The notes beneath the pieces were generated by a model. It was not told the origin of the DNA. It ran no database searches and was given only the letters and a program-made list of their open reading frames with translations. A stretch of DNA of 42,250 nt, from contig CAMBQC010000005.1 in assembly GCA_945869855.1 (NCBI GenBank), forward strand, positions 1 to 42,250, written 5' to 3'. Shown here one piece after another: positions 1-42,250 of the stretch (position 1 is its first letter; each line of letters opens with the position of its first letter). Source of the DNA: Prosthecobacter debontii (GTDB taxonomy: Bacteria > Verrucomicrobiota > Verrucomicrobiia > Verrucomicrobiales > Akkermansiaceae). The position numbers and the translations under genes are program-made.

Positions 1-545
1 CCTCCCAGATCATGGAGAATTTCTGCTGGGAAAGGGAATCACTCGATCTCTTCGCCCGCCACCACCTCACCGGCGCACCCATCCCCGAGGAGCTTTTCCG
101 GAAAATGGTCGCCGCGAAAAACTACATGTCGGCCACCGTCTTCATGCGCCAGATGGCCCTCGGCAAGCTCGACCTCGAGCTCCACCTCCATCCCGAAAAA
201 CACCTCGGCCGCGACCTCGCCGAAGTGGATCGCGAAATCCTCGCCGACTACCGCGCCCCCTCGAAAACCCAAGGTCCATCCATAGCCCTGCGCTTCAATC
301 ACCTCTTCAGCTCCCCCACCGGCTACGCCGCCGGCTACTACTCCTACAAGTGGGCCGAAGTCCTCGACGCCGACGCCTTCACCCGCTTCCAGAAAGAAGG
401 CATCCTCAACCCCGAAACCGGCATGGCCTTCCGTGAGCACATCCTGAGCAAAGGCAACTCCGCCCCCCCCGAAGTCCTCTACGAAAACTTCATGTCCCGC
501 CCCGCCGACCCCATGCCGCTCCTAACCCGCGCGGGGCTAGCGTAG
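1..545 (+). CDS. M3 family metallopeptidase (oligopeptidase A-like), C-terminal part; 5' end outside window
   Basis: Frame is open from the window edge ([31 protein letters not shown]...); C-terminal pattern 'ENFCWE...[28 protein letters not shown]...[22 protein letters not shown]' is typical of M3 oligopeptidases. Confidence 0.9.
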
Positions 546-552
546 TTTTTCC

Positions 553-630
553 ACCGCCAAGATCGCCAAGTAAGAGAAGGAAGAAATCATGGATCCAAAA
601 TTCCAGCTCTTCCTTGGCGTTCTTGGCGGT
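553..630. repeat. Imperfect inverted repeat (ACCGCCAAGATCGCCAAG ... CTTGGCGTTCTTGGCGGT)
   Basis: 553-570 and 613-630 are reverse complements with one mismatch; the inner flanks also pair partly (AAGAG..GGAA / TTCC..CTCTT). Lies between the M3 peptidase and murG. Confidence 0.85.
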
Positions 631-664
631 TCAAAATTCTTCCCCTGATCCCTTTCCACTCCCC

Positions 665-1747
665 ATGAAAATCCTCATCGCCTGCGGTGGCACCGGCGGC
701 CACCTGTTTCCCGGCATCGCGGTAGCCGAAGCTCTCCTCGCACAGGGCCACGAGCCGCTGCTGCTCATTTCCCAGAAGAAAATCGACTCCCAAGCATCCG
801 CGAAATATCCGCACCTCAATTTCAAGATCGTCCCCGCGATCGCGAAGCCCCCGACTTTCTCCCCGAAGATGCTGCCCTTCCTCTGGGCTCTCCACCAATC
901 GATCCAGGCTTCGAAAAAAATCATCCGCGAATTCGGAGCCGATGCCGTGCTGGGCATGGGTGGCTTCACCTCGCTTCCGCCCGTTTACGCCGGATACAAA
1001 CTCGGGAAAAAAACCTTCGTCCACGATTCCAACGCCCGCCCCGGCCGCGCGAACGTGCTCACCTCCCGCTTTTGCGACAAGGTCTTCATCGGCCTCCAGC
1101 CCGCCGCCGCGTTTTTCAAAAAGCCCACGCTTCTAACAGGAACCCCCGCCCGCCCGGAAATTCACAAGCTCCCGTCCCGCACCGAAGCCGCCGAACGTTT
1201 CGGACTCGATCCCGCGAAGCCTACCCTCCTCGTCACCGGCGGTTCGCAGGGCGCGCTCGGCCTCAACCAGCTCGTCGCCAACGCCGCCCCGCTCCTTCCG
1301 GAAAACATCCAGATCCTCCACATCGCCGGCCCGAACGACCTCCCCCGCATCCGGGCGGAACATCCCGTCCAGCGCCCCGGCTACCAGCTCATCGGCTTCT
1401 GCGACCAGATGCCCTCCGCCTACGCGCTCGCCGATCTTGTCATCACCCGCTCCGGTGCCTCCACTCTCACGGAAATTTCCCTCGCCGGCCTCCCCTCCAT
1501 CCTCGTCCCCTACCCCTACGCCGCGGACGACCACCAGACCGCCAACGCGAAAGTCTTCTCGGAAGCCGGTGCCGCGAAGCTCATCCAGCAAAAAGACCTC
1601 ACCCCAGAATCGCTCGCTAAGCTCCTCACCGAACTCCTCACCAACCCCGGCGCCCTCAAGCTCATGTCCGAGGCCTCCCGCTCTCTCGCCATCCCCGATG
1701 CCGCGGAAAAAGTCACCACCTCAATCATGAAGAACCAAAGTAACTGA
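665..1747 (+). CDS. murG: UDP-N-acetylglucosamine--N-acetylmuramyl-(pentapeptide) pyrophosphoryl-undecaprenol GlcNAc transferase
   Basis: MKILIACGGTGGHLFPGIAVAEAL; GADAVLGMGGFTSLPPVYAGY; VTGGSQGALGLNQ; ITRSGASTLTEISLAGLPSILVPYPYAADDHQTANA: canonical MurG motifs. The track ORF starts upstream (614); ATG at 665 fits the MurG N-terminus. Confidence 0.95.
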   Translation: MKILIACGGTGGHLFPGIAVAEALLAQGHEPLLLISQKKIDSQASAKYPHLNFKIVPAIAKPPTFSPKMLPFLWALHQSIQASKKIIREFGADAVLGMGGFTSLPPVYAGYKLGKKTFVHDSNARPGRANVLTSRFCDKVFIGLQPAAAFFKKPTLLTGTPARPEIHKLPSRTEAAERFGLDPAKPTLLVTGGSQGALGLNQLVANAAPLLPENIQILHIAGPNDLPRIRAEHPVQRPGYQLIGFCDQMPSAYALADLVITRSGASTLTEISLAGLPSILVPYPYAADDHQTANAKVFSEAGAAKLIQQKDLTPESLAKLLTELLTNPGALKLMSEASRSLAIPDAAEKVTTSIMKNQSN

Positions 1748-1886
1748 TGCAGCGGGAGGAGTGGCTGATGCCTGTCTGCCATACCCCGCCCCTTCAACAT
1801 CCTCCTTGCACTCCATCACTGAAACCAGTGAAGAAAAAACTTCCCGGCAATCTCCGGCACACATTAAAGCTGTGTTGCCGCTGGAA

Positions 1887-2984
1887 ATGAACATACGTAA
1901 GATGAAAAAATCCGACAAAGAATTCCTATTCAAGCTCCTTGAAACCCCGTCCCCCACCGGCTTCGAAATGCCCGGCCAACGCGTCTGGGCGGAATACCTG
2001 AAGCCCATTGCCGCCTCCGTGGAGTGCGATGCCTACGGCTCCACCTGGGCCACCCTTCCGGGGAAATCGAAGAAGATCGTGATGCTGGAGGCGCACGCCG
2101 ATGAGATCGGCTACATCATCAAGCACATCGACGACAAAGGCTTCCTCCGCATCGACCGCGTCGGGGGATCCGATGCCGCCACCGGCCGCGGCCGCCGTGT
2201 GCGCATCCTCGGCGACAAAGGCGAGGTCTCTGGCATCATTGGCAACACGGCGATCCACCTCCGCCGCGACGAGCTTGGCGGAGAGAAAGCCCCTGCCGTC
2301 CACGATCTCTGGGTGGATGTCGGCGCTTCCAACGCGAAGGAAGTCGCCGCGCTCGGACTGCGCGTGGGACATCCCATGGTCTATGTGGACGGTCCTTCGG
2401 AACTCGCCCACAAGCGCCTGATCGGCCGTGCCTTGGACAACCGCCTCGGCTCCTACATCATCGCGCAGGTGATGAAACGCATCGCCGAATCAGGCAAGAA
2501 ACCCGCCGTCACCCTCGTCTGCCTCAACGCGATCCAGGAGGAGATCGGCGGCCACGGCGCGATGATGGCAACCTACCGACTCAAGCCCGATGTCTGCCTT
2601 TGCCTCGACGTCACCCACGCCACCGACACGCCCGGCATCGAGGCCGCAAAGTTCGGCCTCGTGAAGCTCGGCGGCGGCCCGTCCATCACCCACGGCACCT
2701 GCAACCACCCGCTCATCGTGAAGCGACTCATCGCGCTGTCGGAAAAGGAAAAGATCGACCTGCAGCACGAGTCATCGAGCCGCTTCTCCGGCACCGACAC
2801 AGACAAGATTTTCCACTCCCGAGAAGGCATTCCCTCCTCGCTCGTTTCGCTGCCGCTGCGCTGCATGCATTCCGTGGTGGAAACCGCCCACCTCGATGAC
2901 ATCGAAAGCACGATCCGGTTGTTAGAAGCCTTCGTGCTCTCACTGAAGGAAACGGATACGTTCCATCAGTCTTTGGGAGCGTAA
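1887..2984 (+). CDS. M42 family metallopeptidase (glutamyl aminopeptidase / endoglucanase-type)
   Basis: LLETPSPTGFE, MLEAHADEIGYIIKHID, GRALDNRLGSYIIAQVM, NAIQEEIGGHGA, ...HESSSRFSGTDTDKIF: M42 motifs. Start 1887 or 1902 more likely than the track start 1761. Confidence 0.9.
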   Translation: MNIRKMKKSDKEFLFKLLETPSPTGFEMPGQRVWAEYLKPIAASVECDAYGSTWATLPGKSKKIVMLEAHADEIGYIIKHIDDKGFLRIDRVGGSDAATGRGRRVRILGDKGEVSGIIGNTAIHLRRDELGGEKAPAVHDLWVDVGASNAKEVAALGLRVGHPMVYVDGPSELAHKRLIGRALDNRLGSYIIAQVMKRIAESGKKPAVTLVCLNAIQEEIGGHGAMMATYRLKPDVCLCLDVTHATDTPGIEAAKFGLVKLGGGPSITHGTCNHPLIVKRLIALSEKEKIDLQHESSSRFSGTDTDKIFHSREGIPSSLVSLPLRCMHSVVETAHLDDIESTIRLLEAFVLSLKETDTFHQSLGA

Positions 2985-3394
2985 ATTTTCGCCGCTGTGC
3001 CGAACCGGCGCGGGCGGAACTTGATCCAACTGACAAGCACCGCCAGTCCGAACAGGCTGTAGCAAATCACAAAGACCCACATCGGCGCATGGAGGAAAAG
3101 GATCCTGTGAAGCCAATGGGCGACGAACGTGCCTGCGTAGGTCTCGTCGCCGGCCAACTCACGCAGATGCATTTCCAGCGTGGTGAGCGGACAGATGATT
3201 CCCAGCCACGACTGCAAGACAACCAGCCCGATGCCCGCAAGATGCGCAGCACGGAACCAGGGATTGTGCACCCATTTCCAACCGCGGAAACCTCCAAACA
3301 GGATCAGGATCAATCCGAGAACCACGAACAGGACGAAAGCCACATGCGTCATCAGGACGATGTCCGCGAGGAGGCTGTATGTTTCGGAATCCAT
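2966..3394 (-). CDS. DUF2784-like small membrane protein
   Basis: Four hydrophobic segments; 'LADIVLMTHVAFVLFVVLGLILI...GFRGWKWVHNPWFRAAHLAGIGLVVLQSWLGIICPLTTLE..LR' resembles DUF2784. Confidence 0.8.
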   Translation of the reverse strand: MDSETYSLLADIVLMTHVAFVLFVVLGLILILFGGFRGWKWVHNPWFRAAHLAGIGLVVLQSWLGIICPLTTLEMHLRELAGDETYAGTFVAHWLHRILFLHAPMWVFVICYSLFGLAVLVSWIKFRPRRFGTAAKIYAPKD

Positions 3395-3404
3395 GCGCGC
3401 CTAA

Positions 3405-6400
3405 CTACTCTCCGATGGTGAACTTCATGCTGTCGCTGTTGGCGCGGAGTTCCGGCGCATACATCGCCTCGGCTCGAGTGGGCAGGGCGCTGAAATTACC
3501 GGGGATCTCGGCTCTCAGGCGGTAGCTGAGGTTGTGGCGGCCGCGCGGAAGAGTTTGGACAAAAAGGGAAACCTTCTCGTCGCGCAGCTCCATGTAGGCT
3601 CCCAGGCCGTTCGGGTTGTAGCCGGATTGCACATCGACGGCCTCCATCCCGGCCACTTTCCAATCCTCGAAGACGAGGTATTCGTAATCGTTCTTGCTGT
3701 CGATGCCGAGCGTGACCTCGATCAGGTCGCCGCTCTTCACCTCGTCGCCGGATTTTAGTTCGACGCGTTTGTAGGCGGCACGCTTCTGGTCGATGGCCTG
3801 GCCTTGCGAATCGACCGCATTGATCACCTTCGTTTCCGGGACGAGCTTGTGGTAGGTGCGATCCACCTTCACTTCAAGACCGGCCTTGGTGATGTGATCC
3901 TCCAGCGTGAAATACTCGACGTAGGCGTTCGCATAGAGCGGGCCATCGCCTTTTTTGCGGAGCTCGATGGTGTGCTCACCGCTGGTGAGGATGTCACCAG
4001 CGATGAGGGCGGTGTTATCGAAGGTGAAAAGGTTCTCCTTGGTGATCTCCACGGTCTTGAGCGGCTTGCCGTCGAACAGGACTTCCACGGTGAGATTCGG
4101 ATCGCCCTCGTTGGTGGCTTTCAGGAAATCGCCAATGGCCTCGATGCAATACGCGGTGTCGCGGGTGGAGTTCCAATACGTGGAATGCCTGCGGTTGTTG
4201 ATCAGGTATTTCACCAGGCCGCGCGTGTCGGGGCTTTCCGGCTCCGCGGCGGCGAGGAGTTTCAGGAACCATGCCTGCGCCTCGAACTCGCTGCCATACC
4301 AAACCCACCAGTAACCACCGTTGCCTAACTCGAGGTAGGCGGTCTGATTTTCCTCATCGGTCTTGAGGAACTGGCGGATATTGCGGATCACCTCGTCGCG
4401 TCTCGCGTTGTCCTTGGTGCGGTGCAACTCCAGGCCGAGCAGGGATTTGGCGTAAACGGGTAGGTCGTTCTTATCGCGGAAAAGGAAGCTGAGCATCTGC
4501 GCGTGATCCTTTCCGCCTTCGCCGAGGATGCGGCGGACGAGGGCGTCGGTGGCGTCCGCTTTTTGCTTGGTGTTCTCTTTTCGCTTTTCCCAATGGGCGA
4601 TGCGATCCGCTGCCGTTTCCTCATATTTCGCGAGCCAAGCGAGACCGCGGGCGATCATGTCTTCCGGCACCTTCGCTCCGTTGTCACGGGCGAGCAGCAG
4701 TCCGTGCATCACGACGGCGGTGGTGTGCGGGTAGGATTGGTGGCCGAAGGCGGAGAACCATCCCCAGCCGCCGTCCGGGTTCTGCTGGTCGCGGAGTTTC
4801 GCGATTCCGGCACGCTCCATTTTCGCGACCTCCGCCTCATCCCAGACCGGATTCCAATGCGGATTTCCGGGCTTCCATTGCGCGGCACGTTCCTTCGGAT
4901 CGCCGAGTTGCTGCGGGTTGAGGTTGACCTTCTTGTTCTTGATCGCCGCGAGGTCGTGTCCTTGGGACTTCAGGATGTGGTGGACGACCGTCGTCGGCAC
5001 GAAACGGTTGAGCGTCTGCTCGGTGCAGCCATACGGATAGCTGGCGAGGTAGGGTAGCGCGTCGATCATCGCGCTCGCGACACTCGGCGAGTATTGGACG
5101 GTGACACGGCTCTCGGCGGGCCGGCGTTCCTGCGGGAGCTTGAAATCGATCTTCGCGGAATCCCCGTCCGGCGCGATGGCGCGGCTGTAGGATTCCGTTT
5201 TCAGGATTCCGTGGACGAAGACGGGGAATTTCATCTCCATCGCGTCGGAGTCATCGGCGGCGATGGCTTTCATGCGAATGACGGCCTCACCCTCTGAAAC
5301 GGCTTTGGCCGTCCAGTCGATGCGGGTTTCACCCATGGAGGGAATCGCCACGCGGCGCTCCTTGTCACCGGTTGCCTCGAGGCACTTGCCATCCAGCTCC
5401 AGAGACACAGCGACATCCTTCGCCGCCGCATGGTAGTTGTGGACGATGGCGCTTAGCGTCACCTCGTCCTTCTCGACGAAGAAACGCGGTGCCTGGAGGC
5501 GGATGATGAGATCCTTGCTCGTGACGATCTCCGCCGAGCCTTCGCCGACGCGGGTGCCCTTGCCCATCGCCCAGGTCTTGATCTTCCAGGTGGTGAGGTT
5601 GTCCGGCATCTCCAGATCGATGGTGGCCTCGCCCTTCTCGTCCATTTCCACCGAGCCGACCCATTTTAGCAGATCCGCAAATTCCGTGCGGACGACGACC
5701 TGTGGCGCGGCCTCGCCGGCTTTTTCCTCCGGGGCAGCCGCCGCAACGTCCATCGAAGCCTCCGCCAGCATCATCGGAGCAGCCCGCATAGCCTCCATGG
5801 GCGCGGTATCCAACTCACCGTCAAAACCACCGCCTCCACCCTTCCTCATCATCCCCTTGTTTCTCGCCACAGCCATGTGCCCGAAGATCCCGAGATGCTG
5901 CATGGGGAGGGTGTTCGGCAACTGGAGGTGGCTGCCGGAAAGTTGCTGCGAGTGCTCCATGCCCTGCGCGTAGTGGTGGCGTTTCCAGTCCCAGAAAAAC
6001 GGCACGATCTCGCCGACATTCGAGCCGCCGGAGATGGTTTCGAGCGATTTGTCATAGACGCTGATCGCGGCGGAGCCTTGGTAGGGTTTGCCGTCCAAGT
6101 CGGTGATCCGCACCTTGAAAGAGGTCTTCTCGCGCGGCTTGAGCTTGCCCTTCGCGGGCGAGACCTCGACATTGAGCACGCGCTTTTCCGGAGGCAGGAC
6201 GATCTCGCGCGTGACCGTGTGGACTTGGCCGTTGGCCACCGTCACGCCCTCGATGAAAAAGTTCGGCATGTCACCGAGTGAGGCCGGGATCTCGACGGTC
6301 TGCGACTTGCCCTCGATGCGGATGATTTTCGTCTCCGCCAGTTTTCCCTGTGAGGGTCGGATGAAAAGCCAGACGCGTGAGTCGGCTTTGTCCACGTTGA

Positions 6401-9400
6401 CCAGCAGTTTCACGGTGTCGCCGGGGCGGTATTCCTTCTTGTCGGGGATGAGTTCGAGGGCGTTGTATCGGAAATTTCCCTCGGGCTTCGCGCCGCGCAC
6501 GGAGAATACCGTCGCGCCCTCCTGCTTGCGGCCTTTCTTGTCCGTGAACTCCACAGCCACGCGGTATTGCCCGGCCTTCGAGGCGGTGAACGTCCAGTTT
6601 CCTCCCTCGGGCGTCCATTTCCCGATCTCCTTTTCCTCGATCTCGCCCTTCGCGGTGAGTCCCGAAGAATAAAGGATCGCTGTCGCCGTACCCTCGACCT
6701 CTTTCCCATCGAGCGTGCGAGCGGCGAAGGTGCCTGTGACCTTGTCGCCGACGTTCGCGTAGCCGCGGTCGAGCCAGACGGTCACGCCGAACGGCTCGCG
6801 GGCGGCGAGCACAGAGCCGCTGCCGACGATCGTGCGGCGCGAGGCATCTACTACCTCCGCAGTAATTGAGTAGCGGTGATCCTGGTCGCCGTGGACAAGT
6901 TTCGCGATGGAGCTATCGATCTTCACCTTCACCTTGCCGTCCGCGCCGATGGCCGCCGTTTGCTCAAGCACCAGTTCGGGCGCACCTATGCGGTTCTGCT
7001 GCCACCACGGCGGAGAAGGACGGATGCAGCCCCACCTCGCCCAGCCGGGATACCAATCGCACACCGGGTACGCCCACCAGTAGCCCGGCCCATAAAGCCA
7101 GTCCCACGGCCCCGCCGGGAACCAGCGGTCGTTGAAAAAGTTCCGCTCCACCTTGATTTTCACGGTGGCCTCCGTGACCGGCGCACCGTGGTAGTAGTTT
7201 GCTGAAACGGTGGCCTCGAAGGCCTCGCCGAGCGCCACGGGTTCGGCCGGAGCATCGACCTTCACCTCGTATTCCGGCTTTTTGTATTCCTCGACGCGGA
7301 AGGTGAAAAACGTGGACGGGACACCGCCGGTGACGCTGACGTTGTAGATCCCCAGCGCAGCCTCTTCCTTGAGATCGAGATCGAATTCGATACCGCCAAA
7401 GCCATCCGCCCCGAGACCCTTTTTCTCAAGGATCAGTTCATTGCGGCCGTCGCGGATCTCGATGTCCGCCGTTTTCCCCGCGTAGGTGGAAACCTCGCCG
7501 AGATCATAGCGCGCCTCGCCGGCCCAGAGTTTCACATGAACTTTCTGACCGGGGCGGTAAACCGGACGGTCGGTGATGCCAATGGTTTTCTGCGCAAGGT
7601 AGTCGGTGCTATCCCCGTTGTCGCCCCACTGGAAACGGTGGCTGGAAAGGTAGGCGCGGCGTTCCCCGGCGCGGGCGATCACATGCCATTGGAACTGGTT
7701 GCCATCCTCTTGCACCTCATCGAGGACGAGCTTTCCGTCGGCATCCGTGTTCCTTTTGAAACTCCTGGTGACGACCTCGAAGCGGCGCTTGCCCTTCGCT
7801 TTCTCCAAATACTCCATGCGGAAACCGAAGAACTCCAGCTCCCCCGCCACGGGCCTGCCGTCCGCCGCATCGACGAGATAAAATACCTCATTGCCCGATT
7901 CGGAACGTTTCAGCAAAACGAGATCGCGCACCCAGACGACGACCCATGAGGTGTTGCCGCCCTCCAGCTTCGATTCGAGCAGGTAGCAACCCGGCGCGAG
8001 CTTGCCGAGGTCGAGGTTCGTGGTGGTGTCGTGGTGGGATTCGTCCGGCTTGAGTTCCTGTTTCCACGAGCGGATCTCCTCGCCCACGTAACGCCCGCGC
8101 TCCTTGCCGATCAGGCGGTTGCCGAGATATTCGAACTGGATTTTCTCGTGATCGACCTCAACGGGATTCCCTTTCAGGTATTCGATGATGTCCGCCATCA
8201 CCAGCTCGTCCTTCACGCCGGAGAGCTTCAGGGAAACCTCCTTCGCGTTGCGGAACGTGTAGGGCACCTCGACGGGATTGGCGGCGTGATAGGTCGGCGT
8301 GGTGCCGAAGCGGCTCCAGTTCCCGAGGATCTGTTGCATCAGTTTCTCGCGATGCCCGTGGTTGCCTTTCCCGTGAAGGCCGATGACCTCTTTCATGGTC
8401 TCGGCGGCCTGCACGTGTTGCTGGCGGTTCAGGAAGACCTGTACCAGCTGATCCCCCGCCTGCTCTGCGTAACCGCCTTTTCCCTTCCGCATCAACGTCC
8501 GGAACCCGGGGATGAACTGATGGTCTTCGCGAAGGGTGAAACGCTTCACACCGTTGGCCAGCCGGGCGATCGTTTCCGTTTCCTTCAATGTGGAAGCCTG
8601 CAGGATTCCATCGCGTTCGCTCACCTCGGACTGCCTCCACCAACTGAAGGAAGCAAGCGTGTTGACGTCGTAATGCGCTTGGCAGTAGCCGAGCCATTTC
8701 AGCACTTCACCGGTGGCTTGCGTGGGATCGATTCGGGCGATCTCTTCCATCGTCCAGCGCCACCTTTCGCCATCCGAGGCGGCCGTTTCCCATGATTTCG
8801 GAACATCGATCCATGAGGGATTCCCCTCCGTGTCGACCGGTGCTCCCTCGCTGGTGATTGTATCGATTTGCTCCGTGTAATCCGCCACCGCTTTCATATC
8901 CGTGAGGAGATGTAGCTGCCAGACATTTCCCGACCCTGTGCGCGACATCGTGAGGGCGTTACCGATCTGGCGGAGAATCGCCACTTCCTTCGCCCCACCT
9001 TTTTCGACGGTTAGGTGGGCTTGGAGCAAACATTGCAGTGCACGGCGGCGATCCTGCTCATTCACCTGTATGTAATTGCCGCGTCCATTCATCCCACGCT
9101 GGAAACCGCCGTCGAGAATTTGTCCGTAACTGCCGTGGGTGCTGAGAAACGCATCACCCGCCGCCCGCATGAAATCCGGGTTGCCCTTCTTGCTTTCCGT
9201 GAGTTCAGCCAACAAAGGATCGAAATTCTGCGGCTCGCCAAGCTGCCGCTGCGACTGCAAGGCTTGTTGCAGATCGGTCGCCGATTCTGCGTCATCCACC
9301 TCGCGGAGAATCTTTACCCTCAACTCGTATGCCTCGCGCCAGTTGCCTTGCTTCTCAAGTTCTGCGGCTTGTTTTCTCATGGCGGGTGCTTCGGCGGCCG

Positions 9401-9449
9401 ATGCCATGGCACAGGTCATAATCAGGAAAATCAGGGCTTTCATATCCAT
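3405..9449 (-). CDS. Alpha-2-macroglobulin family protein (large bacterial A2M with MG2/thioester/TED domains)
   Basis: 2014 aa with signal-like N-terminus; 'ITDRPVYRPGQKVHVKLW', 'VRTEFADLLKWVGSVEMDEKGEATIDLEMPDNLTTWKIKTWAMG', thioester 'YPYGCTEQTLNRF', 'DQQNPDGGWGWFSAFGHQSYPHTTAVVMHGL'. Confidence 0.95.
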   Translation of the reverse strand: MDMKALIFLIMTCAMASAAEAPAMRKQAAELEKQGNWREAYELRVKILREVDDAESATDLQQALQSQRQLGEPQNFDPLLAELTESKKGNPDFMRAAGDAFLSTHGSYGQILDGGFQRGMNGRGNYIQVNEQDRRRALQCLLQAHLTVEKGGAKEVAILRQIGNALTMSRTGSGNVWQLHLLTDMKAVADYTEQIDTITSEGAPVDTEGNPSWIDVPKSWETAASDGERWRWTMEEIARIDPTQATGEVLKWLGYCQAHYDVNTLASFSWWRQSEVSERDGILQASTLKETETIARLANGVKRFTLREDHQFIPGFRTLMRKGKGGYAEQAGDQLVQVFLNRQQHVQAAETMKEVIGLHGKGNHGHREKLMQQILGNWSRFGTTPTYHAANPVEVPYTFRNAKEVSLKLSGVKDELVMADIIEYLKGNPVEVDHEKIQFEYLGNRLIGKERGRYVGEEIRSWKQELKPDESHHDTTTNLDLGKLAPGCYLLESKLEGGNTSWVVVWVRDLVLLKRSESGNEVFYLVDAADGRPVAGELEFFGFRMEYLEKAKGKRRFEVVTRSFKRNTDADGKLVLDEVQEDGNQFQWHVIARAGERRAYLSSHRFQWGDNGDSTDYLAQKTIGITDRPVYRPGQKVHVKLWAGEARYDLGEVSTYAGKTADIEIRDGRNELILEKKGLGADGFGGIEFDLDLKEEAALGIYNVSVTGGVPSTFFTFRVEEYKKPEYEVKVDAPAEPVALGEAFEATVSANYYHGAPVTEATVKIKVERNFFNDRWFPAGPWDWLYGPGYWWAYPVCDWYPGWARWGCIRPSPPWWQQNRIGAPELVLEQTAAIGADGKVKVKIDSSIAKLVHGDQDHRYSITAEVVDASRRTIVGSGSVLAAREPFGVTVWLDRGYANVGDKVTGTFAARTLDGKEVEGTATAILYSSGLTAKGEIEEKEIGKWTPEGGNWTFTASKAGQYRVAVEFTDKKGRKQEGATVFSVRGAKPEGNFRYNALELIPDKKEYRPGDTVKLLVNVDKADSRVWLFIRPSQGKLAETKIIRIEGKSQTVEIPASLGDMPNFFIEGVTVANGQVHTVTREIVLPPEKRVLNVEVSPAKGKLKPREKTSFKVRITDLDGKPYQGSAAISVYDKSLETISGGSNVGEIVPFFWDWKRHHYAQGMEHSQQLSGSHLQLPNTLPMQHLGIFGHMAVARNKGMMRKGGGGGFDGELDTAPMEAMRAAPMMLAEASMDVAAAAPEEKAGEAAPQVVVRTEFADLLKWVGSVEMDEKGEATIDLEMPDNLTTWKIKTWAMGKGTRVGEGSAEIVTSKDLIIRLQAPRFFVEKDEVTLSAIVHNYHAAAKDVAVSLELDGKCLEATGDKERRVAIPSMGETRIDWTAKAVSEGEAVIRMKAIAADDSDAMEMKFPVFVHGILKTESYSRAIAPDGDSAKIDFKLPQERRPAESRVTVQYSPSVASAMIDALPYLASYPYGCTEQTLNRFVPTTVVHHILKSQGHDLAAIKNKKVNLNPQQLGDPKERAAQWKPGNPHWNPVWDEAEVAKMERAGIAKLRDQQNPDGGWGWFSAFGHQSYPHTTAVVMHGLLLARDNGAKVPEDMIARGLAWLAKYEETAADRIAHWEKRKENTKQKADATDALVRRILGEGGKDHAQMLSFLFRDKNDLPVYAKSLLGLELHRTKDNARRDEVIRNIRQFLKTDEENQTAYLELGNGGYWWVWYGSEFEAQAWFLKLLAAAEPESPDTRGLVKYLINNRRHSTYWNSTRDTAYCIEAIGDFLKATNEGDPNLTVEVLFDGKPLKTVEITKENLFTFDNTALIAGDILTSGEHTIELRKKGDGPLYANAYVEYFTLEDHITKAGLEVKVDRTYHKLVPETKVINAVDSQGQAIDQKRAAYKRVELKSGDEVKSGDLIEVTLGIDSKNDYEYLVFEDWKVAGMEAVDVQSGYNPNGLGAYMELRDEKVSLFVQTLPRGRHNLSYRLRAEIPGNFSALPTRAEAMYAPELRANSDSMKFTIGE

Positions 9450-9501
9450 ACCTTATCCGACACCCGGCGCGGCGGAAACTTAGAATTTTTCCGGAAAACT
9501 T

Positions 9502-9744
9502 TCAAAGCCGCCCTTCGAGGAAAGGCACCAGCTCGTCCACGCCGAAATCCGCCAGCACCTCCCCGTCCCAATCGAGCGTCGGTGCCTTGCTCTGGCCGGA
9601 GAGCGCGACCATCTCCTCCATCGCCGCGCGGTCGCCGCTCACCACCACCGTCCGGACCGCGATATCATGATCCCGCAGATAACCCTGAACCTCCACGCAC
9701 CACGGGCAGCCCGACTTCACATACAACACTCTTTCGTTTTCCAT
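9502..9744 (-). CDS. Glutaredoxin family protein
   Basis: 80 aa, 'RVLYVKSGCPWCVEVQGYLRDHDIAVRTV', CPWC active site. Confidence 0.85.
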   Translation of the reverse strand: MENERVLYVKSGCPWCVEVQGYLRDHDIAVRTVVVSGDRAAMEEMVALSGQSKAPTLDWDGEVLADFGVDELVPFLEGRL

Positions 9745-9798
9745 ATCGCCGATCTTCGCCCCGCTTTTCCTACGCGCAAGCCGAAGAATTCATCTTCC

Positions 9799-9828
9799 AT
9801 CTGCGTGAATCTGCGTCCATCTGCGGTT
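9799..9828. repeat. Three 10-bp imperfect tandem units (ATCTGCGTGA ATCTGCGTCC ATCTGCGGTT)
   Basis: Direct reading of an intergenic stretch between the glutaredoxin and the DUF2288-like gene. Confidence 0.8.
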
Positions 9829-9858
9829 CGAATTTATTCCATCTGTCACGCCCGCTCC

Positions 9859-10170
9859 TCAAACAGGCCTGAAAAGCACGAACGGAGAAACCACCAGCGC
9901 CTCAAACTCCATGCCGCCCTTCTCCCACTGCGCCACATGAAGATCGCCGATCTTCACAAGATCCCCGCACCGCAGCCAAGCCTCCACGCGATCCTTGCGG
10001 TTCTCCGTAAACGCCCGCCCCACCTCCGCGAGCGGCAGTGATAGATCAACAAAATACAAAACCCCACTGATGAAATGCGGCCTCAAGTATCCCCACCCGA
10101 CCGTGCCGGTGTATTTCTCCAGCTTTTCCTCCACGCTGGACGTGTCCTCGCCGAGGATGGCGTATTTCAT
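9859..10170 (-). CDS. DUF2288-like protein
   Basis: 'LEKYTGTVGWGYLRPHFISGVLYFVDLSLPLAEVGRAFTENRKDRVEAWLRCGDLVKIGDLHVAQWE...FEALVVSPFVLFRP' resembles DUF2288. Start 10170 (MKYAILGED) or 10203. Confidence 0.7.
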   Translation of the reverse strand: MKYAILGEDTSSVEEKLEKYTGTVGWGYLRPHFISGVLYFVDLSLPLAEVGRAFTENRKDRVEAWLRCGDLVKIGDLHVAQWEKGGMEFEALVVSPFVLFRPV

Positions 10171-10331
10171 TGGCTCGGGGTTGTTCGCGTTGTGTGAAAC
10201 CATCTCTCAATTTATCACACAGACAGTGCTGCGCAAGGAAGGGCTGCCTTAGGCAGCCCGGTAACCCGAGCCTATTACCCCTTGCAGCCCAGCGTCCGGA
10301 GGCAGCCACTCCTTGTCGGATCTCACCGCAT

Positions 10332-10403
10332 CCCAATCAAAAATCCAAAATCACCAACCTCTCCGTCGTAGCCTTACCGGCTTTAGCAAAGTAGGCAGCG
10401 AAA
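10332..10403. repeat. Composite intergenic low-complexity / repeat-like segment
   Basis: 'cccaatcaaaaatccaaaatcacc' followed by 'ctccgtcgtagccttaccggctttagcaaagtaggcagcgaaat'; both resemble recurrent intergenic sequences in environmental bacteria. Confidence 0.4.
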
Positions 10404-10527
10404 TCGGATCATCATTCATCAATCTATCTGCGAATCCCGCACCATCGAGGAAGATTGATTTCCGATTGATGATCGGCCAAGGTTTTCTGTTCGAGACAAA
10501 CGCCCTTTTATGGTGTTCATTGGGCAG

Positions 10528-12117
10528 ATGGGAAAACTGAAAGATGCGCTGAAAAACTTGGCCATGCTCGCACTGCTGGCCGGTGTAGGCGTGATGGCGT
10601 ATCTCGCCACCACGTTCACCCTTTCCGAAGCCACGGAGAAGCCTGAGCCACCCACACCAAAAAAAAAACCGGGATTTCCCGCCCAGCTTGATCCACCACT
10701 GAGAACGAAAACCTTTGAGCGCCGAAAATCTGACCGTCTAGATATGACCGCGATCAACGACGGCGCGATCCCGAACCAGCGGGTCATCGTTTTCAATGAC
10801 AAGGCCGCGCTCGAGGCATTTCTCTCGAAACTCGGCAACGGCATGAATCTGTTAGGGCGGCTCGACAAACTCAACGCGCTCCACGTCGGTTTCGGCAACG
10901 AAGACGACCTGCTTGCCATGCTGGATGGCACGGAGGAAACGGGACTCATCTATCCTGTCAATATCCCGGAGATCGGCGCCGGGGCGCAGGCGGGAGCGGC
11001 TCCTCTCGGTAACGGGTTGCTCGATTGGCTAGGCGTGATCGACGACAACTCGCTTTGGGGAAAAGGCGTGAAGATCGCCGTCCTCGACACCGGCATCGCC
11101 GACCACATCGCGTTCAAAAACGCCATCGAGCGCATCAACCTCATTCCGCTTCCCGCCAACGCCGCCGACCTCAACGGCCACGGCACCGCCGTCGCATCGC
11201 TCATTTTCAGCTCGAACCCGCTCGCCCCCGGCATAGCGCCGGGAGCCACCCCCCTCTCCGTCCGCATCGCGGATGACAACGGCTCTTCTAACAGTTTCCT
11301 CATCGCGCAGGGCATCATCGCCGCCGTGGACGCACGGGCCAAACTGATCAACATCTCGCTTGGCGGGCACGGGCGCAGCAGCCTGGTGGAAAACGCCCTC
11401 GAATACGCCAGACAGGCCGGCGTCGTGGTTGTCGCCGCGGCGGGAAACAGTGGCACCGAAGGCGTGATGTATCCGGCCGCCAGTCCATCGGTCGTCGCCG
11501 TCGGCGCAGTGGATGCGAAAAACCAGCCCATGGCTTTCTCGACAACCGGCGATCAGGTCGCAGTGGCCGCGCCGGGCTACGCGGTGAGCGCCGCTTATCC
11601 CGGAAACCGCGCGGCCTCGGTCTCCGGCACCTCGTTTTCCTCCCCTATTGTCACCGGCGTGATCGCCGCCACGATGATGAGGGGCGGCGCGCAAAACCAA
11701 AGTGCCACCTCCGCGCTCAGCGTCGTCAACTCGAACCTCAACGACATCGGCTCCCCCGGCGGAGATCTCGCGACAGGAGCCGGCGTGCCCGACATGTGGC
11801 GCATCCTCAACGGCAACACACCCGGCATCCATGACGCCGCCGTCACCTCCATCACCACGTCCCGCGGCCAGGTCCAAGCGCTCGTTCAGAACCTAGGCAC
11901 GGAAACCCTGGTAAACGCCGCCGTATCACTCCGCATCAACGGCGTCACCACCAACGCCAACATCACCACCCTCGCCCCCGGCGACACCCGGGTCATCACC
12001 ATGCCCACCGGCGGTGCTGAAAACTTGAACATCCAGGGCACCGTGCGACTCTCCGGCAGCCAGACCGACCTGCGCCCTTCCAATGATTCGATTTCTCAAA
12101 GCAGCACCACTCCTTAG
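10528..12117 (+). CDS. S8 family serine peptidase (subtilase) with N-terminal TM segment and C-terminal CARDB-like domain
   Basis: 'VKIAVLDTGIADH' (Asp), 'DLNGHGTAVASLIFS' (His), 'SGTSFSSPIVTGVIAATMM' (Ser); N-terminal 'LAMLALLAGVGVMAYLATTF'. Track start 10510; ATG at 10528 also possible. Confidence 0.92.
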   Translation: MGKLKDALKNLAMLALLAGVGVMAYLATTFTLSEATEKPEPPTPKKKPGFPAQLDPPLRTKTFERRKSDRLDMTAINDGAIPNQRVIVFNDKAALEAFLSKLGNGMNLLGRLDKLNALHVGFGNEDDLLAMLDGTEETGLIYPVNIPEIGAGAQAGAAPLGNGLLDWLGVIDDNSLWGKGVKIAVLDTGIADHIAFKNAIERINLIPLPANAADLNGHGTAVASLIFSSNPLAPGIAPGATPLSVRIADDNGSSNSFLIAQGIIAAVDARAKLINISLGGHGRSSLVENALEYARQAGVVVVAAAGNSGTEGVMYPAASPSVVAVGAVDAKNQPMAFSTTGDQVAVAAPGYAVSAAYPGNRAASVSGTSFSSPIVTGVIAATMMRGGAQNQSATSALSVVNSNLNDIGSPGGDLATGAGVPDMWRILNGNTPGIHDAAVTSITTSRGQVQALVQNLGTETLVNAAVSLRINGVTTNANITTLAPGDTRVITMPTGGAENLNIQGTVRLSGSQTDLRPSNDSISQSSTTP

Positions 12118-12226
12118 TCTCCTATTCGCAGCCTGCTCGGCGACACCCGCCTTTCAAGAAGCACAGAACACCGCCGCGAAGCCCTTCAACCAGCTCGATC
12201 TCGTGGGCAACGCCTGCGAGGTGTAG
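12083..12226 (+). CDS. 47-aa lipoprotein-like stub overlapping the subtilase 3' end; probably truncated
   Basis: MIRFLKAAPLLSLLFAACSATPAFQEAQNTAAKPFNQLDLVGNACEV*: signal peptide plus lipobox LFAAC. Ends exactly where a truncated reverse-strand sulfatase begins. Confidence 0.5.
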   Translation: MIRFLKAAPLLSLLFAACSATPAFQEAQNTAAKPFNQLDLVGNACEV

Positions 12227-13036
12227 TCTTGCCATAGCTTTTGGTTCGGGTCGGCCGCGTTCACGCTGGTGGCGGCCCAACCGTTGTCACTAAGGTAGAT
12301 AACGAGGGTGTTTTCGCCGAGACCCCAGCGGTCGAGATTACCTAACAGCTCACCGCATGTTTCGTCAAACCACTCGCACATCGCGAAATATTTGGCGACA
12401 TCGGCGGCGCGGCCGGGACAGGTGTGTTTTTCGAGTAGGCGTTTCGGCGGATCGTGCGGGGTGTGGGGAAGGAAGGGGCATACCAGAGCAGGAAGGGGTT
12501 CTTCCGCCCCGTTGCGTGGTCGCGGAAATCGGAGATGGGTTTTAGCCCCGTGCGTCCGATGGTGAGACCCTCGTCGCCATGGCGGCCGCCGCGGGTCATG
12601 CCGTGGGTGAATCCGCCGTCCTCGAAAGAACCCTCCCACCATTTCCCAGATTGGTGCGTGAGGTAGCCATTAACGGTGAGCATTTTCACAAAGCTTGGCA
12701 GCTTATAGAAGACCGCTTGCACCGGCGCATCAAGCGCGGCGCGGTTGTTTTTGCCGTCCACATCATTTCCCCTGACTCCGTGGTTGAAGGGATATCGCCC
12801 GGTGATGATTGATGCGAGCGAGGGTCTGCAAAGCGGGGAGGCGACGTAGCCGCGCTCGAACACGACGTTGCGTTGCGCCAGCTTGTCGAGGTGGGGTGTC
12901 CTGAGTTCTTGTGACCCATAAAGCCATAGTCCGTCCAGCATTGGTCGTCGGACAGGATGATGACGATGTTGGGTTTTTCGGCCGTGGCCAGAGAAAGGCA
13001 GCAGAGCGCGGAAAAGAGACAGGCGGATATTTTCAT
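12223..13036 (-). pseudogene. Sulfatase pseudogene: two 1-nt frameshifts and missing C-terminus
   Basis: Start frame 'MKISACLFSALCCLSLATAEKPNIVIILSDDQCWTDYGFMGHK', then 'ELRTPHLDKLAQRNVVFERGYVASPLCRPSLASIITGRYPFNHGV...KNPFLLWYAP', then 'FLPHTPHDPPKRLLEKHTCPGRAADVAKYFAMCEWFDETCGELLGNLDRWGLGENTLVIYLSDNGWAATSVNAADPNQKLWQDY', spread over three reading frames. Confidence 0.88.
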
Positions 13037-13950
13037 GGTCGGGCGGATTTCCCAAGCGAACGGGCGGGAGTGAAAGGTGCTGCTATCAGCTGTTCACCCG
13101 AGGTGGGTAACTTGAGAGCCGGTTCGCCGGTGAGCAGGCCGTGCTTTACGAGAAATTTATCCGCCTCGATGAGGGTGAGGCTGCGCCATGGATCCTTGTT
13201 GAAAAAGCTGTGTGGCTGTCCTTCCGCGATGTGGAGCTCTATGCTTTTCGTGCCTTTACTTTTCCACTTCTCATGGGCGGTGTCCCAGCCATTTTTCCAT
13301 GTGTCCTCGTCGCCGAAAAAAACGACGGTGGGCGGTATGTCTGCCTTAATGTGGCTCAAGATATCAATTTCCGAATCCTTATTGTCCTCGGGAGCGAATG
13401 CGGGGTTAAACCAGATGTAAGCAACTACTTTCATATCGATGTCCTTGGGATCGGCGGGGTCGTCGAGGCCGGGGTTCATGGTGGCGAGGGCGCTGATGTG
13501 TCCGCCCACGCTTCCGCCGCCGGTGATGATGCGGGCGGGGGCGATGCCGAGTTCACCGGCGTTCTGCTTAAACCAACGGATCGCGCTCTTCGCGTCAGTG
13601 ACGCAGACGCGTTTCTTTGATACGCCTTGCGGGAGCTTCAGGCTTTCCTTCCCGAGCATCTGGTATTCCGCCGTGGCGCAGACGAGTCCCCGACTGGCGA
13701 AGTAGGCGCAGGCGACGCGGAATTGTGACAACGTACCCCCAGTCCAGCCGCCTCCATGGAAAAGGATCATGCCCGGCACTTGTGATTTCGTGGGGTCATG
13801 TTTTTTTGGAAAAAAGATCTCCATCTCGCGCTCCACGCCGGCAGAGGTTTTGTAGATGTAGGGCTTGCCGGTTGGGCCGTCGAAGCCCTTCTGTGCGAAA
13901 GCTTGAGTGGCGAGTGCGGGGACGAAGAGCGCGAGAAGATATCTTTTCAT
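13033..13950 (-). CDS. Alpha/beta hydrolase (secreted esterase-like)
   Basis: Signal peptide MKRYLLALFVPALATQAFA; 'GMILFHGGGWTGG' oxyanion motif, 'GGGSVGGHIS' nucleophile elbow, '...PHSFFN' C-terminal His. Confidence 0.88.
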   Translation of the reverse strand: MKRYLLALFVPALATQAFAQKGFDGPTGKPYIYKTSAGVEREMEIFFPKKHDPTKSQVPGMILFHGGGWTGGTLSQFRVACAYFASRGLVCATAEYQMLGKESLKLPQGVSKKRVCVTDAKSAIRWFKQNAGELGIAPARIITGGGSVGGHISALATMNPGLDDPADPKDIDMKVVAYIWFNPAFAPEDNKDSEIDILSHIKADIPPTVVFFGDEDTWKNGWDTAHEKWKSKGTKSIELHIAEGQPHSFFNKDPWRSLTLIEADKFLVKHGLLTGEPALKLPTSGEQLIAAPFTPARSLGKSARP

Positions 13951-14525
13951 ATTCTACCTAATTAATACGCGGCGATGGCGCGGGGGTATCACGGAAATTT
14001 TACGACCCGCATCTACGAAGATTCTCATTCGAAATAGCCACCCCTTACCGCACGATTTTTTCTCACCAAGCGCATCGCGGGCGGGGAGCGTTTGCATCGG
14101 TATTCGAGCTTTCCAATATGGCAATGAAAAAGACCAATGCCACGTAAACTTTCGTTTGAGAATTTGTGGGCATACGATCCGTCACCTGAAACCGCTCTGG
14201 CGGGTATAGCCAATCACTACAGGCTATTCATCGGCGGCGAATGTATCGCGCCGAAATCGAAGATAAGGTTGAGCCGTCAGAAAAAGTGGTTTTGAAATAT
14301 TTTATGATGGTTGTTAGGTTGGCGGGTTCCACCTCCACCTGACAACCCCATATCATCTGGCAGCGAGAAATACGGCATACCGGCCGAGATGCTCTGAAAG
14401 CGGTCGTAACGGAAAAATCACACAGAATTAAGATTTGAGTATTGCTTTCTAACGAGGGCGTAACATTCACGTATAACCCTAACAAACTCAGTTTTTGTAG
14501 GGCGAATAAATAAATAAACAATACC

Positions 14526-15461
14526 ATGAAAATTCAAATCCTCATCACCCTCGCTGCGACATCTGCACTGATCACATCCGCCACTGCCACCGTCACGATG
14601 GAGTGGGTCACCGTGGGCAATGCCGGGAATGCCGCAGACACTACCGGCTTCGGCGCGGTACGCTATGAATACCAAATCGGAAACTACGAAGTGACCAACG
14701 CTCAATATGCCGAGTTCCTTAATGCGAAGGCCGCCACGGATACCTATTCGCTCTACAACACGCTCTCTGCATTCGTCAATCTGGGCATCAACCGCAGTGG
14801 TTCCTCGGGGAGCTACTCCTACTCAGTGACGACAGGTATGGAAAGCCGCCCGGTGGCGCTTGTTTCTTGGTTTGATGCAGCGCGCTTCACCAACTGGCTG
14901 GCAAATGGCCAGGGCGCTGGTGACACGGAAACAGGCTCCTACACACTCAACGGTGCGATAAGCGGCATCATTCTCAAGAACGCTGGAGCAAGCATCTATA
15001 TTCCAACAGAAGATGAGTGGTATAAGGCGGCTTACTACAATAGTGCCACCTCATCCTACTCGCTCTATCCAAACGGTCAAAATACCATCACTACGGCCGA
15101 TGCGAATTTCGCGCAGGTAATAATGGCATCCACTGATGTTGGTAGCTACAGCGGAGATCCGAGTATGTATGGCACCTTCGACCAAGGCGGAAACGTAGTA
15201 GAGTGGCATGATACCGTTATTAATGGCAGCTTGCGCGGGATGCGCGGGGGTGGCTGGGCAGACAACCCGAACGACGACTATCTCGCATCCACGCCAACGC
15301 ATACCACACCCGGCTTGCCGTCAAACGAGGGCTCTGCCATCGGATTCCGTGTTGCCAGTGTCGCGGCGATTCCCGAAACAAGCACGGCACTGTTTGGGGC
15401 GTTAGGTCTTGTCTGCCTTCTACGTCGTAAGCGTTGTTTACACCACCAACCGGTGAAGTAG
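14526..15461 (+). CDS. SUMF1/FGE-fold protein with PEP-CTERM-like sorting tail
   Basis: 'VTMEWVTVGNAGNAAD..GFGAVRYEYQIGNYEVTNAQYAEFLNA', 'RPVALVSWFDAARFTNWLANG', 'IPTEDEWYKAAYY', 'GNVVEWHDT...LRGMRGGGWADN', 'GFRVAS'; C-terminus 'IPETSTALFGALGLVCLLRRKR'. Confidence 0.88.
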   Translation: MKIQILITLAATSALITSATATVTMEWVTVGNAGNAADTTGFGAVRYEYQIGNYEVTNAQYAEFLNAKAATDTYSLYNTLSAFVNLGINRSGSSGSYSYSVTTGMESRPVALVSWFDAARFTNWLANGQGAGDTETGSYTLNGAISGIILKNAGASIYIPTEDEWYKAAYYNSATSSYSLYPNGQNTITTADANFAQVIMASTDVGSYSGDPSMYGTFDQGGNVVEWHDTVINGSLRGMRGGGWADNPNDDYLASTPTHTTPGLPSNEGSAIGFRVASVAAIPETSTALFGALGLVCLLRRKRCLHHQPVK

Positions 15462-15568
15462 CGTTGGCGCCCTTCCAGTTTATGGTCCACCCAAAGTGAG
15501 AGGAATCGGGTCTATTGATAGTGGCTGCCACCTACTTATCAATCTGCTTCTGGTGCGGAGGTCGCAGC

Positions 15569-15814
15569 CTAGAAAGCAGATTGAACCGTTTGACCTCTAG
15601 AGGGAACGAGTCCAATGGCGAACTCCTCGGGCGTCTTCTTGCCGAGACTGCGATGCGACCTAACTTGATTGAACTTCATGCGCCAGGCCGCGATCACCAC
15701 CCGCGCCTCGCTCAGCATATAAAACAGCTCGCGAGCAAGGCACTCTCTGCGAAACTTGTCATGGAAGCTCTCGACGTAGCCGGCCACCACATCACTTGTC
15801 CGGAGCCACGCCAA
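15569..15814 (-). pseudogene. IS3-family transposase OrfB C-terminal remnant
   Basis: 'GYVESFHDKFRRECLARELFYMLSEARVVIAAWRMKFNQVRSHRSLGKKTPEEFA' matches the C-terminal part of the IS3-type integrase core; the upstream DDE region is not recognisable. Confidence 0.85.
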
Positions 15815-16536
15815 TGACCCGTGCGACCTTCGGCCTCACGCCTTTACTGCCAGCACGTTCCCAAAGAACCTGCGTCATGCTGAGGTTCGGAGCGAGCAGG
15901 GCGGATTCGAAAGCGGAGGTGTGCTTGTTTTCCGGACGGAGCGTGGGCTTCCCTTGGTCAATCCATCCCACGACCTCATACAACATGACGTGCGCGACCA
16001 TTTTGCGGAAAACATCCCATTCCGCGGCCGAGCAACGCTGAATATCGGAAGACGCAATCACGATGACCCGGAACATGTAAACAAGGGACTCGCCTGCTGA
16101 CAAGCCGCAGCTTTGTGGAAGGCTTGCCGGGGTAGGGAAATTCACCCTGCGTCGCGGGATCGCGGTCTTGGCGCGCACCAAGGATCAGGATTGCGGGAGG
16201 AAAGTCTGGTGCCGGGGCACGCCGTTCAGGGAGGCGTCCAGATTCAGGCGTTGGCACATGGAAACCACAGCCCGCCCGAGAAGATCCACATCACCACGCG
16301 CATCGTGACGGCGAAGACTGATTTCGCGCAGGTCGAACCGAACTTCACCTTGCAGAACGGGCCCTTCTTCTTGGAGCCTTTGCCCGTATGCGATGAGGAT
16401 GCCCCCTCGCGGTTTGTTACCATTTTGTCACCAGCCTCGTTCATGACACTGGGGTTGGAGTCAACTTAACACCCAAACAAACACGTAACCCTATGGTTAT
16501 TATTCGGTTGAGAACTACGTCACTTCTGAAAAGAAG

Positions 16537-16613
16537 TGGTTGCGGGAGTAGGATTTGAACCTACGGTCTTCAGGTTATGAGCCTGACGAGATACCTGACT
16601 TCTCCATCCCGCG
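16537..16613 (-). tRNA. Initiator tRNA-Met (CAU anticodon), CCA encoded
   Basis: Reverse complement CGCGGGATGGAGAAGTCAGGTATCTCGTCAGGCTCATAACCTGAAGACCGTAGGTTCAAATCCTACTCCCGCAACCA folds as a cloverleaf; unpaired C1:A72 and A11:U24 are initiator signatures; anticodon loop CTCATAA. Confidence 0.96.
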
Positions 16614-16724
16614 TTTGGATGCCGATAATGTAACCGGAGGGGGAAGTTAGCCCGGCGTGAGACGGATTGGCAAGTAGGAATTTGCTTACCTGCGAAATTT
16701 CCGCTTCGCTGCCTGAGCGTGACT

Positions 16725-17621
16725 ATGGATTTGACAGAAACAGCGAAGGTGATTTTCGAATGGGACGAATGGCAGTTAATCTGCGATTCGCACCTCGCCG
16801 AGGCGCAGGTCTTCACTGAAGGACCACGATTTCGCCGCGACCGTGGAGAAGAGCATCCCGTGGAGGATTTTCTTTTTCGCTACTACCCCTACCCCATCGC
16901 CCTACTCGAGCTCTGGCAACCGGAATTCGGAGTCTCGTTGCGCTTTGATGACATCGACGCCCTCCCCACCCGCTTCCTTGGCAAGCGCTACCGCACCGAT
17001 GACGGAGTGTGCGAACTCGATGTGAAATCGATTTCCGAAAAGGAGCGGCAGCGGCTTTCCTGGATTCAAAGCCTGCTTACCGCAACCCAAAGTCACATGC
17101 CGAACTTCGCGTGCCATGGTTTGCACGAGTGGGCGATGGTGTATCGAGCTGAGGAAATCCGGCACTCGTCGCTTGCTCCGCTGCGGCTGACGCAATGGGA
17201 AATCGACAAGCTCGTGGAGTCCCGACCCATTGCCTGCACGCACCATGATGCGTTCCGTTTTTTCTCGAAACAGGCTCTGCTACTGAACCGCATCCAGCCC
17301 ACTCTCGATACCCGCCACGTGAACGAGCAGCCCGGCTGCGTCCACGCGAATATGGATCTCTACAAATGGGCCGCGAAGTCGATGCCTTGGATCGGTTCGG
17401 ATCTGCTGTTGGAAACTTTCCGCCTCGCCACGCGCCTGCGTGATCTCGATATGCGCGCCAGTCCCTACGACCTATCAGCTTGGGGAGTGGTCCCCGTGAA
17501 AATCGAAACGCCCGAAGGACGGCGGAATTATGAAGCAGAGCAGCGCAAGCTCGCCGAGGAGGCGCGCGGTCTTCGCGGCAAACTCATTGCCTCCCTGGGG
17601 CGCGTCCTCGCTATAGGATAG
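16725..17621 (+). CDS. Conserved protein of the family often annotated '3-methyladenine DNA glycosylase' (unproven function)
   Basis: 'HPVEDFLFRYYPYPIALLELWQPEFGV', 'FACHGLHEWAMVYR', 'HHDAFRFFSKQALLLNRIQPTLDTRHVNEQPGCVHANMDLYKWAAK', 'LDMRASPYDLSAWGVVPVKIETPEGRRNYEAEQR'. GTG at 16719 also possible. Confidence 0.75.
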   Translation: MDLTETAKVIFEWDEWQLICDSHLAEAQVFTEGPRFRRDRGEEHPVEDFLFRYYPYPIALLELWQPEFGVSLRFDDIDALPTRFLGKRYRTDDGVCELDVKSISEKERQRLSWIQSLLTATQSHMPNFACHGLHEWAMVYRAEEIRHSSLAPLRLTQWEIDKLVESRPIACTHHDAFRFFSKQALLLNRIQPTLDTRHVNEQPGCVHANMDLYKWAAKSMPWIGSDLLLETFRLATRLRDLDMRASPYDLSAWGVVPVKIETPEGRRNYEAEQRKLAEEARGLRGKLIASLGRVLAIG

Positions 17622-17677
17622 TCGGGACAGAATATCCCAACGACGGACTGAGACTGCGACTCCCAGCCACGCATGAA

Positions 17678-18532
17678 TCATACGCCCTGCCAGCCGAGTT
17701 TCTGCCTCAGCGCCTCATAAAACGATGTATCCTCCAGACGAAGTAGGTGGAAGGAACGGTCGGATTTCTTGACCGTCACGCGGTCGCCGGGATCGATGCG
17801 AGTGGTGTCACGGCCATCGACATTGAACAGTAAGGGACCATCATCCGCCTGTTCCGGCGAGATTTCGATTTCCACATCATCGGAAAGCACCAGCGAGCGC
17901 TGGCTTAGGCTGTGCGGGCAAATCGGAGTGATCACCATTACGGACGCCTGCGGGGCGATGAGAGGGCCGCCTGCGGAAAGCGAATAGGCTGTCGATCCGG
18001 TAGGTGTGGCGACGATCAGGCCGTCGGCGCGGTAACGGTTGAGCCACTCGCCGTTGACCATGGCCTTGAGCGTGACTAGGCGTCCGGTTTCGCCACGCGC
18101 CATGGTGACCTCGTTGAGTGCGTGGTAAACGAGGGTCGATCCGTCGGCACGGATCACGGTGACCTCCAGCAACATGCGGGGGCTGGTCGTGAAGCGCCGC
18201 TCTGCCACGGCATCCGCAAAACGCCCGATGTCTGCATCGGTGCAGGTGGTCAGGAAACCGAGTGTGCCGATGTTGATCCCAGCCACGGGCTTATTGAATT
18301 TTCCGAAACGAGAAACCGCGTGCATCATCGTGCCATCGCCGCCGAGCACCGTCGCGATATCCACATGGTCGGCGAACTCACCCGCTAGAATCCCACCCTG
18401 CTGCCCCGCCATCGCGGCCGTGTCCCGCTCAATGATGCAGAGGCAGCCGCGCGCCTCCAACGCCGCCCGCAAAGCCAGCATCGTTTTCAGTCCTCCGGCC
18501 TTCTGCGGGTTGAGCAATATCCCTACTTTCAT
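17678..18532 (-). CDS. nadK: NAD kinase
   Basis: 'ATVLGGDGTMMHAVSRFGKFNKPVAGINIGTLGFLT', 'LNEVTMARGETGRLVTLKAMVNGEWLNRYRADGLIVATPTGSTAYSLSAGGPLIAPQASVMVITPICPHSLSQRSLVL'. Confidence 0.95.
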   Translation of the reverse strand: MKVGILLNPQKAGGLKTMLALRAALEARGCLCIIERDTAAMAGQQGGILAGEFADHVDIATVLGGDGTMMHAVSRFGKFNKPVAGINIGTLGFLTTCTDADIGRFADAVAERRFTTSPRMLLEVTVIRADGSTLVYHALNEVTMARGETGRLVTLKAMVNGEWLNRYRADGLIVATPTGSTAYSLSAGGPLIAPQASVMVITPICPHSLSQRSLVLSDDVEIEISPEQADDGPLLFNVDGRDTTRIDPGDRVTVKKSDRSFHLLRLEDTSFYEALRQKLGWQGV

Positions 18533-18594
18533 TCCACAGCAACCTGTCGGTGAATTTCACCGATGACAAGAAACTAAAGGTAGGAGTCCAGAAA

Positions 18595-19650
18595 TCATTT
18601 CCCGATCAACTTCCTTACGGTGGGGACGATCTCATCGAGTTCGCCCACGACGGTGAAGTCCCCTTCCCCGCACCATTCGTCGAGAAGATCGATAAGCGGA
18701 GTCCAGAACCTCACGCCGGCCTTGTCCATGCGGTCGTAGATAACGACCGGTTTCCCCGCCATACTTTTTTTTGATTGGTGGCGGAAGATCATCAGCGCGA
18801 GCATTTCCTGCACGGTTCCCGCGCCTCCGGGGAAAATCACGAAGGCAGCGGAGCGCTCGATCATAATCTCCATGCGGGTGTAGATGTCGGGCTTGAGCCA
18901 GAAACTTGAAAGCCCGGAAGGCAAGCCCTCCAGTTCGATGATGTGGGGCACGTTCGATCCGCCCGCCCAGCCGCCCGCGTCCACCGATCCGCGCACGACC
19001 TCGCCCATGATCCCAGATTTTCCTGCACCTGAGACGCAGCCCAAGCGGTTTTCCGCGAGAAGTTTCCCCAAGGTGTAGCCATCCTCTAGGTAATCCTGTT
19101 GCTCGATGCTCGCGGAGCAGAACACGCAAACGTTTCCAAGGTTACCTTCCGGTTCCGGTGTCTCGAAGGACTCCGCGGCGGTATGCTCCAATTTTTCCCG
19201 ACCGACATCGGGCAAGGCCTTACCTCGTGAATCCTCCAACAACCCGATAACCTCATCCACACACCCCGCTTCTAGTAGGTAGTCGCGTACGTTCTGTTTC
19301 ACCGTGCCCAGCGCCCTGAGGTGGTCAAGCAAAACGTAGAACTCCGTCCACGATCCGTCGGAGTTCAACAGCACGGTGGGCTTGGCCTCCAAGTTCCTGT
19401 CGAGCGTCTGATAACCGACGAACACCGAAATCGCCTTGAACAGATCCTCCAACGTCGCGCCGGGCGTAAACACGAAAGCGTCTGCCTCGATGATTTTCCG
19501 CTCGATGTTGGAGAGTGTGATGCGCTGGTCGCCGTTTGAGTTGTAGATATCCCAGCCCTTGCTGAAAAGTTCGTAGAGCAACCGGGCGCGCATTTCGCGG
19601 TTCGGATCTTTCTCGCCTTTCATCGTTCCCGCCAATCGTACCTTCACCAT
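18595..19650 (-). CDS. LOG-family (lysine decarboxylase-like / TIGR00730) protein with apparent degenerate N-terminal duplicate
   Basis: C-terminal half 'VCVFCSAS...SGAGKSGIMGEV...FPGGAGTVQEMLALM' carries the PGGxGTxxE motif; the N-terminal half contains 'ADAFVFTPGATLEDLFKAISVFVGY', similar but lacking PGGxGT. Confidence 0.85.
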   Translation of the reverse strand: MVKVRLAGTMKGEKDPNREMRARLLYELFSKGWDIYNSNGDQRITLSNIERKIIEADAFVFTPGATLEDLFKAISVFVGYQTLDRNLEAKPTVLLNSDGSWTEFYVLLDHLRALGTVKQNVRDYLLEAGCVDEVIGLLEDSRGKALPDVGREKLEHTAAESFETPEPEGNLGNVCVFCSASIEQQDYLEDGYTLGKLLAENRLGCVSGAGKSGIMGEVVRGSVDAGGWAGGSNVPHIIELEGLPSGLSSFWLKPDIYTRMEIMIERSAAFVIFPGGAGTVQEMLALMIFRHQSKKSMAGKPVVIYDRMDKAGVRFWTPLIDLLDEWCGEGDFTVVGELDEIVPTVRKLIGK

Positions 19651-19726
19651 CTTTCTGTTCCTGTTATTTTGTTCCTATCCCGTCATTGCTCTCGACTCGG
19701 CGCTTTCCGGGAAAGAAGGTAAAAAT

Positions 19727-20167
19727 ATGGATCCATTTCTGCAAGCTGCGGTTGATGAGGCTATTGAGGGACTTAGCGAGGGAGGTATCCCTATCGGCAG
19801 CGTAATTGTTAGAAACGGCGAGGTCATCGGCCGTGGACACAACCGGCGCGTCCTGAAAGGCAGCGCCATCCTGCACGGGGAGATGGATGCCCTTGAAAAC
19901 CTGGGACGCCAAGCCGCGGAAGTTTACCGGGATTGCACGCTCTACACCACCCTATCGCCCTGCCCTATGTGCACCGGTGCGATCCTGCTCTACGGCATCC
20001 CGCGGGTGGTGATCGGCGAGAACCGCAGCTTTCTCGGTGCTGAAGAACATCTCCGTGCCCACGGGGTAGCACTTACCGTGCTGGATGATCCCACCTGCCT
20101 CCGGATGATGGAGAATTTCATTCAGGAAAAACCCAATCTCTGGAATGAGGACATCGGTGAATCCTGA
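19727..20167 (+). CDS. Nucleoside/cytosine deaminase (CDA-fold, HxE...PCxxC)
   Basis: 'ILHGEMDALENLGR' and 'TLSPCPMCTGAILLYGIPRVVIGE' zinc motifs; C-terminal 'FIQEKPNLWNEDIGE' as in Fcy1-like cytosine deaminases. Confidence 0.9.
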   Translation: MDPFLQAAVDEAIEGLSEGGIPIGSVIVRNGEVIGRGHNRRVLKGSAILHGEMDALENLGRQAAEVYRDCTLYTTLSPCPMCTGAILLYGIPRVVIGENRSFLGAEEHLRAHGVALTVLDDPTCLRMMENFIQEKPNLWNEDIGES

Positions 20168-20288
20168 TTGAGTAGAGCAGATTTGAGGTCTCACCTGCAT
20201 CTCCTCCCTGTGCAGAAACGCAGTGAGCTGTGAAGTCGGATGCGCGGATTCGGAGAGTTGGGTCGGAGGCAATGGCAATGAAGGTATT

Positions 20289-20888
20289 TCAAAGACAGAG
20301 CTCTTTCGCGAGCCAGTTTTCGAAGGCAGAGTGGTTGTCGAGGTGGTATTGGTGGGTGCGGAGGCCGAACTGGTTACCGGTGGCGATGTTGGCGGGGAGG
20401 TCGTCGATGTAGAGGGTTTTCTCGGGGATCAACGAATATTTCTCGATGGCGAGTTGGTAGATTTCCGGCTCGGGTTTGATGGAATCGACCTCGTAGGAAA
20501 GGACGGCGCCATGGAAGAGGGAGAACTCGGGGTAGGCCTCGAAGACCCAAGGGCAATGGATGGCGTTGGTGTTGGAGAAAAGGATGAGGCGGTGGCCAGC
20601 GGCGTGGAGAGTGCGGACGGTTTGCCACATCGGTTCGTTGGGCGTGAAGATGTGTCGCCAGGCGTGGTGGAACTCAGCGTGCGATGCGGAGGAATCGAGG
20701 GTGGCGAGCGCCCAGTCAGTGTAATCGGAGTCGGAGATACGGCCGGTCTCGAACTCGTCTTTTTTCGCGAGGAGTTCGGACAGAGCGGAGGCGGGATCGG
20801 GGTGACCGGGCGGCAGAAAGGTTTTGAGCGAAGCCTCGAAATCGAAATCGAGGAGGACTTTGCCGATGTCGAAAAGAAAGTCAGACAT
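20289..20888 (-). CDS. HAD superfamily hydrolase (HAD-IA type)
   Basis: 'DFLFDIGKVLLDFDF', 'LILFSNTNAIH', 'SIKPEPEIYQLAIEKYSLIPEKTLYIDDLPANIATGNQFGLRTHQY'. Confidence 0.92.
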   Translation of the reverse strand: MSDFLFDIGKVLLDFDFEASLKTFLPPGHPDPASALSELLAKKDEFETGRISDSDYTDWALATLDSSASHAEFHHAWRHIFTPNEPMWQTVRTLHAAGHRLILFSNTNAIHCPWVFEAYPEFSLFHGAVLSYEVDSIKPEPEIYQLAIEKYSLIPEKTLYIDDLPANIATGNQFGLRTHQYHLDNHSAFENWLAKELCL

Positions 20889-20917
20889 GGTAAACTTTAA
20901 AATTTAAACTTTAAACC

Positions 20918-22033
20918 TCAAAGAAGGGGGTGGGTATGTTTCAGGATGAAATTGGCGGCGGTGAGAGCTCCGTCGTTGCAGTTATGGGCGGCGAGGGCGT
21001 CTTTCATGGTGCGCCATTTTGCGGCGCTGTTGGCAAGGATGTGGGTGACGGCTTCTGTGAGGTCTTTGGGGTGCTCCGCGAGATCGCCCGCACCGAGTTG
21101 CTGGAGGAGGCGGAGATTCCCCTCCTCTTGGCCGGGAACGAGGTGGTGGATGAGCATGGGGCAGCAGGCGGCGATGGCCTCGTGGACGGTGGCTCCGCCA
21201 GCCTTACCGACGACGAGGTGGTGCTTGTTGAGGAGCTGCGGGACTTTTCGCGTCCATCCGAGAAGACGAACACGTCCGGGATACGCGGCCTTGATCTCGC
21301 GGGCGCGAGACTGAAGAAGTCGAAAGTTTTTGCCCATCACGATGGTTAGGTGCACATCGGCAGAGGAGTCGAGCAGGGCACGGCTATGGCGGCGGACGAA
21401 AGGCTTCTTGGCCGTGGGAAAATAAAGGACACGGAAAGGGACGCAAGGATCATCCGCCGCGATCGGTGCGAGTTCCGAGAAGGCAGGGTTCACGGGGAAG
21501 CCAGTACCGGTGATCTTTTCCTGGGGGATTCCCCAGCAGCGCATCGTTTCGAGCGTGATCTGATCGCTGACGAGAAAATGATCGGTTGGCGCGCGGAGCC
21601 AAGACGCGTTGATCTCGATGGAGTCGGTGACGACGGTGAAAACGACCAGACGGTTGCCGGTTTCCGCGAAATTTCGTTCCAGGAAATAGGGGTAAATCGG
21701 GTATGTGCAGGCGATAGCATGGGGCTTGAATTCACCGACGAGCCCTTCTAGATAGCTTTCGGGGTGATGCATCAGCGGAAGGTTAGGACGGGAAAAATCG
21801 CACTTGTCCGTGCCCCTGTAAATCGCCTCCCAGACGCGGGGAAAATGGGTAGTGACGAGGCGGTATCCCCACTGCATCATGGCGGTAATGCTCGGCATTG
21901 AAATCAAACAGGGATCGACAACACGTGTGTCGGCACCTTTTGCTTGGAGCGCTAGGGATAGGTTGCGCGCGGCGCTGTTGTGGCCTTCCCCGAAGGCAGC
22001 GGTGAGGATTAGGATTCTCGGTTTCTCTGGCAT
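20918..22033 (-). CDS. MGDG synthase-type / UgtP-like glycosyltransferase (GT28)
   Basis: 'RILILTAAFGEGHNSAARNLSLAL', 'THFPRVWEAIYRGTD', 'FTVVTDSIEINASWLRAPTDHFLVSDQ', 'LVVGKAGGATVHEAIAACCPMLIHHLVPGQEEGN'. Confidence 0.9.
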   Translation of the reverse strand: MPEKPRILILTAAFGEGHNSAARNLSLALQAKGADTRVVDPCLISMPSITAMMQWGYRLVTTHFPRVWEAIYRGTDKCDFSRPNLPLMHHPESYLEGLVGEFKPHAIACTYPIYPYFLERNFAETGNRLVVFTVVTDSIEINASWLRAPTDHFLVSDQITLETMRCWGIPQEKITGTGFPVNPAFSELAPIAADDPCVPFRVLYFPTAKKPFVRRHSRALLDSSADVHLTIVMGKNFRLLQSRAREIKAAYPGRVRLLGWTRKVPQLLNKHHLVVGKAGGATVHEAIAACCPMLIHHLVPGQEEGNLRLLQQLGAGDLAEHPKDLTEAVTHILANSAAKWRTMKDALAAHNCNDGALTAANFILKHTHPLL

Positions 22034-22110
22034 GGATTGCTTTCCTGAGCGACTTTACGTGACAACCAAGCGTTGCGTCGATGGGCATTTCTGCTTTCCT
22101 TGTGTTGCCC

Positions 22111-23220
22111 ATGGCAAATGAAAAGGAAAAACAGAGGATTGATTTGAGGCCGCTGGACGAGGAGGTCGCCACCAATCATCGATTGATCCGGCTGGGAATA
22201 GACTCTGTCGAGGAGATCGAGGAATTACCGCCCGTGCGGGTGGGAGAAAGAATCAGCTCTGACCTTTTGTTGAATCCCTCCGGCAAGGAGAATCTTAGAA
22301 CCCGTTCCATCGAAACGGATTTGAATTCGCTCATCGAGAGGGAAATTCAAGTGATGGAGGAGCCTTGGGACACGGAAGCGGCGACCGGCCAGACCTTTGC
22401 ATGGGGTTGGGTTGCGCTCGTGGCGTGCGTATTTGCCGCGGCCATCCTGTGGTCACTTGCGAATTTAAATAAAGTGGGTGGTGAGGGCGCGGATCTTGCC
22501 AGACAAAACCGGCTCAACATGAACCTAGAGAATAAGGAGGAGATCGACGCGGAGACCCAGGTGAGCACCATCGAGAACGCAGCCCGTAATTTCTTGGGTT
22601 CGAGATCGGTGGAGGAAATGCTCCGCTACGTTCGCCATCCCGAAAGGCTACGTCCTTTGATAGAGGCTTTCTATGCGGAATCTCCGCTCAAGCCGATGCG
22701 CATCAAGAACTTGCTATCCTTGGAGCCGCTGACCATAGATAATAGCGCTGAATATTGGATGGTTTCCTGCGAGTTTGAAGGAAACGTGCGATCGCAACTG
22801 TTGCTGGAGTCGATATCGATCGACGAGGCGAGAGTGGATTGGGAAACCTTTGTCTGCCACCAGCCGATGGCTTGGAACGAATTCGTAAAAAACAAGCCGG
22901 ACGGATACACGGGTGACTTCCGTGTTTATGTGCAAAAAGACCACCATTACAGCCATGAGTTTTCCGATTCGACTGCCTTTGATTGTTATCGGCTTACTGC
23001 ACTCAACGGGGATGAGGTGCTCTTCGGCTATGTGCCGCGGGGGCGAGGTCTAGGACTCAGGATGGACGAGATGACCGCCGGCAAGGAAGACCAGACCCTA
23101 CCTATGTTGCTGCGCTTACATATCCCCCGGGATCTCACGTCGCCGCAGGGAGTTGTCATAAAGGAAATTGTCAGTAGTAGGTGGTTTTTTATGAATGATC
23201 CAAAAGGGGGGGAACCTTGA
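22111..23220 (+). CDS. Hypothetical single-pass membrane protein
   Basis: Long ORF with one TM segment 'FAWGWVALVACVFAAAILWSLANL'; 4-nt overlap (TTGA) with the downstream sulfatase-superfamily gene. Start 22081 or 22111. Confidence 0.7.
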   Translation: MANEKEKQRIDLRPLDEEVATNHRLIRLGIDSVEEIEELPPVRVGERISSDLLLNPSGKENLRTRSIETDLNSLIEREIQVMEEPWDTEAATGQTFAWGWVALVACVFAAAILWSLANLNKVGGEGADLARQNRLNMNLENKEEIDAETQVSTIENAARNFLGSRSVEEMLRYVRHPERLRPLIEAFYAESPLKPMRIKNLLSLEPLTIDNSAEYWMVSCEFEGNVRSQLLLESISIDEARVDWETFVCHQPMAWNEFVKNKPDGYTGDFRVYVQKDHHYSHEFSDSTAFDCYRLTALNGDEVLFGYVPRGRGLGLRMDEMTAGKEDQTLPMLLRLHIPRDLTSPQGVVIKEIVSSRWFFMNDPKGGEP

Positions 23221-25415
23221 TAAAAGAGGAAGATTTGAAATTAGCCAAAACGCCTGCCCACCGCCCGTCGGTTTTCCGCTCGGTGCTGACAGGCTCACTC
23301 ATGTTTTTCCTTTTCCAATACTTAGTGGCGCTGACCAAGCTAGGGGAAACATCGGGTAGGATGGAGAACAAGTTTAGTGCGCTGGCACGAGACAAATATC
23401 TGGATTTCCTAGTCTGGCAGAACATCCAACTGCTCTTCGCCTACGCGATCCTGACGGTTCTCTTCGCGATCATTCTTACACCTTTCGTGTCAAATTTTTG
23501 TAGTCGCCCGGTGCTGCGTGGTTTCTGGAAAAAGGCACTCCTAACAGTTCTAGGCGCGTTTGCGGTGCACGGATTTTTCGTCTTAAGGCTAGTTGAGACG
23601 CGACCCTATTTTCTGAACGACGCGAAATACGGGCATTGGTATTTTAATATCTTAAATGTAGTGCCGGACTCGATCAAGACGGTGGTTTTTTTCCTGCTCT
23701 TCAAGGTATTACCCGCCGCTATCCTAATTTACCTCGCCTGCTGGTATTGGGGCAATCTTTCGCGGAAAGGCCGCCTAGCGATGCTGTCGGTCGTTTGCAT
23801 ACTATCCGCGTTTGCTGTTTGGTATATAGGCATGCCGGAGCGACTTACCACCGCCGCTGCGGACGGAGGAAAAGAAAAGCCGCCGAACGTAATTCTAATC
23901 GGTTCCGATTCCCTCCGCGGCGATCGGCTCGGCTACACCGGCTACCGACCCCGGCGGACGGATGGCCCGGCGGCGGCGGGTGTTTCGCCGAGGATCGATG
24001 CGCTGGCATCGAAGTCGATAAACCTGGAGAATTGTTTCACGCCGATCGCCTCGACGCTCGAGTCAGGAACTTCGCTGATGACCTCGACGTATCCGCACAC
24101 GCACGGCTTCCGGCACATGTATCCGGATGCGGGAACCTTGGCAGAGGTGAAATCGCGCGTCCGGCCGCTGGCGAAGGTGCTTTCGCGGAAGGGCTACGAT
24201 ACGGCGGTTTTCGGCGATTGGTGCGCGGGATATTTCGAAATGATGCCGCTGGGTTTCGGACATGTTTCGGTATCCAGCTTCGACAATTTTAAAATCTACA
24301 TGAGCCAGGCGGTGGTGATGGCGCACTTCGTGATCCCGCTGTATTTCGATCATCCGGCGGGATACGCATTGTTTCCACAGCTCGGCTCCTTCGCCCAATT
24401 CGTCACGCCCGAGGTTGTGACGGCCCGTGTGAAGGAACGGCTAGAAACAGTTTCGGAAAGCGGCCAGCCGTTTTTTTGGCACGTGTTCTATTCCTGCAAC
24501 CATTTACCCTACCGCAGCCCGGAGCCTTACTCAAGTATGTTCGCGGATCCCGCGTATTCAGGGCAAAACAAAAGCGGCGTGGATTTCGACATCGACTCAT
24601 TCATCGGCGGGACGGATCTGGAGAACAAGTGGAAGGCGCTGCCCGAAAAGGAGATCCGCCAGATCCGCGACCTGTATGACAGCTGCACCCGGCAGTTTGA
24701 CCACAATGTGGGCATGATCCTCGACGAGCTCGAGGAGCGCGGCCTCGCGGAGAACACCATCGTGATCATCACCTCCGACCACGGCGACAACCTCTACGAG
24801 GAAGGTGTCACCTTGGGCCACGGACTCACTTTCAACGGGGCCGCGCGCGGCAACCATGTGCCACTGCTTTTTCATGTGCCCGGAGCGGGGGCGGCCAGGA
24901 TCACCTCGCAGGTGAGGATGATCGACATCGCTCCGACCATCGCTGATCTGCTGGGCGCCCCCAAGCCGGATTCTTGGGAGGGACAAAGTTTCGCCGGATG
25001 GCTGGACGGCAGGGAAAAGCCTGCGGCGCGCGCGTTTTACGGCGAGACCGGATTTCCCTTCGTTCAGTTTCGGGTGCCAGGCATCGAGCGCCCGAAGCTC
25101 CCGCCGATGGACCGGATGAATTTCATCGACGATTCCTTCAACTACCAGTTCGTCCTCAGGGACGAGTATGAGGCACCCTTGGTAAAAGCGAAGCAGAGAT
25201 GCCTCATGACGGAGAAGTGGAAACTAATCTGCACGCCCACCGACGATGGCGAGCGTCATTTCACGCTTTTCTCAAGACATCCCGATCCATACTGCGAGGT
25301 GGATGTGGCTCCATCGAACCCGGATGTCGTCGCGCCGATGAGAGCCGCCCTGGAGAAATGGATGGACGAAAAAACCGAGACCCCCCTTGGGGAAATCTTC
25401 CCGCAAGGTGAGTGA
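23217..25415 (+). CDS. Membrane-anchored alkaline phosphatase/sulfatase superfamily protein
   Basis: Several N-terminal TM segments; 'PPNVILIGSDSLRGDRLGYTGYRP', 'STLESGTSLMTSTYPHTHGFR', 'TIVIITSDHGDNLYEEGVTLGHG', 'MIDIAPTIADLLG'. No C-x-P/A-x-R sulfatase signature. Confidence 0.88.
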   Translation: MIKEEDLKLAKTPAHRPSVFRSVLTGSLMFFLFQYLVALTKLGETSGRMENKFSALARDKYLDFLVWQNIQLLFAYAILTVLFAIILTPFVSNFCSRPVLRGFWKKALLTVLGAFAVHGFFVLRLVETRPYFLNDAKYGHWYFNILNVVPDSIKTVVFFLLFKVLPAAILIYLACWYWGNLSRKGRLAMLSVVCILSAFAVWYIGMPERLTTAAADGGKEKPPNVILIGSDSLRGDRLGYTGYRPRRTDGPAAAGVSPRIDALASKSINLENCFTPIASTLESGTSLMTSTYPHTHGFRHMYPDAGTLAEVKSRVRPLAKVLSRKGYDTAVFGDWCAGYFEMMPLGFGHVSVSSFDNFKIYMSQAVVMAHFVIPLYFDHPAGYALFPQLGSFAQFVTPEVVTARVKERLETVSESGQPFFWHVFYSCNHLPYRSPEPYSSMFADPAYSGQNKSGVDFDIDSFIGGTDLENKWKALPEKEIRQIRDLYDSCTRQFDHNVGMILDELEERGLAENTIVIITSDHGDNLYEEGVTLGHGLTFNGAARGNHVPLLFHVPGAGAARITSQVRMIDIAPTIADLLGAPKPDSWEGQSFAGWLDGREKPAARAFYGETGFPFVQFRVPGIERPKLPPMDRMNFIDDSFNYQFVLRDEYEAPLVKAKQRCLMTEKWKLICTPTDDGERHFTLFSRHPDPYCEVDVAPSNPDVVAPMRAALEKWMDEKTETPLGEIFPQGE

Positions 25416-25417
25416 GC

Positions 25418-26740
25418 TCACTTAGCCATCAATGCCTCGATTTCGTCCACCTCGATGGGGATGTTCGCCATGAGGTCGATGTTGCCGTCCTCTCCGATGA
25501 GGTAATCGTTCTCCAGGCGGATGCCCATCTTTTCCTCGGGGATGTAGATACCGGGCTCGATAGTGAAGATCATGCCCGATGCGACGGCCTGGTTGGCCGG
25601 GGACACGTCGTGGACATCGAGGCCGAGGTGATGGGAGGTGCCGTGCATGTAGTACTTTTTCACGAGCGGTTTCTCCTTGGGGGCGGCGGCGGCCTCCTCG
25701 GCGGTGTAAAGCCCGAGTCCGATGAGTTCCTTGTCCATCTGCGCGACGACCATTTTCTGGAAATCCGCGATGAACAGGCCGGGCTGCAGGATGGAGTCGG
25801 CATAACGCACCATCCGCAGGACGGCGTTGTAGACATCCCTCTGGCGTGGCGTGAATTTCCCGGAAACGGGGATCGTGCGGGTCATGTCCGCGTTCCACCC
25901 GCCGTATTCGGCGGCAACATCGAGCAGCAGCAGGTCCCCGTCCTCAAGTATCTGGTCGTTGGGGACGTAATGGAGGATGCACGCGTTCAGCCCGCCCGCA
26001 ATGATGGGGTCGTAGGCGAATCCGTGCGAGCCGCGCTTGATAAACTCATGAATAAACTCGGCCTCGACCTCCCATTCGCCTACCCCGGGTTTGACGAAAC
26101 CGAGCACCCGGCGGAAGCCCGCCTCGGTGATATCGCAGGCGATCTGGATGAACTCGACCTCTTCATCCGACTTAACGGAGCGCAAACCATAAATCAAAGG
26201 AGCTAGGCGGCGGTAGGTGTGCAGCGGGAAACGCGACTGGCACTCTCTGGCGAAGCGCAGCGATTTCGTCTCAAAGGCGAGGTCGCCACGCGGGTGCTCA
26301 TTTGTGGAGATGTAAACGGACTCGGCCTGCGGCATGAGGCGGTTCATGATGCCGTTAAATTCCGAGATCCACTCGATGCGGGCAACGCCGGTTCTTTCCC
26401 TTGCCTGTTCCTTGGTCAGCTTGGCTCCTTCCCACACCGCAATGTGGTCGTTCGATTCGCGGAGAAAAAGGATCTCGCGGTCTTCGGGCTCCCTTGCGTC
26501 TGGGAAAAGGATCAGAGCCGTTTCCTCCTGCGCGACACCGGTGAGATAAAAGAGGTCGCTGCTCTGCTTGAACGGCTGGGAGGCGTCGGCATTCGTCGGC
26601 TGGATGTCGTTCGACTGCACAACGGCGATCGCGCGCGGCTCCAGGAGCAAGGCGAGGTTATTCCTGTGGGTGGTGAAAAGTCCGGCGGAGGGGATCTTGG
26701 TGCGCTTAGCGCCTGATATGGGAAGATTCGGGGAAGTCAT
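25418..26740 (-). CDS. M24 family Xaa-Pro aminopeptidase
   Basis: 'HYVPNDQILEDGDLLLLDVAAEYGGWNADMTRTIPVSGKF', 'YMHGTSHHLGLDVHD', 'MIFTIEPGIYI', 'GIRLENDYLI': metal ligands D, D, H, E, E. ATG at 26740 (MTSPNLPISG) preferred to the track start 26908. Confidence 0.93.
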   Translation of the reverse strand: MTSPNLPISGAKRTKIPSAGLFTTHRNNLALLLEPRAIAVVQSNDIQPTNADASQPFKQSSDLFYLTGVAQEETALILFPDAREPEDREILFLRESNDHIAVWEGAKLTKEQARERTGVARIEWISEFNGIMNRLMPQAESVYISTNEHPRGDLAFETKSLRFARECQSRFPLHTYRRLAPLIYGLRSVKSDEEVEFIQIACDITEAGFRRVLGFVKPGVGEWEVEAEFIHEFIKRGSHGFAYDPIIAGGLNACILHYVPNDQILEDGDLLLLDVAAEYGGWNADMTRTIPVSGKFTPRQRDVYNAVLRMVRYADSILQPGLFIADFQKMVVAQMDKELIGLGLYTAEEAAAAPKEKPLVKKYYMHGTSHHLGLDVHDVSPANQAVASGMIFTIEPGIYIPEEKMGIRLENDYLIGEDGNIDLMANIPIEVDEIEALMAK

Positions 26741-26871
26741 CGTCAGTTGGTGAATTAATAATACGGTAGGATTCCGCGCAGACGCTGGATAGTCATTCCG
26801 CTTTTGGCTAGATGGAATTTCGGATTTTGATGGCTTGCATTGCCATTTCCGCTGTGGAGAGGTATTTGCGT

Positions 26872-27531
26872 ATGCATTATCTGGAGTTTTTCGCGAACAA
26901 GGGGACATCTCTGAAGATATGCGGCGTGACGGTGCGGTCGGACGCCGAAGAAATGGCAGCGATGGGCGTCCATGCCGTCGGATTCAATTTCTGGCCGCTT
27001 TCGAAAAGGTATCTAAATCCCGAAGTGAACCCCTGGATGAAAGGTCTGGCGGGCGGGATTCTGCGCGTCGGCGTTTTCGTGAACGAGGACAGCGACCTCC
27101 CCTACCGGCTTTACGGGGAGGGCATGATCGACGTTGTACAACTTCACGGCGACGAGACGCTGGAGCGCGTCGGCGGATTCCGCAAGGCGGGCATACCGGT
27201 CATCAAAGCGGTGGGTGTGAGGGATATTTCTCACATCGAGGCGGCCGGAAGCTACGGTTCTGATGCGGTGTTGCTGGACGCACACGCCCCGCAGGTTTTC
27301 GGCGGCACCGGTGAGACGTTCGATTGGGGTCTCGCGAACGCTTTCGGAAAACGGTTTCCCGCCATCCCGATGATCCTGGCAGGCGGGATCACACCGGAGA
27401 ACGCCGGGCAGGCGGTGGCCGTGGTTCGTCCAGTCGCAATCGATGTGGCGTCGGGAGCGGAGATCTCGCCGGGGGTGAAGGATTTCGGAAAGGTCGCCGC
27501 GTTGTTGGAGGCTTGTGTTTCGCCACGATGA
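26872..27531 (+). CDS. trpF: Phosphoribosylanthranilate isomerase
   Basis: 'LKICGVTVRSDAEEMAAMGVHAVGFNFWPLSKRYL', 'VQLHGDE', 'LLDAHAPQVFGGTGETFDWGLA', 'ILAGGITPENAGQAV', 'AIDVASGAEISPGVKD'. The track start 26812 is probably too early. Confidence 0.9.
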   Translation: MHYLEFFANKGTSLKICGVTVRSDAEEMAAMGVHAVGFNFWPLSKRYLNPEVNPWMKGLAGGILRVGVFVNEDSDLPYRLYGEGMIDVVQLHGDETLERVGGFRKAGIPVIKAVGVRDISHIEAAGSYGSDAVLLDAHAPQVFGGTGETFDWGLANAFGKRFPAIPMILAGGITPENAGQAVAVVRPVAIDVASGAEISPGVKDFGKVAALLEACVSPR

Positions 27532-28340
27532 TCACAGACACACATTGCCATCTGGCGTCGGCCCGTTTCGCTGACGACGAGCGTGCGGAAATCATCCGGC
27601 GGGCGCTGGAAGCGGGGGTTAGCCGAATGGTCACACTAGCGACCTGTATGGACGACATCGCCCCAAATCTCAAACTTGCGGAACATCCCTGCGTGATGGC
27701 CGCCATCGGCATTCATCCCTGCGCTGTGCATCACGTCCCCGACGACGCGGTGGAGCTTCTCGCTGCTCTCGCCGGTGATCCACGCGTGTGCGCGATCGGC
27801 GAGACGGGCCTAGATTATTTTCATCCCGCCCCGGTAGGCTGGAGCGAATCCGATTATCGAAAACGACAAAGCGATTTCCTAGTTCGGCATTTCGAACTCG
27901 CAGCATCTTCCGGCCTCAACATCGTGATCCACACGCGCGACCGCGAAGGCAGGGAATCTTTCGAGGACGCACTCGCCATCTACACCCGATTCGCGGATCG
28001 CGTTTGCGCCGTGTTCCATTGTTTTGTTTCCGAGTGGGATCTCGCGGAAAAGGTGATCACCCTCGGCGGACTCGTTTCCTTCGGAGGCGTGGCGACTTTC
28101 AGGAACGCCGAACTCGTAAAGGAAGCGGTGAAACGCTGTCCACCCAGAAGCTTCATGCTTGAGACCGATGCACCCTACCTCGCACCGGAGCCACTGCGGG
28201 GAAAACGCAACGAACCTGCCTTCGCGATGCGCGTGGCAGAAACCGTCGCCGCGCTGAGGGGTGAGACATTGGAACAGCTCGCCACGCACACCGAAGCGGC
28301 CGCATCCAAGTTTTTTCGATGGCCGGATGATTCCGCTTGA
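27528..28340 (+). CDS. TatD family hydrolase
   Basis: 'MITDTHCHLASARFADDERAEI', 'AIGIHPCAV', 'AIGETGLDYFH', 'LNIVIHTRDRE', 'VFHCFVSE', 'FMLETDAPYLAPEPLRGKRNEPAF'. ATGA overlap with trpF stop. Confidence 0.95.
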   Translation: MITDTHCHLASARFADDERAEIIRRALEAGVSRMVTLATCMDDIAPNLKLAEHPCVMAAIGIHPCAVHHVPDDAVELLAALAGDPRVCAIGETGLDYFHPAPVGWSESDYRKRQSDFLVRHFELAASSGLNIVIHTRDREGRESFEDALAIYTRFADRVCAVFHCFVSEWDLAEKVITLGGLVSFGGVATFRNAELVKEAVKRCPPRSFMLETDAPYLAPEPLRGKRNEPAFAMRVAETVAALRGETLEQLATHTEAAASKFFRWPDDSA

Positions 28341-28415
28341 ACAAAAGACCACCTGACAAACGATTCTCTGTGTAGCAGTGACTGTCGCTGTCCTGCAAAT
28401 CAAACAAACAGACCT

Positions 28416-28799
28416 ATGAAACACAACCACCTGCTCGCACTCTCGCTTTTATCCATAATACTCGTCTCCTGCGCCGACCAAGGCATGGAAGATTATGACG
28501 TTTCCAATCCCTACGCCGCCCCCGACTACGGCGATGGAACAGCCACTCCGGGCCTGCCTTCAGACGTCAACCCCGCTTATGATCAGGCTGCCGTTTATGA
28601 GGATACAGCGCCATCCGTTCCAGCATACACCTCTCCAGCTCCTGCAGCGACCCCGAAAGTCCATACCGTTGTCCGTGGCGACAGCCTCTGGAGCATCGCG
28701 AAAAAATACAGTGTTTCAATCGACTCGATCAAACAGGCGAACGCAATGACCCGCGACATCGCTGTGCTCGGTTCAAAACTTAAAATCCCGGCGGAATAA
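28416..28799 (+). CDS. LysM domain lipoprotein
   Basis: Lipobox 'SIILVSCADQ'; C-terminal LysM 'VHTVVRGDSLWSIAKKYSVSIDSIKQANAMTRDIAVLGSKLKIP'. Confidence 0.92.
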   Translation: MKHNHLLALSLLSIILVSCADQGMEDYDVSNPYAAPDYGDGTATPGLPSDVNPAYDQAAVYEDTAPSVPAYTSPAPAATPKVHTVVRGDSLWSIAKKYSVSIDSIKQANAMTRDIAVLGSKLKIPAE

Positions 28800-28803
28800 C
28801 CTC

Positions 28804-29763
28804 ATGCATCCGCGTGCTGTTCTTGCCGGCTTTCTGTGGGGAGCCTCGTCGCTACTCGCTCAGGAAGTGCCGCCGCCAGAATCTCCGCTGAGCCCAAGGG
28901 AAGATGCGATCGAACAACTGCTCTCCGAACGGGAATCACCCGCAGCACTGCAAAAGGCCATCGAGGCCGCGCGCAACCTGAAGGTTTCCGAACAGGCTAT
29001 CCTTGAAGCGCGTTTCCTCTTCCATGTCGACCGTGCTGAGGACAAGGAGATTGCGGCGCTTCTTCCCGAATTCCTCACTCTCAAGGATAAATTCAGTCTC
29101 GACGAATCCGAGACCTTCGCGTGCTTGGACGACTGGCTCGCAGTGACCGAATTCGTCCATGCCCTAGATGCGCTCGAAAAAAATGACAAAGACGGCTTCA
29201 AGCGGCACATCACCGAAGCGTTCTGGCTCAGTCCTCGGCAAGCTACCGCCTTCGCCCCACATATCGAGCGCATTCGCCTAATGGATGCGATGAAAACCGT
29301 TCGCGTAGATTTGGGGAAAGGCTACGCCGACACGATCACAGGTCAGCCCGCGGATTTCGGCACGATCATCGGAACAAAGAAAGGACTGCTGTTGCATTTC
29401 TGGTCCCCATGGAGCCAAGAGTGCCAAGCCACGATGGCGGACTTCCTGATCTCCACCAAATATCTACTATCTAAAGATGTGGCGGTGGCTTCGGTTCTTC
29501 CCGAGACATCGGCGAAAGTAATCGCAGATGCGAAGGCCATGCTCAGCGCGCTAGGCGAAGAATTATCCGGTTCATGGATTATTGATTCAAAAAAAAATCC
29601 CGTCAGCGAGCAACTCAAGATTCAGAGCGTGCCGGTTGTCGTGTTGGTTTCTACTGATGGAAAGGTTCTCTATCACGGACATCCTACCGACGACGAATTC
29701 TGGAAATCACTCGGGAAAATGAATCCGTCCATCGTCCGTCCGGAGATGCGAAGCGGAGATTAA
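28804..29763 (+). CDS. Thioredoxin-fold (TlpA/redoxin-like) secreted protein lacking a complete CXXC
   Basis: Signal-like N-terminus; C-terminal 'KKGLLLHFWSPWSQECQATMADFLIST...VSEQLKIQSVPVVVLVSTDGKVLYHGHP' has thioredoxin-fold layout with SQEC in place of CxxC. Confidence 0.7.
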   Translation: MHPRAVLAGFLWGASSLLAQEVPPPESPLSPREDAIEQLLSERESPAALQKAIEAARNLKVSEQAILEARFLFHVDRAEDKEIAALLPEFLTLKDKFSLDESETFACLDDWLAVTEFVHALDALEKNDKDGFKRHITEAFWLSPRQATAFAPHIERIRLMDAMKTVRVDLGKGYADTITGQPADFGTIIGTKKGLLLHFWSPWSQECQATMADFLISTKYLLSKDVAVASVLPETSAKVIADAKAMLSALGEELSGSWIIDSKKNPVSEQLKIQSVPVVVLVSTDGKVLYHGHPTDDEFWKSLGKMNPSIVRPEMRSGD

Positions 29764-29828
29764 CTAAGGGATCCGTAAAACTACTACAAAGATAGTAGCT
29801 AAGCACATTTAAAACCCTGAAAAAATAA

Positions 29829-29846
29829 ATTACGGTTTTCCGTAAT
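29829..29846. promoter_or_regulatory. Perfect inverted repeat ATTACGG-tttt-CCGTAAT upstream of the BlaI-like gene
   Basis: 7-bp arms, 4-nt spacer, about 70 bp upstream of the 29918 start; candidate operator. Confidence 0.45.
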
Positions 29847-29917
29847 ATCTGCATATTTTAACTTGACGGAAAAGTTAATTACTAGTTTCCTCGTATCCAA
29901 GCAACGAAAGTTCACCA

Positions 29918-30637
29918 ATGGTCAAGCCATCACACCCTTCAAATCTCGAACTCCAAGCATTGACTGTCTTATGGCACGACGGTCCTTCTACTGTGAACGC
30001 AGTACATGGTTCGCTCCCGGATGGCCGTGAGCGTGCCTACACCACAGTGCTCTCTGTAATGCAGAGCCTAGAACGCAAGAAGTTGGTTAAGCGCATACGT
30101 TCGGGCAGAGCCCACACCTATGAGCCCGCCTACTCCCAAGAGGTCATTGTGCGCCGCGCCACGGATGACTTTATCACCAACGCTTTTGGAGGACGCCTCG
30201 GTGAGGCGGTCCTCGCTACCCTCTCCGCCGGTTCATTAACACTGGAAGAGAAAACAAACATTGAACGCGAACTCCAAAGACACAAAACCATGGCTGCAAA
30301 AAAAACAATAAAGAAGGCCGCGGCCAAGCCCGCGAGTAAACCCGCCGCAAAAAAAGTTGCCAAGAAGGCGCCGGCTAAAAAAGCCGCTGCCAAAAAGGCA
30401 GTGAAAAAGGCAGTGAAAAAGGCACCCGCCAAAAAAGCTCCGGCTAAAAAAGCGGTGAAGAAGGTGGCGAAAAGCGCCAAGAAGGCACCTGCTAAAAAGG
30501 CAGTTGCTAAAAAGGTTGTAGCCAAGAAGGCCGCCGTGAAGAAGGCACCAGCCAAGAAGGCCGCCGTGAAGAAGGCACCAGCTAAGAAGGCCGCCGTGAA
30601 GAAGGCACCAGCTAAGAAGGCCGCCAAGAAAGCATAA
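29918..30637 (+). CDS. BlaI/MecI/CopY-family winged-helix regulator fused to histone H1-like (Lys/Ala/Pro-rich) tail
   Basis: aa 1-~120 '[68 protein letters not shown]..' is BlaI-like; aa 125-239 '[31 protein letters not shown]...' is H1/Hc-like low complexity. Confidence 0.9.
30526..30632 (+). repeat. 30-bp coding tandem repeat ([40 protein letters not shown]), about 3.5 copies
   Basis: Near-identical consecutive copies seen at the 3' end of the BlaI-H1-like gene. Confidence 0.85.
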
Positions 30638-30641
30638 AGTA

Positions 30642-30708
30642 ATATCACCACCGTGAACAGCTTGGAGCGCCCTTAGTGGCGCCGAGCTGTGACCGGAGTG
30701 GATGATAT
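30642..30708 (+). other. Long structured hairpin in the 3' UTR
   Basis: ATATCA-CCAC (30642-30651) pairs with GTGG-A-TGATAT (30698-30708) with one bulge; inner CAGCTtGGaGCGCC/GGCGCCgAGCTG stem. Confidence 0.6.
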
Positions 30709-30719
30709 CTCAAAACAAA

Positions 30720-30752
30720 GCGGGAAGCCATTTGGCTTCCCGCTTTTCTTTT
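30720..30752 (+). terminator. Rho-independent terminator
   Basis: GCGGGAAGCC-ATTT-GGCTTCCCGC followed by TTTTCTTTT: perfect 10-bp stem plus U-tract. Confidence 0.93.
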
Positions 30753-30801
30753 GCCGGACTATCCCAGTTACCTGTTTCTTTTTGTTTCCCCACGGAGCGT
30801 G

Positions 30802-31302
30802 ATGTGGTTTGATCCGCCAGTGAGATACGTAGTTAAAATTCTAATCGCCGCCACATGTCTTTTCTTTGCGGGAGATTTGATGGCCGGCGGGAACAAGGGT
30901 AGAAAGGTGGATCTCTCTTTCCACATCGAGACGGAAGCCTCCGACAATCCAAAGATGATCCTTCCCCACAAGGTGATGGGTAATCAAAGATTTTTCCGGC
31001 GTGTTCCCGAAGTGTCCTCCAGTGATTTTACGGCGTTCTCGCCCTTCCCATCGGACGACCAGGCATCTTATGGCGTCATACTACAGCTCAAGGACAACGC
31101 CCGCAGGAGGCTCGCGGCAGTCACCCAGACCAGCAGCGGAAAGTGGCTGGTCTGCAAAGCGTTCGGTCGCATTGTCGATGGTGTGTTAGTGGACGATCCC
31201 GTGGAAGATGGTTTGATCGTCGTATGGAAAGGGCTTTCGATTGAGGAGATCGGGCAATTGGATGGTGCTCTTCCACGCATCGGTGAAAAGAAAAAGAAAT
31301 AG
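30802..31302 (+). CDS. Hypothetical secreted protein
   Basis: ORF with signal-like segment 'ILIAATCLFFAGDLMAGG'; start 30751 or 30802 uncertain; located just upstream of the M23 peptidase. Confidence 0.65.
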   Translation: MWFDPPVRYVVKILIAATCLFFAGDLMAGGNKGRKVDLSFHIETEASDNPKMILPHKVMGNQRFFRRVPEVSSSDFTAFSPFPSDDQASYGVILQLKDNARRRLAAVTQTSSGKWLVCKAFGRIVDGVLVDDPVEDGLIVVWKGLSIEEIGQLDGALPRIGEKKKK

Positions 31303-31309
31303 CATAAGG

Positions 31310-32341
31310 ATGATGGCGAAATTCCCCTTTCTATGCATGGCGCTAACGGGAGCGCTTTACGCGGAGCGGCTTGAGCTAGTCCTACCCACAGAGAACCACC
31401 ACCTTTTCTCGGAGACTCCGGATAAATTCTACATGTATGTCGATCGGACGTTCGAAGGCGAAGTCACGAAGCCGTGGGAAGGCGGGGCATTCGGCTACAC
31501 TCGCTCGCCGATCCGTATCGATGGGCAGGTGGTGATGACCCGTTTCCATGAGGGCATAGACATCGCACCCGTGAAACGTGACAAGGCTGGAAATCCCCTT
31601 GATCTGGTGATGAGCATCGCGAAGGGCAAGGTGGTCCACACCGCCGACATCGCAGGGCGCAGCAACTACGGAAAATACGTGGTGGTCTGCCACGAATGGG
31701 AGAATTCGAAGGTTTTTTCCCTCTACGCGCATCTCGCGGAAATCACAGCACGCGCCGGAGATTCCGTAAATCCCGGATCGGTACTCGGCAGGATGGGATA
31801 CACCGGCGCGGGGCTGAACCGCACGCGGGCGCATGTTCACTTGGAAATCGCGCTGATGATGAGCGAGAACTACGAGGGCTGGCACCGGACGCACTTCGGC
31901 AGCAAGAATTACCATGGAAATTTCAACGGTATGAACCTTGCGGGTATCGATGTGGCCGCGTTGTTCCTGGAGCTAAGGGCGAAACCGGATCTCAAGTTCA
32001 GCGAGTTCATCCTCAGCCGTCGGGTTCAGTTCAAGGTGTTAGTCCCAGCGGTAGAGGCAATGCCGGATTTTTTAGTTCGCCACCCATGGATGAGACGCGG
32101 CGTAGTACCGGACGCCGTGTCATGGGAGATTGCTTTTGCAGCAACCGGGCATGCCATTTCTTTCACGCCGAGCATCCGCCCGATCAGCCAGGCCGCGGTC
32201 AGCCACATCCGCCCTTCGGAAATCCCACAGCGTTGGCTGACGCGCGGGTTGCTGACAGGGGAGGGAAACAACTCCTCGCTTTCGAACGGTGGCAAACAGA
32301 TGTTGGCGCTCGTATTGGATGATTTTCCGAAGGTCGAGTGA
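31310..32341 (+). CDS. M23 family (LytM-type) metallopeptidase
   Basis: 'RFHEGIDIAPVKRD', 'NYGKYVVVCHEWENSKVFSLYAHLAEITARAGDSVNPGSVLGRMGYTGAGLNRTRAHVHLEIAL': HxxxD and HxH motifs. Start from MMAKFPFLCM (31310). Confidence 0.92.
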   Translation: MMAKFPFLCMALTGALYAERLELVLPTENHHLFSETPDKFYMYVDRTFEGEVTKPWEGGAFGYTRSPIRIDGQVVMTRFHEGIDIAPVKRDKAGNPLDLVMSIAKGKVVHTADIAGRSNYGKYVVVCHEWENSKVFSLYAHLAEITARAGDSVNPGSVLGRMGYTGAGLNRTRAHVHLEIALMMSENYEGWHRTHFGSKNYHGNFNGMNLAGIDVAALFLELRAKPDLKFSEFILSRRVQFKVLVPAVEAMPDFLVRHPWMRRGVVPDAVSWEIAFAATGHAISFTPSIRPISQAAVSHIRPSEIPQRWLTRGLLTGEGNNSSLSNGGKQMLALVLDDFPKVE

Positions 32342-32344
32342 AGG

Positions 32345-34543
32345 TCACCCGCCGCTTTTTGCGATGATTTCCGAATATAGCTCCACCTCCGGCGTGGGCT
32401 TACGCACTAGGCTGGGATCGTTGTCGAGATCAACGAAGTAGAGGCCGAAGTCGGTGTTGGGATCGAAAGGATGACCCCACTCACGGTTCGATGTGATCGA
32501 CCACCAGTTGTAGGCGCGGACGGGGACGCCGGCGCTGATGGCGTTGGCGACCTCGGCGAGATGCGAGCGCATGTAGTCGCTGCGGGTGATGTCGCCCGCC
32601 GTGGGCGTGCAGCCGTTTTCTACAATGAGCAGCTCTTGGCCGGGAAACCAACGGCTGAAGCGCCGCAGGGCATGGAAAAGTCCGCGCGGCCAGACGGGCG
32701 CGCGGAGGAAACGCCCGTTCGCGGCTTCCTCTAACAGTCGGAAATTCGCGAGTCGGTGGGTCGGCAGCCCCCAGTAGTAATCAAGACCGATGAAATCTTG
32801 CGCGCCGATGGCTTCCGGCGGGCAGAGTTCCTTGGCTAGTTTTCCCGACATGCCGAGATACCACCAGTTCGAGTTTGCGATGAGCGTGGTGGTTCCCCAA
32901 AAGCGCCACGCCCAGTTCAACCAGCTTGATTTCGACTCCATGCTCCCGAAACGATCCCCGGGACTGATGGGGACGATCACGAGCTTCGATTCATCGCCGA
33001 AAAGCCGCGCCGCGATCAGCCGCGCAAGCCTGACTTCAAGTCCTTCGCCGGTGCATTTTTGGGAAATGCCCGGCGCATCAGTGCGGATGCCGATGCGGAC
33101 TTTTCCTCGTCGCAGTATGCGCCTCATTCCGCGCCGAGAGGAGAGATGCGTTGGTAAACTTTTACCGTCGGTGAATACCTCGTGAAGCGACACGGGCCTG
33201 ATGGAGCGTCCGATGAACGCATCCGGTTCGGAAAGCCATGAGACATCGCACTGCCCGGCGAGATCATGCTGGAAATCACGGATGGCGAGATCGACATGGT
33301 CGAGCAGCCGGGTATGGCCGTGCGGTGCGAGCACTACGTAGTGTTCCTCGCTGAGGCAGGTTTTGAGGAAACGGAAACGCCCGCGGTTCTCAAGCTCGGG
33401 CGGCAGGAGGTAAAAGGCGTCCCCGTAGAGCGCGTCCACTTTCCCTTCGGCGAGCGCGTCGCGGGCATCGTCATAGTTGCGGAAAAGCTGCTTGCGTGAG
33501 CTGGACGGGAGATCTCGCTTCCAGCCCTGCGGCTGATTGCCAACCGCGACAACGCCGACTTTTTTTCCCGCCAGTGAGGACAGGTCGCAGTCCGCTCGAT
33601 CGGAAGGCACCAACACGGCCTTGCCGGTGCGGAGATATGGATCGCTGGATTCGAAACGCGTCTGATCCTCCATCGTAATGCCGCCGATGACCAGATCTAC
33701 GTCGCCGCGCTCGCTGACGAGTGCGCCCTTGGTGGTGAATTTAAAAAGCGCCTCTGCCATGCCGCGGTGGCACGCACCCCAATCTAACAACATCTGAAAC
33801 CAGATCGGGAAACCCGTGACAAGCGGGTTCACGCCGACTTTTGCTTCGGTTCGCCGCGCCTTGATCGCCGCGCGCGCGCGTGTGTGGGCGAGGAACAGGT
33901 TTGGCACCAGTTTCCCGACGGCCTTTGCCTCGTCATCGACAGTCGTGCCGTGCGGCAAGCCCGGTGGCATGTAGTAGCGGTTCTGCCACCACGGCTTGAT
34001 GTATCCGAAGGTGAGCTGGCTAGGCTCGTTGAAGGTGATCCACCAATCGACGTTTTCACCGCAGGCCTCCGCGACTTTGTCGGCGTAGCGGGCGAATAGA
34101 TCCGGAAACTCCGGCGCGAGCATTCCGCCGTGGTCGCGCTCCAGCCACACAGGCCACACGAAATGGTGGAGCGTGAGCATAAGCTTCATTCCGTGGCGGC
34201 GGACGCAAGCCGCCACCTCCGCGTAATGCGCAAGCGCGGCATGATCGAATTTCCCGCACTCCGGCTCCACACGCGCCCACGCGACAGAGAAACGGAAAAG
34301 CTTGCAGCCCATGGCAGCCGCTGAGGCGATATCCTCACTGTAGCGTTTCGCAAAATCCGTCCCCTTCCCACGCGGTGTCAGTCCCTGACACCGCTCCCAC
34401 AGATCCCAGACATCCTCGCGCAGAGGATCATGCGCCTCCACTTGGTGATCGGCGTTCGCGGTACCAAAGAGGAAACCCTCCGGAAACACCAACTCCGGTC
34501 GCTCGCGTTTTCTGGCAACGTATGGAGGCTTGTCAGAGGACAC
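32345..34543 (-). CDS. Glycoside hydrolase family 1 protein with inserted, apparently circularly permuted SBP_bac_3-type solute-binding domain
   Basis: GH1: 'FPEGFLFGTANADHQVE', 'RFSVAWARVEPECGKFDHAALAHY', 'WWITFNEPSQ' (acid/base E173), 'ELLIVENGC' (nucleophile E642), 'VRAYNWWSITSNREWGHPFDPNTDFGLYFVD'. Insert aa ~279-536: 'RGDVDLVIGGITMEDQTRFESSDPYLRTGKAVLV...LAGKKVGVVAVG...ARDALAEGKVDALYGD' then 'LRRGKVRIGIRTDAPGISQKCTGEGLEVRLARLIAARLFGDESKLVIVPISPGDRFGSMES'. Confidence 0.88.
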   Translation of the reverse strand: MSSDKPPYVARKRERPELVFPEGFLFGTANADHQVEAHDPLREDVWDLWERCQGLTPRGKGTDFAKRYSEDIASAAAMGCKLFRFSVAWARVEPECGKFDHAALAHYAEVAACVRRHGMKLMLTLHHFVWPVWLERDHGGMLAPEFPDLFARYADKVAEACGENVDWWITFNEPSQLTFGYIKPWWQNRYYMPPGLPHGTTVDDEAKAVGKLVPNLFLAHTRARAAIKARRTEAKVGVNPLVTGFPIWFQMLLDWGACHRGMAEALFKFTTKGALVSERGDVDLVIGGITMEDQTRFESSDPYLRTGKAVLVPSDRADCDLSSLAGKKVGVVAVGNQPQGWKRDLPSSSRKQLFRNYDDARDALAEGKVDALYGDAFYLLPPELENRGRFRFLKTCLSEEHYVVLAPHGHTRLLDHVDLAIRDFQHDLAGQCDVSWLSEPDAFIGRSIRPVSLHEVFTDGKSLPTHLSSRRGMRRILRRGKVRIGIRTDAPGISQKCTGEGLEVRLARLIAARLFGDESKLVIVPISPGDRFGSMESKSSWLNWAWRFWGTTTLIANSNWWYLGMSGKLAKELCPPEAIGAQDFIGLDYYWGLPTHRLANFRLLEEAANGRFLRAPVWPRGLFHALRRFSRWFPGQELLIVENGCTPTAGDITRSDYMRSHLAEVANAISAGVPVRAYNWWSITSNREWGHPFDPNTDFGLYFVDLDNDPSLVRKPTPEVELYSEIIAKSGG

Positions 34544-34652
34544 CGCAGAAAACTACATAGGGTAGGTAGTATGTCACGCTAGGAGATTTTCACAGGGATG
34601 GATACCATAAGCCCTCTCCAGTTTTTCCGAAAGCGGCTTTAGATCATTAAGA

Positions 34653-36305
34653 CTATGGTCTCACCGTGACAGGCCAACCGGGGAACTGTTTCGCGCCGGG
34701 CTTGGTCACATCGGCGAAACGCGGCCAACACTCGAAGCTGACCTCGCTGGATTTCTTTTTAAAACGAATCAGACCCCACCCATCTGCCCAACCCTGCATG
34801 TCCTTGCGCAGGGGATCGGGGTTCGCGTAGGCGATCATGCTGATCTTGTTATCAAAGCCGTCGAGGTAATCGCCCGTCCATGGTAGTGGAGAACCGGGCT
34901 TTGGGTTGGATCCGGGTTTCCCGTCCTCGGGCCACCACCAGCGGCCGTAATAGGAATTGACTATGGCGGGCACGACAAAAGCCCACGGCCCGTCGCCGTG
35001 CTCAAGGATGCCGTGGCGGACGACAGTGGCAAGATGCTGATCTCCCGCGATGTGGACAGCCTTCGCCTTTTGGATGAGTTCCACCGCGCGGTTGCGCCCG
35101 CCCTGCGGCCAACCGTTGGAATCGAGATCCGCATGCAATCGGTTTTCGTAGGAACCATGAAGGTGCGCACCACCGCAGAATCCGGTTTGTGAAAGCACGG
35201 CTTTCATCGATACTCCTTCCCGCATATCCGCCCAGTCAGCGAGGAATTTTTCCTGCCGCGCTCCCAGTAGCGCAAGGCCGGGCGTATCAATCACTTTGGG
35301 ATCATATTGGGGATCGCGGATGTGGTCGGGACGCGGCCCTTTCATCGGATGCCGACCCAGCGGACCAGGCTTGAATTTCCGATCCTCGATGATCGCAAAA
35401 TCGACCCCACCTAGCAGCAGGCGCGTGTAATAAACGCCGATGCCCTGCTCCACCGGCGCGGGATCATACGGATCGGGGAGATGGCCGCACTGCTGGCGCT
35501 CGACCATTTGCACATACTCAGGGTGGAAGAAATAACCGCCGTCATCCCCAGAACCACGCAGGGCTTTTTTCCCACTCTCGCCCCACAGATTTCCCTGCCC
35601 GATGTCATGGTCGTCGGGGATGGTGACGCAGGGGCGGTTGCGGAAAATTTCCCGGAACGCGAGGCCGAACTTAAGCCAAGCGGCAGTGTGCTCCTTGTGG
35701 TCGTAGGACTGATCACCGGCGAAGAAGACAAGGTCGGGATCCTGGTGGTTGATGTTACGCGTGTATTCCTCGCGCAGGCCGCGATCCTTGTTCGAGTTGC
35801 AGGAGAGCGCCGCGAGGACGATCTCCTCCTTGTCCGCCGGATTCTTGCGGACGACCCCCTCGAAGGACGCTTTCTCGCCATGCAGCAGGCGGTATTTGAA
35901 ATCCTTCGAGTCGTCCCAATCCGCGATACGAAAGGAGGTTGACCAGCCGAGGTCGTTCACCTTTTGCCGTGCGATCTCCATCCACTTACCGTCCTTCTCG
36001 ATCTCCAGCCGCACCTCGCGGGTTTCCTTCGGGTAGAGCGGATAGAGCTGCGCAGTGAGCTTGAGCACGCGGTTGTGGACGGTGTAAATGCCAAAGCATA
36101 CCAGTTGATCGCGCGGCACCTTAAGATCGATGATCTCGCTGGCCGGGCGTTTCCACCAATCGTTCACGCAAAGCGAGTCCTCGCCCTTTTCGAAGGGAGC
36201 TTTCACCGGCGGCTTGCCATGCTCGGCGGAAAATACAGCTGTGAAGGATGTGACCAGTGCAAAAAGGGATTGGATAAGGTTTTTCAAGCTTGCTTGATTT
36301 ATCAT
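34653..36305 (-). CDS. PhoD-like metallophosphatase (alkaline phosphatase D family)
   Basis: 'DPDLVFFAGDQSYDH', 'CVTIPDDHDIGQGNLWGE', 'SQTGFCGGAHLHG', 'RAVELIQKAKAVHIAGDQHLATVVRHG'. Confidence 0.88.
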   Translation of the reverse strand: MINQASLKNLIQSLFALVTSFTAVFSAEHGKPPVKAPFEKGEDSLCVNDWWKRPASEIIDLKVPRDQLVCFGIYTVHNRVLKLTAQLYPLYPKETREVRLEIEKDGKWMEIARQKVNDLGWSTSFRIADWDDSKDFKYRLLHGEKASFEGVVRKNPADKEEIVLAALSCNSNKDRGLREEYTRNINHQDPDLVFFAGDQSYDHKEHTAAWLKFGLAFREIFRNRPCVTIPDDHDIGQGNLWGESGKKALRGSGDDGGYFFHPEYVQMVERQQCGHLPDPYDPAPVEQGIGVYYTRLLLGGVDFAIIEDRKFKPGPLGRHPMKGPRPDHIRDPQYDPKVIDTPGLALLGARQEKFLADWADMREGVSMKAVLSQTGFCGGAHLHGSYENRLHADLDSNGWPQGGRNRAVELIQKAKAVHIAGDQHLATVVRHGILEHGDGPWAFVVPAIVNSYYGRWWWPEDGKPGSNPKPGSPLPWTGDYLDGFDNKISMIAYANPDPLRKDMQGWADGWGLIRFKKKSSEVSFECWPRFADVTKPGAKQFPGWPVTVRP

Positions 36306-36418
36306 AGAAGCGGAACGGTCGCCGCAAGGGAAAAATCCCAGCAGATTACCTCCAGCAAGAATTGCCGCAGGGCTCCGTATTAAGTGACGAATACACCTGC
36401 TCCGCTGACAACTAGACC

Positions 36419-37825
36419 ATGAAACCCATTCTCTCTGTCATACTAACAGCCTACTGCTGTGTGGCTGCTACCAAAAAGCCCAATGTCATCTTCATTATCT
36501 CGGACGACCAGAGCTACGAGACGATCCGCGCCCAGGGCCACACCGACATCGACACACCCAGCCTCGACCGCCTCACCGCGCGCGGCACCACTTTCACCCA
36601 CACCTACAACATGGGCGCATGGCATGGAGCGATCTGCGTCGCCAGCCGCACCATGCTCGTCACTGGAAAAACCGTATGGCACGCCAAGGCTGCGGAGAAA
36701 AATCTCGATGCCGATGTGGCGGCGGAACGCCTGTGGCCGCAGCGCATGGCCGCACAGGGATACGAAACCTACTTCAGCGGCAAATGGCACATCAGTACCG
36801 ATGTCGCGAAAGCCTTCGGCCATGTCGTCAACAAGCGCCCCGGCATGCCCAACGACGTCGCGTCGGGCTACAACCGCCCCATCACCGGACAGCCGGATCC
36901 ATGGAAGCCCAGCGCTCCCAATTTCGAGGGTTTCTGGAAAGGCGGCAAGCACTGGAGCGAAGTCCTCGGCGACGACAGCATCGCCTTCATCGGTCAGGCC
37001 GCGAAATCGGAAAAGCCCTTCTTCATGTATCTCGCCTTCAACGCGCCGCACGACCCGCGCCAGTCCCCCAAGGAATACGTGGACCGCTACCCGCTCGACC
37101 GCATCAAGATGCCGGAAAATTTCCTCCCCAAGTATCCCCAGAGGGAAGAGATCGGTGCAGGCAAGGGCTTGCGCGATGAAAAGCTCGCCCCCTTTCCACG
37201 CGACGAACACGCCGTAAAGGTGAATCGCCAGGAATACTACGCCATCATCACCCACATGGACGCGCAGATCGGGCGCATCCTCGATGCCCTCGAGAAATCC
37301 GGCAAAGCCGATAACACCTGGATCTTCTTCACATCCGACCACGGCCTCGCCTGCGGCCACCACGGACTCATGGGGAAACAGAACATGTATGACCACAGCC
37401 TGCGCGTACCCTTCATCGTCACCGGCCCCGGCGTAAAGGCGGGCGCGAAGATCGCTTCCCCCATTCACCTCCAGGACGCCATGGCCACCGCCCTAGACCT
37501 CGCCGGAGCCGACAGCGAGGGCATCGAGTTCCAGAGCGTCCGCCCTCTGCTCGCCGGGAAAAAAGGCGGACTTGACGCCGTTTACGCCGCCTACATGGAC
37601 ACCCAGCGCGCCGTGATCCACGACGGCTGGAAACTCATCCTCTACCCGCAGGCAAAAATCGCAAAACTTTTCAACCTCACCGAAGACCCGCAGGAAACAA
37701 AGGACCTAGCGGCCGACCCCGCCTTGGACGGTCGCAAGAAAACCCTCTTCGCCCAATTCCTTGAACTCCAGAAACGATACAACGATAAGCTCGTGCTCGA
37801 TGAGGTTTTCTCCGTGCTGAAATAG
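36419..37825 (+). CDS. Sulfatase (formylglycine-dependent type)
   Basis: 'KKPNVIFIISDDQSYE', signature 'ICVASRTMLVTGK' (C-x-A-S-R), 'TWIFFTSDHGLACGHHGLMGKQNMYDHSLRVPFIVTGPG'. Confidence 0.94.
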   Translation: MKPILSVILTAYCCVAATKKPNVIFIISDDQSYETIRAQGHTDIDTPSLDRLTARGTTFTHTYNMGAWHGAICVASRTMLVTGKTVWHAKAAEKNLDADVAAERLWPQRMAAQGYETYFSGKWHISTDVAKAFGHVVNKRPGMPNDVASGYNRPITGQPDPWKPSAPNFEGFWKGGKHWSEVLGDDSIAFIGQAAKSEKPFFMYLAFNAPHDPRQSPKEYVDRYPLDRIKMPENFLPKYPQREEIGAGKGLRDEKLAPFPRDEHAVKVNRQEYYAIITHMDAQIGRILDALEKSGKADNTWIFFTSDHGLACGHHGLMGKQNMYDHSLRVPFIVTGPGVKAGAKIASPIHLQDAMATALDLAGADSEGIEFQSVRPLLAGKKGGLDAVYAAYMDTQRAVIHDGWKLILYPQAKIAKLFNLTEDPQETKDLAADPALDGRKKTLFAQFLELQKRYNDKLVLDEVFSVLK

Positions 37826-37993
37826 TTGGAATGCAACGTGAAGCCGTAACCGACGCTCGATCCTTACCCTGCCGTTAGAAACGGAAATAAACTGGGTGAT
37901 ACCTATGCGGGTCTACTGGCTTTGATTCTTCTCGGCTCTCTCCACCTTCCAACCACCACTGCCACACCCCCCCCGACACAAGCTCCCGAATTT

Positions 37994-38305
37994 ATGCTAC
38001 GATCCCTTATCGCCGCCACCGTTTCCCTCATCCTCCCGCTGGACGCCGCAAAGCCGCCCAACATCGTATTCTTCCTTTTCGACGACATGGGATACGGGGA
38101 GCCGAAGTGCTACCGAGAGGACACGAAGCTCAAGACCCCGAACATCGACCGGCTTGCCGCCGAAGGCATGCGTTTCACCGACCTCATGAACAAGGTCATC
38201 ACTGATGGCCGCAGCACCGCAGGTGCGCCACAGCAAAACGATTCCCATGTGAGCCTTGGAAAAGCGGCCACCGTAAAACCGAACAATGAAAGCAAAGACA
38301 ACTGA
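37994..38305 (+). pseudogene. Internally deleted 'mini-sulfatase': N-terminus joined in frame to C-terminus
   Basis: 'MLRSLIAATVSLILPLDAAKPPNIVFFLFDDMGYGEPKCYREDTKLKTPNIDRLAAEGMRFTD' (sulfatase start) joined to 'LMNKVITDGRSTAGAPQQNDSHV...' (sulfatase C-terminal style); active-site C-x-P-x-R region and core absent. Confidence 0.82.
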
Positions 38306-38310
38306 ATCCG

Positions 38311-38418
38311 ATGAAACGACCTCTTGTAGCGCTCCTGATTGCCTGCATGCCAGCCCTCGCTGACGAACCGCGCAAAGGCGAGAAGCCGCAGGGAGTGAAA
38401 AAAAACAACCGTAGGTAG
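38311..38418 (+). CDS. 35-aa secreted micropeptide or gene stub
   Basis: MKRPLVALLIACMPALADEPRKGEKPQGVKKNNRR*: signal peptide plus basic tail, 5 nt after the mini-sulfatase stop. Confidence 0.35.
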   Translation: MKRPLVALLIACMPALADEPRKGEKPQGVKKNNRR

Positions 38419-38447
38419 CAAACGTATCTCCCCAAGTGCAATACGCA

Positions 38448-39335
38448 ATGAAGAGCTCCTTCGTCATCCTCGCGGTATTGCTTGGCCAACTTGTTTCGAT
38501 AGCCGCCGAACCGCGTGTCGCCATCCTTGGGGACAGCATCACCTACTCCGGACGCTGGCCGGCCTTGCTGGAATCAGCCCTTCGCACGGCCCCGGCGTTC
38601 ACCGATGCGGAAATCGTCAACTTCGGGCTCGCGAGCGAAACCGTCTCAGGGCTTTCGGAACCGGGTCATGCCGGCGGAAAATTTCCGAGACCCGACCTGC
38701 ACGAGCGCCTCGGGCGCATCCTTGAGGCCTTCAAGCCCACCCACGTCCTGGCCTGCTATGGCATGAACGACGGCATCTACCTGCCTCTCGACGAAACAAG
38801 GCAGAAAGCGTTCCAGGAAGGAATGGCACGGCTGAAGGCGGCGGCCGAGAAACAGTGCGCAAAGTTTGCGGTCGTCACCGCTCCGTTGTATGACGCAGAT
38901 CGCGCCGCGCAAGGCCCGCAGGGCTATGATGCGGTTCTTGACGCCCAAGCGGCATGGCTGGCGGCGCAGGGCGACTGGCATGTGATCGATATCCGCACCG
39001 ACCTGCGCGCAGCCATCACAGCGGAAAAACAAACCGACCCTAGTTTCGTCTATGCGCGCGACAAGGTGCATCCGGGCGAGAGAGGCCATGATTTCATCGC
39101 GGCGTCCGTTGTCAGGCAAATCTGGCCGCTTTGGCATCTGCCGGGGAAGCCGGCCTTGGCCGATGGCAAGGCCTTGTCCATCCTAGAAACACGCGCCGGA
39201 ATCCTCAAGCACGCGTGGCTCAGCAAAACCGATCACACCCGCCCCGGAGTGCCCGACGGCCTGCCCCTCGAAGCAGCGCAAGAGCGAGCGGCGGAGCTGC
39301 TTCGCGGATACCATGCCCTACTCTCCAATCCCTAA
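38448..39335 (+). CDS. SGNH/GDSL hydrolase family protein
   Basis: 'RVAILGDSITYSGRWP', 'NFGLASET', 'VLACYGMNDGIY', '...VHPGERGHDFIA' : blocks I, II, III, V. Confidence 0.92.
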   Translation: MKSSFVILAVLLGQLVSIAAEPRVAILGDSITYSGRWPALLESALRTAPAFTDAEIVNFGLASETVSGLSEPGHAGGKFPRPDLHERLGRILEAFKPTHVLACYGMNDGIYLPLDETRQKAFQEGMARLKAAAEKQCAKFAVVTAPLYDADRAAQGPQGYDAVLDAQAAWLAAQGDWHVIDIRTDLRAAITAEKQTDPSFVYARDKVHPGERGHDFIAASVVRQIWPLWHLPGKPALADGKALSILETRAGILKHAWLSKTDHTRPGVPDGLPLEAAQERAAELLRGYHALLSNP

Positions 39336-39462
39336 TCGGAAACACCTAATAAGTGCAACGTTGCTCAACCTTGAAAGGAAATTGGGGATTTAAAATTAAG
39401 AGATTAGATGATCATATATAGTCACTTAAACATTCGGCACGACTCATCCATAAAGTATAAAA

Positions 39463-40851
39463 ATGAAAAAAATCATCTCACTTTCCCTACTCGTTCTGTC
39501 AGCAGCAATTTCCCAGTCGCCGATTTCCGCCACCGCGAAACCCAACATCATTTTCATCATCGCGGACGATCTCGGATACGGCGACCTCGGCTGCTACGGC
39601 CAGAAAACAACCAAGACCCCGACGCTCGATAAGCTCGCGGCGGAGGGCATCCGTTTCACCCAGCACTACTCCGGCTGCACCGTCTGCGCACCCGCCCGCA
39701 GCACCCTAATGACCGGACTGGACACCGGAAGAACGTGGTTGCGCGGCAATGGCGAGTTCGAGCTGCGTACCGATCCCGAGGATCTCACGGTGGCCACCCT
39801 GATGCAACGCGCCGGATACCGCACCGCCATGGTCGGGAAATCCTGTGTCACGGGAAACACCCAGAACCCGGCGCGGGTGCTGGAGAAGGGCTTCGATGTA
39901 TTCTACGGCACGACCAGCCACAAGGACGGCCACTTCCGCTATCCGCTCTTCGTTTACGACCAGGAAAAAAAGATCGGGCTGGAGGGCAACAAGCTCCACT
40001 CCGGCAAATCCTACGACGCGGAGCTCTACACCGTCCGTGCCGAACGCTTCATCAAGGAAACCGAAGACCCGTTCTTCCTGCTGCTCTCCTACCCCATCCC
40101 GCACGCCGCCGTGCTGGGTCCGGAGGGATCCGTTCCGGGCGGAGCCGGCAAGAAGCACACTAAAGGCCACTACACGGAGGTGAAAAATCCGGCGGCGCAT
40201 TACCTCGCGATGGTCGAGGCGCTGGACGGATACGTCGGCCGCGTGGTCGCCGCGCTGAAGGAAAAGGGAGTCGAGAAAGACACGCTGATTATTTTCAGCA
40301 GCGACAACGGCCCGCACTTCGAGGGCGGCTACGATCCCACGATGCACAACTCCTCCGGCCCCCTGCGCGGCGGCAAGCGCGACCTTTACGAAGGCGGCAT
40401 CCGCGTGCCGATGATCGCGCATTGGCCCGCCGGAATCGCCAAGCCGGGCACCAGCGACCACGTCAGCGCGTTCTGGGATTTCCTGCCGACCGCCTGCGAA
40501 CTCGCTGGTGCCGAAACGCCCGCCGGCCTCAACGGCATCTCCTACGCACCCGCTCTCACCGGCAAGGGCGAGCAGGGCGCACACGATTTCCTCTACTGGG
40601 AATTCCACGAATCGGGCACCCGCCGCGCCCTGCGCCAGGGTGACTGGAAGCTGGTGCAATACGACCTTGAGAAAAAAGGGAAACCCGAACTCTACCACCT
40701 CGGACAAGACCTCGCGGAAACCAAAGACCTTTCGAAACAGGAGCCCGAACGCGTGGCCGACATGCTCATGCTGATGGACGGCCACCATACACCCTCGCCG
40801 ATCTTCCCGAACAAGGCGCTGGATCGGTCGCCGGTTTCCGAAACCCGCTGA
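39463..40851 (+). CDS. Sulfatase (formylglycine-dependent type)
   Basis: 'KPNIIFIIADDLGYGDLGCYGQKTTKTPTLDKLAAEGIRFTQHYSGCTVCAPARSTLMTG' with C-A-P-A-R signature; 'IIFSSDNGPH', 'GGIRVPMIAHWPAGI'. Confidence 0.95.
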   Translation: MKKIISLSLLVLSAAISQSPISATAKPNIIFIIADDLGYGDLGCYGQKTTKTPTLDKLAAEGIRFTQHYSGCTVCAPARSTLMTGLDTGRTWLRGNGEFELRTDPEDLTVATLMQRAGYRTAMVGKSCVTGNTQNPARVLEKGFDVFYGTTSHKDGHFRYPLFVYDQEKKIGLEGNKLHSGKSYDAELYTVRAERFIKETEDPFFLLLSYPIPHAAVLGPEGSVPGGAGKKHTKGHYTEVKNPAAHYLAMVEALDGYVGRVVAALKEKGVEKDTLIIFSSDNGPHFEGGYDPTMHNSSGPLRGGKRDLYEGGIRVPMIAHWPAGIAKPGTSDHVSAFWDFLPTACELAGAETPAGLNGISYAPALTGKGEQGAHDFLYWEFHESGTRRALRQGDWKLVQYDLEKKGKPELYHLGQDLAETKDLSKQEPERVADMLMLMDGHHTPSPIFPNKALDRSPVSETR

Positions 40852-42023
40852 TGATCGCGATGTGGACACACACAGCCGCAGCGTACAGAGTCGCGATCCA
40901 TCTGATCGCGGCCGTCATTCTGCCCGCGCTCGCGGCCCTTGCGCCGCAGGCGGCTGCGGATGCCTTGCATTACCACCGCCCGTCTGTGGCCGTGAAACCG
41001 GTGGCGCTCGAATGCGAGGTGGCCGTTTACGGCGGCACCTCCGCCGGAACCATCGCCGCGATCCAAGCCGCCCGCATGGGGCGGAAGACAATCCTGATTT
41101 CCTTCAACCAACACGTCGGCGGCCTGACCTCCGGCGGACTCACCGCCACCGATCTCGGGAAACCCGATTCCATCGGCGGCCTTGCGCTGGAGTTCTACGC
41201 GCGGCTCGGCGGCAAGACGGATTTCAAGGCTTCGTCCGCGGAGAAGCTCTACCGCGGCATGCTAACGGAAGCCGGTGTGACGGTGCTCCCCGGCCGCAAG
41301 CTGGAGTCGGTAAATATGGACGGCACCTTCGAGCCGGTGAATTTCTCCGAACTCCCCCCGCCCCGCCGCGGGCTGCCCGTGCCGCTGCGCAAGCTCTACG
41401 AAATGCGCGAGGAAATCTTCCAAGATCACGTCACCTACCAGCAGGGGCTGCTGTATTTCCTGGCGAACGATCCGCAGGTGCCGAAGGAGCTGCAAGAGCG
41501 CTCCCGGAAGTTCGGATTGGATCCCGGTGAGTTCAGGGAAACCGGCCACTGGCCTCACCAACTCTATATCCGCGAAGGCCGCCGCATGGTCTCGGACTAC
41601 GTGGTGACCCAGGCCGATTGCGAGGCGAAGCGGCTCGCGGAGGATTCCGTCGGCCTCGCCTCCTACCCGATGGACTCCCACTTCTGCCAGCGTGTGCCGG
41701 TGGAGGAAAACGGGGTGATGACCGTGCGCAATGAGGGAGGCTTCGGACACGATTGCGCCGGTCCCTACCCGGTTTCCTACCGCGCCATCGTCCCCAAAAA
41801 GGAGGAGTGCGAAAACCTGTTAGTTCCAGTAAGTCTCTCGGCCTCGCACGTCGCCTTCGGATCGATCCGCATGGAACCTATTTTCATGATCCTCGACCAA
41901 AGCGCGGGAACCGCCGCATCCTTCGCCATCGATAACCAAATTCCCGTCCAAGATGTGGATTACGAAAAACTGAAGCTACGCCTGGTCGCCGACGGACAAC
42001 GATTGAATTTCCCCACTCCATGA
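40851..42023 (+). CDS. FAD-dependent oxidoreductase (FAD_oxidored family), apparently lacking an internal segment
   Basis: 'CEVAVYGGTSAGTIAAIQAARMGRKTILISFNQHVGGLTSGGLTATDLG' FAD-binding start; 'HVTYQQGLLYFLANDPQVPKELQERSRKFGLDPGEFRETGHWPHQLYIREGRRMVSDYVVTQADC...ENLLVPVSLSASHVAFGSIRMEPIFMILDQSAGTAASFAI'. Confidence 0.88.
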   Translation: MIAMWTHTAAAYRVAIHLIAAVILPALAALAPQAAADALHYHRPSVAVKPVALECEVAVYGGTSAGTIAAIQAARMGRKTILISFNQHVGGLTSGGLTATDLGKPDSIGGLALEFYARLGGKTDFKASSAEKLYRGMLTEAGVTVLPGRKLESVNMDGTFEPVNFSELPPPRRGLPVPLRKLYEMREEIFQDHVTYQQGLLYFLANDPQVPKELQERSRKFGLDPGEFRETGHWPHQLYIREGRRMVSDYVVTQADCEAKRLAEDSVGLASYPMDSHFCQRVPVEENGVMTVRNEGGFGHDCAGPYPVSYRAIVPKKEECENLLVPVSLSASHVAFGSIRMEPIFMILDQSAGTAASFAIDNQIPVQDVDYEKLKLRLVADGQRLNFPTP

Positions 42024-42250
42024 AAAGAACCCTGCTCATCACCGCCCTTCTCATCTCCGCGCCCTTCCTCCACGGCGAGGAATATGATGCCGGAGTCCCC
42101 AAGCCCACCCATGCCGAGGTGAGCTACGGCCCGCACGAACGCAACGTCCTCGATTTCTGGCAGGCGAAATCGGACAAGCCGACTCCGCTCGTCGTAGTGA
42201 TCCACGGCGGTGGTTGGAGCGGTGGGAGCAAGGAGCGCGTCAGCCGTTTC
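42020..42250 (+). CDS. Alpha/beta hydrolase (secreted), 3' end outside window
   Basis: MKRTLLITALLISAPFLHGEEYDAGVPKPTHAEVSYGPHERNVLDFWQAKSDKPTPLVVVIHGGGWSGGSKERVSRF: signal peptide and HGGGW motif; ATGA overlap with the preceding gene. Confidence 0.88.
   Translation, partial: MKRTLLITALLISAPFLHGEEYDAGVPKPTHAEVSYGPHERNVLDFWQAKSDKPTPLVVVIHGGGWSGGSKERVSRF

Follow-up and report, generated by a model that had tools for sequence, protein, structure and literature searches.

Protein engineers have long designed ligand-gated enzymes around permuted binding proteins. In RG13, a circularly permuted beta-lactamase placed in maltose-binding protein, and in XynA-XBP, permutation together with insertion couples lobe closure to catalysis (PMC6335823, PMC4896006). 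These are the closest designs to the protein described here, but they are man-made and hold the enzyme inside the binding protein, whereas here a permuted solute-binding protein (SBP) domain lies inside the enzyme. The closest natural parallel, which joins an SBP-like regulatory domain to a catalytic domain, is MltF. Its regulatory domain is unpermuted and fused end to end at the N-terminus, and the protein is periplasmic and of a different catalytic fold. In this lytic transglycosylase, occupation of the N-terminal regulatory domain by a muropeptide opens the active site of the glycan-cleaving enzyme (PMC10746161). No published description of the GH1-SBP architecture, in which an SBP domain is combined with a family 1 glycosidase (GH1), was found in the full-text literature searched, which consisted of open-licence papers.

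The gene lies at 32345..34543 on the minus strand of the window, i.e., the whole stretch of 42,250 nucleotides that was analysed, and encodes a protein of 732 aa with a GTG start, a GH1 enzyme with an inserted circularly permuted SBP domain. The Pfam GH1 model (PF00232) scored 170.7 bits against a cut-off of 22.6 and matched both halves of the enzyme, aa 19-239 (profile 4-219) and another stretch within the C-terminal half (5e-50); the profile scan of the organism's own genome gave the two halves as positions 4-219 and 335-451 of the profile, separated by about 1.1 kb. Based on these matches, the invariant residues and the AlphaFold (AF2) model of the whole protein (pLDDT 80.7, pTM 0.78), the N-terminal half comprises aa 1-271 (33731..34543, minus strand) with barrel strands beta1-beta5, and the C-terminal half aa 539-732 (32345..32929, minus strand) with alpha5, beta6-beta8 and E688/W689. 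The eight barrel strands of the model are 25-29, 82-86, 120-126, 167-172, 235-239, 584-592, 637-643 and 675-681, and its Foldseek matches were GH1 enzymes. Both family 1 motifs are present: the acid/base Glu173 of T(F/L)NEP, here TFNEP (window 34025-34027, minus strand, in the N-terminal half), and the nucleophile Glu642 of ENG (window 32618-32620, minus strand, in the C-terminal half) lie at the ends of modelled strands beta4 (167-172) and beta7 (637-643), and they flank the insert as the first-pass annotation had described. Since the catalytic and sugar-binding residues Q34, H127, N172, E173, Y589, Y590, E642, W681, E688 and W689 are invariant in 36 diverse homologues, the enzyme is predicted from its sequence to be catalytically competent. 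The (beta/alpha)8 fold, the catalytic glutamates on beta4 and beta7 and the conserved Q/H/N/E/W sugar-binding residues are shared with GH1 beta-glycosidases such as 4r27, 1vff and 1od0; the solved GH1s matched here, unlike the window protein, are without an SBP domain.

The segment between the GH1 halves had been read earlier as an SBP_bac_3-type, amino-acid-binding domain that is circularly permuted and broken within the N-lobe, and the permutation was borne out. The NCBIfam amino-acid SBP models matched aa 280-427 with profile positions ~82-232 and aa 474-528 with positions 32-90, i.e., in swapped order. With Pfam SBP_bac_3 (PF00497), the cyanobacterial, Chloroflexota and better-scoring Eremiobacterota homologues gave 60-99 bits, but the window protein stayed below the threshold. 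In searches of PDB sequences, the insert of the cyanobacterial homologue L059 in native order gave two matches to the glutamate-binding protein 5eyf, in swapped positions (26.6 and 95.3 bits), and after in silico exchange of its halves a single full-length match over residues 2-234 (137 bits); the window insert with exchanged halves matched AncQR with 54.9 bits. The insert thus departs from the standard N-to-C order of SBPs. The AF2 model of the insert alone (pLDDT 77.9, pTM 0.76) predicts the two-lobed type II SBP fold that had been proposed: its best 50 PDB matches in Foldseek, each spanning ~155 sequential residues, were all type II SBPs, nearly all amino-acid-binding, with probability 1.00. 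The architecture and the permutation are established by computation. Compared with the amino-acid SBPs of ABC transporters (SBP_bac_3; 5eyf for Glu, 4zv1/4zv2 for AncQR, and L157-L159 of Chloroflexota), the insert has the same fold and matches over the full length once rejoined, but it is permuted, lies inside an enzyme, has no signal peptide and is not linked to a transporter.

The limits of the insert were set by an insert-free relative of 464 aa (L090), which aligns with the window protein up to aa 257 and resumes at aa 552, with 54% identity in the best segment. The alignment assigns the helix ahead of NWWxLGMxGxLP to the host GH1 and the stretch aa ~272-538 (32930..33730, minus strand) to the insert, as is also supported by the native and rejoined PDB searches and by AF2/Foldseek; the location given earlier was right, and its limits, aa 279-536, were slightly narrow. 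In the AF2 model barrel strand 5 (235-239) and two short helices come before the insert, and helix 540-565 and then strand 6 (584-592) after it, which places it on the catalytic face of the barrel, in the beta5-alpha5 loop. This loop helps to form the active-site entrance in GH1 enzymes. The extended beta5-alpha5 region, comprising NWWxLGMxGxLPxFLCP and the insert, is a feature of the window's GH1 clade itself.

All parts of the insert are read on the minus strand. Segment 1 (aa 279-306; 33626..33709) is, by alignment, the middle of the native SBP and contains an N-lobe strand and the first hinge strand. The C-lobe with Asp375 follows (aa 307-399; 33347..33625), delimited as the stretch excised in the C-lobe-less homologues described below, and then the second hinge strand with the next N-lobe helix (aa 400-431; 33251..33346; AF2 models and alignment). 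A linker from the native SBP C-terminus to the native N-terminus (aa 432-471; 33131..33250), modelled with low confidence, carries an RPVSLHEVF motif that is conserved in the family according to the homologue comparison. It leads into segment 2, the native SBP N-terminus (aa 472-538; 32930..33130), which is supported by the NCBIfam match, the rejoined PDB search and the alignment.

Colinear, stop-free homologues with 37-97% identity were found in Verrucomicrobiota, Cyanobacteria, Eremiobacterota and Chloroflexota. Apart from the window's own genome, more than 20 of the 146 related genomes screened contained near-full-length colinear copies (52-97% identity) without internal stops, and the remaining copies were broken by contig ends or had shorter inserts. 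In the genome-wide scan this architecture turned up in isolates and MAGs of Akkermansiaceae (Luteolibacter marinus, Haloferula luteola and Roseibacillus ishigakijimensis), in the cyanobacteria Iphinoe, Calothrix and Crocosphaera, and in Eremiobacterota. The gene was present in 53 of the 149 Eremiobacterota genomes searched, and in only 4 of the 245 genomes of the cyanobacterial order searched. L096, a member labelled Proteobacteria, is placed within the set of Chloroflexota genomes searched, and this phylum provided other members as well. The species names in some MAG titles, e.g., 'Akkermansia muciniphila' and 'Prosthecobacter debontii', seem untrustworthy. The arrangement, kept in frame across dozens of independently assembled genomes, is confirmed to be far beyond chance, and the insertion site is conserved in these copies. 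Misassembly or a frameshift is ruled out by the homologues in four phyla. That the gene is a chimera of GH1 and SBP neighbours joined in assembly, an alternative raised at the outset, is extremely improbable: it has no positive support, apart from the fact that the window's genome is a fragmented draft of 136 contigs, and it is contradicted by the colinear in-frame homologues, one of them in a 4.4 Mb single-contig genome and others in the isolates Haloferula luteola and Luteolibacter marinus.

The insert-bearing proteins and L090 formed one clade (73/80 bootstraps), and the distances of the GH1 and SBP parts were correlated (r = 0.94, 630 pairs); both fit a single insertion followed by co-inheritance. 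L090 was considered as a possible ancestral, insert-free state: in an AU test neither a basal nor a nested position was rejected, and the bootstraps favour the nested one. More distant insert-free members (L120, L124 and L130) belong to Chloroflexota. One Chloroflexota genome (G635, C320 and C29) has both insert-bearing and insert-free genes of this GH1 clade. The closest free-standing SBPs found are Chloroflexota lipoproteins (<=42% identity) encoded beside amino-acid ABC transporter genes, and these lipoproteins share an RGxLxxGVxxDVxxFGYxxPxT pattern near the native N-terminus. As a suggestion only, a single step could have produced the permutation if two SBPs in tandem had been cut so as to keep the rear half of the first and the front half of the second. 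Between the window protein and L034 the dN/dS was ~0.09, with purifying selection on both lobes, and most close pairs gave values far below 1 for each of the two lobes; the value of 0.6 for the C-lobe of L061-L065, the least diverged cyanobacterial pair, came from very few changes. Within Akkermansiaceae the SBP part evolves faster than GH1, with mean identities of 60% and 57% vs 78%.

To compare the ligand pockets, the exchanged inserts were aligned with AncQR and 5eyf. We take the aligned Phe, Thr/Ser, Arg, Ser/Thr and Asp positions to be the ligand contacts of the SBP family, with the Arg holding the carboxylate of the amino acid. Nearly all of these contacts are retained in the cyanobacterial and most Chloroflexota members, which thus share the canonical ligand residues of amino-acid SBPs; L121, of Chloroflexota, differs at the Phe and Asp positions. 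The contacts are partly retained in Eremiobacterota and altered in Akkermansiaceae. In the window protein an Asp in segment 1 occupies the place of the canonical Arg, two residues are missing before that position, GST is replaced by GNQ, and only the Asp (D375) is left of the Arg, Ser/Thr and Asp set that is canonical for an alpha-amino-acid backbone. The carboxylate-binding Arg, replaced by Asp/Glu, and the neighbouring Thr are absent throughout the window's family, and an alternative pocket motif, GNQPxxWxRDLP, is near-invariant across most Akkermansiaceae members. Because the pocket contacts are rewritten, canonical binding of an alpha-amino acid is unlikely for the window protein; its family may have acquired a new ligand, or the switch may be decaying.

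The C-lobe is absent from 12 intact homologues. These still have both hinge strands and the N-lobe, as well as the linker and the swapped N-terminal part. The excision is in frame and exact, from hinge strand to hinge strand, and took place ~6 independent times: six losses were counted on the GH1 tree in 65 of 80 bootstraps, five in 14 and seven in one. The groups concerned are L077, L029, L091/L170, L171/L172, L173-L176 with L178, and L177, of which L077 and L029 represent losses in Verrucomicrobiota. L180, which has one undetermined residue and a scrambled stretch, was excluded from the count. The N-lobe appears to be structurally integrated and the moving C-lobe an optional extra, as would be expected of a C-lobe that has a regulatory role and is not needed for folding; since ~6 lineages live without it, gating or regulation is dispensable. 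The earlier identification of an amino-acid SBP stands for the type of fold, and the amino-acid-binding label is doubtful for the window copy, with Arg/Thr gone and the C-lobe lost in several homologues.

Hydropathy gave no apparent signal peptide or transmembrane-like stretch in the window protein, whose N-terminus is not hydrophobic, in agreement with the first-pass annotation; on this ground the enzyme is probably cytosolic. Transmembrane helices flanking the insert, with GH1 inside and the SBP outside, were considered and rejected, as no 19-residue window exceeded 1.6 in the window protein and most homologues, and the highest value anywhere, 1.63, fell inside a C-lobe. The marks of an ABC-transporter SBP (signal peptide or lipobox, linked permease or ATPase) were not found, and the flanking window genes that were read include no transporter gene.

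The best explanation as a whole, on which we are evenly poised between acceptance and doubt, is a GH1 with a once-inserted permuted SBP, ligand-gated in the ancestral-type members and with a rewritten pocket in the window's family. The window protein would be a cytosolic retaining beta-glycosidase of family 1, and a circularly permuted SBP domain of the glutamate/glutamine type would have been inserted once into the beta5-alpha5 loop at the active-site rim and inherited with the enzyme. The N-lobe would be fused to the barrel through two neighbouring junctions, leaving the C-lobe free to hinge. The most likely ligand of the domain in the ancestral-type members, i.e., those of Cyanobacteria and Chloroflexota, is an amino acid inside the cell, and lobe closure would shift the loop and change the glycosidase activity; in the window's family a different ligand may be sensed, or the switch may be on its way out, as in the C-lobe-excised relatives. 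The analysis shows the architecture, the permutation, the conservation, the intact catalytic residues, the pocket residues and the lobe excisions; ligand binding, gating, cytosolic location and substrate are what we infer here. Ligand-gated catalysis, as the first-pass annotation had proposed it, is reasonable for the family and weaker for the window copy, because its pocket is rewritten and the C-lobe has repeatedly been excised.

Two other readings were weighed. The insert could be vestigial or architectural in the window's lineage, its N-lobe part of the fold, no regulator bound and the enzyme unregulated. The lost Arg/Thr contacts in Akkermansiaceae, the ~6 hinge-to-hinge excisions, two of them in Verrucomicrobiota (L077 and L029), and the lower conservation of the SBP relative to GH1 would be explained in this way. 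However, the C-lobe is complete in most Akkermansiaceae members and dN/dS is far below 1, and the near-invariant GNQPxxWxRDLP and Asp375 persist in the pocket region; we regard this reading as unlikely, though it carries some weight. It is improbable, too, that the SBP is a substrate-recruiting module that captures a substrate or aglycone, e.g., a glycosylated amino acid, and passes it to the active site: the lobe-less members are still intact GH1 enzymes, so the module is unneeded for turnover, and there is no genomic link to glycosylated amino acids, even if the position on the catalytic face and the amino-acid-binding residues of the ancestral-type members would suit such a role. The ligand-gated reading can be extended, tentatively and with somewhat less than even confidence, to a natural family of cytosolic glycosidases that is widespread and gated by amino acids. 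It would have arisen by one insertion of a permuted glutamate-type SBP into a GH1 barrel, would have been repeatedly unswitched by clean lobe excision and retuned to a new ligand in Akkermansiaceae, and would be a natural counterpart of the engineered permuted-domain switches. If true, this natural and widespread permuted example would show how such switches arise and vanish in evolution. The family holds its own controls, i.e., insert-free, full-length canonical-pocket, rewritten-pocket and lobe-deleted enzymes in one clade, so the origin and loss of allostery are directly testable by ordinary enzymology, and it offers ready-made biosensor scaffolds.

The neighbours in the window encode a PhoD-like phosphatase, an M23 peptidase and sulfatases, and a conserved Akkermansiaceae operon was sought and not found beyond close relatives. 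A cluster of GMC oxidoreductase, alpha/beta hydrolase and patatin genes accompanies the gene in some cyanobacteria (L059, L061 and L065) and one Eremiobacterota genome, and possibly represents a glycolipid or terpenoid glycoside pathway. Such clusters with the GH1-SBP gene were seen at L184:521-11123, which includes an ADC-like gene, and L193:1807-10181, with SDR genes in some. A GH31 gene adjoins the GH1-SBP gene in some cyanobacteria (L061:10208-12577 and L183:4825-7194). Naming a substrate from the neighbours was rejected as inconsistent, with a GMC-type cluster in some genomes and GH31 in others. Elsewhere in the window, 29918-30637 (plus strand) encodes a penicillinase-repressor domain of the BlaI/MecI type with a long Lys/Ala-rich, histone-H1-like tail (PF03965; weak HC2 match). 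A short ORF at 37922-38305 (plus strand), between two intact sulfatase genes, matches the sulfatase profile over no more than its N-terminal 43 positions and is probably a truncated sulfatase remnant. A bacterial alpha-2-macroglobulin-like protein of 2014 aa, with MG2, bait region, A2M and bMG10 domains, is encoded at 3405-9449 (minus strand).
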